From an uncultured Bacteroidota bacterium (GTDB lineage: Bacteria > Bacteroidota > Bacteroidia > B-17B0 > Aurantibacillaceae), in contig CAITNS010000058.1 in NCBI GenBank assembly GCA_903893815.1, forward strand, positions 62,001 to 126,000: a DNA stretch of 64,000 bases. Direction: 5' to 3'. This document shows, in pieces, positions 1 through 64,000 of the stretch. The translations under genes were made by a program, and so were the position numbers. The stretch's first letter is position 1; each line of letters opens with the position of its first letter. The notes under the pieces were generated by a model. That model searched no databases and was not told where the DNA came from. It worked only from the letters and a program-made list of their open reading frames with translations.

Positions 1-563
1 TCGTAAACAAATAATAAAAATTGATTTGCTTTAAACATAGAAGAAATACGACCTTCATAACCAGAGCCTTCTGTTTCTTTAGTAGCCATTTCAGCTAAAA
101 TACCTGGCAATTTTTGAGTCAATTCCATTGCAGGAATGTCTTTAATTTTTTCATTTACTTTATCCGTTACATCCACAATTTTCATTAAAAACTGGGCGTG
201 AACGCCTGGCGCATAAATTTCTTCTGATTTAGATTTTGACCAAAAACCATCTCTTAAATAGTTGTGATCTACCGTACTTGCAGCTGCAATAGCACTATAA
301 CCACAGTGGTGATTAGTGAAAATTAATCCTTCTTTACTTACAATTTCACCTGTGCAACCTCCACCAAAAATAATAATGGCATCTTTAATACAGGCTTGGT
401 TCATGCTGTATAATTGTTCTTTCGAAACTTTTAAGCCTTTTTTTACCATGTCGGCATACACTTGTTCGCCTAATAACATAGGCAACCACATACCTTCATC
501 GGCTTTAGCAATTGGCTGAAATAAAAAGGATAGGAATAAAAAAGATAGTACGAGTTTTTTCAT
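1..563 (-). CDS. Peptidase S46 family (dipeptidyl-peptidase 7/11-like), N-terminal part, truncated by window edge
   Basis: Reverse-strand translation from CAT at 561-563: MKKLVLSFLFLSFLF...GGGCTGEIVSKEGLIFTNHHCGYSAI, the S46 catalytic His region after a signal peptide. Confidence 0.85.
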   Translation of the reverse strand, partial: MKKLVLSFLFLSFLFQPIAKADEGMWLPMLLGEQVYADMVKKGLKVSKEQLYSMNQACIKDAIIIFGGGCTGEIVSKEGLIFTNHHCGYSAIAAASTVDHNYLRDGFWSKSKSEEIYAPGVHAQFLMKIVDVTDKVNEKIKDIPAMELTQKLPGILAEMATKETEGSGYEGRISSMFKANQFLLFVY

Positions 564-689
564 AACGAAGTTATAATTGTTTGGTTTAAAATTTGGGACT
601 AATTTAACAGAAATTGCTAAACAAACCATAGATTTTAGATAAACGACCTTTTAAATGGTTAACTAGCCAAAATTGGGGGATAAAACCTA

Positions 690-1787
690 TTATTTTTTTA
701 AATAATGCAGTTCGGTTAGATAAATATAAGGCTCAAACATGTGGTGCAAGAACACATTTTCTCCATCATATTTAAACTTTTCGTTATAAGTACTATCAGG
801 CTGTAAAATAATAGGAATACCTGCTGGCATATAAAAATTACTTTTCTCAATAGTTGGAGCTTCGTAATCTTTCAGCGATTTTTTAATGAATTTGTTTATG
901 CGTTTGGTAAGATACTTTTTATACTTCCTATTTGTTTTTTGTGTTGAACCCTGCATATCATTTACCGCATGATTAATGTAACCGCGAATTAAAGGGTTTT
1001 TCACTCTACGCTGCATTATTTCTTTTCGTTTAGAAAAAGGATTCGTAGGATGCAAATCTTGGATGGCTTGAATTGTAAAGGGAGTTTCGGGTACCCAATC
1101 GTTGGAATTTACAATACGATAAGCCCAACCATTACGAGTGATAAAATCAAAATCATAAGCATAAAATAAATTGCCAGGCTTTGGCGCGGCACTACAATAT
1201 ACTTTGTAGGTGATATCTTTTGGCACAACTGATTCGGAGGCATATTGCAAATATGAACGCATTAAAAAAGATAAAGCCGCACCTTGACTATGACCCACAA
1301 TAATAAATTCTTTAACACCTTTTTTATAATACTCATTTATAGTTTTAGTTACTAAAGGCGCTAAATGAGCAATGCCAATAGTCCAGCCATGGTGCACTAA
1401 TGCTTTTTCATCATGAGAAAAAATGTAATTAAAATTTGTGCTGTCATTTAATTTTAAAGAGCCTTTGGCTTTTATTAATCCACTATAAAAATTTTCAAGC
1501 CAACTTGTTCCTCCAACGGTATACCTCAAACAAATAACTCCAACCGAATCGTTACGCATCCAAAAATCAACCTTATTTTTTAAGCCAACTTCAGGCGAAC
1601 GATAAACGCGGTTATAATTTTGAGGAATAGTTTTAGGTGTATATCTACTTCCGCTGTCTTGGTGAGCCCACTCTAAATGCAATACATCTAAAAACTCTTG
1701 GGCATCGAAGCCTGATTTTAATTTGCCTTGAGCTGATACTAAAAAGTTTGAAAAGAAAATAAATATAAAAAGAGAATATCTAAGCAT
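690..1787 (-). CDS. Secreted lipase-like alpha/beta hydrolase (class 3 lipase-like)
   Basis: GHSQGAA nucleophile elbow; signal peptide if started at MLRYSLFIFIFFSNFLVSAQ (track ORF starts upstream at 1835). Confidence 0.7.
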   Translation of the reverse strand: MLRYSLFIFIFFSNFLVSAQGKLKSGFDAQEFLDVLHLEWAHQDSGSRYTPKTIPQNYNRVYRSPEVGLKNKVDFWMRNDSVGVICLRYTVGGTSWLENFYSGLIKAKGSLKLNDSTNFNYIFSHDEKALVHHGWTIGIAHLAPLVTKTINEYYKKGVKEFIIVGHSQGAALSFLMRSYLQYASESVVPKDITYKVYCSAAPKPGNLFYAYDFDFITRNGWAYRIVNSNDWVPETPFTIQAIQDLHPTNPFSKRKEIMQRRVKNPLIRGYINHAVNDMQGSTQKTNRKYKKYLTKRINKFIKKSLKDYEAPTIEKSNFYMPAGIPIILQPDSTYNEKFKYDGENVFLHHMFEPYIYLTELHYLKK

Positions 1788-2226
1788 TAACAAATTTACT
1801 TTTAGGAATAATATTACATGTAAACCTTGACACACAAGTTAACTCATTGGCATCGTTGTATATTTTAATATCCCACACATGGTTTTTGCCTGAAACATTT
1901 AAAGGCGAGCAAACCCCTTTTACTTTTCCGCTTAGCACAGCTTTAATATGATTAGCATTAATTTCTACGCCAACTCCAATAAACACGTCACTATTTACTA
2001 CCAGTAAAGAGGCTACGCTTCCTAATGTTTCAGCTAATGCCACATTAGCGCCGCCATGCAATAAACCAAAAGGCTGCTTAGTACGTTCGTCAACTGGCAT
2101 AGTTGCCACTAAAAAATCAGAACCAACTTCCGTAAATTCTATTCCTAGATTTTGCCCTAAAGTGTTTTTATTTAAAGAATTAATATCGTTTAAATTAGGC
2201 TCTTTATGCCAAATGGATGAGCTCAT
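1780..2226 (-). CDS. PaaI-family hotdog thioesterase
   Basis: Hotdog motif PFGLLHGGANVALAETLGSVAS, 148 aa. Confidence 0.85.
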   Translation of the reverse strand: MSSSIWHKEPNLNDINSLNKNTLGQNLGIEFTEVGSDFLVATMPVDERTKQPFGLLHGGANVALAETLGSVASLLVVNSDVFIGVGVEINANHIKAVLSGKVKGVCSPLNVSGKNHVWDIKIYNDANELTCVSRFTCNIIPKSKFVNA

Positions 2227-2250
2227 GAATTTAAATTTAGAAACACGAAA

Positions 2251-3534
2251 CTACATATAAATTTTAAATTTATGTGCCCCGTCTTTACAAGAATAAGTAA
2301 CATGCCAATTATAGAAATCAATAATTTTTTTAATTAATGATAAACCAAGCCCTAATGATCCAGAGATGGAATTTTTATTAAATCTTTCAAATAAAAACTG
2401 TTTATCAATTTTATCCTTAAAGCTTGTGTTTTCAACTGAAAAGGAGTCTTCCTCAACTATTACTTTAATGGTACCATTTTCTTCCAAATTATATTTAATG
2501 GCATTGATAAATAAATTGTTTAATAAAATGGTAAGCAATATTGGATTAACATCTTTCGTTATTTGCGCATTAAATATCTTTTCAATTTTAATTTGTTTAG
2601 CTTCTATAAAATCCTCCAGTATTTCTAATTTTTCATCAATAGCTTGATTTAAATTAATCGTTGTGGTATCAACAAATTGTTTATTTTCAATTCTGGTTAA
2701 TAAAATGAGTCCTTCATTTAATTTATACAAGCGCTGAGTAGCATTGTAAGTTTGAACTAATAATTTATGTTGCCTTTCACTATAATTAGTTTCCTGCATC
2801 AACAATTCAATTTTTGTACTAATAATAGACAAAGGTGTTTGCGCCTCATGAGATACATTTTCAGTAAACTCTTTTAAGTTGTGGTAATCCGATTGAATCT
2901 GGTAAGTCAAATCCTTGAGGGTATCATTCAATAAATGAAACTCATCAATATCGGTATTTCTAAAATTTAATTTGTCTTGTTTTTTAATATTCCAGCTTTT
3001 AATTTTTGATAATGTATCGTTAAATGGCGACCATAAAAAATCGGATATGTATCTGTTTAATAAAAACAAAATAACGAATGATAGTACTAAGAAAATTAGT
3101 ACAACGCCACTAATATATTCTCCAATTAATTTACCCTCAGTTAAAGAAATACACACTGTAACTTCATACGCTTGATAATCAATAGTTGTTTGAAATAGTA
3201 ATTCCCTTTGTGTAACCCTTGAATCATTAAGGTCAACACCTGTTATTTCTTCTTCAAATTTTTTACCAGTGTACTCAATAAACTTATTATCAAATATGGT
3301 TTGCTTCGCTATTTTTCGAACATAAATTTTTTGTCCAATATTAGACATGAATTCCTTAGGAGAAATTCCATCTTTTAAACTTTTAATGATTTGTGCTTTA
3401 GTGGTGAGCAATTTATTATCTGCTTCCTTATCTAGCTTAGCAAAAATAACTTTGTACACAATAAAAATACCAATAGCAAACAACAATATTGTTGTGATAG
3501 AGGAATAGATATTTGTTTTGGTAAGAAGTTTCAC
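2251..3534 (-). CDS. Membrane sensor histidine kinase
   Basis: Two TM segments, H-box VSHEAQTPLSII, N-box, GLGLSLIKKI. Confidence 0.9.
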   Translation of the reverse strand: MKLLTKTNIYSSITTILLFAIGIFIVYKVIFAKLDKEADNKLLTTKAQIIKSLKDGISPKEFMSNIGQKIYVRKIAKQTIFDNKFIEYTGKKFEEEITGVDLNDSRVTQRELLFQTTIDYQAYEVTVCISLTEGKLIGEYISGVVLIFLVLSFVILFLLNRYISDFLWSPFNDTLSKIKSWNIKKQDKLNFRNTDIDEFHLLNDTLKDLTYQIQSDYHNLKEFTENVSHEAQTPLSIISTKIELLMQETNYSERQHKLLVQTYNATQRLYKLNEGLILLTRIENKQFVDTTTINLNQAIDEKLEILEDFIEAKQIKIEKIFNAQITKDVNPILLTILLNNLFINAIKYNLEENGTIKVIVEEDSFSVENTSFKDKIDKQFLFERFNKNSISGSLGLGLSLIKKIIDFYNWHVTYSCKDGAHKFKIYM

Positions 3535-3610
3535 TAAAGGAATATTAAATTTTATCTGATTGCTAGATAAAACAAATTTAAAACATAAAACTTAATAAAC
3601 TCAATGTGAT

Positions 3611-4285
3611 TTAGTCTTTAAACTTATAGCCCATTCCATAAACTACTTTAATGTAGTTCTTTAAATCAGCTTCGTTTAATTTTTTCTTTAGGTTTTTAAT
3701 TTGACTGTAAACAAAGTCAAAAGAAGTAGCCATTTCTGCTTTATCGCCCCAAATGGCATCCGCTAAGGCTTCTTTAGTAATTAAATGTGTTGGATTACTA
3801 GCTAAATAAACTAATATTTCGTATTCTTTTTTAGTTAACTGCAATTGATTTCCGTTTGCAATTACTTTTTTCTCAGTAGTATCAATCTCTAATCCATCAA
3901 AAGACAAGGTGTTTTTTCCACCAAAATTTCTTCTACGTAAAACAGAGTAAATTCGAGCGCTTAGCTCAGATAAATGGAAGGGTTTAGTTAAATAATCATC
4001 TGCTCCAATTTTCAATCCCTCTAATTTATCTTCCAAAGCATTTTTAGCGGTAACGATTATAACTCCCATTTCTGGATTATTTTTTTTAATATACTCCACT
4101 ACTTCAATTCCTGAACCATCTGGCAATCCAACATCTACCAAAGCACAGCTATAAACAATATCGTTTAATTTTTGCATAGCACTTTTAATGGTTGTTGCAA
4201 AATCGCATTTGTAGCCATTTTCTGTTAAATAATCAACCACGTCTTCGCGTAATGATTTCTCATCTTCAATTATTAAAATTCTCAT
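3611..4285 (-). CDS. OmpR-family response regulator
   Basis: Receiver domain (IIEDE, VDVGLPDGSG, KPF) plus winged-helix C-terminus; paired with adjacent kinase. Confidence 0.92.
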   Translation of the reverse strand: MRILIIEDEKSLREDVVDYLTENGYKCDFATTIKSAMQKLNDIVYSCALVDVGLPDGSGIEVVEYIKKNNPEMGVIIVTAKNALEDKLEGLKIGADDYLTKPFHLSELSARIYSVLRRRNFGGKNTLSFDGLEIDTTEKKVIANGNQLQLTKKEYEILVYLASNPTHLITKEALADAIWGDKAEMATSFDFVYSQIKNLKKKLNEADLKNYIKVVYGMGYKFKD

Positions 4286-4384
4286 AAGCGTAATTTATAT
4301 TAGCTAAATTTAAAATAAAAATCAAATAAAACACATTTTCCAAAAAAAAATATTTTTTAAAGATATTGATGTTTTACTGAATGC

Positions 4385-5452
4385 CTATCTCAGATCGCTT
4401 TCCTTAACTTTTGGATCGATATTGAGTTGATTTGGAGCTAAGCCAAATTTCTCGTTTACTTCAAGCAGCGCTGCTAATACTAATTGCGAATAATTTTGCG
4501 AAGCCGATTTAAAATGTTTGGTTTCGGTATGCCAAAGCGTATATATTAAATTCATATCGCCTTTAACTGGTTTAAAACTAAACAAAGCTTTTTTTACATT
4601 TCCTGCTCCGGCATGATATGAATGCATGACTAATAACCTAAACCACAATTCGTTTTCTTTGTAGTTTGTGATGCCAAGCGAATCCAATATCTCTTTCGTT
4701 TTGGGAATACATATCTTTTTTATCAGACTAGATGCGGCATAGGCAGATCTATCAAAATCAGCCCGTTCATCTATACTTTTATTTACTTTTAAGCCGAACA
4801 AACGTGCTACATCTTTCATTAACTGAAACGAGCCATAAGCTCCAGCATTTGATTTTTGTAATTTATTGGGGCTTTCAATCATTAATATTGCTTGCGCATA
4901 CCAAGGGTCAACTCCATTGGCAATAAAATCATTAATTCCTTTATGAAAATTCGAAGAAGCCTTTTCGAAATCATAAAAAAAACTTTTACCGTTAGTTAAC
5001 AAAATTCGAGCAGAATCCTCTAAGCAATACCAATTTCGGAGACTATCTTTATAACATGATTTTTTGACTATATCTTTACTTTCCCAATCTCTAATATGTT
5101 GCTTACTTAAAACATTGCGTGTATGAGGTGTATTAAATAAAGCTGAATCTTTGTGTAAATTCATAATACTTCTCCAAAATTTTACGTTTGGCATTGTATC
5201 GCAACCTAATTGGTAGACTTGCATATTAAATACAAAGTCCATTTCTTCTTTTGTTTTAAAATTAGGAACCGAAATGACATCTTGTCTTAAATCAAAAGAA
5301 GAATTAAAAACCAAATTACTATCAGGAGGAGCCGTTATAAATTTTAACGTAAGGAGTATGGAAATAAAAAATTGCATGAGTTTATAACTTCCAAAAGATA
5401 CTGTTATAATACCTAACCAATTAATTAGTAACCATGTATTTTTCAACACCAT
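4385..5452 (-). CDS. Lytic transglycosylase-like (SLT) protein
   Basis: ILMIESPNKLQKSNAGAYGSFQLMKDVARLFG SLT-type motif with N-terminal membrane segment. Confidence 0.8.
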   Translation of the reverse strand: MVLKNTWLLINWLGIITVSFGSYKLMQFFISILLTLKFITAPPDSNLVFNSSFDLRQDVISVPNFKTKEEMDFVFNMQVYQLGCDTMPNVKFWRSIMNLHKDSALFNTPHTRNVLSKQHIRDWESKDIVKKSCYKDSLRNWYCLEDSARILLTNGKSFFYDFEKASSNFHKGINDFIANGVDPWYAQAILMIESPNKLQKSNAGAYGSFQLMKDVARLFGLKVNKSIDERADFDRSAYAASSLIKKICIPKTKEILDSLGITNYKENELWFRLLVMHSYHAGAGNVKKALFSFKPVKGDMNLIYTLWHTETKHFKSASQNYSQLVLAALLEVNEKFGLAPNQLNIDPKVKESDLR

Positions 5453-5673
5453 TTTTTTACTAAAGTAGTTATTTTATAAAGGTGCGTATTTTAAAAAAAC
5501 GGGGCAAAATACCTGTATGTTTTATAAATAAACCTCAATTTTATTGAACTCAATAAATATATTAACTAACTGATTATCATATAATTAAAAACATACAAAT
5601 GATGTTTTCGGCATTATACATAAATATTTAGCGCTTTTTTTAGTTAAAAAGCGTCAGAATCAAATAATTAGCC

Positions 5674-5681
5674 TATATTTG
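5674..5681 (+). promoter_or_regulatory. Candidate Bacteroidota -7 box (TATATTTG) upstream of rpsF
   Basis: Matches TAnnTTTG, 25 nt before rpsF ATG; no convincing -33 TTG seen. Confidence 0.4.
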
Positions 5682-5706
5682 CAGCCCTAATTTAAAATAA
5701 ATAATA

Positions 5707-6081
5707 ATGGAAAAACGCTATGAGACGGTCTTCATTTTAACTCCCGTTTTGTCTGATGATCAGGCAAAGGAGGCCGCAAAAAAGTTTGAAAAAATCCTAA
5801 CGGATTTGGGAGCGAAAATTAATCACAGAGAGAACTGGGGCCTAAAAAAATTGGCTTACCCTATTCAAAAGAAAACAACTGGTTTTTACCACTTAGTTGA
5901 TTTTTCTGGAAAAGGAACTGAGATTGCAGAATTGGAATTACAATTTAAACGTGACGAACGTATTTTACGTTTCTTAACGATTGCATTGGAAAAACATGGT
6001 GCAACTTGGGCAGATAAAAGACGTGGTAGACAAGGTGAAGCAAAAGTTGCTAAAACAACAACTAAAAAGGCTGAAGCTTAA
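5707..6081 (+). CDS. rpsF: 30S ribosomal protein S6
   Basis: [19 protein letters not shown]..., classic S6; followed by rpsR and rplI. Confidence 0.97.
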
Positions 6082-6109
6082 TTATTAACTCCAAAAAAGA
6101 AATTACAAA

Positions 6110-6373
6110 ATGGCAAAAAATGAAGTACGCTTTTTAAACCCTCCTACAGTTGAGGCTAAAAAGAAAAAATACTGTCGCTTTAAAAAGTTAGGTATTAAAT
6201 ATATTGATTATAAAGACGCTGACTTTTTATTAAAGTTCGTGAATGAGCAAGGTAAGTTATTACCTCGTCGTTTAACTGGAACTTCATTAAAATTTCAACG
6301 TAAGGTATCTCAAGCAGTTAAACGTGCGCGTCACATTGCTTTAATGCCTTATTTAGCAGATGGTTTAAAATAA
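6110..6373 (+). CDS. rpsR: 30S ribosomal protein S18
   Basis: [19 protein letters not shown]...[29 protein letters not shown]. Confidence 0.98.
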
Positions 6374-6388
6374 TAATAGAAGGAAAAC

Positions 6389-6835
6389 ATGGAAGTTATA
6401 TTAAAACAAGACCTTAAAGGGTTAGGATATAAAAATGACATTGTAAAAGTTAAAAATGGCTACGGTCGTAACTTTTTAATTCCTCAACGCATTGCAGTGT
6501 TAGCTACAGAAAGCAACAAAAAAATGCAAGCGGAAGAAATTAAACAAAGCTCATTTAAAGAACAAAAATTACGTAACGAAGCAACTGCTATGGCAGCTAA
6601 ATTCGCTGATGTAACTGTGAAAGTTGGTGCTAAAGCTGGAGAATCTGGAAAGATTTTTGGTTCGGTAACAAACATTCAATTAGCAGATGCATTGAAAAAA
6701 GCTGGTTATGAAGTTGAACGTAAAAACATTGAAATGAACGAAGATGCTATTAAAGCATTAGGAACTTACTCTGCTAAGGTTCGTTTATTTAAAGAAATTT
6801 CTGCAACAATTAACTTTGAAGTTATTGCTGAGTAA
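6389..6835 (+). CDS. rplI: 50S ribosomal protein L9
   Basis: MEVILKQDLKGLGYKNDIVKVKNGYGRNFLIPQ. Confidence 0.98.
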   Translation: MEVILKQDLKGLGYKNDIVKVKNGYGRNFLIPQRIAVLATESNKKMQAEEIKQSSFKEQKLRNEATAMAAKFADVTVKVGAKAGESGKIFGSVTNIQLADALKKAGYEVERKNIEMNEDAIKALGTYSAKVRLFKEISATINFEVIAE

Positions 6836-6850
6836 TTTTTAAACTCAAAC

Positions 6851-6887
6851 AAAAGCCCTTAGTTTTCACTAAGGGCTTTTTTATTTT
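6851..6887 (+). terminator. Rho-independent terminator after rplI
   Basis: AAAAGCCCTTAG-TTTTCA-CTAAGGGCTTTTTTATTTTT. Confidence 0.9.
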
Positions 6888-6903
6888 TCATAAATCATCA
6901 CAA

Positions 6904-8826
6904 TTAATCTTGTAACTCTAACCAGCGCATTGTTTTTTCATCAATTTGAGAGGAAATAAATGTAAACTGTTTTGATAATTTTTCTATTTCCTTTACATCA
7001 GAAATTCCACTAGCTAATAACGTTTCTATTTCTAATTTCTTAGTCTCTAACTGAGGCAACTCAACATCAAGAGATTCCAATTCTTTTTGCTCTTTATAAG
7101 ATAATTTCTTTTTTTCGGAAACAATAGTTTCTGCAACTTGCTTAACTGGTTGCTCAACCACAGAATCATTAGCCGAAATAATTTCTTTTAACTTTTGCTC
7201 TTTTGCTAGTTCTTCTGCTTCATCTTCAGAGTCATATTTCCACTGACGGTATTCGCTATAGTTACCTGGAAAATCTTTCACAACTCCATTACCTTCAAAA
7301 GCAAAAACGTGATCTACTAATCTGTCTAAGAAATAACGATCATGCGATACAATTAACACACAGCCTTGGAAATCCAATAAGAACTGCTCAAGTGTTTGAA
7401 GCGTGATAATATCTAAATCATTGGTAGGCTCATCGAGAATTAAAAAATTTGGATTACGAACTAATACCGTTAGTAAATACAAACGGCGTTTTTCTCCTCC
7501 ACTTAATTTACTCACATGCCCGTATTGAACTTCAGGTGCAAAGTTAAAACGGGTTAACAATCCTGATGCACTTAAAGAAGTACCATTGGCTAAAGGAATA
7601 AACTCTGCAATATCTTTTACGACTTCTATAACACGCTTGTCATCCGCCACTTGAATGCCTTTTTGAGAATAGTATCCAAATACAATGGTATCTCCAACTG
7701 TTACATTACCACTATCTGGCGGCTCAATACCTTGCAACATATTAATAAAGGTACTCTTGCCAATTCCATTTGGACCAACAATTCCAATTTTTTCACCTTT
7801 GATAAATGTGTATGTAAATGGTTCTAAAATTTTCTTTTCGCCGAAAGCTTTCTTCAAATTTCGTACTTCAATAATTTTACTACCAATACGCTCTACTTTT
7901 ACGCTTAATTCAATTTTTTTATCTACACTTTTTTTACGTGCTTTTGCTTCTACACCTGCAAAGGCATCCACACGCGATTTTGATTTAACAGTACGTGCAC
8001 GTGGTTGTTTACGAACCCACTCTAACTCACGGCGGTATAAGTTTTTTGCTTTTTCTAATTCGGAAGCTTGCATCATCATACGTTCCGCTTTCTTCTCCAT
8101 GTAGTAATCAAACTTACCTTTGTATTCAAATAATTGATGGTCATCAATTTCAATAATACGATCGCACACTTCATCCAAAAAATAACGATCATGCGTAACC
8201 AGTAAAATACTTTTTTTATAGCTTCGTAAATATTCTTCTAACCACTCAATCACAGTAACATCTAAGTGATTGGTAGGTTCATCCATGATTAATAAATCAG
8301 GCTCATTTAAAATAACTTGAGCAAGAGCTAAACGTTTTTTTTGTCCACCGCTAAGCGTACTAACTTTTTGAGTTAAATCATTCAGTCCTAAATTAGCACA
8401 TACTAACATGATTTGCGTTTCCACATTCCATGCTTCTAAATCATTCATTTTATTGGTTAAAATATCCAACTGTTTTTCTGTTTTTTCGGTTGGATTAGCA
8501 TAATGAGATTCAACTAAATGATTATAATCAATAGCTGTTTTAACCATTTCGCTATCGCCTGCATAAATAGCTTGTTCAATCGTATGATTATCATCTAAAT
8601 TAGGTTCTTGACTTAAAAAAGAAATACGTAACTCTTTACGGAAAGCAATATCTCCACTATCCGGGATTTCGATGCCTTGTAAAATTTTAAATAAAGTGGA
8701 TTTACCAGAGCCGTTTTTTGCAATCAATGCTACTTTATCGCCATAGTTAATTCCGAAATTTATATTTTGAAATAATTTTTTGTCACCAAAACTTTTACTT
8801 AATTGATTTACTGAAAGAAGATTCAT
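6904..8826 (-). CDS. ABC-F family ATP-binding protein
   Basis: Two ABC domains (GSGKST/LSGGQKKR, GIGKST/LSGGEKRR), linker and C-terminal coiled coil, no TM. Confidence 0.93.
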   Translation of the reverse strand: MNLLSVNQLSKSFGDKKLFQNINFGINYGDKVALIAKNGSGKSTLFKILQGIEIPDSGDIAFRKELRISFLSQEPNLDDNHTIEQAIYAGDSEMVKTAIDYNHLVESHYANPTEKTEKQLDILTNKMNDLEAWNVETQIMLVCANLGLNDLTQKVSTLSGGQKKRLALAQVILNEPDLLIMDEPTNHLDVTVIEWLEEYLRSYKKSILLVTHDRYFLDEVCDRIIEIDDHQLFEYKGKFDYYMEKKAERMMMQASELEKAKNLYRRELEWVRKQPRARTVKSKSRVDAFAGVEAKARKKSVDKKIELSVKVERIGSKIIEVRNLKKAFGEKKILEPFTYTFIKGEKIGIVGPNGIGKSTFINMLQGIEPPDSGNVTVGDTIVFGYYSQKGIQVADDKRVIEVVKDIAEFIPLANGTSLSASGLLTRFNFAPEVQYGHVSKLSGGEKRRLYLLTVLVRNPNFLILDEPTNDLDIITLQTLEQFLLDFQGCVLIVSHDRYFLDRLVDHVFAFEGNGVVKDFPGNYSEYRQWKYDSEDEAEELAKEQKLKEIISANDSVVEQPVKQVAETIVSEKKKLSYKEQKELESLDVELPQLETKKLEIETLLASGISDVKEIEKLSKQFTFISSQIDEKTMRWLELQD

Positions 8827-8840
8827 TACTATTTATGTAT

Positions 8841-8884
8841 TTTAACCTCTAAGAGCGCAGAGATTAAGCAAAGAGCACAAAGAG
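8841..8884. repeat. 44-bp AACC-headed word-repeat insert flanked by a 10-bp direct repeat
   Basis: TTTAACCTCTAAGAGCGCAGAGATTAAGCAAAGAGCACAAAGAG between ATTTATGTAT at 8831-8840 and 8885-8894. Confidence 0.6.
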
Positions 8885-8901
8885 ATTTATGTATGTTTAT
8901 T

Positions 8902-9705
8902 TTAGTTTTTAAGATTTTTTTCAATTAGATACCTTAACTTATCTCTATTTAAATTAGAATTTATTTCACCGTTCACTGTCAGCGATACATTACCTGTTTG
9001 TTCTGACACTGTAATTGCAAGGGCATCCGTTGTTTCTGTTAAACCAACTGCCGCTCTATGTCGCATTCCAAAATGAGATGGGAAATTTTCATTTTCAGTT
9101 ACAGGTAATACACAACGTGCCGCTATGATACGATTATCTTTTATAATAACGGCGCCATCATGCATCGGACTATTTTTATAAAAAATATTTTCCAACATTT
9201 TATCCGTTAAAGCAGAGTCAACCACCTCGCCTGTATTTACATAAAATTTTAAATCAGATTTACGAGAAACAATAATTAAAGCGCCAGTTTTAGATTCACT
9301 CATGTTAAAGCAGGCATTAATAACAGAATCGGCATCTAATATAAAACGAGAAGAAACTGCTGATTGATTAGAAAAAGAGAAAATGGTTTTCCAGTTTCTG
9401 TTTTTTATAAATTCGTTAGAACCAATGTATAATAAAAATTTTCTAATCTCTTGCTGGAAAACAACCATTACGGCAATAACTCCAACATTAATAAATTTAC
9501 CTAAAATAGATCCTAATAATTTAAGCTCAAAGGCACGAACAATAATCCAAACAACATAAATTAAAGCTAAACCAATAAATACATTAACTGCTGCGGTGCC
9601 CTTTACCATTTTATACAATTGGTAAAGCATAATTGCTACCAAAAGAATATCAATGGCATCAGTAATACCAAAAGAAAGAAATAATATAAAGAATTGATTT
9701 AACAC
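8902..9705 (-). CDS. cdaA: Diadenylate cyclase CdaA
   Basis: N-terminal TM region plus DisA_N: MHDGAVIIKDNRIIAARCVLP...FGMRHRAAVGLTE (DGA and RHR motifs). Confidence 0.94.
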   Translation of the reverse strand: MLNQFFILFLSFGITDAIDILLVAIMLYQLYKMVKGTAAVNVFIGLALIYVVWIIVRAFELKLLGSILGKFINVGVIAVMVVFQQEIRKFLLYIGSNEFIKNRNWKTIFSFSNQSAVSSRFILDADSVINACFNMSESKTGALIIVSRKSDLKFYVNTGEVVDSALTDKMLENIFYKNSPMHDGAVIIKDNRIIAARCVLPVTENENFPSHFGMRHRAAVGLTETTDALAITVSEQTGNVSLTVNGEINSNLNRDKLRYLIEKNLKN

Positions 9706-9801
9706 GGCGCCAAAGATACCTTTTTTATAGCCTAATTAAAACCCTTTTTTAACTCTTAATTGGCACAAAATTAGAATTTTACTCATTTTTTGCTTTAATT
9801 A

Positions 9802-10020
9802 TTGTTTTTTAATCACGATTTTATTAAAGAGTTAGCTAAAAAGAAAATTAAATTAAGTTTAGCAGAAGAAGCAGAATGGGAAGAGTATTTTATTACAGAA
9901 TCCAAAAAAGCCTTAGAGTTAAAAAACAAAATTGATGCTACAGATAAAGAAATAGATCAAATGGTTTACAAGCTTTATGATTTAACGGAGGAAGAAATCG
10001 CCTTCGTTGAAAAATCTTAA
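9802..10020 (+). pseudogene. C-terminal remnant of an Eco57I/TaqI-like (type IIG) restriction-modification enzyme
   Basis: TTG-start 72-aa ORF LSLAEEAEWEEYF...IDATDKEIDQMVYKLYDLTEEEIAFVEKS matches the typical extreme C-terminus of these enzymes; in-frame stop just upstream. Confidence 0.7.
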
Positions 10021-10035
10021 AACCATATTGATATA

Positions 10036-12138
10036 CTAATCTTGATTTTTTAATTTCACCATCGTTAAAATAGTAGCAATACCAACTGTTTGACCGGCTT
10101 GATCCACCGCATCGTATTTTTCTAAAATTTCCGTTGAACTTGCGTCATAAATATCAACTACCCATTTTACAATACCAACTTTCACATCTTCGCCATTAGC
10201 TGCTGTTAATGGTTTGTCGTTTTCAATTTTTTCTTTGCAAGTAAATTTTACACCAATGGTCATGCCTGGATAAATTGGACGGGTAAAACGGCACTCATCA
10301 ATACCATAATTTAATAATACGGGTCCTTTTGGTGGATCCACAAATAAACCGGCAGCTTTAGATAAAATAAAATAGCCGTGCGCAACGGTGCGTTTAAAAA
10401 TTGTTCCTTCTAATGCATCAGGTTCTAAATGTGCGTAAAATTTATCGCCAGTTAAATTTGCAAAGTTCACTAAATCTTCCTCGCTCACCGTATGTGTTGG
10501 TGTAATCTCCGTTTCGCCTACTTCTAAATCTTCAAAGTATTGGCGGAATGGATGAACATCTTTAATGATTTGTTTAGCGCCTACTTGGTAGTTATTTAAA
10601 ATAGCCGTAATCATGGTTGGTGAACCTTGAATGGCAGTGCGTTGCAAGTAATGAAACACACCACGTTTTCCGCCCATTTCTTCTCCGCCACCTGCGCGGC
10701 CCGGACCACCATGCACTAACATTGGCATTGGCGAACCATGACCAGTACTTTCTTTTGCGCACTCTGCATTTAATACTAAAATACGACCATGCATACAGGC
10801 CGCACCAATTGTATACTTGCGAGCAATCGTATTATCAGCCGTAATGATTGAACTTACTAAACTACCTTTACCCATTTTTGCTAACTGAATTGCGTCTTCA
10901 ATAGTTTTATATGGCATAATGGTACTTACAGGACCAAAGGCTTCTACATTATGGCAATCAATATTTGTAAATGGTTTATCGTTATAAAAAATAATTGGCG
11001 GCATAAACGCACCTTTGTTTTTATCCGCTCCTTTTACTTCAAAGTTTTCGAAATTACCGATGATTATTTTTTGAGTTTTAGAAAGTAATTCTACTTTTTC
11101 TTTTACTTCAATTAATTGAGATTGCCCTGCTAATGAACCCATACGGACACCTTCCGTATTTGGATCACCAATCACATTTTGTGCTAAGCGTTTACCTAAG
11201 GCAATTTGCACATCTTCTACCATGTTCTCAGGAACAATGATACGACGCACGGCTGTACATTTTTGCCCTGCTTTAGTTGTAATTTCTCTTGCTACTTCTT
11301 TGATAAAAATATCGAACTCCGGCATAGTTGGCGTAACATCTGTACCCAATACACAGCAGTTTAACGAATCAGCTTCCATATTAAAATGAACCGCTTCTTG
11401 TAATAAACGCGGATGCGCTTTCAGCATTTTTCCTGTTGAGGCAGAACCCGTAAACGTTACGATGTCCTGGCTTTCCACATGCTCTAAAATACCATTAGCG
11501 CTACCGCAAATTAATTGCAAAGCACCTTCGGGTAAAATTTTACTTGCAATAATTTCTTTAACAACTGCTTCCGTTAAAAAAGAAGTTAATGCTGCGGGCT
11601 TCACAATAGCAGGAACTCCTGCCAACCAGTTAACCGCTACTTTCTCCAACATGCCCCACACTGGGAAGTTGAAGGCATTGATGTGAATGGCTACACCTTC
11701 TTTTGGCACACAAATATGGTGACCAATAAACGTATTATTTTTTGACAAACGAGCTACATCCCCATCATAACAAAATGTTTCGTCAGGAAATTGGCGACGT
11801 AATGAAGCATATGTAAATAAATTACCAATACCACCTTCAATGTCAACCCAACTGTCAATTCGAGTAGCGCCGGTTGCCCAGGAAATTTTATAAAAATCTT
11901 CTTTTTTACTTTGTAAGTGTAATGCTAATGCCTTTAACATTAAGCCCCTTTGTTGAAAGGTCATGTTGCGAAGCTTTGGCCCACCAACGGTACGCGCATA
12001 ATTGCACATGGCCGCAAAATCTAATCCTTTGCTACTAACAGTGGCAATTGCTTCACCTGTAATAGCGTTATATAATTCCTGCCCGCTTTCGGAACCAGCA
12101 GCCCATTGCCCTAAGGCGTAGTTTTGTAATTTGTTCAT
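10036..12138 (-). CDS. paaZ: PaaZ-type bifunctional aldehyde dehydrogenase / MaoC-like enoyl-CoA hydratase
   Basis: ALDH domain with FTGSASTG, GQKCTAVRR; C-terminal MaoC domain (HTVSEEDLVNFANLTGDKFYAH). Confidence 0.92.
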   Translation of the reverse strand: MNKLQNYALGQWAAGSESGQELYNAITGEAIATVSSKGLDFAAMCNYARTVGGPKLRNMTFQQRGLMLKALALHLQSKKEDFYKISWATGATRIDSWVDIEGGIGNLFTYASLRRQFPDETFCYDGDVARLSKNNTFIGHHICVPKEGVAIHINAFNFPVWGMLEKVAVNWLAGVPAIVKPAALTSFLTEAVVKEIIASKILPEGALQLICGSANGILEHVESQDIVTFTGSASTGKMLKAHPRLLQEAVHFNMEADSLNCCVLGTDVTPTMPEFDIFIKEVAREITTKAGQKCTAVRRIIVPENMVEDVQIALGKRLAQNVIGDPNTEGVRMGSLAGQSQLIEVKEKVELLSKTQKIIIGNFENFEVKGADKNKGAFMPPIIFYNDKPFTNIDCHNVEAFGPVSTIMPYKTIEDAIQLAKMGKGSLVSSIITADNTIARKYTIGAACMHGRILVLNAECAKESTGHGSPMPMLVHGGPGRAGGGEEMGGKRGVFHYLQRTAIQGSPTMITAILNNYQVGAKQIIKDVHPFRQYFEDLEVGETEITPTHTVSEEDLVNFANLTGDKFYAHLEPDALEGTIFKRTVAHGYFILSKAAGLFVDPPKGPVLLNYGIDECRFTRPIYPGMTIGVKFTCKEKIENDKPLTAANGEDVKVGIVKWVVDIYDASSTEILEKYDAVDQAGQTVGIATILTMVKLKNQD

Positions 12139-12244
12139 AGAAATATAAAGCTAATTAAAACTGAAAATTAGCGAATAATTACGGGAATTCAAAAACCTAA
12201 TTTTTCAATAAACTAGATGGCATTAAATGATAATAGGAAGATAA

Positions 12245-12526
12245 TTAAACCAATCTCTTTAAGAAAAAAGTTCCAAACGGTACTAATGACAATAAAAAAG
12301 CAAAAACAGAATTTTTAAAAGACAGTTTTACTTTAAAAAACATGAGCGCTAATAATAACATAAATGCTACAAATAAAACACCGTGAACTGAACCAACCGG
12401 GCGAACGAACTCCGGTATATTAAAAATATATTTTAATGGCATAGCAATAAATAGTAAAACTAAATAGCTATAGCCTTCTACTTTTCCTATTAGTAAAAAC
12501 CATTTGGTAATTGTTGTGTTTTGCAT
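12245..12526 (-). CDS. DUF3817 small membrane protein
   Basis: GKVEGYSYLVLLFIAMPLKYIF...PVGSVHGVLFVAFM. Confidence 0.8.
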   Translation of the reverse strand: MQNTTITKWFLLIGKVEGYSYLVLLFIAMPLKYIFNIPEFVRPVGSVHGVLFVAFMLLLALMFFKVKLSFKNSVFAFLLSLVPFGTFFLKRLV

Positions 12527-12584
12527 GTCATATAATTAAAACTCGAAAATTTTTAAAACCTTTCGAGTCTGGGTGGAATTGAAA

Positions 12585-13199
12585 CTAAGCTTCTGCCTCA
12601 ACAATTGTTGGTGCAATAATAAATTTCTCGATTAATTTTTCAATCTTAGGTGTTAAATCGTTTGTGAACACTAAATGCTGACATTTAGGTAAACTCAAGG
12701 CTAAACGATCTATTTGCCCGTGTAAGGCATTTTTGATAATCATCTCTGCATCATCAATGACAAATAATTTAATTTTATTCAAATTAAAATTTTTACGGAA
12801 ATAAATTTCTAAAACGCGCTTGGCTGTTCCAATAACGATATCCGTTCCAAAATAAATAGCCTCCGTTTGAGCATCAATTTTTCCACCGTCAAAAGCCAAC
12901 TCTGCGCGTAAATCTGTTTCACGAGAAAGTAATTTGAATTGCTCTTTCATTTCCAATGCTTTTACTTCATCAGCAACAATAATTAAAGCCCTCGGTGCAT
13001 CTTCAAATGCCATTCCCAACTTTTGAATTGCGCTAATAATAATCGTAGAGCTTTTGCCGGACCCTGCAGGGCCAACACCAATCACATCTGCGCCTCCATT
13101 AATTTTTGGAATACACTTTTTTTGTAATTCTTTAGGTTCTTCAAAACCATGTTCGGATAATGCAGCTGCTAATTTTTTATTTAATTTCTCTTTGAACAT
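12585..13199 (-). CDS. Single-RecA-domain DEAD-box-like protein
   Basis: Q-motif-like GFEEPKELQKKCIPKI, Walker A GPAGSGKS, motif II VIDDAEMI; no second helicase domain in 204 aa. Confidence 0.8.
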   Translation of the reverse strand: MFKEKLNKKLAAALSEHGFEEPKELQKKCIPKINGGADVIGVGPAGSGKSSTIIISAIQKLGMAFEDAPRALIIVADEVKALEMKEQFKLLSRETDLRAELAFDGGKIDAQTEAIYFGTDIVIGTAKRVLEIYFRKNFNLNKIKLFVIDDAEMIIKNALHGQIDRLALSLPKCQHLVFTNDLTPKIEKLIEKFIIAPTIVEAEA

Positions 13200-13207
13200 T
13201 GCTTTAA

Positions 13208-14260
13208 TTATCGTTTAATTCCTTTTTTATTTAATGCTTCTTGGTAAGCCGATGCATTTTTCATATGCACTTTATAATCATTTGTAAAGTTCGAGTAACC
13301 ACTAAAATCTGCCTTCGCGCAAAAGTAGGTATAATTATGCTTGCTATAATTTAAAACTGCATCAATTACCGATGGCTTCACTAAACAAATAGGCCCTGGA
13401 GGTAATCCTCTGTAACGATAGGTGTTATAAGGCGAATCTATTTCTTTATCAACCGACAAAACCCGTTGAACATCAAAATTACCATTAGCAAAAACCACGG
13501 TTGGATCGGCTTGCAATTTCATGTCTTGTTTTAAACGATTGATATAAACACCCGCAATCTTTTGTTGTTCGGTTTTAATAGCACTTTCACTTTGTACGAT
13601 AGAAGCAATGGTTACAACCTCAGAAACCGAATAACCAATCGATTTTGCTTTGTCTTTTTTAGCTTTTGTCCACACTGCTGAATATGATTTTTCAATAAAT
13701 GGAAATAAATCATCGATGTGAGTTGTCCAGTTTACTTCATAAGTTTCGGGAACAATTAAACACATAAAATTTTCGGAATTTAAGCCGTACTCTTCGCCTA
13801 ATATATCTTCGTTTGAACAATAATCTTCTAACTCTACGTTTTCAATTTCTAATTTATCGGATACATACTCAATAAATTGTTCTTTAGTTCTTATTTGTGA
13901 GTTAAACGATAATTTTACTTTTTCTTGTTTACCACTAATAATCATTTTTGCAATCGAACGATTACTCATCTTAGCATCTATTCGGTACTTACCAGAATTG
14001 ATGTGCTCAGGCAAGTGCATACTTTTTGCCATCCATTCAAAACTTTCGTGATCCTCAATAATGTTTTGAGAATACAATTCATCTAACAAATCGTTGAACG
14101 TGGCTCCTGTTTTAATATAGATATAAGTAAATTTTTTGCCATTCAAATGAACGTTGCTTTTGAAAATATTTTCGTAAGCCCAAAAAGCACCAAATGCTAA
14201 TGCGCCAAGCACTAGAAAAATAAGTATCTTTTTAATTATTCCTCCTTTAGATTTTGCCAC
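13208..14260 (-). CDS. mltG: Endolytic transglycosylase MltG
   Basis: YceG/MltG: VTIASIVQSESA...IAGVYINRLKQDMKLQADPTVVFA...SPYNTYRYRGLPPGPI. Confidence 0.95.
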   Translation of the reverse strand: MAKSKGGIIKKILIFLVLGALAFGAFWAYENIFKSNVHLNGKKFTYIYIKTGATFNDLLDELYSQNIIEDHESFEWMAKSMHLPEHINSGKYRIDAKMSNRSIAKMIISGKQEKVKLSFNSQIRTKEQFIEYVSDKLEIENVELEDYCSNEDILGEEYGLNSENFMCLIVPETYEVNWTTHIDDLFPFIEKSYSAVWTKAKKDKAKSIGYSVSEVVTIASIVQSESAIKTEQQKIAGVYINRLKQDMKLQADPTVVFANGNFDVQRVLSVDKEIDSPYNTYRYRGLPPGPICLVKPSVIDAVLNYSKHNYTYFCAKADFSGYSNFTNDYKVHMKNASAYQEALNKKGIKR

Positions 14261-14262
14261 TT

Positions 14263-15072
14263 CTAACTAAAAAATAATTCTTTAACTAATACAAACACAC
14301 CCACTACTAAAGTAAACCAACCAAAAGCCGGTTTTAATTTTTGCGATGAAATTTTATTTGACAATAAACTTCCTAATAATATGCCTACTCCACAAATAGC
14401 TGAGATGCCTATTAAAAACATCCAATCTAAATCTTGATGCCCCAAATTTCCTAAAAAACCTATAATAGAATTTAAAGCAACAATACACAAAGATGTGCCA
14501 ATAGCTTTTTTAAAATTCAATCTCACAAAAATCATCAAAACAGGTACAATAATAAAGCCTCCACCAGCACCAACAAAACCTGTGATCACACCAATTAAAA
14601 CACCTAATAATACTACAAAGGGAAATCCTAAAGGCGTTTTAGTAAATTCGTTCCACTTCACATCCTTTATTCGATTTGGTTTACGACTAATAATCATAGA
14701 GTAAGAAGCGCTTAAAATTAAAAGTGCAAACACTACCATAATTAAATTTTGCTTACTAAACTCAATTCCACTAACAACAAATTCTGCAGGAAGATTAGGC
14801 ATAATAAACTTACGCATACAAAAAACAGTAACTACAGAAGCTAAAGCAAAATTTAAAATAGCTTCGGCACTTACTTCACCCTTTTTGATATAACTAATAG
14901 CACCTACCAAAGCTGTTATCCCTACAATAAACAAAGAATAGGTTGTTGCTAAGTCTGCCTCAATACATAATACATACACCAAAACTGGCACTCCTAACAA
15001 GGAACCGCCACCGCCAATTAATCCAAGAATTAATCCGATAATTAAAAAAGCTATACAACCTGCTATGATCAA
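14263..15072 (-). CDS. TSUP/TauE-SafE family permease
   Basis: Multi-TM, GLIGGGGSLLGVPVLVYV and GVITGFVGAGGGFIIVPVLMI. Confidence 0.9.
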   Translation of the reverse strand: MIIAGCIAFLIIGLILGLIGGGGSLLGVPVLVYVLCIEADLATTYSLFIVGITALVGAISYIKKGEVSAEAILNFALASVVTVFCMRKFIMPNLPAEFVVSGIEFSKQNLIMVVFALLILSASYSMIISRKPNRIKDVKWNEFTKTPLGFPFVVLLGVLIGVITGFVGAGGGFIIVPVLMIFVRLNFKKAIGTSLCIVALNSIIGFLGNLGHQDLDWMFLIGISAICGVGILLGSLLSNKISSQKLKPAFGWFTLVVGVFVLVKELFFS

Positions 15073-16851
15073 TTATTTAGCTTCTACGGTAGATAAAATA
15101 TTTAATTCCTTTAATTGCTCGTCGCTAATTTCACTCGGACTATCAATCATCACATCACGTCCCGAATTATTTTTAGGGAAAGCGATGAAATCTCTAATGC
15201 TATCGCTTCCACCAAATAAAGAACATAATCTATCAAAACCAAATGCTAAACCACCATGTGGTGGAGCGCCAAATTCAAAAGCATTCATTAAGAATCCAAA
15301 TTGTTTTTGCGCCTCTTCTTTGGTGAAACCTAAAAGATCAAACATCTGTGCTTGTAAATCTTTATTATGAATACGAATACTTCCTCCACCAATTTCAACG
15401 CCGTTAATTACTAAATCATAAGCATTAGCTCTTACTGCACCTGGATTGGTTTTTAATAATTCAAAATCTTCAGGATTAGGAGAAGTAAAAGGATGGTGCT
15501 TAGCGTGCCAACGACCCGCTAAAGACGCTAATAAATTTGGGTCGCCATCGTTCCATTCTAATAAAGGAAAATCAATCACCCATAACGCAGAAAAATTATT
15601 TTTATCTCTTAAGCCTAAACGAGTTCCCATTTCTAAACGTAATTCGCTCATCGCTTTGCGCGTTTTATCTTCAACACCTGCTAATACTAAAATTAAATCG
15701 CCAGGTTGTGAACCGCAAGCAAGCGACCAAGCTTTTAAATCTTCTTCGTTATAAAATTTATCTACGCTTGATTTAATCGTTCCATCTGCATTGTGACGAG
15801 CATAAATTAAACCTGTTGCACCTAATTGCGGACGCTTAACCCACTCCGTTAATTCATCTAACTGCTTGCGAGTATACTCTGCTGCACCTTTGGCGCAAAT
15901 AGCAACTACTAATTCTGCATCGTCAAACACTTTAAAGTTTTTGCCTGATGTTACTTGTTTGAAATCCACGAATTTCATTTCAAAACGCGTATCAGGTTTA
16001 TCATTACCGTAAAATTGCATCGCATCAGCATAAGTCATATGCGGTACAAAAGGCATATCAATATTTTTAACAGCTTTAAATAAGTGACGCACTAAGCCTT
16101 CAAAAGTATCTAAGATATCTTTTTGCTCAACAAAGCTCATCTCGCAATCTATTTGCGTGAACTCAGGTTGTCTGTCTGCACGTAAATCTTCATCACGGAA
16201 ACATTTTACAATTTGATAATATCTATCAAAACCACCCACCATTAATAATTGCTTAAAGGTTTGTGGTGATTGTGGCAAAGCATAAAACTGCCCTGCATTC
16301 ATGCGGCTTGGCACCACAAAATCACGCGCACCTTCAGGTGTTGATTTAATCAACACAGGAGTTTCTACTTCTAAGAAATTCAATTTATCTAAGTAGTTGC
16401 GTGTTTCAATGGCCATACGGTGACGTAACTCTAAATTTTTACGCACTTCGTTTCTACGTAAATCTAGGTAACGATATTTCATTCGTAACTCATCACCACC
16501 ATCTGTATTATCTTCAATTGTAAATGGAGGAGTGATAGATTCGTTTAAAATTTTAAATTCTTTTACTAATAATTCAACGTCGCCTGTTGGGTTATTTTTG
16601 TTTTTGCTTTCGCGCTCAATAACTATTCCTGTTACCTGAATCACATACTCACGAGCTACGCTGCGCGCTTGAGTGCTCATCACTTTATCTATATCTTCGT
16701 TAAAGGCTAATTGAGTAATACCATAACGATCTCGCAAATCAATAAACGTTAAGCCTCCTAAATCGCGTGATTTTTGAACCCAGCCACTTAATGTAACTTG
16801 TTTGTTGATGTCTGATAATCGTAATTCGCCGCAAGTGTGTGTACGTAACAT
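15073..16851 (-). CDS. aspS: Aspartyl-tRNA synthetase
   Basis: [11 protein letters not shown]..., class II motifs [34 protein letters not shown]. Confidence 0.98.
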
Positions 16852-16924
16852 AGTAAAATTTTAAGGCTTAAATTTACCTAAAATTGATGATATTTTGAAA
16901 GAAAACAACTAAGCTGTGTGTAAT

Positions 16925-17055
16925 TTAACCACATATAAACATAGAAAAAAAGATGACAGATAGTTTACTACGTTTTTACACAATAGTGTTCTATGTAATA
17001 AGCTAAGCTTATCTATTAAAACACATTAAATACTATGTGTCTCCTATGTGGTTAA
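16925..17055. repeat. AACC-CACATAG inverted-repeat element, copy 1
   Basis: Left TTTAACCACATATAAACATAG; right CTATGTGTCTCCTATGTGGTTAAA; internal ATAAGCTAAGCTTAT palindrome. Confidence 0.75.
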
Positions 17056-17063
17056 AAAGAAAT

Positions 17064-17819
17064 TTATTTAGAATTAAAAAGCTCCGCAGCCTTATCCCAA
17101 TTGGCTACATTCCACCAATTAGCAATATAATCAGCGCGTTTGTTTTGGTATTTTAAGTAATAGGCGTGTTCCCAAACATCTAATGCCATGATAACTTTTA
17201 CTGTATCATTATCCACTACGCTTGCACGCATAAAGGGATTTTCTTGATTTTCAGTTGTTTCTATCACTAAAGTGTTATTACGTAAAACCAACCAACACCA
17301 GCCGCTACCAAAGTGTTTAGTGGCTTTTTCAGAAAACAATTTTTTAAAATCATCGAAAGATTTAAAATCTTTATTAATCGCTTCTGCTAATTTTCCTGCT
17401 GGCAAATTTGGATTGGCCTCTTTATTTGGTTTTAATAAAGTCCAAAATAAAGTGTGGTTTACATGGCCCCCTAAATTATTTCTTAAAATAGATTTACCTT
17501 TGCTTGATGGGTCAAATTGGCGACATTTAGTAATATCATCTACTTGATAATCCATGTCTGTAGATTTTATCTCATTACATTTATTGACGTATGCTTGATG
17601 ATGTTTCGTGTGGTGAATGATCATTGTTTGTTCATCAATAAAGGGTTCTAAAGCATTATACGCATAAGGTAATGCGGGTAATGTAAATGGAAGAGAAGAT
17701 ATTCCTTCTTGTCCTAAAGTTTCTAAAGCCTGTAATTGTTCATTGCTTACTAATTTCGTAGCAATACCCGAAAGCCCTATTAATCCTATCTTTTTAAAGA
17801 AATCTCTTCTATCGCTCAT
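17064..17819 (-). CDS. Fe/Mn superoxide dismutase with twin-arginine-like N-terminus
   Basis: LPALPYAYNALEPFID, HHTKHHQAYVN, GSGWCWLV, DVWEHAYYLKYQNKRADYI; N-terminus MSDRRDFFKKIGLIGLSG. Confidence 0.93.
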   Translation of the reverse strand: MSDRRDFFKKIGLIGLSGIATKLVSNEQLQALETLGQEGISSLPFTLPALPYAYNALEPFIDEQTMIIHHTKHHQAYVNKCNEIKSTDMDYQVDDITKCRQFDPSSKGKSILRNNLGGHVNHTLFWTLLKPNKEANPNLPAGKLAEAINKDFKSFDDFKKLFSEKATKHFGSGWCWLVLRNNTLVIETTENQENPFMRASVVDNDTVKVIMALDVWEHAYYLKYQNKRADYIANWWNVANWDKAAELFNSK

Positions 17820-17820
17820 T

Positions 17821-18330
17821 TTAAAATTGAATCAGTAATTGATTTTTTTCAACGGCAACTCCTTTGGTAATCAGTATTTTTTTAATCACACCATCTGTTG
17901 GCGATTTTAAAATATTTTCCATTTTCATGGCTTCCAATACAATTAATCCGTCTCCTTTTTTCACTTCTTGTCCTTCTGTTACTAAGATGTTCAACACCAT
18001 TCCAGGCATTGGCGCTTTGATATCGTTTACTTTTTTTGAAGCCAAACTATCCAAACCTAAGCTATGTAACAAATCATCGTATTTATCTTTAATATCAAGC
18101 GTATACGGTGTATTATTAATTTTTACAACTAACTTTTTTTCTTCAGGAATATGTTTTACCACTTCTAAATTATAAGATACATTATCTTTTAATAAATGAT
18201 AAACACCATCTCTAACTTTAATAATATCTGCCTTAAATTCTTTGCCATTCAAGGTTCCTGTAATGTCGTTATTTTTGGTAATGAGTTCAGTTTTAAACTC
18301 TTTATTTCCGTTTACTTTAATTGTGTACAT
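17821..18330 (-). CDS. Biotin carboxyl carrier (biotinyl-domain) protein
   Basis: KAPMPGMVLNILVTEGQEVKKGDGLIVLEAMKMEN biotinylation motif. Confidence 0.92.
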   Translation of the reverse strand: MYTIKVNGNKEFKTELITKNNDITGTLNGKEFKADIIKVRDGVYHLLKDNVSYNLEVVKHIPEEKKLVVKINNTPYTLDIKDKYDDLLHSLGLDSLASKKVNDIKAPMPGMVLNILVTEGQEVKKGDGLIVLEAMKMENILKSPTDGVIKKILITKGVAVEKNQLLIQF

Positions 18331-18355
18331 ACAGCAAATTTAATCTAAATTAATT

Positions 18356-18391
18356 CAAAAAAAAACGCCGCGAAGAAAATTCGAGGCGTTT
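18356..18391 (-). terminator. Terminator downstream of 18413..19222
   Basis: Minus-strand AACGCCTCGAA-TTTTC-TTCGCGGCGTTTTTTTTT. Confidence 0.75.
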
Positions 18392-18412
18392 AGTGTTTTT
18401 TATAAGTTAAGA

Positions 18413-19222
18413 TTATTTTTTAATAAACTCAACCATTTTATTATCGTAGTTTAAGAAATAACCGCCTTTAGCTAAGTTAGACGCATCTACTGTTGAACCA
18501 AATCCGCGTTTTACAACGTTACCATATTGATCATAAATTTCGTACATCGTTTCAAATGGCTTGTCACCAGCTACAAAGCTAATATCTTTAGATACTTTTA
18601 TTGGAGCAAAAGCAATGTCAGGAACATCAGAAGTAAAAGAAACAGGCTTAGATAAACGTGGTTGACCGCTATAATCTGTTTGACGAACTCTAATTTGATT
18701 AGCTCCAGAATGAGGTACAATTTTAAAAGTGTAGTTATTTGTAGATGGTGTGCCAACCCCGTCAACTTCTCCTACTTTCACCCATTTGTTCCAACGGAAC
18801 TGCTCAACTGCAAATGCTAATTTACCAGTTTCTGATTTAGTAGACCATTTAACTGTTCCATCTTTATCAACTGTCATTACAATAACCTCAAACGTACTCT
18901 TAGGTTTTAAAACCTCAGAATTTAAAACTTTAGGTTTGCAATCTACTTTATGTTTAATTTTTATTTCAACCTTTTCGCCAATTGCTAATTTGTGTGGTTT
19001 GAAATCAATTTCAAAAGCACTTGAGTTTGTTTCATCAGTAGTAATATTTCCATTAACTAAAACCTCAGTTACGCAAAAACCAACCCCTCCACTACCAAAT
19101 GGATTTTGTACATATAAATTTTTACCCTGGTAATTTCCTTCTAAAATAATAACACCACCCTGAGCAAATCCTTTGATAGAAAAGATTAAGGAAAGAATTA
19201 GTATTGAATAAATTTGTTTCAT
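18413..19222 (-). CDS. Secreted protein with T9SS-like C-terminus
   Basis: Signal peptide; C-term YEIYDQYGNVVKRGFGSTVDASNLAKGGYFLNYDNKMVEFIKK resembles type A sorting domains. Confidence 0.6.
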   Translation of the reverse strand: MKQIYSILILSLIFSIKGFAQGGVIILEGNYQGKNLYVQNPFGSGGVGFCVTEVLVNGNITTDETNSSAFEIDFKPHKLAIGEKVEIKIKHKVDCKPKVLNSEVLKPKSTFEVIVMTVDKDGTVKWSTKSETGKLAFAVEQFRWNKWVKVGEVDGVGTPSTNNYTFKIVPHSGANQIRVRQTDYSGQPRLSKPVSFTSDVPDIAFAPIKVSKDISFVAGDKPFETMYEIYDQYGNVVKRGFGSTVDASNLAKGGYFLNYDNKMVEFIKK

Positions 19223-19392
19223 AGTCTCGTTGTTTTAGCACGTCTGCAAAAAGTCTTACAATATTAAAACGATATTTGAGAAAAACAAAATAAAAAACGC
19301 TTTTTTATTGAAAAAATGTAAATTGTCAGTAAGATTTCCAAAATAGTCGATTAATTATTATATTTAGGCAGTCTTAGTTTTTAAATACCTAT

Positions 19393-21087
19393 ATGAATTT
19401 TAACATTTCAATTTTACTACTAGTCTCTTCCCTGGCGTTTTATAGCTGTAAAGATGGTGTGAATAGCGGTAATGATAAACACTCTGATAAAAGTGGCGGT
19501 ACTTTTGTAATGGTTGAAAACATTGAGATTGGAAGCCTTTACCCTATTTCTGTTACTAATCAAGTTGAAGCATTGGTTGTAGCTCAAATACACGAATCCT
19601 TATTGAGATTAGATGCTAAAACATTAGAAGTTCTTCCGGGATTAGCCCAAAAATGGGAAACTTCTGCTGATGGAAAAAAAATAACCTTTCATTTAACAAA
19701 AGGCGCTCATTTTCAAGACGATAAGTGTTACGCAGAAGGAAAAGGCCCTGAAATTACAAGTAAAGATATTTTATTTAGCTTAACTAATATCTGTACAAAT
19801 ACAAACGACAATTACCAATTTAACACCCTTTTAAAGGGAAGATTGGCTGGAGCTGAGGATTTTTTTGATAAAAAAACTTCGGCTATTTCAGGAATAAAAA
19901 TTATTGATGACTATACTTTTTCTTTAGAGTTAGTAAATCCAAGTTTAAGTTTTTTAAAATTACTAGCAAACCCAGCAGCTGCTATTATCAGCGAAACTGC
20001 TTTTAAAACATATGGTAACAATTTAAAAACTGGTGCTGGTCCTTTTATGTATGATGCCACTTCAAATAAAGATAAAATTGTATTGCTTAAAAACCCAAAT
20101 TACTTTTTAAAAGATAGTTCTGGCTACACATTACCATATTTAGATACAGTTGTTGTATTAGTTGCTCCATCCATTGAAGATGGTTTATCCATGTTTGAAA
20201 ATCAACAAATTGATTTAATCAATACCCTACCCTCAGTAAGAGTAAAAGATGTGGTTGAAAAAAATATTAAAGAATTTATCAGTCATCCACCAAAATCCTT
20301 GTTACAAAGGGAACCAGAGATGTTAAGCCAGTTTTATATATTTAACACTAAACAAAAACCTTTTGATAATGCTAAAGTTCGTCAAGCAATTAATTATGCG
20401 ATTGATAGAGAAAAATTAGTTGATAACGTATTGCAAGGACAAGCTATTGGTGCAGCTATTCATGGTATTACACCTAATACATTTACTGGTTATGATATTA
20501 AAAAAATTAATGGTTACACTTTAGATATTGAAAAAGCTAAAAAATTATTATCTGAAGCTGGATTCCCTAACGGAAAAGGCTTTCCAGAGGTTAGATTATT
20601 AGTGAACTCAGGGAATTCACGAAATAGCTCTGTAGGGGTTGAATTGCAAAAACAACTGAAACAAAATTTAAATATCAACGTCAATTTCGAATCCTTACCA
20701 AATATTCAAAAATACGAGTTACAAATGCATGGCAAAGGTGACATTTTTAGAGATGCTTGGGTAGCTGATTTTTCGAGCCCTGAATCATTTTTAAGCTTAT
20801 TTGTTGGTGATGCCGTTCCTTCTGATACAAGCTCCTCTAGCTATCCTAACACTTCTCGTTATCAAAACGCAAACTATGATTTTAATTTTAAAAAAGGTCG
20901 GGATTCAAACAATAAAGATTCTAGTTATGCTTATTTTATGCGAGCAGAACAAACATTAATGGATGATGCTGTTATTATTCCTTTGTGGTATGAAGGCTCT
21001 TATCGTTTACTAACAAATAAAGTAAAAGGATTACACCTAAACGCAATGCGTTACTACGATTTAACAAAAACATACAAAGTAAAATAA
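19393..21087 (+). CDS. Peptide/oligopeptide ABC transporter substrate-binding lipoprotein (SBP_bac_5)
   Basis: Lipobox LAFYSC; ETSADGKKITFHLTKGAHFQD; FDNAKVRQAINYAIDREKLV. Confidence 0.9.
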   Translation: MNFNISILLLVSSLAFYSCKDGVNSGNDKHSDKSGGTFVMVENIEIGSLYPISVTNQVEALVVAQIHESLLRLDAKTLEVLPGLAQKWETSADGKKITFHLTKGAHFQDDKCYAEGKGPEITSKDILFSLTNICTNTNDNYQFNTLLKGRLAGAEDFFDKKTSAISGIKIIDDYTFSLELVNPSLSFLKLLANPAAAIISETAFKTYGNNLKTGAGPFMYDATSNKDKIVLLKNPNYFLKDSSGYTLPYLDTVVVLVAPSIEDGLSMFENQQIDLINTLPSVRVKDVVEKNIKEFISHPPKSLLQREPEMLSQFYIFNTKQKPFDNAKVRQAINYAIDREKLVDNVLQGQAIGAAIHGITPNTFTGYDIKKINGYTLDIEKAKKLLSEAGFPNGKGFPEVRLLVNSGNSRNSSVGVELQKQLKQNLNINVNFESLPNIQKYELQMHGKGDIFRDAWVADFSSPESFLSLFVGDAVPSDTSSSSYPNTSRYQNANYDFNFKKGRDSNNKDSSYAYFMRAEQTLMDDAVIIPLWYEGSYRLLTNKVKGLHLNAMRYYDLTKTYKVK

Positions 21088-21138
21088 TAGTTCTAAATTT
21101 TATATTTCCAGTTAATTTGGAAAGACAGTTTTATTTAA

Positions 21139-22080
21139 ATGGCAGATTATTATTCAATATTAGGGCTTACTAAAACAGCCACTGAAATTGAAATAAAGGC
21201 TGCTTTTAGGCGTTTGGCAAAGATTTATCATCCCGATAAAAATCCAAACGATCCAAATTCTAAACACCTTTTTGAGAATATACTAAGAGCATATAATGTG
21301 CTTAGTAATCCTCATTCTAGAAAGCGATACGATAATTCAAATTTTACTATTGTATCACAAACACATAAACCACATAGGCCTGGTCAACCCAAACAAAAAG
21401 ATTATTCGTTTACGGAAGAGGATTTAAAACGCAGAGAGTACTACAAAAAACATTATCAGGCTAAAAAAAATACCGTTAATCAAACACCTCAAAAACCACA
21501 TTACAGCGATTACAAATACATTTTGTATGCCACGCCTATTGCAGTTGGCCTGTTGATGCTTATTATGTCTATTTTTAGTGCAGAGCCTTCAATAGAAACG
21601 ATTTCACAAAAAACTGAAGAGGTATCACCACAAACAAAAACTTCTATTACAATGGTAAACGGAGATAAACCATATAGCGGTTATTTTGGAAACTTAAAAT
21701 TGTATGAAACACCACATCATTTAAAAATAAATAATTCGAGTAATTATGATGCTGTAATTGCTGTGTTTGATAAAAAAACAAATAACTATTTGCAGCATTC
21801 TTACTTGCAAGCCTACTATTCTATTGAGTTTTCAAAACTTCCTGATGCAGGTGTTTATTGGAAATGTGTATTAGGGAAGGATTGGAATACAGATAGAGCT
21901 TTTTTGGATACAACTATTTATGGAGGATTTGACAGTATTGTGCAATTTCAGAATTGGAAAACTTCTCCCGTTGCATTTTCAAAAAATGCAGATGATGAAA
22001 TTTATATTTTATACGCAATTAATCCAGATTCGAAAAACAAACAATATATTAGTAACGATATTGAGTTTTTTAAGAAGTAG
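21139..22080 (+). CDS. J-domain membrane protein
   Basis: DYYSILGLTKTATEIEIKAAFRRLAKIYHPDKNP; central TM; C-terminal unknown domain. Confidence 0.88.
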   Translation: MADYYSILGLTKTATEIEIKAAFRRLAKIYHPDKNPNDPNSKHLFENILRAYNVLSNPHSRKRYDNSNFTIVSQTHKPHRPGQPKQKDYSFTEEDLKRREYYKKHYQAKKNTVNQTPQKPHYSDYKYILYATPIAVGLLMLIMSIFSAEPSIETISQKTEEVSPQTKTSITMVNGDKPYSGYFGNLKLYETPHHLKINNSSNYDAVIAVFDKKTNNYLQHSYLQAYYSIEFSKLPDAGVYWKCVLGKDWNTDRAFLDTTIYGGFDSIVQFQNWKTSPVAFSKNADDEIYILYAINPDSKNKQYISNDIEFFKK

Positions 22081-22085
22081 AAACA

Positions 22086-22883
22086 ATGCTAAAAACCACG
22101 CAATTTAAAAAAGGAACAGTAACTTTTTCTGATACAGGAAAAGGCAGAGCCGTTGTGTTGCTGCATGGTTTTTTAGGTTCACACAAAATTTGGAATAGCA
22201 CCATTGAATCTCTTTCAAAATCGTTTAGAGTGATTGCTATTGATTTACCAGGGCATGGCGACACTGATTGTTTTGGTTATGTGCACACATCTGAATTAAT
22301 TGCTAAAGCTGTAAAAGCGGTGATGGATAGTTTACGATTAAAAAAATATGTGATTGTTGGACACAGCATGGGCGGCTACGCTGGCTTAGCATTTGCTGAT
22401 TTATTTCCTGATAATTTACGTGGATTATGTCTATACCACTCTACTGCTTTTGCTGATACAGAAGAAAAAAAACGCGACAGAACACGTTCTATTAAAGTGG
22501 TGAAAGCCAATCATAAGATTTATACGACTGAGGTTATCAAAAATTTATTTGCTACTAAAAATGCCAAATATTTAAAAGAAGAAATTGCTTTCGCACAAAA
22601 AATTGCCGCACAAACCTCTAAGCAATCTATTATTGCCTCCTTAGAGGGTATGAAAGATAGACCAAACAGAGATATTATTTTAGGAATGGCACACTACCCT
22701 ATTATGATGGTAATTGGCGAATTAGACAATGTATTGCCTTATCAGCAATTACTAGAACAATCAGAAATGATAAGAGAAAAACACTTACTTTATTTAGAAC
22801 ATGATGGACACATGGGATTTTTGGAAAGCCCTAGGCAAAGTAATGTCGCTTTGAATAAATTTTTGAGAGTTTGTTTTAAATAA
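22086..22883 (+). CDS. Alpha/beta hydrolase
   Basis: VVLLHGFLGS, VGHSMGGYAGLAFA, catalytic H in DGHMGF. Confidence 0.9.
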   Translation: MLKTTQFKKGTVTFSDTGKGRAVVLLHGFLGSHKIWNSTIESLSKSFRVIAIDLPGHGDTDCFGYVHTSELIAKAVKAVMDSLRLKKYVIVGHSMGGYAGLAFADLFPDNLRGLCLYHSTAFADTEEKKRDRTRSIKVVKANHKIYTTEVIKNLFATKNAKYLKEEIAFAQKIAAQTSKQSIIASLEGMKDRPNRDIILGMAHYPIMMVIGELDNVLPYQQLLEQSEMIREKHLLYLEHDGHMGFLESPRQSNVALNKFLRVCFK

Positions 22884-22887
22884 CAAG

Positions 22888-22932
22888 AAGAGATAAAAGG
22901 GATTGAAGAGACAATTTGACTAAAGAGACAAA
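22888..22932. repeat. Degenerate AAGAGAYAA word repeats
   Basis: AAGAGATAA, AAGAGACAA, AAGAGACAA within about 45 nt. Confidence 0.4.
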
Positions 22933-22963
22933 AAAAATAAATTATTTATATTATAAGTAGAAG

Positions 22964-23461
22964 ATGAACATAGAATTTATAAACGCCCAACAAACCGATT
23001 TACAAAAAATTGTAGCAACCTACAATTCAACAGTTGCTTCACGTTTAGTTACTGCCGACTTAGAACCTGTAGCTGTTGAAAGTAAACAAGCTTGGTTTGA
23101 CGCGCACAGCGAAAATCGTCGTCCATTATGGATCATCGAAGTAGAAGGTGTATATGCGGGCTGGATGAGTTTTAATTCGTTTTACGGAAGGCCAGCTTAT
23201 GATGGAACCGTAGAAGTAAGTATTTATTTAGAAGAAAGTGCCCGAGGAAAAGGGTTAGGTAAAATTTGCCTGCAAAAAGCATTTGATGCTTGCCAGGAAT
23301 TACATATCAAAACACTTTTAGGTTTTATTTTTGATCATAACGAACCTAGTTTGCAATTGTTTTATAAAATGGGCTTCGAAAAATGGGCTCATCTTCCAAA
23401 GATTGCTAATATGATAGATGCTGAAAGAGGCTTGATTATATTGGGGAAAAGAATATTATAG
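22964..23461 (+). CDS. GNAT N-acetyltransferase (phosphinothricin acetyltransferase-like)
   Basis: VEVSIYLEESARGKGLGKICLQKAF; GFEKWAHLPKIANMID. Confidence 0.9.
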   Translation: MNIEFINAQQTDLQKIVATYNSTVASRLVTADLEPVAVESKQAWFDAHSENRRPLWIIEVEGVYAGWMSFNSFYGRPAYDGTVEVSIYLEESARGKGLGKICLQKAFDACQELHIKTLLGFIFDHNEPSLQLFYKMGFEKWAHLPKIANMIDAERGLIILGKRIL

Positions 23462-23474
23462 TGAATATTAATAT

Positions 23475-23906
23475 TTAATTATCCATTGCGGTTAACCTTA
23501 TTGTATATGCGTTTTTATTCTCAATATCTATTTTCCTGAAAAACTTAAATGTCCTTGAATCTGAATTAATTTGATATTGCTTATCTGCATTTCTAATTTT
23601 AAATATTTTTTGTTTTTCAACAATGAATGAGTCCCTTCCATCACCTTGCCAAATTTTACCGTCTGAATCATAAGCATAATAAAAATAACAACTGTCTTTT
23701 AAATTACCTTCAACTAAATTCCGTGTCTCAAAGGGATCAATGTAATACCAACCTGTGCTGTACCATCCTTTATAATCTGCCGTATTTAAATAATAAGTTA
23801 AAGCAACGTAAACAGAATTTTTATGATCATTACTAAATACTAGCTGTGCCTGAAATTTATTCAAGTAAAAGAACAAAAATAAACAAATAAAAACAATTTT
23901 TCTCAT
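23475..23906 (-). CDS. Secreted DUF1036-like protein
   Basis: Signal peptide; YVALTYYLNTADYKGWYSTGWYYIDPFETRNLVEGNL. Confidence 0.65.
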   Translation of the reverse strand: MRKIVFICLFLFFYLNKFQAQLVFSNDHKNSVYVALTYYLNTADYKGWYSTGWYYIDPFETRNLVEGNLKDSCYFYYAYDSDGKIWQGDGRDSFIVEKQKIFKIRNADKQYQINSDSRTFKFFRKIDIENKNAYTIRLTAMDN

Positions 23907-23935
23907 AATGCTTTTATTGTCTAACTGTTTAAAAA

Positions 23936-24505
23936 TTACTTTTTACTTACATTCATATAAGGCACTTCTACTTCAATTTGTTTACCATTTTTTTTCTGTA
24001 CAGTTATTACTATTTTATTTGGATACGCTATCTTAACTATACCCTCTTGATTTTTATACTCATCATTTGAAAAGTAAACAATATCACCAGTATTAAATTT
24101 AATATCATTTGCCTTTGAATCAGAATCCAACACTAAATTATATTCTATTTTATTTGGATAGGCTCTATAAATTGCCCCATCAGCAAAATCAATAGCTAAC
24201 CAAACAATTCCGGTAACAATATCTCCAACTAATGCCCCCATTTTCATTTTCCTTACAAGTGTTACCTTTTGAGTTTCGTAACCATCAGCCTTTATTTCAA
24301 CAGTTGCTCCAGCTTTCAAACTATTTTTAGATATTTTTATCTTACATGGTGCTGTGCCTTCATAGCTCCCATTAACATATACCTTTGCTGATACTGGAGA
24401 GCCGTCTTTTACTTTGACTTTACATTTAGTGCCACTAAAAATAGTAGCACAGCTACTCATAAGAAATAAACAGCTAACAGCAAATAATAATATTATTTTT
24501 TTCAT
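23936..24505 (-). CDS. PEGA-domain-like lipoprotein
   Basis: Lipobox LMSSCATIF; AKVYVNGSYEGTAPCKIKI...VEIKADGYETQKVTL. Confidence 0.7.
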   Translation of the reverse strand: MKKIILLFAVSCLFLMSSCATIFSGTKCKVKVKDGSPVSAKVYVNGSYEGTAPCKIKISKNSLKAGATVEIKADGYETQKVTLVRKMKMGALVGDIVTGIVWLAIDFADGAIYRAYPNKIEYNLVLDSDSKANDIKFNTGDIVYFSNDEYKNQEGIVKIAYPNKIVITVQKKNGKQIEVEVPYMNVSKK

Positions 24506-24650
24506 AATTGTAATTAGATAAAATTTTTTGAAACAAAGTAAATTAAAGAATTTTTAACAAAAAGCTCGGCTTTGTTTACGCTATGTTTTTTAAAACGAAC
24601 GTACTACATATTAAAATAACCGTCACTTGTACAATATCACATTAAGAAAT

Positions 24651-24932
24651 TTATTGACGATAAAGTTTAATAATAAACATATTGTAGTAAAAAGAAACTT
24701 GATTGCCTAGTTTGAAAGTAAATATTTTATCACATACATTTATTATATTATTCGATTCAATTGGTTTTTTATTACCAGACAAAATAATTTTAAATTTACA
24801 TTCGTCTTTTAACATAATTTTTCTTTCGTCAATTCTGTTACGATAATTTATTCTATTGTAATTAATTTTAAACTGCGCGTATACAACAGTATTTAAAATA
24901 AATAGTATATAAATTATAGATTTCATAAACAA
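24651..24932 (-). CDS. Small secreted hypothetical protein
   Basis: Signal-peptide-like MKSIIYILFILNTVVYAQ; no recognised domain. Confidence 0.45.
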   Translation of the reverse strand: MFMKSIIYILFILNTVVYAQFKINYNRINYRNRIDERKIMLKDECKFKIILSGNKKPIESNNIINVCDKIFTFKLGNQVSFYYNMFIIKLYRQ

Positions 24933-24935
24933 TTA

Positions 24936-25015
24936 AAAGAGGCTGCCTGAAAAAAATTACATTAAAATATTATAATCTGTAGATTACCATTTAAATATTA
25001 TTTAGCAGCCTCTTT
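24936..25015 (-). terminator. Long-loop inverted repeat, probable minus-strand terminator
   Basis: AAAGAGGCTGC (24936-24946) and GCAGCCTCTTT (25005-25015); loop carries TAATCTGTAGATTA. Confidence 0.55.
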
Positions 25016-25021
25016 CTTTTT

Positions 25022-25303
25022 TTACTTTAAAGAACAAGCTGTATTTAAATCATCATAAGACACATTGTCTGTATCAGCTACTAATTCATCATTAAGACTG
25101 TTCATTTGATCTTCTGACTGATTACAAGCGGACTCCGCTTGCTTTTCCTTCATTTTCTCAGTTAGTTCAATAACCTCTGTTGTAGATGTTATAACTCCAG
25201 AAACATCTGCAGTTGTTACACATTCACAAGAGTAAACTTTTTTGCAACTTGTAATTGATGATACACTTGCAATAACCATTGCTGTAATAAATAATTTTTT
25301 CAT
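25022..25303 (-). CDS. Small lipoprotein, hypothetical
   Basis: Lipobox VSSITSCKK. Confidence 0.6.
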   Translation of the reverse strand: MKKLFITAMVIASVSSITSCKKVYSCECVTTADVSGVITSTTEVIELTEKMKEKQAESACNQSEDQMNSLNDELVADTDNVSYDDLNTACSLK

Positions 25304-25421
25304 TTTCTTTAGTTTTTAAAATTAATAAAACAAAGAAAACGAAAGATGTTTAATTAAATATAGCGACTTTTTTTACGTCCTATTTTTAATAATAATCGCT
25401 TGATAATTGAGAATAATCACT

Positions 25422-26180
25422 TTAAGATTTATTTTTTTGAAGCAACTTTTCTAAAAATTCTTTTTTGTTCCTATCTGAAACATCTAATCGAATATCATTT
25501 TCTAACACCACATGAGTGCCATCATTTTTGACATATTTTTTAATTAGATTAAGATTTACAATATATGATTTATGAATTCGGTAAAATGTTTCGTTTGGCA
25601 ATAATTCTTCTATAAGTTTAAGTAGTTTGCTAGTAATAATTTTTTTACCGTTTATTAAATGAACAATTGTATAACTACTATCAGCCTCGCAATATAAAAT
25701 ATCAGTCGTTTTAACCATAGTATATCCTTGAATATCCGGTAATGCAATTTTATTAAATTCGGTAGGTCTATTGGTCATGTTATCAATTAGCAACTCTAAC
25801 CTTTGTTCTTTTAATTCAATTTTTTGTTTATTTTTAAATCTAACCATTGCTTGCTGTAATTGCCTGTAATCAATAGGTTTAGTTAAATAATCAAGCGCAG
25901 CAATACGAAATGCTTTTATTGCATATTCCTCGTAAGCAGATGTAAATATGGTTGTAAATGTTGGATTTTTAATTTTATCAAATAATGTAAATCCATTTCC
26001 GTTGGGCATTTCAATATCTAAAAACACAATGTCTGGAGACAATTGTTGTATAAGATTCACAGCATCATCTACATTATTGCCCGTAGCCAACATATTTATT
26101 TCCGGACAATATAACGCTATTGTTTTCTTTAAACTTTCTCTAGCATTTATTTCATCATCTATAATGATTGCCTTTATCAT
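25422..26180 (-). CDS. LytTR response regulator
   Basis: Receiver domain plus LytTR domain (YRIHKSYIVNLNLIKKY). Confidence 0.93.
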   Translation of the reverse strand: MIKAIIIDDEINARESLKKTIALYCPEINMLATGNNVDDAVNLIQQLSPDIVFLDIEMPNGNGFTLFDKIKNPTFTTIFTSAYEEYAIKAFRIAALDYLTKPIDYRQLQQAMVRFKNKQKIELKEQRLELLIDNMTNRPTEFNKIALPDIQGYTMVKTTDILYCEADSSYTIVHLINGKKIITSKLLKLIEELLPNETFYRIHKSYIVNLNLIKKYVKNDGTHVVLENDIRLDVSDRNKKEFLEKLLQKNKS

Positions 26181-26184
26181 ATAT

Positions 26185-29151
26185 TTATTTTAATGGTATA
26201 TAAATTTCAACTTTAGTACCTATTGCGAGCATTTGTTCATTTTCTAAATCCGTAATAATTACTTTATATCCTTTATTCGAATTTATATTATTAAGCAATA
26301 ATACTCTTTCTTCGGTTATTTCGGTAGACATTGACTGATGCTTTTTGCCTTTCCATGCAGAAAGTTCCTTTGATCTTTTTCTACCAACACCATTATCAGT
26401 AATACTACATTTCAATATTTCTTTTTCGTTAATAGTTGTCATCTCAAAGGATATGTTTAAAACTCCATCTTTTGTTTTATGCATTAAGCCATGCAGTATG
26501 GCATTTTCTATATAAGGCTGTAAAAGCATTGGCGGTATTTTAATTTGGTGTATATCAATAAAATCTGAAACGCTAATTGTTACATTAAATTTATCTTCAA
26601 AACGCAGTTTCTCAAGTTTCAAATAAAGATTTATAAATTCCAATTCACTGTCTAAAGAAATATCTTTTTGGGAAGAATTTTCCAAAATCATACGCATCAT
26701 CAAAGCAAAATCCGATAAATATATTCGAGCCGTTGCATCATCCTTATTTAATACTACTTCCTGTATAGAGTTTAAAGTATTAAATATGAAGTGTGGATTC
26801 ATTTGAGCTCGCATAGCTTTTAATTCCACTTCTGCTAATTGTCGGTAATTTTCTGTTTTTAAGGCTTCTTGCATTTGAATTTTTTTAACCTGAAAATGAG
26901 AACTAATAAAAGCTCCAGAAATAAGTAATATAATTAATAAAGGGGTAAACCAAGTAGTTTGATAAAAAGGTGGCGTTATAGTAAATGAAAAAGCAATTGG
27001 TTTAGACCATACTCCAGACGAGTTGCTAACTCTGCACGAAAAAGTATAAGTTCCTGGAGGTATATTTGAATAAGTTACAAAGTTATTTTTAGATTCAGGA
27101 GACCATTCCTTTTCTATATTTAAAAGTTTCCATTGAAAATTTATATTTTTAGAATCATTAAAATTAATTGCAGTAAAATCAAAAGTTAAATGATTTTTAT
27201 CGTATGGCAAAATCAATGCATTTGGCATATTACTCCATAAGTTCACATTTTTCGAATAAGGTTCCCAATTTGTTTTTTCGTAATTTAATCTAACGCCCTC
27301 GAAATAAAATGGTATTACACTTTTTTTATTTTGATCCAAAGAAGGACTGTACTCTACTAAATTATCTTTGCAGCCAAATAACATATGTCCATTTTTTAAT
27401 TTATATATGCAATTTTGGTTACAGGAGAGATTAAAGTCTCCATAGTTAGAGTTGTAATTTTTTATAGAACTGATATTTGAATTACGATCTAATTTAAGTT
27501 TAGATATTCCATTATTAGTGCCTACCCATAAAACATTTTCCTCAACATCATAATAAGATGCGGAAACGTAATCGTTAACCAAACTATTTTTAAACGAATA
27601 ATTTTTAAATGTTTTTCCATCATATTTTACAAGTCCATCTCCAAATGTACCTATCCAAATAACAGCATTTTTATCTTGATTTATTGTTACCGGCGATTTA
27701 TATATAAATCCTTGCTTTTTACCTAAAATATTTAAGTGATCATTTTTGTAAATTGTCAAATTTTCTAAGTTTGCCAGCCATAAATTTTTAGATGAATCAA
27801 GAAAAGCATTTTGTGTGTAAGCCGAAACGTTTTCTGACAGCGTATAATGAGAAGCTTTTCCGTTTAATTTATGTGTTACAGTTGTGTTTTTACATATCCA
27901 AAATTCGTTTTTACCAGCCTGAAGAATATGATTTACCTTATCATTTGCACTAGAAGAAGCATCAAATGGAAGAAATTTATTTTTATAAAATTTATATACT
28001 GATCCACTATGGGTTCCTGCCAATAAAAATGAGTCAACCTTGCAAAGGCTTGTTATCGTTTTGTCTTCGTTAGAATAATTATTAGGATAACAGGTAGTTA
28101 TACGGTTGTTCTTAACTATTTTTAAACCTTTGTCAGTGCCAAAATATAAGCTGTTTTCATCACCACTAATAGTATTTATTTTTGAATTAATGGCGTCAGA
28201 TAAATAATGTTTTTGAAATGGTTTTGTATACATTTTAACCAAACCAATTGCAGCTAACCAATAATTACCTTCTTTATCAATTGTTAAGTTTTGTATATCA
28301 ACATTACCTATTTCATTACTTAAATTTAGGAGCTTGAAATTACCATTCTTATAGATTTTAATTTCTGGGGTGGCAGATGTGAAAATAACGCTGCTATCTT
28401 CCGCTATTATTACATCTTTAATGTTGTGATTTGATTTTAGTTCTGAAAAATAATAATCGAATTTTTTATTAGCATATTTTAAAATACCCTTAGTGGTTCC
28501 TATCCACAAATTTTTATTTTTATCAAATGCTAAGCACGTGGCTGTGTTATATCCAATTATGGAATCTAAATTTATTTTCCGAAAAACTTTTTCTTTTATG
28601 GTATAAATCGCCAATGATGCAGCTATCCATATAGTCCCTTCTTTATCTTCTATTAAATCACTAACGTATGTATCAATTTCAGCCAATTGACAAAACTCCT
28701 TTTTGTTTTTATCAAGTTTATATAGGCCCGTTGCAGAGCAAGCATAAATAGTTCCATTTGAGGTTTCATGGACACTTATAAAATAAGGCTTTTCTGACGG
28801 TTTCGCTATTTTTTTATATCCATAGTTTATGAAATTTTTTCCATCGAAATATGATATGCCCGAGATTGAAGCAATCCATAAATTAGTTTTCTTATCTTCC
28901 GAAATTCCTTGTATTTCGTTTTCAATTAATCCATCAGTCTTAGTATAAGTAATAAATTTTAAACCATCGTAACGAGTTAAACCATCTACGCAACCAATCC
29001 ATAAAAAACCTCTGGAATCATTAAATACGCGCATGGCTTCAGGCGAATGAAATCCATCTGAATGACTATAGGTTTTAAAAGAATAGTTTTGAGAAAAAAA
29101 AGAGCCTCTTAAAAAAACAGTTAACGTAAATATTAAAAAAAAACAGCGCAT
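26185..29151 (-). CDS. Two-component propeller / Y_Y_Y / LytS-type histidine kinase
   Basis: Repeated LWIG propeller blades, single TM, MRAQMNPHFIFNTLNSIQ phospho-His region, ATPase C-term. Confidence 0.93.
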   Translation of the reverse strand: MRCFFLIFTLTVFLRGSFFSQNYSFKTYSHSDGFHSPEAMRVFNDSRGFLWIGCVDGLTRYDGLKFITYTKTDGLIENEIQGISEDKKTNLWIASISGISYFDGKNFINYGYKKIAKPSEKPYFISVHETSNGTIYACSATGLYKLDKNKKEFCQLAEIDTYVSDLIEDKEGTIWIAASLAIYTIKEKVFRKINLDSIIGYNTATCLAFDKNKNLWIGTTKGILKYANKKFDYYFSELKSNHNIKDVIIAEDSSVIFTSATPEIKIYKNGNFKLLNLSNEIGNVDIQNLTIDKEGNYWLAAIGLVKMYTKPFQKHYLSDAINSKINTISGDENSLYFGTDKGLKIVKNNRITTCYPNNYSNEDKTITSLCKVDSFLLAGTHSGSVYKFYKNKFLPFDASSSANDKVNHILQAGKNEFWICKNTTVTHKLNGKASHYTLSENVSAYTQNAFLDSSKNLWLANLENLTIYKNDHLNILGKKQGFIYKSPVTINQDKNAVIWIGTFGDGLVKYDGKTFKNYSFKNSLVNDYVSASYYDVEENVLWVGTNNGISKLKLDRNSNISSIKNYNSNYGDFNLSCNQNCIYKLKNGHMLFGCKDNLVEYSPSLDQNKKSVIPFYFEGVRLNYEKTNWEPYSKNVNLWSNMPNALILPYDKNHLTFDFTAINFNDSKNINFQWKLLNIEKEWSPESKNNFVTYSNIPPGTYTFSCRVSNSSGVWSKPIAFSFTITPPFYQTTWFTPLLIILLISGAFISSHFQVKKIQMQEALKTENYRQLAEVELKAMRAQMNPHFIFNTLNSIQEVVLNKDDATARIYLSDFALMMRMILENSSQKDISLDSELEFINLYLKLEKLRFEDKFNVTISVSDFIDIHQIKIPPMLLQPYIENAILHGLMHKTKDGVLNISFEMTTINEKEILKCSITDNGVGRKRSKELSAWKGKKHQSMSTEITEERVLLLNNINSNKGYKVIITDLENEQMLAIGTKVEIYIPLK

Positions 29152-29287
29152 TATTTAAAACAAACATAATGAAATTAACTTATTAAAGAGTAAAGAGTAG
29201 ATAAACGCTATCATTATAAAAATAAACGCTAACTTTTTGTTAATTAACTGCTAACTTACAAAGCTTGAAAAAATAATAAATAAGATT

Positions 29288-30370
29288 TTAATCTCTCTTA
29301 TTCATCAATTCTGTTTGAATACGAATAGATTCCTCATGTAATAACTGACAAATTTTTTCGGTATGAGCTCTTGGAATACCTAATTTTTCAGCCCATTGAG
29401 AACGAGTGCGCAAAATTTCTTGCCAACGACCTAATTGAAAAATAGTTAAATCATGGTCTTTTTTATATTCTCCAATTTGCTCAATAATAGTCATGCGTTT
29501 CTTTAACACATTAATTAATTCATCGTCCACTTCATCAATCATTTTTCTGAATTGTGTTAATATATCAACGCAATCCGGATTTTGGGAAGAAGATTGACGA
29601 TATATAAGCTCATCTAATAATTCTTTTAAAGCGTTTGGCGTTAATTGCTGTTGCGCATCACTTAAAGCAACGGCTGGATTAATGTGAGATTCAATCATTA
29701 AGCCATTCATACCTAAATCCAATGCTTTTTGAGCAACATGAGGTATTAACTCTCTATTACCACAAATATGACTTGGATCGCAAATAATAGGTAATTCAGG
29801 TAATATGGTTTTTAACTCTATGGCAATTTCCCATAAAGGTTTGTTACGGTATTTTGTTTTACCTGCATAATGAAAGCCGCGATGAATAGCAGCTAATTTT
29901 GTAATTCCCGAATTTGAAAATCGTTCAATAGCACCTAACCATAACTGCACATCTGCATGAATTGGATTTTTAATAAAAACCGGAATATCAACACCTTTAA
30001 CAACATCAGCAATTTCTTGCACACTAAAAGGATTACCCGTTGTTCTGGCTCCAATCCATAAAACATCAACTCCATGTTTTAGAGCTAATTCGGTATGTTG
30101 AGCATTTGCTACTTCCACGCATGTTTTTAAGCCAAATTGCTTCTGAACTTCAGTTAACCAACCCAATCCTGGCTCGCCAACACCTTCAAAAGCATTGGGA
30201 CGAGTGCGGGGTTTCCAAATACCTGCTCTAAATAATTTTATACTTTCAATTTGAGCTAATTCTTTGGCTGTTTGCAATATTTGCTCTTCCGTTTCTGCGC
30301 CACAAGGCCCAGCAATAATGAGCGGTTCATTACCTTTTGTAATCCAAGTATTTAAAGCTTGTATATTCAT
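29288..30370 (-). CDS. Bifunctional DAHP synthase / chorismate mutase type II
   Basis: IAGPCGAETEEQ, KPRTRPNAFEGVGEPGL, ICDPSHICG; C-terminal MIDEVDDELINVLKKRMTIIEQIGEYK. Confidence 0.93.
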   Translation of the reverse strand: MNIQALNTWITKGNEPLIIAGPCGAETEEQILQTAKELAQIESIKLFRAGIWKPRTRPNAFEGVGEPGLGWLTEVQKQFGLKTCVEVANAQHTELALKHGVDVLWIGARTTGNPFSVQEIADVVKGVDIPVFIKNPIHADVQLWLGAIERFSNSGITKLAAIHRGFHYAGKTKYRNKPLWEIAIELKTILPELPIICDPSHICGNRELIPHVAQKALDLGMNGLMIESHINPAVALSDAQQQLTPNALKELLDELIYRQSSSQNPDCVDILTQFRKMIDEVDDELINVLKKRMTIIEQIGEYKKDHDLTIFQLGRWQEILRTRSQWAEKLGIPRAHTEKICQLLHEESIRIQTELMNKRD

Positions 30371-30445
30371 TTTACAGAATACAAAGTAACAATAAATTGT
30401 TTGATATTTTTATCTAATCCGCCAATTTATTACTATCACTTTTTA

Positions 30446-30544
30446 CAAAAAATCTGTGAGAATCCGCTTTATCTGTAAAATCTGTGTTCCTATTAAAATA
30501 GGGACACAGATGAAACGGATGTGACTGAATAAAACAGATTTTTA
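30446..30544. repeat. ATCTGTG/GGATGA inverted word-repeat element, copy A
   Basis: AAAAATCTGTGAGAATCCGCTTTATCTGTAAAATCTGTGTTCCTATT / AAAATAGGGACACAGATGAAACGGATGTGACTGAATAAAACAGATTTTTA. Confidence 0.75.
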
Positions 30545-30620
30545 AATTTTATAAGTAGAAGAGATGAACTACCATTTTTGAGGTATTGTTCCAATTCCTA
30601 TAAATTACCATATTTGAAAT

Positions 30621-30773
30621 ATGAACGACGACTTTAAATTTGAAAAAACGATGCAGTTAAATTTAAACTGCCCGTTATTGCCATTTATAGATAGTTGCAA
30701 AAAAGGTAAAGACTGTTGCAAAAACTTTAAAAAAGGTGATCGCTGCAAAAAATGTCCTGGTAAGAAAAAATAG
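30621..30773 (+). CDS. Unannotated 50-aa Cys/Lys-rich small protein
   Basis: Hand translation: MNDDFKFEKTMQLNLNCPLLPFIDSCKKGKDCCKKFKKGDRCKKCPGKKK*. Confidence 0.55.
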   Translation: MNDDFKFEKTMQLNLNCPLLPFIDSCKKGKDCCKNFKKGDRCKKCPGKKK

Positions 30774-30774
30774 T

Positions 30775-32616
30775 TTACCGACAATACGTCTGCAAAGGTT
30801 GCTGAGCAGCTGCAAAACCTAAATCAACCGCTTTTCTTAAATCAGCACAAGGATTTTGTTTCATATTTACTTTAACTACTCCTTTCCAATAATAAGCTTC
30901 TGCATAATTCGCATCTAAGTTTGTACAAGCCTCTAAATCTTGTAAGCAAGATGAAAATTGTTGCATTTTACCATAAACGATGGCTCTTCTTAAATAATAC
31001 ATTGGATTTTTTGAATCTAATTGAATGGCATTATTATAATATGGCAAAGCTTGGTCTAACAGATTTAAATCATCATAACAGTTAGCTAATAAAAACTGTG
31101 CTTTTACATTTTCAGGATCTATCACTAAAGCTGTTTTAGCATCTTCAATAGCTTTAGGCATATCTTTTAACTGGTAATATACATTTCCCCTTGCCACATA
31201 AGACTTATAGTGATCACCACGTCGGTGCAAACTAATTGATTTATCCAAATCGTTTAAGGCGTTTTTAAATTGCTGCAATTGCATGTAAGATAATCCACGA
31301 TTATAATAGGCCTTATAATAATTTGGTGCAACTGCAATCGCTCTGTTTAAATACGTAATGCCATCATTAGGTTTGCCAATGGTATTATACTCTGAACCCA
31401 AACTGTTTAACACCAAAAAAGAAGTAGGTTGTTTTTTAACTGTATCAGAAAAAATAGTGATGCTATTTTTCCAATTTAAAGTGCGCATAAAACTCAAAGA
31501 ACCAAAATAAATAAGAGTTGCAAAAACAATGAAATTAATGTGTTTATCAGAAAATTTAAAAATGCTAATTAGTAAAAACCCGAAACCAATTAACGGCAAA
31601 TACATATAACGATCGGCTGTAATTACTTCTCCAAAAGGAATTAATTGAATAACCAATAAAAAATTAGCTAATATAAACCCTAGAGCGCCAATAATGACTA
31701 ATTGCTTTTTCTTATATAAACGAATGATAAGGATAGCAAGCAAAACCCAAACTAAATAGCCTAACACAATCCAAATTATTTTATTGTCAGGGTATGGATA
31801 CACTAAAGATAAATTAATCGGAAATAAAAATTTCACGATGTAAAAAGCCATACAATAGCCAGCATAACCAATTCGTTCATAAATTGGAATATCGATGTCT
31901 GATGTTATAAACTTATCTTCTGTACGTGTATAAAGCGTAATAAAACCCATTAATAAGGCTACAGCAAAAAATGGCACTTTTTGCAATATAGATTTTCTGG
32001 AAACTGGAATTTGAAGTAAATAATCAATAGCAAACAAACATAAAGGAAAAGCAATAGCCGATGGTTTTGACAAACAAGCCACAACAAATAATACAAAAGA
32101 AATAACCGCAAATTTCAACTTTCCCTCCCTACTATAGCGTATGTATGCAATGGCTGCTAATACATAAAATGTGGTGTAAATAATATTGTTTTTTGCCGAT
32201 ACCCAAGCAATGGTTTCTACTTGCATGGGATGCATAGCAAAAATTAAGGCAACCAAAATAGCGTAACGAAAATTAGAGAATAACAACAACGTTAACCGGT
32301 ACACTAAAAACACATTTAAAGTATGTCCTAAAATATTAGTAGCATGCTGCCATACAGCATCTCCATGAAATAAAAGCCAATCTGTTGCAAATGCAATCAT
32401 AGTAACAGGAGCATAATTTCCCACATAGTGTTGACTAAAAAATGCCTTGATATTAAACTGATGAACGTCTACGTTATTTAATAAAATATCTTTATCGTCC
32501 CAACCAAAAAAACTGATACCAAAAATTTTAAAATAAACAATTGGAACTAGCAATAACAAAACTGTCAAAAAAAGTTTTTGACTTTTGTTGTTTATAGTTG
32601 ATGCCTTTTGGTTCAT
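30775..32616 (-). CDS. Polytopic membrane protein with C-terminal TPRs (TMTC/glycosyltransferase-like)
   Basis: Multiple TM helices, HALNVFLVYRLT, AMHPMQVETIAWVSAKNN, tandem TPRs; start at MNQKAS preferred over the track start at 32655. Confidence 0.85.
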   Translation of the reverse strand: MNQKASTINNKSQKLFLTVLLLLVPIVYFKIFGISFFGWDDKDILLNNVDVHQFNIKAFFSQHYVGNYAPVTMIAFATDWLLFHGDAVWQHATNILGHTLNVFLVYRLTLLLFSNFRYAILVALIFAMHPMQVETIAWVSAKNNIIYTTFYVLAAIAYIRYSREGKLKFAVISFVLFVVACLSKPSAIAFPLCLFAIDYLLQIPVSRKSILQKVPFFAVALLMGFITLYTRTEDKFITSDIDIPIYERIGYAGYCMAFYIVKFLFPINLSLVYPYPDNKIIWIVLGYLVWVLLAILIIRLYKKKQLVIIGALGFILANFLLVIQLIPFGEVITADRYMYLPLIGFGFLLISIFKFSDKHINFIVFATLIYFGSLSFMRTLNWKNSITIFSDTVKKQPTSFLVLNSLGSEYNTIGKPNDGITYLNRAIAVAPNYYKAYYNRGLSYMQLQQFKNALNDLDKSISLHRRGDHYKSYVARGNVYYQLKDMPKAIEDAKTALVIDPENVKAQFLLANCYDDLNLLDQALPYYNNAIQLDSKNPMYYLRRAIVYGKMQQFSSCLQDLEACTNLDANYAEAYYWKGVVKVNMKQNPCADLRKAVDLGFAAAQQPLQTYCR

Positions 32617-32648
32617 GTTTACAAATATAAAATTATTACCTTTAACCG

Positions 32649-33419
32649 ATGCCACAATTATCTGTAGTTATTATCACTTTTAACGAGGAAAAAAACATTG
32701 CTCGTTGCTTGGAATCTGTGAAAGAGATTGCCGATGAAATTGTTGTGCTTGATTCTTTTAGTAAAGACCGTACAAAGGAAATATGTGCCTCTTTTGGCGT
32801 TAAATTTTACGAGCATGCGTTTGATGGGCATATCCAACAAAAAAACCGAGCCATTACTTATGCTTCGCATCCACATATTCTGTCTTTGGATGCTGATGAA
32901 GCATTAGATGAAACCTTAAAAAATTCCATTTTAGAGGTTAAGAAAAATTGGACTCATGATGGTTATTATATGAACCGTTTAACTAATTATTGCGGTCATT
33001 GGGTAAAACATTGCAACTGGTATCCTGATACAAAAATGCGATTATGGGACAGCAGAAAAGGTTCTTGGACAGGTATTAATCCACACGATAAATACGAATT
33101 AACAGGAGGTGATAAAAACACTAAACATCTTAAAGGAGATATTTTACACTACAGTTACTATACACAAGAAGATCATTACAAGCAAGTAGAATATTTCACG
33201 AATATTGCCTCCAAAGCTTTTGTGGAAGCAGGAAAAAAAGCACCGTTCTATAAATTAATTGCCAATCCCATTGCTAAATTTATTGATCACTATTTATTGC
33301 ATTTAGGGTTTTTAGATGGAAAGGCTGGTTACTTAATTTCTAAAATATCGGCTTATGCCACTTATTTGAAATACAAAAAAATCAGAGACATTTACAAACA
33401 ACAAGCGCTTGCAAAATAA
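32649..33419 (+). CDS. Glycosyltransferase family 2 (WaaE/KdtX-like)
   Basis: LSVVIITFNEEKNIARCLESVKEIADEIVVLDSFSKDRT. Confidence 0.92.
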   Translation: MPQLSVVIITFNEEKNIARCLESVKEIADEIVVLDSFSKDRTKEICASFGVKFYEHAFDGHIQQKNRAITYASHPHILSLDADEALDETLKNSILEVKKNWTHDGYYMNRLTNYCGHWVKHCNWYPDTKMRLWDSRKGSWTGINPHDKYELTGGDKNTKHLKGDILHYSYYTQEDHYKQVEYFTNIASKAFVEAGKKAPFYKLIANPIAKFIDHYLLHLGFLDGKAGYLISKISAYATYLKYKKIRDIYKQQALAK

Positions 33420-34410
33420 TCCTGTTATAATTATAAGTCGAACCGATAGCATTGGCGATGTGGTATTAACCTTGCCTATGGCTGGCATTATTAAACAGTT
33501 TTTGCCTCAAAGCAACATTATTTTTTTAGGAAGAAATTACACTAAGGATGTAATTGCATTATCAGAACATGTGGATGAATTTGTAAGTTATGATGATATT
33601 TTAAAACTCAATCCCAATGAACAAATTGATGCCTTTAAGAAATTAAACGCCACTCATATCATTCATGTTTTTCCTGTAAAAGATATTGCACAACTAGCAA
33701 AAAAAGCTGGCATTGCAACTCGCATTGGTACTACCAATCGTTTATGGCATTGGTTTACATGCAATGTTAGAATTAAGTTCTCTCGTAAAAATTCTGATTT
33801 ACACGAAGCGCAGTTAAATACTAAATTATTAAATCCACTTGGTATTCAAAAAGTCTTTAGCATAGAGGAATTAGCCACGAATTACGGCTTCACAAAAGTT
33901 CCAACATTAGAAAAAACACATTTAGATTTAATTGATAAAACAAAAATCAATGTCATTCTTCATCCAAAATCAAAAGGCAGTGCTCGCGAATGGGGCTTAG
34001 ATAATTTTTCGAAACTCATTACGCAACTTGATAAAACAACACATCAAATTTATATTAGTGGTACACAACAAGAAGGAGAATTAGTAAAAGACTTAATTGC
34101 CAATCATCCTGAGGCAATTAATTTAACGGGGAAATTATCCTTACAACAATTTATTGCTTTTATTAATCATTGTGATGTATTGATAGCTGCTAGTACTGGC
34201 CCTTTGCATATTGCATCTGCACTTGGCAAAAAAGCTATTGGTTTGTTTGCGCCCATGCGTCCAATTCATCCAGGCCGATGGAAACCAATTGGCGTAAAAG
34301 CTAATTACTTAGTATTAAATAAAGATTGCAGTGATTGTCGTAAAACGATGAATTGCCATTGTATTAGAGAAATTAAAACGATGGACGTTATAAACGTAAT
34401 TGATAAATAA
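33409..34410 (+). CDS. Glycosyltransferase family 9 (heptosyltransferase-like)
   Basis: IISRTDSIGDVVLTLPMAGIIK...AASTGPLHIASALGKKAIGLFAP. Confidence 0.92.
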   Translation: MQNNPVIIISRTDSIGDVVLTLPMAGIIKQFLPQSNIIFLGRNYTKDVIALSEHVDEFVSYDDILKLNPNEQIDAFKKLNATHIIHVFPVKDIAQLAKKAGIATRIGTTNRLWHWFTCNVRIKFSRKNSDLHEAQLNTKLLNPLGIQKVFSIEELATNYGFTKVPTLEKTHLDLIDKTKINVILHPKSKGSAREWGLDNFSKLITQLDKTTHQIYISGTQQEGELVKDLIANHPEAINLTGKLSLQQFIAFINHCDVLIAASTGPLHIASALGKKAIGLFAPMRPIHPGRWKPIGVKANYLVLNKDCSDCRKTMNCHCIREIKTMDVINVIDK

Positions 34411-35207
34411 TGAGTGAATTAAATAATAAAGTGATTTGGATTACTGGCGCTTCATCAGGCATTGGCGAAGCTTTAGTATATGAGTGTGCGAAAAAAAATG
34501 CACTAATTGTTCTATCTGCTCGCCGTGAAGGTGAATTATTTCGTGTATCAAAAGCGGCAGGATTAACCTCAAGCAATTCTTTAATTATTCCTTTTGATTT
34601 ATCAGATACGAGCCAGGCAAAAGAGTATGCGCAACAAATTATTACAAAGTTTGGGCGAATAGACATTTTAATAAATAACGGCGGACAAAGCCAGCGTTCA
34701 TCCGTTATAGAAACCTCAGCAGAAACCGAAAGACAATTAATGGAAATTAATTATTTCAGCGCGGTTAACTTATCCAAAGCAGCATTACCAGTGATGTTAA
34801 AATATGGTAGTGGGAAAATTGTTGTAGTGAGTAGTATTGCAGGAAAATTTGGTTTCTTTTTACGCTCATCATATTCAGCAGCCAAACATGCCTTACACGG
34901 TTACTTTGAAAGCTTACGTTTAGAGAATGAGAAAAAAGGAATTAGCGTATTGATGGTTTGCCCGGGGAAAATAAAAACCAACGTGTCTTTAAATGCAGCA
35001 AGCTCGACAGGTGATTCACATAACAAAATGGATCCTAGTCACGAAAATGCCATGAGTGTACAAGAATGTGCTAAGCAAATTATTGCAGGCATAATGAATG
35101 ACAAAGAAGAAATTTTTATTGGAGGAAAGGAATTACTGATTGTAAAAATCAAACGCTTTTTTCCTAAACTGTTTGGAAAGTTGATTAGAAAGCAGAGTCC
35201 TTATTAG
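34410..35207 (+). CDS. SDR family oxidoreductase
   Basis: VIWITGASSGIGEALVYE, NNGGQSQRS, YSAAKHALHGY. Confidence 0.93.
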   Translation: MSELNNKVIWITGASSGIGEALVYECAKKNALIVLSARREGELFRVSKAAGLTSSNSLIIPFDLSDTSQAKEYAQQIITKFGRIDILINNGGQSQRSSVIETSAETERQLMEINYFSAVNLSKAALPVMLKYGSGKIVVVSSIAGKFGFFLRSSYSAAKHALHGYFESLRLENEKKGISVLMVCPGKIKTNVSLNAASSTGDSHNKMDPSHENAMSVQECAKQIIAGIMNDKEEIFIGGKELLIVKIKRFFPKLFGKLIRKQSPY

Positions 35208-35962
35208 TTTACCTTTTCTGCAAAACTATATCCATTCTCTTTAATAGCTGGAATCAAAACTTCCAATAATTCAGGCATAAAATCTAAGCGGTCGTGTAAT
35301 AAAATGATAGCACCTGGTTTTAATTGAGATAACACACGTTGTTTTATTTTTTCCACGTCTTTTATAGAGGTATCATAGCTACGCACATTCCAGCCAATGG
35401 ATTGTAAACCTATTTTTTTTAAAGCTTTGGCAATGTTAGGATTGGTTACTCCATAAGGCGGACGAAATAACTTTGATTGGGGTTGATAGTATTCAATTAA
35501 TCTTTGGCAAGTAGCAAAATCCTCTGTTACTTTTTTTGTTGACCATAAATCAATGAAGTTATGATGAGAATAGCTATGATTCCCAATTTGATGTCCTTCA
35601 GCTACAATTTGATTTAAGATGGATTCATTGCCTTGTATGTTTTTTCCAATAATAAAAAACAATGCCTTTACATTATGTTTTTTTAGAACTTCCAAAACCT
35701 TAACTGTATTGGAATGTGGGCCATCATCAAAAGTCAACAATACTTTTTTATAAGATGTATTTAAATGATTGATTGAAGTTAAATGAAAATTTAATCCGAT
35801 AAAATAAGCGCCACAAAATTGAATGATGGCAAATAGCTTAATCCAAATAATCAAATACCAATAACTTAGTTGTAGCGAAGACTGAAAAATAAAAAAAGCG
35901 ATTAATCCAATTAAAAAAGTAATTGTAAAAGGCAAAAATTTTATGAATCGGGTTGATGACAT
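35204..35962 (-). CDS. Membrane-anchored polysaccharide deacetylase (NodB homology)
   Basis: VLLTFDDGPHSNTVKVLEVL, IGNHSYSHHNF, LFRPPYGVTN, ILLHDR. Confidence 0.92.
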   Translation of the reverse strand: MSSTRFIKFLPFTITFLIGLIAFFIFQSSLQLSYWYLIIWIKLFAIIQFCGAYFIGLNFHLTSINHLNTSYKKVLLTFDDGPHSNTVKVLEVLKKHNVKALFFIIGKNIQGNESILNQIVAEGHQIGNHSYSHHNFIDLWSTKKVTEDFATCQRLIEYYQPQSKLFRPPYGVTNPNIAKALKKIGLQSIGWNVRSYDTSIKDVEKIKQRVLSQLKPGAIILLHDRLDFMPELLEVLIPAIKENGYSFAEKVN

Positions 35963-35992
35963 TTTACTTTACTACTTTGTGTTTAAAAAAAT

Positions 35993-36137
35993 TTAAAACA
36001 CATAGTGACATAGTTTTTGTATTGTTTGAAAGTAGGCTAATAGAAAAACACATTTTTAACATAGAATGCTTTGTGTAAAGCGAAGCTTCTATCACTTCTC
36101 TTATTGCATTAATAAAACCTATGTGCCTATGTGGTTT
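35993..36137. repeat. AACC-CACATAG inverted-repeat element, copy 2
   Basis: TTAAAACACATAGTGACATAGTTTTT / AAAACCTATGTGCCTATGTGGTTTA; internal AAAGCGAAGCTTCTAT. Confidence 0.75.
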
Positions 36138-36162
36138 ATTAATTATCAAATCTATTAGATTT

Positions 36163-37224
36163 TTAACACTGACTTAATAAAGTAAATGAGTAATTAATGC
36201 CTAAGTACTGATTAAAAATAAGAACGTGTTTTATTTTCGAAGGTGTTTTATCTGAAATAGCCAATACTTGTGGCAATTTTTGTTTTTCAATTATCTTTGT
36301 TGCTGTCCACATAGCAAAAGCTGAGGCTGTGTGATATTCGCCACACACATTTTTATAACAAGCTGCAATAGATTCTTTTTCGATGCTAGGTAATAACTCT
36401 TGTAGTTTACTATCAAAGTTTACATCGCCGCTAAAGCCCATTAAGGTTACATCTATATCCGCTAATGTAAGGTTATGCAATTTTAAAAAGCTGTGTAACT
36501 TATTTAAAATATCAGCCGATGTTTTTGGTTTGTATAACGTTTGTATACCATCCACACTGGCTAAACTTTTGTCCGTCTTTGTTTTATTTAAAATAAAGCA
36601 AGCCGTTCCTTCGCTCATTTGAATACCAGGCGTGGTTGATTCCCAAATTGGAGTAGTTGAGGATACTTCTTGAAATTTACGAGCTCTTCTGTTTAAGATA
36701 ACAAAATTTGGTGTGTGCTCTTCAATACCACCAACTAAAATCGTTTCTTTTCCTTCTTCAAATAACATTAACGCATCTTGTATGGCACTTTCAAAAGAAA
36801 AGCCTCTATGCACGTACGTAAAGTTATAATCATGACATTTCATGAGTAATGCTATTTGGGAGCCTACTGTGTTATGCGTTGATTGTATAAACGACGTTGG
36901 TGTTAAAAATTGTTCTTCGTTATTTAAGAGTGCTAATAAAAAACGCTCACTATCTTCAAAACAACCTAAACCTGTTCCTGTAATAATAGCATCTACTTTT
37001 TTAGCGTCGGCTTGTTGAATAGCAATATTACCAGCAGCAACGCCCATTTTAATAGCACGACCCATTCGGCGTAATAAATTGGGAGCTATAAACTCTTTAT
37101 AAGAAGGTTCAATGGCATCAAAATAATCGCCTTTAGCAGGATGAATGGTATCAAAAAACCACTCACTATCAATTGAGTTTTGTGGCGAAATGCAACCAGT
37201 TCCGTTTATGTATGCCTTAGTCAA
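36163..37224 (-). CDS. Ketosynthase-like / chain-length-factor-like protein lacking the active-site Cys
   Basis: FIQSTHNTVGSQIALL at the nucleophile position; AACYKNVCGEYHTASAFA. Confidence 0.8.
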   Translation of the reverse strand: MTKAYINGTGCISPQNSIDSEWFFDTIHPAKGDYFDAIEPSYKEFIAPNLLRRMGRAIKMGVAAGNIAIQQADAKKVDAIITGTGLGCFEDSERFLLALLNNEEQFLTPTSFIQSTHNTVGSQIALLMKCHDYNFTYVHRGFSFESAIQDALMLFEEGKETILVGGIEEHTPNFVILNRRARKFQEVSSTTPIWESTTPGIQMSEGTACFILNKTKTDKSLASVDGIQTLYKPKTSADILNKLHSFLKLHNLTLADIDVTLMGFSGDVNFDSKLQELLPSIEKESIAACYKNVCGEYHTASAFAMWTATKIIEKQKLPQVLAISDKTPSKIKHVLIFNQYLGINYSFTLLSQC

Positions 37225-37228
37225 AATA

Positions 37229-38422
37229 TTATGCTTTCTTAAAAATCAAAGATGAACAGTTTCCACCAAACCCAAAAGAGTTTGAAAGGATCGTGTTTAA
37301 AGGAGTATTTACCAATTGAGTTTCAGGAATTAAATTCATGTCGGCAATTGGTGTTGTAAAATTTAAGTTCGGGAATATCATGCTATTTTGTAATGATAAA
37401 ACCGATATAACGGCTTCAATACTTGCTGCGGCAGCTAATGTGTGTCCTGTAAATGCTTTAGTAGAACTAAATTTAGGAACTTGATTTCCGAATACAGCCT
37501 TAGTAGCCATGCTTTCCGATAAATCATTATTAGGAGTTCCAGTTCCGTGCATGTTGATATAATCAATTTGAGATGGCACTAAACCACTCATTGCTAATGC
37601 TTCTGTAATTGCTAATGTTGCTCCGTAGCCTTCGGGCGAAGATGCTGTTTGATGATAGGCATCATTGGCGTTGGCATAACCAACAACTTCTGCTAGCGCT
37701 TTACCTTTTCTTAAATTCAATGCATTCTCTCCTTCAATCACTAAAAAAGCGGCCGCTTCACCTAAGTTTAATCCTTTTCTGTTTTCATCAAATGGCTTAC
37801 ACCACTCTCTATCTAAAATCATTAAAGTATTAAACCCGTTGAATGTAAATTTTGATAAAGCATCTACTCCACCAACTACTACTCTATCCAACTGTCCATG
37901 CTTAATCATTCGACAACCTAGCATAATCGCATTGGCTGCAGATGAACACGCTGTTGAAATAGTGGTTACATAATCTACATTACCTAAATAATCTGCAATG
38001 CGTTCGGTGCTATCTCCGCAATCGTGTGTATCAAGTACATCTAAATGATCATATTTTTCAAATAATTCTTTATAGTACAATTCGGTTTTACCCATTCCTG
38101 CTACTGTTGTAGAAGAAATAACGCCTGTGCGCAACCCATCATTGGTATCGATACCTGAATTGATAACCGCTTCTTTAGCAGCTAACATAGCAATGTATGA
38201 ATTACGATTTAATGCGGGATTATTGTCTTTAACCAAATCAGCTAAATCAGCATTAGATAATTTTATTTCACCAGCTAAAAACTCATCTTTGTAACGCGTT
38301 GTTAAATGGTTAATTTTTCCAATACCAGTTTTTGATTGAGATAATGACAAAAAAGATTCAGATACATTGTTTCCAATGGCCGAAATCATTCCTAATCCAG
38401 TAATATAAACTCGCTGAGACAA
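37229..38422 (-). CDS. Beta-ketoacyl-ACP synthase (FabF-like)
   Basis: STACSSAANAI, NMHGTGTPNNDLSE, SSTKAFTGHTLAAAASIE (Cys-His-His present). Confidence 0.93.
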   Translation of the reverse strand: MSQRVYITGLGMISAIGNNVSESFLSLSQSKTGIGKINHLTTRYKDEFLAGEIKLSNADLADLVKDNNPALNRNSYIAMLAAKEAVINSGIDTNDGLRTGVISSTTVAGMGKTELYYKELFEKYDHLDVLDTHDCGDSTERIADYLGNVDYVTTISTACSSAANAIMLGCRMIKHGQLDRVVVGGVDALSKFTFNGFNTLMILDREWCKPFDENRKGLNLGEAAAFLVIEGENALNLRKGKALAEVVGYANANDAYHQTASSPEGYGATLAITEALAMSGLVPSQIDYINMHGTGTPNNDLSESMATKAVFGNQVPKFSSTKAFTGHTLAAAASIEAVISVLSLQNSMIFPNLNFTTPIADMNLIPETQLVNTPLNTILSNSFGFGGNCSSLIFKKA

Positions 38423-38425
38423 TTC

Positions 38426-38683
38426 TTAAGATTTACCTTGAGATTTAATGTATTCTGCCATTGTTCTTAAAGATTGGAAAATAGTTTTTCCATCTTTAGG
38501 ATCTTGGATTTTAATACCATAGTGTTTTTCTAACAATACAATTAACTCTAAAGCATCAATTGAATCCAACCCTAAACCTTCGCCAAATAATGGAGAATCA
38601 GGATTGATTTCTTCTGGTTTTACTTCAGCTAAGTTAAGTTGCTCAATAATTTGTCCTTTTAATTTTTCGATTAATGCGTCCAT
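38426..38683 (-). CDS. Acyl carrier protein
   Basis: GEGLGLDSIDALELIVLLEKHYGIKI (phosphopantetheine Ser). Confidence 0.95.
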   Translation of the reverse strand: MDALIEKLKGQIIEQLNLAEVKPEEINPDSPLFGEGLGLDSIDALELIVLLEKHYGIKIQDPKDGKTIFQSLRTMAEYIKSQGKS

Positions 38684-39327
38684 ATGGTTTGATTGTATAT
38701 TGTTGTAACACTTGTTTGATTAAGAGATTTAAAAATACTGCTTTTATTTATATTTTCTGTGTTTTCTGTTAAAAAAATGAAGGCTTCAAAATTGGCTACG
38801 TCAACCTCAACCCAACCAACAATAGCAGTCTTTGTGTTCCTTTGAAACAAGGTTTCTGTGTAATTCACTAATAAATCAGCATCTAATTGCTCCGACACAA
38901 AAAAGGCATTTTCACCCGTAATTTTGTGTTTAATAGCTAATTCGCCAATAGTGATATTAGGAAGCGTGTAAACAAATACGGCTGGAGATGGAAAATAATT
39001 GGATTTATCGTCGATAGAATGTTGGTGCACTCTGTCGGTTTCTAAACTTGAAGCGCAATTGGATAACACAATCGCTGTTTTTGATAAATTGTTTTCAGTT
39101 AAAAAGTTAGTTCCTTTCAAAGCAAATTCTGCACATAAAAAACCAAGCTTACATTGCGCATCCATTTTATGAAACTTAGGATAGCTTATCCCTAAATTTT
39201 TATAAGCTTCAGATAAAAACTCTATCAAGGTTAAGGATGAGTTAGAGTGAAATACAATCTCACCATTAACCGAAACTTGGTTATGTTTTATGTGTGCGTA
39301 TGATGTGATGTTACTCATTGTTTTCAA
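38671..39327 (-). CDS. Ketosynthase-fold-like hypothetical protein of the cluster
   Basis: TAIVLSNCASSLETDRVHQHSI...FPSPAVFVYTLPNITIGELAIKHKITGENAFFV, partial KS fold; overlaps ACP start. Confidence 0.65.
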   Translation of the reverse strand: MKTMSNITSYAHIKHNQVSVNGEIVFHSNSSLTLIEFLSEAYKNLGISYPKFHKMDAQCKLGFLCAEFALKGTNFLTENNLSKTAIVLSNCASSLETDRVHQHSIDDKSNYFPSPAVFVYTLPNITIGELAIKHKITGENAFFVSEQLDADLLVNYTETLFQRNTKTAIVGWVEVDVANFEAFIFLTENTENINKSSIFKSLNQTSVTTIYNQTIWTH

Positions 39328-39339
39328 TCATTTTTTTGA

Positions 39340-39462
39340 ACCATATAAGGCATATAAGTTTTAGGTTATTTCTACTTATGCTTTATTAATTCTCGTTCTT
39401 TTTTATCTTTTATACCTACTCATTATTTTAAAGTTTTTGTTTTCTTATATGACTTATATGGT
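39340..39462. repeat. AACC-CATATAAG inverted-repeat element (word variant of the CACATAG class)
   Basis: ACCATATAAGGCATATAAG (39340-39358) / CTTATATGACTTATATGGT (39444-39462), one mismatch in 19. Confidence 0.8.
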
Positions 39463-39471
39463 AAATGATTT

Positions 39472-40620
39472 TCATACTTTCTCAAATAAAGCTGCTGCAT
39501 TGCAACCGCCAAAGCCTGATGCTGTTTTAATAAATGAAGAGAAGTTTTTATCCTGATGTGATTCTATCATCGTGATATTTCCACTAAAGCCTTTTGTCTC
39601 AAAACCTTCTGATTTAATTAAGCGTTGATGCTTCATGGATTCTAAAGATAATACGGTTTCTAAAACGCCTGCTGCGCCTAATGTATGTCCGTAATAGCCT
39701 TTAAAACTATTTACTGGTATTGTATTCAATCCTGCTCTATCAAAAGCAATGGATTCCATTTCGTCGTTAAACGGAGTAGCCGTTCCATGAGCTGAAATAA
39801 ATCCTATATCGTTTATATTCTTTTTTAGTATTTGTGTAAGACACTGAAATAAACCATCGCCAGTGCGTGATGGACCAGAAATATGATTCGCATCGTTTGC
39901 AGAAGCACCACTTATAATTTGTGTATTGTATGATGTTGCTAATTCTTTTTTATTGGTGATTAAAATAGTAGAAACTGCTTCACCTAAATTAATACCTACT
40001 CTGTTCCCATCAAACGGTTTACTTGGCTCATTACTCAAAGCATTGAATGATTTAAATCCACTAATCGTAAATTCAGATAAAATATCTCCACCACAAACTA
40101 ATACATTATCATAAGTGCCTTGCTTAATAAAACGTTTAGCAATGATAATTGCGAGGATGCCAGAAATACAAGCGTTTGACAACACTACTGGCGTATATAC
40201 CAATTGAAAATAAGATTGCAAATGTTTAGCGAAGACAGGTAGATAAACTCTTTTCGAATCTACTTCTTTATATCTGTCATCCTTAACAGAGTCGGAGGAC
40301 AAGATATCAATATTGCCTTTGGTAGTGGAATAAATTAAAAGGGTACGACTATCTTTTGGATTAATCCCACTTTGATTTAATACATCTTGAATAGATAAAA
40401 TACTTAACTGTTCTAGTTTTGTATGAGTGTCCGCATTTTTAATTTGAGAAAGATGCTCTTGAATTTTGTCATCACTAATTTTCGCAACACAAAATTCATC
40501 TTGCGAAAAAGGCAATTTCATTTTTTTTACACCAACCTGAGAATTAGAAACGGCCTGATAATTTTCTTGTGTAGAAAATCCCAAGGAGCTAATAATATTA
40601 TTGTAAGACGTAAAAATCAT
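39472..40620 (-). CDS. Beta-ketoacyl-ACP synthase
   Basis: VLSNACISGILAI, ISAHGTATPFNDEMES, NSFKGYYGHTLGAAGVLE. Confidence 0.9.
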   Translation of the reverse strand: MIFTSYNNIISSLGFSTQENYQAVSNSQVGVKKMKLPFSQDEFCVAKISDDKIQEHLSQIKNADTHTKLEQLSILSIQDVLNQSGINPKDSRTLLIYSTTKGNIDILSSDSVKDDRYKEVDSKRVYLPVFAKHLQSYFQLVYTPVVLSNACISGILAIIIAKRFIKQGTYDNVLVCGGDILSEFTISGFKSFNALSNEPSKPFDGNRVGINLGEAVSTILITNKKELATSYNTQIISGASANDANHISGPSRTGDGLFQCLTQILKKNINDIGFISAHGTATPFNDEMESIAFDRAGLNTIPVNSFKGYYGHTLGAAGVLETVLSLESMKHQRLIKSEGFETKGFSGNITMIESHQDKNFSSFIKTASGFGGCNAAALFEKV

Positions 40621-40814
40621 TGCTGCTTTAAAAATTCATCTTTTAAATGTAATAAACAAGTATTACAAACACAATTTGAATATTGCTTGGCAACATAAGC
40701 AATTTCTTTAGTGCTCAGCTGAATTTTTGAGCAATCACAAGCTACAATATTGTTGGGATTACAAATAAATGGTTGTTTGCAGCGTGGACAAGTGGTGTTA
40801 TTTTCGGTTTGCAT
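40617..40814 (-). CDS. Cysteine-rich CWC-type small zinc-binding-like protein
   Basis: TTCPRCKQPFICNPNNIVACDCSKIQLS...CVCNTCLLHLK. Confidence 0.7.
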   Translation of the reverse strand: MQTENNTTCPRCKQPFICNPNNIVACDCSKIQLSTKEIAYVAKQYSNCVCNTCLLHLKDEFLKQQ

Positions 40815-40822
40815 ATTAAAAA

Positions 40823-40918
40823 AATGGAACGCTGATGAAACGGATTAGGCTGATTTTAGCTGATTTTTTCACATGTGTAAATCGTGTTCTATCTGCGTCA
40901 TCCATATTCTATTCCATT
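40823..40918. repeat. GGATGA/ATCTG inverted word-repeat element, copy B
   Basis: AATGGAACGCTGATGAAACGGATTAGGCTGATTTTAGCTGATTTT / AAATCGTGTTCTATCTGCGTCATCCATATTCTATTCCATT. Confidence 0.75.
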
Positions 40919-40934
40919 ACATAAGTTTAAACAA

Positions 40935-40965
40935 AAAAACCTCCTCGATTTCACGAGGAGGTTTT
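40935..40965 (-). terminator. Terminator downstream of rpmF
   Basis: AAAAACCTCCTCG-ATTTCA-CGAGGAGGTTTTT. Confidence 0.88.
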
Positions 40966-40988
40966 TGAATATATCTTATTCAAAAAAA

Positions 40989-41180
40989 TTAAGCTTTTAC
41001 TGCTTTTTCCATTACTACTTTTCCTTTGTAGTAAAGTTTTCCTTCGAACCAGTGTGCACGGTGAAATAAATGAGCTTCACCTGTTGTTGTATCTTTAGCA
41101 ATCGTCATTGTTGGCGCTTTGTAAGTCGAACGACGAGAGTCTCTACGTGATCTGGATAGTTTTCGTTTTGGATTAGGCAT
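40989..41180 (-). CDS. rpmF: 50S ribosomal protein L32
   Basis: [23 protein letters not shown]. Confidence 0.96.
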
Positions 41181-41191
41181 GGTATTTAATT

Positions 41192-41722
41192 TTAATTATT
41201 GTTAAACTTTATATTTTTTAATTTATCCCATTCAGGATTTTCACTCGGTTCTTCTTCTATTTTAAGTTCGTTATATTTAGCTAAAGTTTCTTCGTCACAC
41301 TCTACATCTATATCATTTTCGTCATCTTCGCAAGGCACTTTACGACTTGGTATAGATAATTCGATGTATTCGAATAAGTATTGTGCAAAGTTGGCTTCAT
41401 CAATCCCTTCTTTCAGCACCAATATTTCATCGTTACTTTCTTCAGGATTACCATGTTTGATGACTAATTTTTCTTGTCCAAAAATGGGAGAATTATAATC
41501 AACTAAACAACGGTCGCAGCTTAATTTTACAGTGCCTTCAAAAGTAAATAAAATATGCATCAACGTATTTTGCTTTACTAAATTAGCCTTTACCTGTATA
41601 TCGGCTTCGGTTATTTCACTTTCACTAAATTGTTCAAAGAACTTTCCTTTAATATCAAATTCAAATTGGTGTTCTCCCATTGATAAACCGCCAAACTGTA
41701 TTTTGTACTGACTTTTACCCAT
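41192..41722 (-). CDS. DUF177 (YceD) family protein
   Basis: [12 protein letters not shown], adjacent to rpmF. Confidence 0.88.
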
Positions 41723-41839
41723 AGCTTATTTTCCAAAATGGACGGCAAATATACACTTTTTTTCAATCTTATCAACAAATTAGCAAAAAACAATAGCATT
41801 TTCCTGAAATATGTAAATGGCTATTTTTTAGCCTTTTAA

Positions 41840-42448
41840 CTACTCATTGCTTTTCACTAAGCATTTTGGTAAAAACCACTTTCCTTTATAGTTTTCTATC
41901 AAAAACGCTTCGTTTTGACAAGAAATGTACTGATTTTGACTATTTTTCTTCAATTTCCATGCGTTTCCTTGCTTAATTTGTTCTATAATGAGGTTTTTCA
42001 ACTCTTCTTTTGACACATTTTTACTTTTTTCGCCAAATTCAAAGCCCAATTCATTGTTTCTTAAATCCATTACGCAAGCCAAACTATCCGCTCGTTCGCC
42101 AAATTCTTGATGATTTTTATAGAAAAAATATTCATTACCTTTTTCATGCGTTTTTCCTAGCTTTCTGAGTTTATCTATTTGCACATAACGGGCTAAATAG
42201 GCCATCGTAAAGGTATGTCGAAACGCATCTAATGTTCCTCCATTTTCGAAACCATCTAATTCCTTGGCACTTTTAACTTCTTTGTAAACATCCATTACTT
42301 CAGCCAAATGTTTTTGCACTCTTTTAGCAGCTAAAGGGTGTAGCATTGCCCAGCGGTATTCGTATTTACTTATTTCGTGTTGAGAAAATAAGGTTGCGGC
42401 AAAACCAATCATCAAACACATAAAAAAAATATACTTTGATTTTAACAT
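41840..42448 (-). CDS. Secreted DUF6973-like protein
   Basis: HPLAAKRVQKHLAEV...NGGTLDAFRHTFTMAYLAR. Confidence 0.55.
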   Translation of the reverse strand: MLKSKYIFFMCLMIGFAATLFSQHEISKYEYRWAMLHPLAAKRVQKHLAEVMDVYKEVKSAKELDGFENGGTLDAFRHTFTMAYLARYVQIDKLRKLGKTHEKGNEYFFYKNHQEFGERADSLACVMDLRNNELGFEFGEKSKNVSKEELKNLIIEQIKQGNAWKLKKNSQNQYISCQNEAFLIENYKGKWFLPKCLVKSNE

Positions 42449-42506
42449 TGGTTTGTTAGCAATAGTGTGGTTTAAAATGCTAAGTTAATCAATCCATTTC
42501 ATATCT

Positions 42507-42788
42507 TTGAAATTGATGGACTTTAAAAACGACATAGCAAAACGCTTTTTTAGCAAGCAAGATATTGGTGGTGCCGAAAGCATCAACGATTTGCGCGATA
42601 AGGAATTTAGCGGAAAATCGTTAACGGCAGAAGAAAAATTTGCACTAACAAACTTTGACAAATACAGATTAAAAATCTTAAATTCTCAAGAAAACGAAGA
42701 GCAATTTCATTTACATTACCGCCAAATACAAGTCATTTCAAACCTTGGTGACTGGAGAGAATTTTTAAAAGACGAATACAGTAAATAA
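42507..42788 (+). CDS. Small conserved-looking hypothetical protein
   Basis: Charged 90-residue ORF, likely starting at MDFKND. Confidence 0.55.
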   Translation: MKLMDFKNDIAKRFFSKQDIGGAESINDLRDKEFSGKSLTAEEKFALTNFDKYRLKILNSQENEEQFHLHYRQIQVISNLGDWREFLKDEYSK

Positions 42789-42806
42789 ATTCATCTAAAA
42801 TATACT

Positions 42807-42838
42807 AAAAAGTGCTTCCTAAAACGAAGCACTTTTTT
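42807..42838 (+). terminator. Rho-independent terminator
   Basis: AAAAGTGCTTC-CTAAAAC-GAAGCACTTTTTT. Confidence 0.88.
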
Positions 42839-42860
42839 ATTTTTATATTAATAATAACTT

Positions 42861-42868
42861 TACCTTTG
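42861..42868 (+). promoter_or_regulatory. Candidate -7 box TACCTTTG upstream of fbp
   Basis: Exact TAnnTTTG match 55 nt before ATG. Confidence 0.4.
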
Positions 42869-42923
42869 CAACACTTCGCTTTGTTTTACTTTAACAGGAT
42901 TATTAACTCAAAACATATTTAAC

Positions 42924-43937
42924 ATGTACGCAAAAACATTAGGTCAGTTTATTATCGAAAAGCAAAACGATTTCCCATTTGCTAAGGGCGAATTATCTCG
43001 TTTATTACGCGACATTGCTATTGCAGCAAAAATCGTTAATCGTGAAGTAACAAAAGCTGGTTTAGTAGAAATATTAGGTGAGACAGGCGACACCAACGTA
43101 CAAGGTGAACGCGTAAAAAAGCTAGATGTATTTGCGAACGATCAATTTATTGCAGCCTTAAAAGCAGGTGGCGAATGTTGCGCTATTGCTAGCGAAGAAA
43201 ACGAGGATATTATTCCTATTGATTCTGAAATTTCTAAAAACGCACGTTACGTTGTTGCCATGGATCCATTAGATGGTTCTTCAAACATTGATGTAAACGT
43301 TTCTATTGGAACTATTTTTTCTATATACCGTCGTGTAAGTTTAAACGGACCAGGTACTCACGAAGATTTTATGCAACGTGGCACTGAACAAGTAGCTGCT
43401 GGATATATTATTTATGGTTCATCCGCTATGTTGGTTTACACAACAGGTAAAGGTGTTAACGGATTTACATTAGATCCAAGTATTGGAGAGTTTTGTTTAT
43501 CTCATCCAAACATGGAAATGCCAAAAGATGGAAAAACATATTCTATTAATGAAGGAAACTATTTACACTTTCCAGAAGGTGTAAAAAAATATATTAAGTA
43601 TTGTCAAGAAGAAGACAAAGCAACTAATCGTCCTTACTCAAGCCGCTACATTGGTTCGGGTGTTGCTGATATTCACCGTAACTTAATTACAGGTGGTATT
43701 TATATTTATCCAACTACTACTAAATCTCCTAAAGGTAAATTACGTTTATTATATGAGTGCAATCCTTTAGCTTTTATTATTGAGCAAGCTGGTGGTGTTG
43801 CTACTGATGGCTACAAACGTATTATGGAGCAAGATATTACGGAATTACACCAACGCACGCCATTGTTTTTAGGATCAACAGAGATGATGAAAACATCGAT
43901 GAGTTTTATGGAAAAATTTAAAGAAGCTTCCGTTTAA
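42924..43937 (+). CDS. fbp: Class 1 fructose-1,6-bisphosphatase
   Basis: [48 protein letters not shown]. Confidence 0.97.
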
Positions 43938-43994
43938 TTTAAAATTAAACCTCTCTTTTACTTTTTGGTTATTATTTAGTACATTAGTCTTTTA

Positions 43995-45413
43995 ATGAAA
44001 GAAATTAGTACTACAATACCAGAAAGTATCGTAAAAGAAGAATTTACACGTACTACCGAAAAAGCACATATCATTGCTTGTTGGATTGGTATTGTGTTAA
44101 ATTTAGTCTGGTTTTTAGGCGACTATTTAAGTATTCCAGAATATTGGATTCCTTTTCTAAATTTCAGAATAGCTGTTTCGGGTATCACCTTACTTCTACT
44201 ACTTCTAAAACATAAACTTAAGTTAAGTATCTACGATTGCCTGTTTGTTTTAGTGCTTGGCATTTCTGTGCAAAACGCTTATATGTGGAGCGTGATGGAT
44301 ATTCCGCATTTACAAAAACATGCTTTTGCTTACATGGTATTATTTATTGGTGTTGGTATGTTGGTGCTTTGGGAAATGAAACTATCTATCATACTATTGA
44401 TTACAACCATAATTAGTAATATTATCTTTTATGTTTTAAATAGTCCGTTAACCGTTGACGAATTTATTACTAATGGAGGTTTACTGGTTTTAACTGTATT
44501 AATATTTTGTGTGTTCCTTATCAGAAACCGCTATCGCTTAACTTATAAAGAAATTAAAAGTCGATTAGAATTAGAAAAATCGAAAGCACTCATTGAAATT
44601 CAGAAAGAAGAGGTTGACGAAAAAAATGAAGAAATTATTAGTAGCTTGAGATACGCAAAACGTTTACAAGAAGCCTTATTACCTCCTAAGAATTTGTTAG
44701 ATAGTTTTTTTAAAGACAATTATTTTATTTTATATAGTCCTAGAGATATAGTTTGCGGTGATTTTTACTGGGCGCGAAAAATAAAAACAACTCCAATTGA
44801 TGGGAGATCAAAAAACTATTTATTATTGGCTGTTGCAGATTGCACAGGGCATGGTGTTCCTGGAGCTTTTATGAGTTTACTAGGCTCAAACTTTTTACAT
44901 CAGAGTGCAGTAGAGAAAAATATTAACAGCCCAGCAGAAGCCTTAGATTTTTTAAATCAAAAAATTATTACAACTCTAAATCACGGATATGGTGATGTAG
45001 AAATTAGAGACGGAATGGATATTTCATTAGTAGCGATTGATTTAGAAAGCAAAAATTTAGCTTATTCTGGCGCTAATAATCCCATTTATATTGTTAGGGA
45101 TAAATCCTTAGAAACACTGAAGGCTAATAAACAAGCTATAGGCAACATGAACGACGTTGTATTACCTTACGACAATGTTGTAACACAACTGCAGCCTAAC
45201 GATTGCATCTATTTATTTACAGATGGCTATGCCGATCAGTTTGGCGGAGCAAAAGGAAAAAAATTAATGCGTAAACAGTTTGAAGATGTTTTGATTGAAA
45301 ACTCTGATAAACCTATGCACGTGCAGAAACTAGCCCTTGAAACTACTTTTAATAATTGGAAAGGTGATTTAGAACAAGTAGATGATGTGTGTGTAGTTGG
45401 TGTGAGGATTTAA
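43995..45413 (+). CDS. Membrane SpoIIE-family protein phosphatase
   Basis: N-terminal TM helices, coiled coil, PP2C/SpoIIE: LLPPKNLLDSFFKDNYFILYSPRDIVCGDFYW...VADCTGHGVPGAFMS. Confidence 0.92.
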   Translation: MKEISTTIPESIVKEEFTRTTEKAHIIACWIGIVLNLVWFLGDYLSIPEYWIPFLNFRIAVSGITLLLLLLKHKLKLSIYDCLFVLVLGISVQNAYMWSVMDIPHLQKHAFAYMVLFIGVGMLVLWEMKLSIILLITTIISNIIFYVLNSPLTVDEFITNGGLLVLTVLIFCVFLIRNRYRLTYKEIKSRLELEKSKALIEIQKEEVDEKNEEIISSLRYAKRLQEALLPPKNLLDSFFKDNYFILYSPRDIVCGDFYWARKIKTTPIDGRSKNYLLLAVADCTGHGVPGAFMSLLGSNFLHQSAVEKNINSPAEALDFLNQKIITTLNHGYGDVEIRDGMDISLVAIDLESKNLAYSGANNPIYIVRDKSLETLKANKQAIGNMNDVVLPYDNVVTQLQPNDCIYLFTDGYADQFGGAKGKKLMRKQFEDVLIENSDKPMHVQKLALETTFNNWKGDLEQVDDVCVVGVRI

Positions 45414-45431
45414 AAATTTCTAAATGTTTAT

Positions 45432-45776
45432 ATGCAAAAACAAATTATTTTTTCAGTTATTGTTCTATCTTTTTTATTTGGATCTTGTATTAAAAAAGTC
45501 GTTTGTGAAGGTACTGTCTTTTCAAAAAAAGGCACAGGCAATATACCCGTACCTAATGTTGTGGTATCAATACATCAATTTACGAGTGGATCTGATGAAC
45601 CTTTAAAAGGTAAATTTAATGTAACTACAGATGAGAACGGTCATTTCCTAATTTTTGAAAGAGCAGTAAGTAAAAATCGTTCTTTTTCGATAAGCTGTGA
45701 TTGTAATGAAGGATGGTATTATAAAAAGGATTTAAGCAGAGAAGACTTAAAACAGTATAATATTCATTTAAAATAA
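45432..45776 (+). CDS. Small lipoprotein with carboxypeptidase-regulatory-like domain
   Basis: Lipobox LFGSC; VTTDENGHFLIFE. Confidence 0.6.
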   Translation: MQKQIIFSVIVLSFLFGSCIKKVVCEGTVFSKKGTGNIPVPNVVVSIHQFTSGSDEPLKGKFNVTTDENGHFLIFERAVSKNRSFSISCDCNEGWYYKKDLSREDLKQYNIHLK

Positions 45777-45778
45777 AA

Positions 45779-45806
45779 AAGCCACTTACCCGTCGGTAAA
45801 TGGCTT
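45779..45806. terminator. Probable intrinsic terminator
   Basis: AGCCACTTACC-CGTC-GGTAAATGGCT with A-tract and T-rich flanks. Confidence 0.65.
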
Positions 45807-45827
45807 ATTCATTTTATAAAAATTAAA

Positions 45828-46289
45828 TTACATCGAAGCGTAATCGGTTGTTTTCACTACAGTTCCAGCATCATCCCACTGAGTCCAAGTGCCTACTTTT
45901 TCTCCGTCTTTATATTCCATTTGAAATAATTTATTTCCTTTATCGTCATAAACCATCCAAGTGCCATCTTTTTTATCGTTTTTGTAACGAGCCTCTGCAA
46001 TAGCAGCACCATTTACATTAAAGCGAGTCCATAAACCAAATTTTAAATTGTTTTCGTATTGTCCAACTTCCATTTTTTGGCCGTTCTCAAAATACTTCAC
46101 AGTTTCTCCTTCCAATTTACCATCCTTAATCGTTAAAACCCCCTTAATGGCTCCGCTCGCGTAATAAAGCGTTTGTTTACCCGTGTATGCCTTTTGATTT
46201 TGTGTATAAGAGCCATTATCAAAACTGATATCCTGAGAAAAAGCAATTTTTCCTAAGAATAAACACACTAAAAGAATTAAATTTTTCAT
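45828..46289 (-). CDS. Secreted MORN-repeat / YwqK-like protein
   Basis: Repeats YFENGQKMEVGQYENNLKFGLWTRFNVNGAAIAEARYKNDKKDGTW. Confidence 0.8.
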   Translation of the reverse strand: MKNLILLVCLFLGKIAFSQDISFDNGSYTQNQKAYTGKQTLYYASGAIKGVLTIKDGKLEGETVKYFENGQKMEVGQYENNLKFGLWTRFNVNGAAIAEARYKNDKKDGTWMVYDDKGNKLFQMEYKDGEKVGTWTQWDDAGTVVKTTDYASM

Positions 46290-46416
46290 GATTTCTGGTA
46301 TTAAATTGTGTAACTAAAAAATCATCTATCGATTTCTAGTACAATTATACCAAAATATACAATTATTTGTTACAACCGTAACAAATAATTAAACTTAACT
46401 TTACATTGGGATTTCC

Positions 46417-46764
46417 CTATTCAGATACTAAATCAATAGATAAACTACCCGAATTGGCTTGTAAGTCTTGTAAATTAAGGGTTTTAGAAGAATAGCCTAC
46501 TTGCGAAAACTCCAATGTTAAATTTTCATCGGTATTTACTTCTAAGTAAATGAAGAAGTTGCCATCTAAATCTGAATACACTGTTTTTTGACAATTTGTA
46601 CAAGCAATTTTAACACCTGCTAAATACTCATTGTTTTTAGGATCAATAATTTTACCACTTAAAATCATGGTTTTTGTTTTAACAAGCTTAGGCATTTCGC
46701 CTGAAAAGCCTAATACGCAAACAAATACAGTTAATATAAAAATTAATATGATTTCCTTTTTCAT
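46417..46764 (-). CDS. Carboxypeptidase-regulatory-like domain protein
   Basis: LSGKIIDPKNNEYLAGVKIACTNCQKTVYSDLDGNFFIYLE. Confidence 0.75.
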   Translation of the reverse strand: MKKEIILIFILTVFVCVLGFSGEMPKLVKTKTMILSGKIIDPKNNEYLAGVKIACTNCQKTVYSDLDGNFFIYLEVNTDENLTLEFSQVGYSSKTLNLQDLQANSGSLSIDLVSE

Positions 46765-46912
46765 GCGGTATTATTCATTTTCTTTTTTGTCACATGGTAT
46801 GCTGATCATAAAATTTTAGTTATGAAATTAGCATGATAATCAATTTAAATTGCAAATTAAGCCAACTGAGTTTAATTTAAGTTCACACCAATGTTACCAG
46901 ATTGTTAAGGAT

Positions 46913-47040
46913 GAAATAGAGCGCAGATGACATTGATAGTTATGATTAAATAAGATTTTTGTTTGGATATTAGTGAAACCAAGCAATACTACTAATCATA
47001 AATTATCTTAATCATCTGCGTTATCAGCTTTCTATTATTG
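46913..47040. repeat. GGATGA/ATCTG inverted word-repeat element, copy C
   Basis: GAAATAGAGCGCAGATGACATTGATAGTTATGATTAAATAAGATTTTT / AATCATAAATTATCTTAATCATCTGCGTTATCAGCTTTCTATTATTG. Confidence 0.7.
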
Positions 47041-47078
47041 TAAACTTTAATCTAACTTTACTGAATAGAATAAAAAAC

Positions 47079-47726
47079 ATGAAAACAGCTATTATTATAG
47101 GTTCAACTGGCCTTACAGGTAAAGCCTTATTATATCAACTTTTGCAAGACGATCAGTTTGATAAAGTCATCTTATTTTTAAGAAAAGAGTTAAACATCAA
47201 ACATGCTAAACTCATACAACATGCTGTTGATTTTAATTTGCTAGGTAATTATAAAGATCTAATAAAAGGAGATGTTGTGTTTTGCTGTTTAGGCACAACC
47301 ATTAAAACTGCTGGTTCGCAAGACGCATTTAAAAAAGTAGATTTCACTTATCCCACTGAGTTCGCGAAAATTGCCAAACAAAATGGAGTTTCAACTTTCT
47401 TACTTCAAAGTTCATTAGGTGCAGATGCTGCCTCCAACAATTTTTATTTAAAAGTAAAAGGAGAAACCGAACAAGCTCTCCAAAATTTATCTTTTAACTC
47501 CTTTGCCACCTTCAGGCCATCTATGCTTTTGGGAGAACGCACCGAATTTAGATTTGGAGAAACAATAGGAAAACTAGTAATGAGATTCTTCTCTATTTTG
47601 TTTATTGGAAAATTAAAGCGCTACAAAGCCATTCATGTAAACCAAGTAGCAAGTGCTATGATTAAACAATCAAAATCAAATAAACCAGGAAATACTGTTA
47701 TTGAAAACGAAGAAATAATGTATTAA
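47079..47726 (+). CDS. NAD(P)-binding oxidoreductase (HTATIP2-like)
   Basis: IIIGSTGLTGKALLYQLL; FRPSMLLGERTEFRFGE. Confidence 0.85.
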   Translation: MKTAIIIGSTGLTGKALLYQLLQDDQFDKVILFLRKELNIKHAKLIQHAVDFNLLGNYKDLIKGDVVFCCLGTTIKTAGSQDAFKKVDFTYPTEFAKIAKQNGVSTFLLQSSLGADAASNNFYLKVKGETEQALQNLSFNSFATFRPSMLLGERTEFRFGETIGKLVMRFFSILFIGKLKRYKAIHVNQVASAMIKQSKSNKPGNTVIENEEIMY

Positions 47727-48547
47727 TGAACGCTACTACTAATACTTTCGCGCTTCATAGGATTAACTGATAACACAGGAATGTTACTAGTTTCAACTAC
47801 TTTTAATGAAAGATCTCCAACAAACATTTCACCTAAACTTAAATCTTTTTTATTCATTTGAATAATGATATCACAGTCGTTATTATTGGCATAATTTACA
47901 ATGGCTTCGGCTACATTATTTGAAGTGATAGATTTGTTAGTGCAATTTACACCACGTTCTTTAATGAATTTTTTTACCTGATTTAAATAGGGCAATAACT
48001 CATTTTCATATTTTTCATCGCTTGGACTAAATACCGAAATGATTTTTATAGTTGCATTGTAATATTTAGCAAACTGAACAGCTGTGCCAACTTTTTCGCG
48101 ACTCTCGGCACTTAAATCAATATGAATTAAAATATTTCTACAATTATTTCTACTATCCACAGAACGAATTGTAATAATTGGACAAGGTGCTTGTTTGATA
48201 AATTTACCAACATTAGTAACACCCATAAAACTTCTAAATCTAACCTGTGTATCTAATCCAATTACAATCAATGCGCACTCAAGTTCTTCGGCAGTCTTAT
48301 CAATTAATTCGTAGATATCACCTTTTATATTCAAAAATTCAGCTTTTAATCCTGACTCGTTAGTTATTTTATCCACCATTTCTTCTAAATCTTTTTGATG
48401 ATCCACGTTGCTGTTTGGAGACGCGTGCATTAAAATGATTTTTGATTTAGTGAATTTGGCTAAATTATAAGATTGTTCAATTGCAATTAACGATTGTTTT
48501 GAAAAATCGATAGGAATTAAAATGGAGCTGTTTTCTTTAATTAGCAT
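47723..48547 (-). CDS. Tandem universal stress protein
   Basis: Two Usp halves (SILIPIDFSKQS; NILIHIDLSAES); start at MLIKENSS preferred. Confidence 0.9.
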   Translation of the reverse strand: MLIKENSSILIPIDFSKQSLIAIEQSYNLAKFTKSKIILMHASPNSNVDHQKDLEEMVDKITNESGLKAEFLNIKGDIYELIDKTAEELECALIVIGLDTQVRFRSFMGVTNVGKFIKQAPCPIITIRSVDSRNNCRNILIHIDLSAESREKVGTAVQFAKYYNATIKIISVFSPSDEKYENELLPYLNQVKKFIKERGVNCTNKSITSNNVAEAIVNYANNNDCDIIIQMNKKDLSLGEMFVGDLSLKVVETSNIPVLSVNPMKRESISSSVH

Positions 48548-48665
48548 AAGAGTTAATTTTAATAGATAGATAAATAAAAAACCAATTAATGTCAATTTAG
48601 AACAAATAGTTAAATTCTTCTTTTAAATAAAAAGAGAGAAACGTTAACTATAACAAATATATAAA

Positions 48666-50060
48666 TTAATTACTAAATATCTCAATTAAATAATTTGGGA
48701 CAACACCAAGTGCAATTGTAAAAAGCGAAGTTAATACCAATAACAACAAATGAGACGTTTCCATCTTCACTTCTTCATGCGAATCTTCTTGTTTAAAATA
48801 CATGGCAATTATGACTTTAAAATAATAATATACTCCAACTGCTGATGTTAAGATGGCCAACATGATTAACCATTTAAACGTAGTGCCAATCATCACCGTA
48901 AACACAAAATACTTAGCAAAGAAACCTGCCGTCACTGGAATACCTGCTAATGATAACATAGCAACTACCATACAAGCTGCCATAAATGGATGGCGTTTTC
49001 CTAAACCATTAAATGCTTCGATGTTTGAACTTCCTTTTGCTTTTGATACATTGTATAAAACCGTAAAGGCTGAAATAGAACCAATTGAATAAGCTAAAGA
49101 GTAATATAAAATGGCGTTAATGCTTGCAAAACTCTTTGTATGGGCTAGAATAGCCATTAACATAAATGCCGCATGGCTAATACTTGAATACGCCAACATA
49201 CGTTTTACACTTTGCTGAGTAGCCGCTGTAATATTCGACACGATTAATGATAAAGCAATAATTACTGCTAACACCATACTCCATATTTCGCTAATTCCAC
49301 CAAACACAATCACAAATAGTTGCATGAATGCTGCAAATGCAGCCGTTTTAACAATCGTACTCATTAAAGCTGTAATAACAGTAGGCGAGCCTTCGTAAAC
49401 ATCTGGAGCCCAAAAGTGAAAAGGAGCAGCACTTACTTTAAAACACATGGCAATTAAAACCATTAATACCCCTGCATAAAAGAACGCTGGCAAATCGCCG
49501 TTAGCATGACTAATAAATGCACGTATAGCCATTAAATCAAAACTACCCGTTGCGCCGTAAATTAAAGCGATACCAAATAATAAAAATCCTGAAGCAAATG
49601 AACCCATGATTAAATATTTGAATCCAGCTTCATTTGATGCTAAATCACGTTTACGACTTGCAGCTAATACATACATTGGAATAGAAAGAATTTCAACACC
49701 TAAAAATAAAGTAGTCATGTTTCTGAAAGACGTTAACATCAACGCACCAACTAATGCAAATAAAACTAATGCAAAATGGTCAGTAACATGATCTTCTTCA
49801 AAATAATCATTTGCTAAAATGAACCAGAAAAAAGCGGTTACTAAAATTACACCACTAAATGCTAACGACATGTCATTGAAATGAATCATGTTATTAAACA
49901 TTGGAATGGACATGTTATTTTGTCCCCACTCCATAAAGTTAGCAGCGTATGCTCCTAAAATTCCAACTAATACAATTGGATACAACAATTTTTTGAATTT
50001 AAAAATCTCAGCCAACATGGCTAAAATTCCTAGTGCACTAATTATAAAAAGACCTTTCAT
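48666..50060 (-). CDS. nuoN: NADH-quinone oxidoreductase subunit N
   Basis: Proton-antiporter fold, YSSISHAAFML; gene order. Confidence 0.95.
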   Translation of the reverse strand: MKGLFIISALGILAMLAEIFKFKKLLYPIVLVGILGAYAANFMEWGQNNMSIPMFNNMIHFNDMSLAFSGVILVTAFFWFILANDYFEEDHVTDHFALVLFALVGALMLTSFRNMTTLFLGVEILSIPMYVLAASRKRDLASNEAGFKYLIMGSFASGFLLFGIALIYGATGSFDLMAIRAFISHANGDLPAFFYAGVLMVLIAMCFKVSAAPFHFWAPDVYEGSPTVITALMSTIVKTAAFAAFMQLFVIVFGGISEIWSMVLAVIIALSLIVSNITAATQQSVKRMLAYSSISHAAFMLMAILAHTKSFASINAILYYSLAYSIGSISAFTVLYNVSKAKGSSNIEAFNGLGKRHPFMAACMVVAMLSLAGIPVTAGFFAKYFVFTVMIGTTFKWLIMLAILTSAVGVYYYFKVIIAMYFKQEDSHEEVKMETSHLLLLVLTSLFTIALGVVPNYLIEIFSN

Positions 50061-50231
50061 ATGTAGATATTATTGTTTTTTAGTTGTCATATGGTTTAGC
50101 CAGTTTATCTTCATTTGTGTTTGTGTTTTAGCAAACATGGCTATTTCATATGCTTATTTACGATTTTTATTATTTACGATTTACGATTGAAAAATTGTCA
50201 ATTGTAAATCAATTAAATTGTCAATTCTGTT
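50061..50231. repeat. nuoN-nuoM spacer with TTTACGA/AATTGTCAATTG word repeats
   Basis: ATTTACGATTTTTATTATTTACGATTTACGATTGAAAAATTGTCAATTGTAAATCAATTAAATTGTCAATT; outer CATATGGTTTAGCCA/TGGCTATTTCATATG. Confidence 0.6.
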
Positions 50232-51695
50232 TTATTTAATATACGTTAAAATTGCTTTTGTTCCTTCTTCTGCTAAATCATTTAAAGGTTTTGGATATAC
50301 ACCAAAAGCAATAATGACAAAACAAATAATATACAATACCCATTTATCAGAACTTGCTAAAGAACCAAAAGCAATTGCTGAATCTCTACGCTCTCCTAAC
50401 ATAATAGCCTGGTAACTGCGTAACATATATACTGCACCTAAAATCACGGTTAAGCCAGCAAATGCTGCAACCCATGCGCCATATTGATATACACCGTTAA
50501 TTAATAAAAACTCACCAACAAATCCATTTGTTAAAGGCAATGCTACTGAACCTAACATCACAATTAAAAACAACACCGCAAAGTTGCCGTTCATATTTCT
50601 TATGCCACCCAATTTTTCCATCTCACGTGTTCCTGTATGACGCATTAAAATATCTGCAATTAAAAATAAGCCTACAACGTTAACACCATGCGCTAACATT
50701 TGCATCACCGCTCCTTGAATACCCTGTTGGTTGGCAGATAAAATACCTGCTGCAATTAAGCCAACGTGAGCAATAGATGAATAAGCAATTAAACGCTTAT
50801 AATCTTTTTGAACGATTGCAATACATGATGCATAAAAAATTCCAAATACAGATAATCCGATAGCTAACCAACCCCACTCTGCTAAAGCTAAAGGAGTGAA
50901 TGGCAATAACCATTTAATTAATCCAAAGGTTCCCATTTTTAACATGATACCTGATAACAACATCGTTCCTTGTGTTGGAGCGTTTACATAAGTATCAGGT
51001 TGCCAAGTGTGTAAAGGAAAGATTGGCATTTTAATTCCGAATGCTAAAAAGATGCTCCAGAAAACAAATGATTGTTGGTTTAACGTTAAAGATTTTCCAG
51101 CTTGGTATAAATCAGTCACTGCCCATGATTTAATTCCTGTTTCGAAACCTGTATGGTTGTATAAATAAATTAAACCAACCAACATAAATAAAGATCCAAA
51201 TAAAGTGTAAACAAAAAACTTGAAAGTGATGCGTCCGCGATTTTCTCCACCCCATAATAAACAGATAAAGTAAATTGGAATTAAAGCTAACTCCCAGAAC
51301 ACATAAAATAAGAAACCATCATTAGCTGTAAACACACCTACCAATGCCATTTGCATTAATAAGATTAAACCATAAAATGAATTCGGTTTTTCATACTCCG
51401 TATTAAAGGATGATAAAATAATTAGTGGTACTAAGAACGTGGTTAATAATACCATTAATATAGATAAAGCATCAACACTCACTGCAAAGTGAATCCCCAA
51501 AGATTCAACCCAAGCGCAATTTAATATCAAATTCGCATTATCAGGATTGTGTTTGTATTGAAACAATACCACTAATGATAAAATAAATTCTGCAACAGAT
51601 AACCCTAATGCAACTGTTCTACTCGTGTTTCCCTTTGTGAAAAACACTAACAAACTTGCAATAAGTGGTACAATAATTAATAATCCAACTAACAT
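50232..51695 (-). CDS. nuoM: NADH-quinone oxidoreductase subunit M
   Basis: FWELALIPIYFICLLWGG, YSSIAHVGLI. Confidence 0.96.
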   Translation of the reverse strand: MLVGLLIIVPLIASLLVFFTKGNTSRTVALGLSVAEFILSLVVLFQYKHNPDNANLILNCAWVESLGIHFAVSVDALSILMVLLTTFLVPLIILSSFNTEYEKPNSFYGLILLMQMALVGVFTANDGFLFYVFWELALIPIYFICLLWGGENRGRITFKFFVYTLFGSLFMLVGLIYLYNHTGFETGIKSWAVTDLYQAGKSLTLNQQSFVFWSIFLAFGIKMPIFPLHTWQPDTYVNAPTQGTMLLSGIMLKMGTFGLIKWLLPFTPLALAEWGWLAIGLSVFGIFYASCIAIVQKDYKRLIAYSSIAHVGLIAAGILSANQQGIQGAVMQMLAHGVNVVGLFLIADILMRHTGTREMEKLGGIRNMNGNFAVLFLIVMLGSVALPLTNGFVGEFLLINGVYQYGAWVAAFAGLTVILGAVYMLRSYQAIMLGERRDSAIAFGSLASSDKWVLYIICFVIIAFGVYPKPLNDLAEEGTKAILTYIK

Positions 51696-51700
51696 ATTTT

Positions 51701-52127
51701 ATTTACAATTTAATTATTTACAATTTTAAAAATTTAGCTACTTCTTACTATTTATTAAATTTTTCTTTGCAGTTATAGCCGAAGCAGCAAAGATTTTCTC
51801 TAGTTCTTTAGATTCAATTAATATTTTTTCAAATTCTGAATCTTCAATTTTATTATATGCTTTAATCAATTCTAACCAATAAACAGATTCATCTGACTCT
51901 TCTTCAACAATTTTTAATTTATTAATAAAGTCAGGTGAAGATTTAGCCTTACAAGCAGCTCTATAATTTGCTCCAACAGAAGATGCTGATCTGATCAATT
52001 GTTTTCCCATAACTTCATTAGCAACTGATTTTTTTAACAAATCCACTGTTTTAAAAGTCGTAAGAGCAAAGTCAAACGTTCTCTTTTTTAATATTTCAGC
52101 ATTTATTGCCATTTGTAAATTGTAAAT
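51701..52127. mobile_element. Candidate IVS-like cassette 1 in nuoM-nuoL spacer
   Basis: ATTTACAATTTA (51701-51712) exactly inverted at 52116-52127 around the four-helix-bundle ORF. Confidence 0.5.
51738..52112 (-). CDS. Four-helix-bundle protein (23S rRNA IVS-protein family)
   Basis: SASSVGANYRAACKAKSSPDFINKLKIVEEESDESVYWLELI family signature. Confidence 0.9.
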   Translation of the reverse strand: MAINAEILKKRTFDFALTTFKTVDLLKKSVANEVMGKQLIRSASSVGANYRAACKAKSSPDFINKLKIVEEESDESVYWLELIKAYNKIEDSEFEKILIESKELEKIFAASAITAKKNLINSKK

Positions 52128-52141
52128 CTAAAATTTGTCAA

Positions 52142-54028
52142 TTACTTAATAAACGTGTAAAACAAAATGGCAATAATTCCTAAAACCATTCCAAAAATAT
52201 AAAACCCAATGTGGCCGGTTTGTACTTTACGAACTAATGAACTCATTCCAGTTACTGTCGTTCCAACTCCATCAACAACACTATCAATAACCTTGGTGTC
52301 AATATATTTAAAAACTTCAGATAAGGCATCTAACGGTTTACGAATTAATGCTTCATAAATTTCATCTATATAATATTTATTGTAGATCAATTTTTTAATA
52401 CCAGTTAACTTCGAATCATTCGCTTCTGGTAAAATTCGATTTTTCATATACACCATATAAGCAAAGAAAATAGTTGCTAAAGCCGCTGCTGTTGCTAAAC
52501 CCATTAGTATCCACTCTTTTTCGTGGTTTAACACGCTTGGATTTTTATGAACGATGATAGAATCTAAATGATGATGCATCCAATTAGTCATTCCCCAAAA
52601 TTCAGGTAATCCTAAAACACCACCAGCTATTGACAAAATGGCTAATACGATTAATGGGAAAGTCATGCTTTTTGGAGACTCATGTAAATGATGCTCTTGC
52701 TCGTGAGTTCCTCTAAAATTACCAAAGAACGTCAAGAACAATAATCTAAACATGTAGAAAGCAGTTAAGATAGAAGTAATCATACCAAAGAACCACAATG
52801 CTTTGCTATGCTCGTAGGTATGTGCTAAAATTTCATCTTTAGAAAAGAATCCTGACAATAAAGGGAATCCACTAATGGCTAATGTACCAATAGCCATAAC
52901 TTTACCAGTGATTGGTAAATGTTTCCACAAACCACCCATTTTACGCATATCTTGTTCGCCACCCATAGCATGAATCACAGAGCCAGCTCCTAAGAATAAT
53001 AACGCTTTAAAGAAAGCATGTGTTGTTACGTGAAATACAGATGAACTGTAAGCACCAACTCCTAAGCCTAAAAACATTAATCCTAATTGAGATACAGTTG
53101 AGTATGCTAATACTTTTTTAATATCGTTTTGAAACAAGCCAATAGTTGCTGCAAATAATGCTGTTGCGACACCAACAATAGCTACTATATGTGATGCTTC
53201 GTCTGACATTGAATAAAATACATTTGAACGCACAATCATATAAATACCTGCCGTTACCATCGTAGCCGCATGGATTAATGCTGATACTGGTGTTGGACCA
53301 GCCATCGCATCTGGTAACCAAGTGTATAAAGGTAATTGCGCTGATTTACCCATAGCACCAATAAATAATAATAAAGCGATAATGGTTACTGTTGCATGAT
53401 TTCCACTAGAAGCAATAGAAAATACTTGGTCATAAGAAATACTTCCGAAGGTTACGAAGATTAATATAATCCCCATTAAAAACCCTAAGTCACCCACACG
53501 ATTCATAATAAATGCTTTTTTAGCGGCATTGTTATAAGCTGTGTTTTTAAACCAGAATCCAATTAATAAGTAAGAACATAAACCTACACCTTCCCAGCCC
53601 ACAAACATAATTAGGTAGTTGTTACCTAATACCAATAACAACATGAAAAAGATAAATAAATTTAAGTAAGTGAAGAAGCGAGAAAAACCTTCGTCATCAT
53701 GCATATAACCCATAGAATAAATATGAATCAAGAAACCAATACCTGTTATGATTAATAAAAACCAAGATGATAAAGGATCCACTAAAAATTCAAACGGAAT
53801 TTTTAAGGTCTCAGAATTAATCCATGAGAATAAAGGAACAATATGAGAGGTTACTTCTTTATGTTCTTCTAAATCAATAAATATTAAGACGGATATAGCA
53901 AAGGATCCAAACACGGCTGCACTAGCAATAATACCAGATAAATTTTTGCTAATTTTTTTGCCAAAAAATCCATTTATTAAGAAGCCTAATAAAGGGAATA
54001 ATGGGATAAGGGCTACTAATTTAATCAT
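52142..54028 (-). CDS. nuoL: NADH-quinone oxidoreductase subunit L
   Basis: FVGWEGVGLCSYLLIGFW, PDAMAGPTPVSALIHAATMVTAG. Confidence 0.97.
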   Translation of the reverse strand: MIKLVALIPLFPLLGFLINGFFGKKISKNLSGIIASAAVFGSFAISVLIFIDLEEHKEVTSHIVPLFSWINSETLKIPFEFLVDPLSSWFLLIITGIGFLIHIYSMGYMHDDEGFSRFFTYLNLFIFFMLLLVLGNNYLIMFVGWEGVGLCSYLLIGFWFKNTAYNNAAKKAFIMNRVGDLGFLMGIILIFVTFGSISYDQVFSIASSGNHATVTIIALLLFIGAMGKSAQLPLYTWLPDAMAGPTPVSALIHAATMVTAGIYMIVRSNVFYSMSDEASHIVAIVGVATALFAATIGLFQNDIKKVLAYSTVSQLGLMFLGLGVGAYSSSVFHVTTHAFFKALLFLGAGSVIHAMGGEQDMRKMGGLWKHLPITGKVMAIGTLAISGFPLLSGFFSKDEILAHTYEHSKALWFFGMITSILTAFYMFRLLFLTFFGNFRGTHEQEHHLHESPKSMTFPLIVLAILSIAGGVLGLPEFWGMTNWMHHHLDSIIVHKNPSVLNHEKEWILMGLATAAALATIFFAYMVYMKNRILPEANDSKLTGIKKLIYNKYYIDEIYEALIRKPLDALSEVFKYIDTKVIDSVVDGVGTTVTGMSSLVRKVQTGHIGFYIFGMVLGIIAILFYTFIK

Positions 54029-54124
54029 AATGTCTATTTACAATTTTGTTATTTACGATTTACAATATTCGTATTTTTTAAGTTTTAGTTCTTTTACAAT
54101 TGTCAATTGTACATGTATAAATTG
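54029..54124. repeat. nuoL-nuoK spacer with ATTTACAATT/CAATTGTCAATT word repeats
   Basis: ATTTACAATTTTGTTATTTACGATTTACAATATT...ACAATTGTCAATTGTACATGTATAAATTGTCAATTT. Confidence 0.6.
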
Positions 54125-54436
54125 TCAATTTTTCAATCTGCTTAATAAATCAATATCAATACTCTTGAAATTACGATACACCATCGATAAAATAGCTAAT
54201 CCTACTGCAACCTCAGCCGCTGCAACCGCCATAATAAAGAATACAAATACTTGTCCGTTTGCATCGTTGTGCAAGGTTGAAAACGCCACCAACATTAAGT
54301 TTACTGCATTTAACATTAACTCAATACACATAAAAATAATAATTGCATTTCTGCGAGCCATTACACCAACCGCACCAATAATGAAAAGCACTGCGCTTAA
54401 CATGATGTAATAATTAATAGGAATTCCGTTTAACAT
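54125..54436 (-). CDS. nuoK: NADH-quinone oxidoreductase subunit K
   Basis: [25 protein letters not shown]. Confidence 0.97.
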
Positions 54437-54449
54437 AGTATTTAAGAAT

Positions 54450-54883
54450 TAAGATTTTAGATTTAAGAAGTTTTGATTTAATTTAAGGTTTAGTGTTTTT
54501 AATGTTATTACGTGCTGTTTTTAATGATGATGCGAAAATAGCTGTTAGTTCATTACTTTCATTTAAAAGTTGTTTAAGTTTTTTTGGATCTTTAGTTTCA
54601 CTTGTTTCTTCAATAATTTCAAACCAAAATTGTGACTCATCTGATTCTTCTAATACAATATTTAATTTAGATATAAATTCAGCACTTGAACGACCTCTCA
54701 ATGCAGCACGATAATTAGCTGCAACAGAAGTAGAGGATTTAATTATTTGATACGAAATAACATCATTTGCTTTTGATTTTGGCAATTCATTTATAAATCG
54801 AATTGTATCAACGGCAAATTGTTTTGTTCTTATTTTTAAATCTACTTTCTCCACTTATGCTATTTCTTAAATCTAAAATCTTA
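54450..54883. mobile_element. Candidate IVS-like cassette 2 in nuoK-nuoJ spacer
   Basis: Perfect 20-bp inverted repeat TAAGATTTTAGATTTAAGAA (54450-54469) / TTCTTAAATCTAAAATCTTA (54864-54883) around the four-helix-bundle ORF. Confidence 0.6.
54483..54854 (-). CDS. Four-helix-bundle protein (23S rRNA IVS-protein family)
   Basis: SSTSVAANYRAALRGRSSAEFISKLNIVLEESDESQFWFEII. Confidence 0.9.
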   Translation of the reverse strand: MEKVDLKIRTKQFAVDTIRFINELPKSKANDVISYQIIKSSTSVAANYRAALRGRSSAEFISKLNIVLEESDESQFWFEIIEETSETKDPKKLKQLLNESNELTAIFASSLKTARNNIKNTKP

Positions 54884-55405
54884 CTTCGTATTTATATTTG
54901 TATCGCGCTTACCAATCATAATAGCGCCAACAAGAGCTGCTAATAATAAAACAGAGGCGATTTCGAATGGGAATAAGAATTCAGTAAATAATACTTTACC
55001 TAAATTTTTTACTAATCCAATTTGAGAAGCACCACCTTGAACTATTTGTAATTGCTCAGCACCCCTTAAAGCACCAATCATCACAAATAATAACATACCA
55101 CCGATAATAGCGGCAATGGCTCTTGTAAGAACATGCTTTCGAGGTTCTTCATCTGCATTTAAATTCATTAACATGATAATGTATAAGAACAATACCATAA
55201 TTGCTCCAGCGTAAACTACAATTTGTACTACCGCTAAAAACTGAGCATTTAATAATAAATAATGTCCTGCGATGCAGAAAAACGTCATAATTAAATATAA
55301 CGCTGAGTTTACTGGGCTACGAGTAAAAACCATCATTAAGGCAAACATAATTGCCATTAGTGATAATGTTCCAAAAAGCCATTGTGTAATAGAAAGTCCT
55401 AACAT
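54881..55405 (-). CDS. nuoJ: NADH-quinone oxidoreductase subunit J
   Basis: QIVVYAGAIMVLFLYIIMLMN. Confidence 0.95.
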   Translation of the reverse strand: MLGLSITQWLFGTLSLMAIMFALMMVFTRSPVNSALYLIMTFFCIAGHYLLLNAQFLAVVQIVVYAGAIMVLFLYIIMLMNLNADEEPRKHVLTRAIAAIIGGMLLFVMIGALRGAEQLQIVQGGASQIGLVKNLGKVLFTEFLFPFEIASVLLLAALVGAIMIGKRDTNINTK

Positions 55406-55414
55406 ATCTTTAAT

Positions 55415-56020
55415 TTAGTGTTTATGTCCTTTATTTAATTTTTTAGCATCAAATAATTCGTTGTGTTTTAAGCCTGGTAATTTTTTGAAATCTAGTACCG
55501 CTTGCGTTTGACGTTTAGTCACATCAATACGAGCATCTATTTTTTCAACTAATTTATCTTTCCCGTAAATAAAATCTTTACGCTCAAATTGCGCGTCAAC
55601 TAAACGGTCCGTTAAAAAGATAGCTTCTTTCGGGCAAGCTTCTTCGCATAAACCGCAAAAAATACAACGTAACATATCTATTTCATAAGTTGCTGCATAT
55701 TTTTCTTCACGGTACAAATGCTCTTCGCCTTTTTTACGCTCACCGCTAGTCATGGTAATAGCTTCTGCTGGACAAGCTACAGCGCACATACCGCAAGACG
55801 TACAACGCTCTGCTCCATTTTCATCACGCTTCAACACATGTTGACCACGATATACTGGTGCGATCGGACGTTTTTTCTCCGGGTACATAATGGTGGGTGG
55901 TTTCTTAAACAAGTGACTTGCTGTAATAATCATCCCTTTTGCAATAGCCGGCAAATATAATCTTTCGGCAAAACTTTGCTCCTTATTTGATACCACTACT
56001 TTTCTATTTGTTAACTGCAT
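55415..56020 (-). CDS. nuoI: NADH-quinone oxidoreductase subunit I
   Basis: Two 4Fe-4S motifs CTSCGMCAVACP and CIFCGLCEEACP; start at MQLTNRK preferred. Confidence 0.95.
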   Translation of the reverse strand: MQLTNRKVVVSNKEQSFAERLYLPAIAKGMIITASHLFKKPPTIMYPEKKRPIAPVYRGQHVLKRDENGAERCTSCGMCAVACPAEAITMTSGERKKGEEHLYREEKYAATYEIDMLRCIFCGLCEEACPKEAIFLTDRLVDAQFERKDFIYGKDKLVEKIDARIDVTKRQTQAVLDFKKLPGLKHNELFDAKKLNKGHKH

Positions 56021-56045
56021 TTTAATTTGTTTTAGTATTAAGTTA

Positions 56046-56141
56046 TTAATGCTTAATAATTGCAACTATTGCTATTACGAATAAACTCAAAAACTCTATC
56101 GTTTCAATAAGTTTTAATGTATTTAAAAATTTATTCTTCAT
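56046..56141 (-). CDS. Candidate 31-aa single-TM small protein between nuoH and nuoI
   Basis: Hand translation MKNKFLNTLKLIETIEFLSLFVIAIVAIIKH*; starts 10 nt after the nuoH stop. Confidence 0.4.
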   Translation of the reverse strand: MKNKFLNTLKLIETIEFLSLFVIAIVAIIKH

Positions 56142-56151
56142 AGCTTATTTT

Positions 56152-57207
56152 TTAAAAATGAATGTTTCCTCTAAAATATTCAACTACTACCGTTAATAAT
56201 AAATTAAATAACGATAACGGTAATAACGTTTTCCAACCTAAGTTCATTAATTGGTCATAACGGAAACGTGGTAATGTCCAACGAATCCACATGAATAAAC
56301 AAATGAAACCAAATATTTTTGCTAATAAAACTCCAAAACCAATTAAAGATACCATTGCAGAACCTTCTGCTAAACCTAATTTAGCATATAACTCATGAGC
56401 AAAAGGAAAATTATAACCGCCAAAATAAAGTGTAGCTATTACAGCAGAAGAAATAAACATATTGATGTATTCTGCAAATAAATATAAGCCTAGTTTCATG
56501 GATGAGTATTCTGTGTGATAACCTCCAACTAATTCTGTTTCACACTCAGGTAAATCAAATGGTGCGCGATTAGTTTCTGCTAAAGCACAAATAAAGAAAA
56601 TTAAAAATCCTAAGGGTTGCCAAAGAATATTTGCGAAACCAGCATCTTGACCTTCCACAATAGTTTTTAAACTTAAAGAACCACCTGACGAAATTACCAA
56701 GGCTATCAAAGCAATGCCCATTGGAATCTCATAGCTAATCATTTGAGATGAAGCTCTAACGGCTCCTAATAGGGCAAACTTATTATTAGATGACCAACCA
56801 CCAATCATAATTCCATACACACCAATAGAAGCAACACCTAATAAATAAATCACGCCAATATTGATATCTGTAATTTGCATATCATAAACGTGACCACCAA
56901 TATTTACTGGTTTCGCCCAAGGCACCACCGCACTTGTAATAACGGCTGTAACCATAAATAAAGAAGGTCCTAAAATAAACAAGGCACGATTAGACACATT
57001 AGGAATAATCTCTTCCTTCATAAACATTTTTACACCATCCGCTAATGGTTGTAACAAACCACCCCAACCTGCGCGGCTTGGTCCTTTTCTATCTTGAAGA
57101 AAAGCAGCGAATTTTCTTTCCCATAACGTTGCGTAAGCTGCAGATCCTAATAAGAGAACAAAAATTCCCACACATAAAATTGCTTTGTATATTATAAATG
57201 CTATCAT
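56152..57207 (-). CDS. nuoH: NADH-quinone oxidoreductase subunit H
   Basis: WERKFAAFLQDRKGPSRAGWGGLLQPLADGVKMF; ETNRAPFDLPECETELVGGYHTEYS. Confidence 0.97.
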   Translation of the reverse strand: MIAFIIYKAILCVGIFVLLLGSAAYATLWERKFAAFLQDRKGPSRAGWGGLLQPLADGVKMFMKEEIIPNVSNRALFILGPSLFMVTAVITSAVVPWAKPVNIGGHVYDMQITDINIGVIYLLGVASIGVYGIMIGGWSSNNKFALLGAVRASSQMISYEIPMGIALIALVISSGGSLSLKTIVEGQDAGFANILWQPLGFLIFFICALAETNRAPFDLPECETELVGGYHTEYSSMKLGLYLFAEYINMFISSAVIATLYFGGYNFPFAHELYAKLGLAEGSAMVSLIGFGVLLAKIFGFICLFMWIRWTLPRFRYDQLMNLGWKTLLPLSLFNLLLTVVVEYFRGNIHF

Positions 57208-57213
57208 ACTTAA

Positions 57214-58197
57214 TTAAGGTCTTTTATCAAAAGGTGTAAATCCAAGTGCCTTTTGTTGTTTCATTATTTTTACTTTTAATTCGTTTAAGTTTTCGTAATG
57301 ATTTTGAGAAATCACACTGCTTTTGTGAATTGGTGAAGGACCTTCAGTTTTCCAATCAGAAGTATTTTTTCTTTCAAAACGACATGTATTACAAATAAAC
57401 TCTTCGGCTTCTCCCCACTGATCTTTACGAGCAGTAACGCGCAATACTTCTTCGCCTTTCATCCATAAACGAACTTTACCAGAACATTTTTTGCAATCAC
57501 AAGTTGCATCAACTGGTTTTGTAAACCAAACACGCGATTTGAAACGGAACGTTTTATCAGTTAAAGCACCAACTGGACAAACATCAATAACGTTGCCGGA
57601 AAAATCATTTTCAATCACATTCTCAATATAAGTTGAAATCTCTGCAGCATCACCACGGTGCATCACACCATGTACACGATTGTCTGTTAATTGCTCAGCC
57701 ACTTTTACACAACGGAAACACATAATGCAACGTGTCATGTGTAACTGAACATATTTACCAATATCAATTTTTTCAAACTCTCTACGAGGGAATTCGTAAC
57801 GCGTAGTTGCAGCACCATGCTCATATCCTAAATCTTGTAAATGACATTCTCCAGCTTGATCACAAACCGGACAATCTAAAGGATGGTTCATTAATAAAAA
57901 TTCAACAACACCCTTACGAGCTTCTAATACATCTTTATTAATGGTATTTTCCACAACCATTCCATCCATTACTTCTGTACGGCAACTAGCCACAGGCTTT
58001 GGCATTGGTGTAGGATTTGCAGTACTACCTTGTGTTACTTTTACAATACAGGTACGGCAATAACCGCCACTGGTTTTTAGTGAAGAATAATAGCACATGG
58101 TTGGCGGAGCAACCTCAGCGCCTATCATTCGTGCTGCTTGAAGAATTGTGGTGCCCTTTGGCACGTCAATTTCTATTCCATCTATCGTTACTTTCAT
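57214..58197 (-). CDS. nuoG: Short NuoG-like 2Fe-2S/4Fe-4S subunit (no molybdopterin domain)
   Basis: GGYCRTCIVKV, HPLDCPVCDQAGECHLQD, CIMCFRCVK; ends at 327 aa. Confidence 0.92.
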   Translation of the reverse strand: MKVTIDGIEIDVPKGTTILQAARMIGAEVAPPTMCYYSSLKTSGGYCRTCIVKVTQGSTANPTPMPKPVASCRTEVMDGMVVENTINKDVLEARKGVVEFLLMNHPLDCPVCDQAGECHLQDLGYEHGAATTRYEFPRREFEKIDIGKYVQLHMTRCIMCFRCVKVAEQLTDNRVHGVMHRGDAAEISTYIENVIENDFSGNVIDVCPVGALTDKTFRFKSRVWFTKPVDATCDCKKCSGKVRLWMKGEEVLRVTARKDQWGEAEEFICNTCRFERKNTSDWKTEGPSPIHKSSVISQNHYENLNELKVKIMKQQKALGFTPFDKRP

Positions 58198-58213
58198 TCT
58201 TTATGTTACAATT

Positions 58214-58879
58214 TTATTTTGCTGCAAAATTTTTACTTTGTACCAAATATGTATTTTTTTGATCAGACACATTTGCAATTATTTTATTAAAATAAGATTT
58301 TGATTCATTATAGTTTTTCTTTAAATGATATATAACTCCCAAGTTATACCATACTTCAACATCTCCATTAATTTTTTGATAAATATCCAATGCTTCATTC
58401 AACTTACCATTAATAACAAGTTCTTTAGCTGTATTATAATTAGCATCACTATTATTGACATTGAAAATAAAATAAGGAGTAGGTAAATTAAAATTAAGGG
58501 GTAAATTAAAAAACACATTTACACTTCTTCCATTTTGAGTGCCTGGCTTCCATTTTGGCATTGCACGAACCACTCTTAATGCTTCTTGATCTAACTCTTC
58601 GATACCTGTACTTTTTATTACGTTTGCTTCCGCAATTTTACCTGTTGAATCAACTACAAATTTTAAATATACTTTTCCACCAAGAGATTTTTCTTGAGCA
58701 TTTCTAGGATAACGAATAGTACTTTGAATAAATTTCATCATTTCTGAAGGCCCTCCTGGAAATTCTGGCATATATTCAACAACAGTAAATATTTCTTTTT
58801 TTTGCTCTTGGATAATATTATCCTGAGCAAAAGAAAATTCTGCAAATAGAAATAAAAATATGTAAGGCAAAAACTTCAC
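58214..58879 (-). CDS. Signal-peptide TonB C-terminal domain plus TPR protein
   Basis: MPEFPGGPSEMMKFIQSTIRYP...GKVYLKFVVDSTGKI then TPR-like C-term. Confidence 0.88.
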   Translation of the reverse strand: MKFLPYIFLFLFAEFSFAQDNIIQEQKKEIFTVVEYMPEFPGGPSEMMKFIQSTIRYPRNAQEKSLGGKVYLKFVVDSTGKIAEANVIKSTGIEELDQEALRVVRAMPKWKPGTQNGRSVNVFFNLPLNFNLPTPYFIFNVNNSDANYNTAKELVINGKLNEALDIYQKINGDVEVWYNLGVIYHLKKNYNESKSYFNKIIANVSDQKNTYLVQSKNFAAK

Positions 58880-60217
58880 TTATGCTCTAATTTTATTTAA
58901 TCTATCGTAATGAGAAATATCTACAAATTTTTTCTTTTGTGCAATTTCAATAAATTCATGTTTGAAGTGGCGAATAGCTGCCGCTACTGGCCATGCTGCT
59001 GCTTCACCTAACGGACAAATTGTTTTTCCTTCAATTTTACTTTGAATGTCCCACAATAAATCTACATCACTTTCATTAGCAGTTCCATCTAAAAACTTCT
59101 TTAATATCTTTTCCATCCAACCAGTTCCTTCACGGCAAGGAGAACATTGTCCGCAAGACTCATGATGATAGAAACGAGAAAATGTAAATAAATTTTTAAC
59201 GATGCTTGTGTCTTCGTCCATAGCAATAAAGCCGCCAGAACCTAACATCGTACCAGTTGAAAAACCACCGTCTGATAAACTTTCGTAAGTCATTAAGCGC
59301 GGTTCGCCTTTAGCAGTTTTTAAAATTAATTCAGTTGGCAAAATTGGCACCGAAGAACCACCTGCAACCACTGCCTTTAATTTTTTTCCATTACGGATAC
59401 CTCCGCAATATTCATCACTATAAATAAAATCTTCAACCGTAATTCCTAATTCAATTTCGTAAACACCTGGTTTATTAATATGTCCTGATGCAGAAATTAA
59501 TTTTGTACCAGTAGATTTTCCTACACCAATTTTAGCGTACTCTTCTCCACCCATGTTTACAATTGGAACCACAGCGGCAATGGTCTCAACGTTATTAACA
59601 ACCGTTGGACAACCCCATAAACCAGCTACAGCAGGAAATGGTGGTTTGATACGTGGGTTACCACGTTTACCTTCTAATGATTCTAATAAAGCAGTTTCTT
59701 CTCCACAGATATAAGCGCCACCACCAACTTGTACGTAGCAATCGTGAGAGAAATCAGTTCCTAAAATATTTTTTCCTAACCATCCAGCAGCATACGCTTC
59801 AGCGATAGCAGCTTCTACGATACGAGCTACATAAAAATATTCGCCACGGATGTAGATGTAAGATGTTTTTGCACCTAATGCAAATGAAGACGTAATCATA
59901 CCTTCAATTAATGCATGAGGAATTTTTTCCATTAAGTAACGGTCTTTAAAAGTTCCTGGTTCAGATTCATCTGCATTACAAACTAAGTAACGAGGAACGC
60001 CTTCTGGTTTCGCTAAAAAGCTCCATTTCATTCCTGTAGGGAAACCTGCACCACCACGTCCACGTAATCCTGATTTTTTTACTTCATCAGTTACTTGATC
60101 GGGTTGCATTGTTTTTAGTGCTTTCTCTACAGAAGCATAACCACCATGTGCGCGATACACTTCTAACGTATGAATGTTAGGTACGTGATCGTTATGTATT
60201 AATAATTTTCTTCCCAT
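58880..60217 (-). CDS. nuoF: NADH-quinone oxidoreductase subunit F
   Basis: GLRGRGGAGFPTGMKW, ESCGQCSPCREGTGW. Confidence 0.97.
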   Translation of the reverse strand: MGRKLLIHNDHVPNIHTLEVYRAHGGYASVEKALKTMQPDQVTDEVKKSGLRGRGGAGFPTGMKWSFLAKPEGVPRYLVCNADESEPGTFKDRYLMEKIPHALIEGMITSSFALGAKTSYIYIRGEYFYVARIVEAAIAEAYAAGWLGKNILGTDFSHDCYVQVGGGAYICGEETALLESLEGKRGNPRIKPPFPAVAGLWGCPTVVNNVETIAAVVPIVNMGGEEYAKIGVGKSTGTKLISASGHINKPGVYEIELGITVEDFIYSDEYCGGIRNGKKLKAVVAGGSSVPILPTELILKTAKGEPRLMTYESLSDGGFSTGTMLGSGGFIAMDEDTSIVKNLFTFSRFYHHESCGQCSPCREGTGWMEKILKKFLDGTANESDVDLLWDIQSKIEGKTICPLGEAAAWPVAAAIRHFKHEFIEIAQKKKFVDISHYDRLNKIRA

Positions 60218-60227
60218 CGTTTAATGG

Positions 60228-60809
60228 TTATAGTGTGTTTTTATAATCTAAATCCGTATAACTTTTTAATTTACCTTCTGCTCTGTAGTTTTCTAAAAGA
60301 GTATCTACTTTTTCGTAAGTTAAATTTTCGTGGTAGCTAGCTCCACATTGCAACATTGGCGCTGTTCCACAAGAACCTAAGCACTCAGCTACTTTTAACG
60401 AGAACATGCCATCTTTTGTTGTTTCACCAACTTTGATGTTTAATTTTTTCTCAATATATTTTACAATGTCTTCTGCACCGTTTAACCAGCAAGAACTTGT
60501 TTGGCAAACTTCTAAAACACATTTACCCATTGGTTTTAAATTATACATCGTGTAAAACGATGCTACTTCAAACACCTCAACTGGACGAATTTTTAAAACA
60601 GATGCCACATAATCCATTGTTTCTGGACTTAGCCATCCGCCAAATTCTGCTTGTGCTACATGTAATACAGGTAATAAAGCCGATTTAATTTTTTCAGGAG
60701 GATAATGTGAAATGATTGTTTGCACAGTTTTCATAGCCTCTTCGCTGAATACTGTTTCAGCGCGTTTAGCTTTGTCGAATTTTTGTGCTCCGTGAACTTG
60801 TGAACTCAT
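60228..60809 (-). CDS. nuoE: NADH-quinone oxidoreductase subunit E
   Basis: VCQTSSCWLNGAEDI...AECLGSCGTAPMLQ. Confidence 0.96.
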   Translation of the reverse strand: MSSQVHGAQKFDKAKRAETVFSEEAMKTVQTIISHYPPEKIKSALLPVLHVAQAEFGGWLSPETMDYVASVLKIRPVEVFEVASFYTMYNLKPMGKCVLEVCQTSSCWLNGAEDIVKYIEKKLNIKVGETTKDGMFSLKVAECLGSCGTAPMLQCGASYHENLTYEKVDTLLENYRAEGKLKSYTDLDYKNTL

Positions 60810-60838
60810 ATTATTAATTCAATCTTTTTAAATTTAGT

Positions 60839-62053
60839 TTAGGCATCAAGCTCGCCTGCAATTACGTTCATACTACTCATCGTTAAGATTGCATCACTTA
60901 ACATAATTCCTTTCACCATTTCGGGGTATGCTTGATAATAAATAAAGCATGGTCTGCGGAAATGTAAACGGAACGGCGTTCTACCACCATCGCTAATTAA
61001 GTAAAAACCTAATTCTCCATTTCCACCTTCAACGCAATGATATACTTCTCCTTTAGGAATATCTGTTTCACCCATCACAATTTTAAAGTGATATATTAAT
61101 GCTTCCATGTTATTATACACTTGCTCTTTTGGTGGCAAGAAAAAATCTGGTAAATCAGCATGCATTGGCCCTTCAGGCATTTTTTTAATAGCCTGTTCAA
61201 TGATGCTTAATGATTGCCACATTTCGTGCTGACGAACCATAAAACGATCGTAAGTATCTCCTTGTGTTCCTACAGGAACTGTAAATGTAAAATCTTCGTA
61301 AGACGAATATGGATTCATCACACGAACATCATAATCAACTCCTGCTGCACGTAAGTTTGGTCCAACAAAACTATAACTCAATGCCATTTCAGCACTAATA
61401 GGTCCGCAGTTAACTGTACGGTCCATAAAAATTTTATTACGTTCTAATAAATTAGAAAATTCTTTTAAGCCTTTAGGATATTCTTTTAAGAAAGTATCAA
61501 TTAAGTCCCAAGTTTTTTTACTCCACTCTTGGTCAAAACCACCAATACGGCCAATGTTTGTAGTTAAACGCGCTCCGCAAATTTCTTCGAAAATTTCGTA
61601 AATTTTTTCTCTCCATTGAAAAATGTATAAGAAACCTGTCATGGCGCCAGTATCAACACCAATAACGGAGTTACAAATAATATGATCGGCAATACGAGAT
61701 AACTCCATGATAATAACACGGTGATATTCTGCACGCTTTGGAATTTTTGCTCCTAATAATTTTTCTACTGTCATGTACCAACCCATGTTGTTGATTGGAG
61801 ATGAACAATAGTTTAAACGATCGGTAATAGGTGTAATTTGTGCATAAGGACGACGCTCGGCTAATTTTTCGAAAGCACGGTGAATATATCCAATTGTAGG
61901 AACGGCAGAATGAATAATTTCACCATCCATTTTTAATACATTTTGGAAAATACCATGTGTAGCAGGGTGTGTAGGCCCGAGGTTAAGCGTAGAATACTCT
62001 TTTTCTTCGATAACTTCCTGATTAACGGAATATGTTGTTTCTTTTTTACTCAT
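60839..62053 (-). CDS. nuoD: NADH-quinone oxidoreductase subunit D
   Basis: LNLGPTHPATHGIFQNVLKMDGE. Confidence 0.97.
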   Translation of the reverse strand: MSKKETTYSVNQEVIEEKEYSTLNLGPTHPATHGIFQNVLKMDGEIIHSAVPTIGYIHRAFEKLAERRPYAQITPITDRLNYCSSPINNMGWYMTVEKLLGAKIPKRAEYHRVIIMELSRIADHIICNSVIGVDTGAMTGFLYIFQWREKIYEIFEEICGARLTTNIGRIGGFDQEWSKKTWDLIDTFLKEYPKGLKEFSNLLERNKIFMDRTVNCGPISAEMALSYSFVGPNLRAAGVDYDVRVMNPYSSYEDFTFTVPVGTQGDTYDRFMVRQHEMWQSLSIIEQAIKKMPEGPMHADLPDFFLPPKEQVYNNMEALIYHFKIVMGETDIPKGEVYHCVEGGNGELGFYLISDGGRTPFRLHFRRPCFIYYQAYPEMVKGIMLSDAILTMSSMNVIAGELDA

Positions 62054-62054
62054 T

Positions 62055-62128
62055 GTTGATTTAAGATTAAAGATTTAAGATTAAAGATTTTTACTTCCCA
62101 CTTCTAAAATCTGATTTCAAACTTCTTA
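62055..62128. repeat. nuoD-nuoC spacer word-repeat element
   Basis: GATTTAAGATTAAAGATTTAAGATTAAAGATTTTTACTTCCCACTTCTAAAATCTGATTTCAAACTTCTTA. Confidence 0.7.
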
Positions 62129-62620
62129 TCTTCCAAACATTTCATCTTTCTTATCCGTTCTTCCTTGATCTTCTAAAGGATATTCTTTTCTTAAAGGAAA
62201 AATATCCATTTCATCTACGTTTAAAATACGTTTTAAGTTTGGATGACCTTTAAATTTAACTCCAAAGAAATCGTAAGTTTCTCTTTCCATCCAGTTGGCT
62301 GCAGGCCATAAATCGGTTGCAGTAGCTACTTCAGGTTTATTGATATCAAAAAATATTTTTAAACGAATACGGTAATTTTTTGGCATGTTATGTAAATGAT
62401 AAATCACACCTAAGTGTTTCTCATCTGCTGTTTGCATGCCACATAAATCCGTTAAGAAATGAAAATTTAATTCTTCATCTTCTTTTAAGAATTTTAATAC
62501 GTCGTGTATTCTATCTTTTTGAATAGTAAAAACTGGGTAATCGTAAAGTAACTCCGCAGATTCAATATCTCCGTGGAAATGTTCCTTTAGTTTTTCGTTT
62601 ACTTTATTTAATAATTCCAT
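62126..62620 (-). CDS. nuoC: NADH-quinone oxidoreductase subunit C
   Basis: WMERETYDFFGVKFKGHPNLKRIL. Confidence 0.96.
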   Translation of the reverse strand: MELLNKVNEKLKEHFHGDIESAELLYDYPVFTIQKDRIHDVLKFLKEDEELNFHFLTDLCGMQTADEKHLGVIYHLHNMPKNYRIRLKIFFDINKPEVATATDLWPAANWMERETYDFFGVKFKGHPNLKRILNVDEMDIFPLRKEYPLEDQGRTDKKDEMFGR

Positions 62621-62702
62621 TTATTGATTAAAGATTAAAGATTAAAGATTAAAGATTTTTTATTTCTCACTTCTAAAATCTGCGTTCTAACTTCTTTATT
62701 TA
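62621..62702. repeat. nuoC-nuoB spacer word-repeat element, homologous to the nuoD-nuoC spacer
   Basis: GATTAAAGATTAAAGATTAAAGATTAAAGATTTTTTATTTCTCACTTCTAAAATCTGCGTTCTAACTTCTT. Confidence 0.7.
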
Positions 62703-63263
62703 TTCTATTCCGTATGAGTTTAACATTTTCTTATACTCTTCTGAATTTCTTCTTCTAAAAGATTCGTTTTGAGCCATCTCTTGTATTTTAAGAACACCTT
62801 CTAAAATTTGTTCTGGACGTGGAGGGCAACCTGGTACATATACGTCAACTGGAATAATTTTATCAATGCCTTGTAAAACAGAATACGTATCAAAAATACC
62901 ACCAGTGCTAGCGCAAGCACCAACTGATAGTACCCAACGTGGTTCTGCCATTTGCTCGTAAACCTGACGTAAAGTTGGTCCCATTTTTTTAGCAATCGTT
63001 CCCATCACCATTAGCATATCAGCTTGACGAGGAGAGAAGCTTAAACGCTCCGAACCAAAACGTCCTAAATCGTAGTGAGAAGCCATCGTAGCCATAAACT
63101 CAATACCACAGCAAGATGTTGCGAATGGTAAAGGCCATAACGAATTTTTACGAGCCATGCCCACTACATCTTCTAATTTTGTTGCAAAAAAACCAGGTCC
63201 TTCAAGCCCTTCAGGCATTTTAGCGATTTCTGGTTTTGTGCGTTTTATGATTTCTTTTGCCAT
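62700..63263 (-). CDS. nuoB: NADH-quinone oxidoreductase subunit B
   Basis: ATSCCGIEFMATMASHYDLGRFG; GACASTGGIFDTYSVLQGID. Confidence 0.97.
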   Translation of the reverse strand: MAKEIIKRTKPEIAKMPEGLEGPGFFATKLEDVVGMARKNSLWPLPFATSCCGIEFMATMASHYDLGRFGSERLSFSPRQADMLMVMGTIAKKMGPTLRQVYEQMAEPRWVLSVGACASTGGIFDTYSVLQGIDKIIPVDVYVPGCPPRPEQILEGVLKIQEMAQNESFRRRNSEEYKKMLNSYGIE

Positions 63264-63372
63264 CTTTAATCTAGTTTTTAATTTTTAGCGTTTAGTTATT
63301 AGTAAACTACACTACTTGAAATTATTTATTCTTTAGTATTAATAACTTAAAACTAATCACTTAAAATTGTAA

Positions 63373-63747
63373 TTATTCTTCCCACTTCAATGCTTTTTTA
63401 GAAAGCATGTAGTAGAAGCCAATTAATAACAATATAATGAATGTAAACACTTCGATAACGCCTGTCATTCCTAAATCTTTGAAATTTACCGCCCAAGGAT
63501 ACATAAAAATTACCTCTATGTCGAAAAGCACAAATAAAATAGCCACTAAGAAATACTTAATGGCAAATGGTAAACGAGCATTCCCTTCTGATTCTACACC
63601 ACACTCAAATGAGTCCAACTTAATTTTTGTTTTACGTTTAGGGCCTAACCAATGTGATGCAATCATCGTCGTTATTACAAATCCCAATGCTACAATAAAC
63701 ATTAATAGAATTGGTAAATAATCTAAAGGTGATGAAACTCTATTCAT
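63373..63747 (-). CDS. nuoA: NADH-quinone oxidoreductase subunit A
   Basis: KIKLDSFECGVESEGNARLPFAIKYFLVAILFVLFDIEVIFMYPWA; start at MNRVSS preferred. Confidence 0.95.
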   Translation of the reverse strand: MNRVSSPLDYLPILLMFIVALGFVITTMIASHWLGPKRKTKIKLDSFECGVESEGNARLPFAIKYFLVAILFVLFDIEVIFMYPWAVNFKDLGMTGVIEVFTFIILLLIGFYYMLSKKALKWEE

Positions 63748-63847
63748 ATATATTGATTTATTATTGATGGTAAGATTAACTATTTTTAGGGAAATCATCA
63801 AATATTCGGTCTATTTTTTTAAAGGTTTAATTGTTTAAAAATACCAT

Positions 63848-63879
63848 AAAAAAAGCCACTAAAAAATAGTGGCTTTTTT
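63848..63879 (-). terminator. Intrinsic terminator between the 64-kb gene and nuoA
   Basis: AAAAAAGCCACTA-AAAAA-TAGTGGCTTTTTT. Confidence 0.85.
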
Positions 63880-63896
63880 GAAATGAAATCGTGTTT

Positions 63897-64000
63897 TTAC
63901 TCTTTTACAAACTTATAGGTAGACGATGATTGATTAACATTAAATTTAATTTCATAAACGCCTGAAGCTAGGTCTGAAACAGAAATAGATTCTTTATTAT
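63897..64000 (-). CDS. C-terminal end of a T9SS-sorted-like protein, truncated by window edge
   Basis: Reverse translation ...NKESISVSDLASGVYEIKFNVNQSSSTYKFVKE*. Confidence 0.7.
   Translation of the reverse strand, partial: NKESISVSDLASGVYEIKFNVNQSSSTYKFVKE

Follow-up and report, generated by a model that had tools for sequence, protein, structure and literature searches.

Between nuoJ and nuoK, in the nuo operon of the window (the whole 64-kb stretch of DNA analysed here), lies a small gene enclosed by an inverted repeat. What kind of element is this, how general is its arrangement and how is it related to the intervening sequences (IVSs) of 23S rRNA, in which the same protein family occurs?

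Anatomy of the nuoJ-nuoK cassette

An initial reading made from the sequence alone had described a perfect 20-bp inverted repeat at this locus, TAAGATTTTAGATTTAAGAA at positions 54450-54469 being the exact reverse complement of positions 54864-54883. This is correct, and the match widens to 27 nt at 93% when the arms are taken as 54443-54469 and 54864-54890. No inverted repeat within 1.2 kb anywhere in the window is stronger than these arms; when the window was simulated 60 times with a Markov-1 model, the longest perfect inverted repeat was 17 bp (mean 14.4). The proposed placement between nuoJ and nuoK agrees with the ORF coordinates. The sole gene between the arms encodes a 123-aa protein that, as had been claimed, belongs to the PF05635 and TIGR02436 family, with scores that pass both cut-offs (46.8 bits against 33.8 for PF05635 and 74.3 bits against 24 for TIGR02436). 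There is no other gene between the arms and hence no transposase there. The components are as follows:

54450..54883, minus strand: the whole nuoJ/nuoK cassette, arm to arm (looser pairing, 54443-54890), identified by its inverted repeat and by the empty site in relatives
54881..55405, minus strand: nuoJ, upstream host gene, with a shorter C-terminus than in empty-site relatives
54864..54883, minus strand: 5' arm, upstream of the PF05635 gene, including the nuoJ stop codon (54881-54883); inverted repeat
54483..54854, minus strand: PF05635/TIGR02436 four-helix-bundle gene, 123 aa; profile matches, dN/dS 0.02-0.09
54450..54469, minus strand: 3' arm, downstream of the PF05635 gene, within a lag-7 array (54440-54469); inverted repeat
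54125..54436, minus strand: nuoK, downstream host gene

The cassette gene has a GTG start codon (ATG in one orthologue). In occupied genomes, nuoJ is without its usual last residues and terminates at a stop inside the arm. The suggestion that the nuo transcript would form the same long-range stem as an rRNA IVS is supported by folding, which predicts a closing stem between the arms (z -3.2). The predicted structure of the protein is poor (pLDDT 51). The feature is real and was rightly seen from the sequence, but it was understood only in part: both the period-7 make-up of the arms and a second cassette in the same operon, between nuoL and nuoM and with differing arms (ATTTACAATTTA.. / TAAATTGTAAAT), had been overlooked.

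Further copies in the operon and the genome

The protein of the second cassette also scores above both cut-offs (PF05635, 60.8 bits against 33.8; TIGR02436, 76.7 bits against 24). A lag-7 scan located two additional arrays in the window, on either side of nuoC and without a gene:

51738..52112, minus strand: second PF05635 gene, in the nuoL-nuoM spacer, with a 124-aa product sharing 47% identity with the first; profile matches
52116..52127, minus strand: 5' arm of the second cassette, core TAAATTGTAAAT on the plus strand
51701..51726, minus strand: 3' arm of the second cassette, ATTTACAATTTAATTATTTACAATTT on the plus strand
62057..62091, no strand assigned: gene-less heptamer array (GATTAAA type) beside nuoC; lag-7 scan
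62619..62665, no strand assigned: gene-less heptamer array (GATTAAA type) between nuoC and nuoB; lag-7 scan

Both gene-less arrays adjoin degenerate purine repeats and are probably remnants of further cassettes in the nuo operon. The window's genome contains ten PF05635 genes, most with their own, differing inverted repeats. A terminal sequence common to the copies, as is typical of ISs, MITEs and REP/RAYT elements, is absent: the arms differ among the ten copies. The two stretches that hold both window cassettes gave no Rfam intron match at the gathering score, and neither a reverse transcriptase nor a template/variable repeat stands out among the ORFs surrounding the cassette. Elsewhere in the window (39340-39462) an intergenic palindrome, ACCATATAAGGCATATAAG / CTTATATGACTTATATGGT, encloses an 85-nt loop that contains no gene. 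In a relative, the nuoL-nuoM spacer holds another kind of ORF, ORF6N-like by eye (locus L067, 6750-7297).

Inverted flanks at other PF05635 loci

To score terminal inverted repeats at other family loci, a check proposed together with the original observation, the 5' flank of each locus was matched against the reverse-complemented 3' flank of the same locus and against those of other loci. This mispaired control preserves both composition and family. The sample comprised 149 PF05635 loci: 67 from the genus of the window, 67 from the class Bacteroidia and 15 from plasmids (14 cyanobacterial and one from Riemerella). Own flanks pair far better than mispaired flanks. The genus loci, which include orthologues and hence are not independent, gave a matched score of 29.7 against 18.9 (p 6e-35), with a nearly flat direct-repeat control. 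The class loci, which are among the best-scoring family members and not a random draw, gave 35.1 against 17.5 (p 6e-38), and the plasmid loci gave 45.9 against 20.7 (p 3e-9). For control ORFs of 100-160 aa the corresponding values were 17.5 and 16.8. A score of at least 32 was reached by 72 of the 149 PF05635 loci and by 1 of 150 control ORFs.

The host operons are unrelated (nuo, tra, cas, nrd). Where both neighbours could be called, the gene lies in the same orientation as its neighbours on both sides at 63 of 64 genus loci and 46 of 52 class loci, while the opposite arrangement, with both neighbours reversed, was seen at no genus locus and at one class locus. The cyanobacterial plasmid set is less strict (9 versus 3). 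This sense bias suggests dependence on host transcription, or insertion via RNA. No relative was found in phage records, and no PADLOC defence family was matched. Some cyanobacterial plasmid PF05635 genes lie within CRISPR operons (in the cas6-cas4 spacer at L170 and L177 and in the cas10-cmr3 spacer at L184) and could be mistaken for CRISPR accessory genes.

The arms are copy-specific heptamer arrays

Within 20-100 nt of the gene, upstream as well as downstream, self-matches have maxima at lags of 7, 14 and 21, with lag 7 standing out against lags 8-13; the outer flanks show no such peaks. The heptamer units are locus-specific, with TAAGATTTTAGATTTAAGAA at nuoJ/nuoK and, for example, GCAATAAGCAATAAGCAA and TTATGAGTTATGAGTT elsewhere, TAGGGAGTAGGGAG in Nostoc edaphicum pNe_5 and CAGGAGTCAGAAGT in Nostoc ATCC 53789. 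The arms are C-poor when read inward. In a case from Gemmatirosa the arm period is 8.

Do the arms belong to the element or to the site? Among non-syntenic loci, cassettes with more similar proteins also have more similar arms: arm similarity is 18-19 in the background, 23 at 55-60% protein identity, 28 at 60-70% and 57 at 70% or above; over all non-syntenic pairs the Spearman coefficient is -0.02, the signal being confined to identities above about 55%. When plasmid cassettes of Nostoc, Aulosira, Trichormus and Scytonema from unrelated sites are aligned, homology begins about 71-82 nt upstream of the gene match, ends 33-42 nt downstream of it and so covers only the stretch bounded by the arms. 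These alignments show that the arms are part of the element and move together with the gene. In a separate observation, the proteins of two Bacteroidia loci (L202 in genome G060 and L153 in G081) are 63-73% identical to those of two cyanobacterial plasmid loci (L181 and L183) at unrelated sites, and some of these pairs also have similar heptamer arms. Judged from such similarity, transfer between the phyla is possible; contaminated Bacteroidia assemblies could also explain it.

Presence, selection and inheritance of the nuo cassette

An empty nuoJ-nuoK site, which the sequence-only reading had recommended looking for in relatives, was found. The spacer is occupied in 4 of the 18 same-genus genomes read (the window genome, G015, G010 and G014), and the cassette is absent from G019, the nearest relative of the window genome. 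In G001, a sister of an occupied genome, the spacer (L048) holds a different, G+C-rich palindromic element (CCTCCCCAACCCCTCC..GGAGGGG .. GGGGTTGGGGG).

Conservation is slightly higher in the cassette gene than around it, and the gene's low dN/dS values (0.02, 0.05 and 0.09) indicate strong purifying selection and hence a protein that is in use. In the four occupied genomes 20, 18, 15 and 19 of the 20 arm positions are paired; two positions have changed on both sides, in G014. Arm covariation in orthologous sets is weak, with these two two-sided columns at nuo and mixed results elsewhere.

The nuo cassette genes track the divergence of the species, while the site is empty in sister genomes; this combination calls for repeated loss or for allele exchange. 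All cassettes of the genus with at least 73% protein identity are syntenic and, because close homologues always are, movement there is old or rare. A gene fixed at this locus, vertically inherited and with no repeats at other family loci, would have told against a cassette. Inheritance in the genus is indeed mostly vertical, but it is patchy, and repeats elsewhere are the rule.

Empty sites and gene-less forms

The plasmids of cyanobacteria provide cleaner examples of insertion. Nostoc sp. ATCC 53789 has two plasmids with homologous operons in which cassettes occupy different spacers and each site is empty in the other plasmid; one of the two also carries a gene-less palindrome whose heptamers are of the family seen in that plasmid's own cassette. 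An empty site, AAAAAGTAATTAACAAATA, is shared by near-identical plasmids from Nostoc linckia, Aulosira and Tolypothrix; in Trichormus variabilis plasmid C it reads AAAAAGTAAT[cassette]GTAATTAACAAATA. The empty sites of these near-identical plasmids are free of palindromes, so that ready-made hairpins cannot have been the insertion target there. A direct repeat of 5 bp, GTAAT, is clean at one site only and could be a target-site duplication. TTCTA, considered for the same role, was downgraded to ambiguous, since it can also come from the right end of the element itself.

A TraM-linked site has all three kinds of allele, gene-bearing, gene-less and empty, and at one Bacteroidia site a relative of the window genome has a gene-less palindrome. 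With a strict intergenic mask, most tight-loop palindromes resembled terminators, and lag-7 arrays were used instead to count gene-less forms. Sampled stretches of 21 family-rich genomes contained 25 gene-less arrays in 914 kb and those of 19 genomes without the family contained 1 in 748 kb; genomes with any array numbered 10 and 1, respectively (Fisher p 0.003, a statistic that ignores phylogeny), and some family-rich genomes had none in the stretches sampled. One further locus (L248, 12646-13062) has a pair of heptamer arrays in inverted orientation, separated by about 390 bp in which there is no PF05635 match.

Relation to 23S rRNA intervening sequences

The sequence-only reading had called the nuo feature IVS-like, and two rRNA insertions bear this out, each having an S23p gene between pairing heptamer arms. 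On a plasmid of Azospirillum lipoferum, a PF05635 gene lies inside a 23S rRNA gene (RF02541, 2132 bits for the whole locus), and the arms of this insertion are heptamers, TCAGAGGACGGATGACAGAGGACGGAGGACAG and its inverse, with 66% lag-7 matches. The IVS of Coxiella burnetii is reported to have three GACAGAT repeats beside the S23p start and a 28-bp terminal repeat, and to be cleaved by RNase III at the first GACAGAT repeat (PMC4990558). It shares with the nuo cassette its protein family, a length of about 430 nt, terminal inverted repeats, heptamers beside the ORF and transcription together with the host gene (presumed for the nuo cassette).

The two also differ. The nuo cassette occupies an mRNA operon spacer and not an rRNA helix, so that a cut would part two coding regions instead of fragmenting an rRNA. 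In addition, the Coxiella S23p protein is considered expendable (PMC4990558) whereas the nuo cassette gene is clearly under selection. The idea that the element had moved from rRNA into an mRNA operon is not supported. None of 20 sampled PF05635 loci is in rRNA, and loci L001-L010, which include both window cassettes, gave no rRNA match. Since the operon-spacer form is the usual one, rRNA insertions look like a special case. The nuo feature is an IVS-type mobile cassette and a member of a large family with self-specific heptamer arms.

Comparison with other repeat systems

Tandem 7-nt units in intergenic DNA are a trait that the cassettes share with heptanucleotide repeat arrays of the STRR type. 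Heptamers have been described in Xanthomonas and Nostoc (GGGAATC and GGGGATT), with 70-75 convergent inverted pairs per Xanthomonas genome (PMC4692102). TAACTGA is found in Beggiatoaceae, cyanobacteria and Bacteroidetes (PMC4679880). The P6b stem of Nostoc tRNA-Leu introns is made up of 7-nt repeats (PMC4476775). The parts of these three papers considered here make no connection between the heptamers and a PF05635 gene, whereas in the present case they are the arms of a gene-bearing cassette. Among the portions of the literature covered, heptamers in one IVS are noted only in the Coxiella paper (PMC4990558), and a search for four-helix-bundle proteins together with inverted or tandem repeats returned no paper tying heptamers to PF05635 generally.

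Like REP/RAYT elements and MITEs, the cassettes are small, palindromic and intergenic, with gene-bearing and gene-less forms; unlike them, they have no transposase and their terminal sequences vary from copy to copy. Another parallel is Avd, the accessory protein of diversity-generating retroelements, a pentameric four-helix bundle thought to bind nucleic acid. PF05635 homologues are likewise pentameric four-helix bundles, but the reverse transcriptase and template/variable repeat of the Avd system have no evident counterpart around the cassette.

Proposed model and alternatives

We consider it likely that these loci represent a widespread family of small mobile cassettes in which copy-specific inverted heptamer arrays flank a single PF05635 gene. 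The cassette would insert in sense orientation, typically directly after a stop codon, in operon spacers, and the same family would occasionally hit 23S rRNA, giving the known IVSs. It would then ride on the host transcript, from the host promoter. There, the arms would pair into a long stem with the gene in the loop, leaving the neighbouring reading frames unharmed, and the stem may be cut by RNase III. A pentameric four-helix-bundle protein would be translated from the host transcript (there are five chains in each of the solved homologues, 2RLD and 2GSC). Most likely it would bind its own heptamer arrays, as RNA or single-stranded DNA, perhaps contacting one heptamer unit per subunit. That the protein serves the spread or maintenance of the element is the least certain step; no catalytic motif for transposition was identified in the cassette. 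Over time the gene would be lost while gene-less palindromes persist, and many of the heptamer repeats dispersed in cyanobacteria and other bacteria would be explained as such remnants.

The syntenic close homologues in the genus, their purifying selection and their sense orientation in operons would suit an ordinary host gene, a small operon regulator with a terminator-like or autoregulatory stem that is inherited vertically. Such a gene should not, however, be patchy with empty sisters, occur in operons as unrelated as nuo, tra, cas and nrd or be present as ten divergent copies in a genome; the empty sites in near-identical plasmids largely refute this explanation, which we regard as very improbable. 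It is harder still to credit that the inverted repeats are a gene-independent by-product of AT-rich, slippage-prone spacers, arising by chance or by polymerase template switching. This would allow for the weakness of some arms and for arms that, over long divergence, change together yet do not covary strictly column by column, but control ORFs from the same kinds of genome show almost no flank pairing, lag 7 is prominent over lags 8-13, and the same pattern recurs in GC-rich Azospirillum and, as a period-8 variant, in Gemmatirosa.

If the element is mobile, what moves, and by what means? The gene might insert into heptamer palindromes that are already present, by hairpin-loop targeting, the arms then being those of the target. 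The location of 23S IVSs at helix tips (PMC4990558), the existence of gene-less heptamer arrays and the different arms at every locus all fit this idea. Against it stand the clean empty sites without a palindrome, the similar arms of similar proteins even at unrelated sites and the homology that stops at the outer arm edge, and we judge it improbable. Alternatively, an enzyme encoded elsewhere (a transposase, an integrase or a reverse transcriptase) might move the cassette, with PF05635 as cargo or as a stabiliser, perhaps an RNA chaperone by which the stem is shielded or damage to the host is limited. The conservation of the protein, for which no catalytic activity is known, is compatible with this, as are the gene-less palindromes at distinct sites and a sense bias that could reflect an RNA route. 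A common enzyme would, however, find no shared terminal sequence to recognise, and heptamer arrays are nearly absent from genomes without PF05635; external mobilisation thus seems unlikely, if less so than hairpin targeting. The cassette model can also be taken further, to PF05635 as the sole mobility or maintenance factor of a new class of minimal element whose ends are a self-specific heptamer array. A toroidal pentamer would engage one heptamer per subunit (5 x 7 = 35 nt, approximately the arm length), and 23S IVSs and scattered heptanucleotide repeats would be its rRNA-inserted and gene-less forms, respectively. This extension is tentative and we lean somewhat against it.

Significance

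The cassette family, which has been little noticed so far, has relatives in Bacteroidota, in cyanobacteria and in one true 23S IVS. Current annotation labels its genes 'four helix bundle protein' or 'S23 ribosomal protein', and the elements would have spread without any recognisable transposase. Present in 122 of 149 sampled Bacteroidia genomes, the family would rank among the commonest small elements in that class. The cassettes bring together, in one testable system, three puzzles that have been treated separately: the purpose of the S23/four-helix-bundle protein in rRNA IVSs, the origin of these IVSs and the maker of the locus-specific heptanucleotide repeats of cyanobacteria, Xanthomonas and other bacteria.
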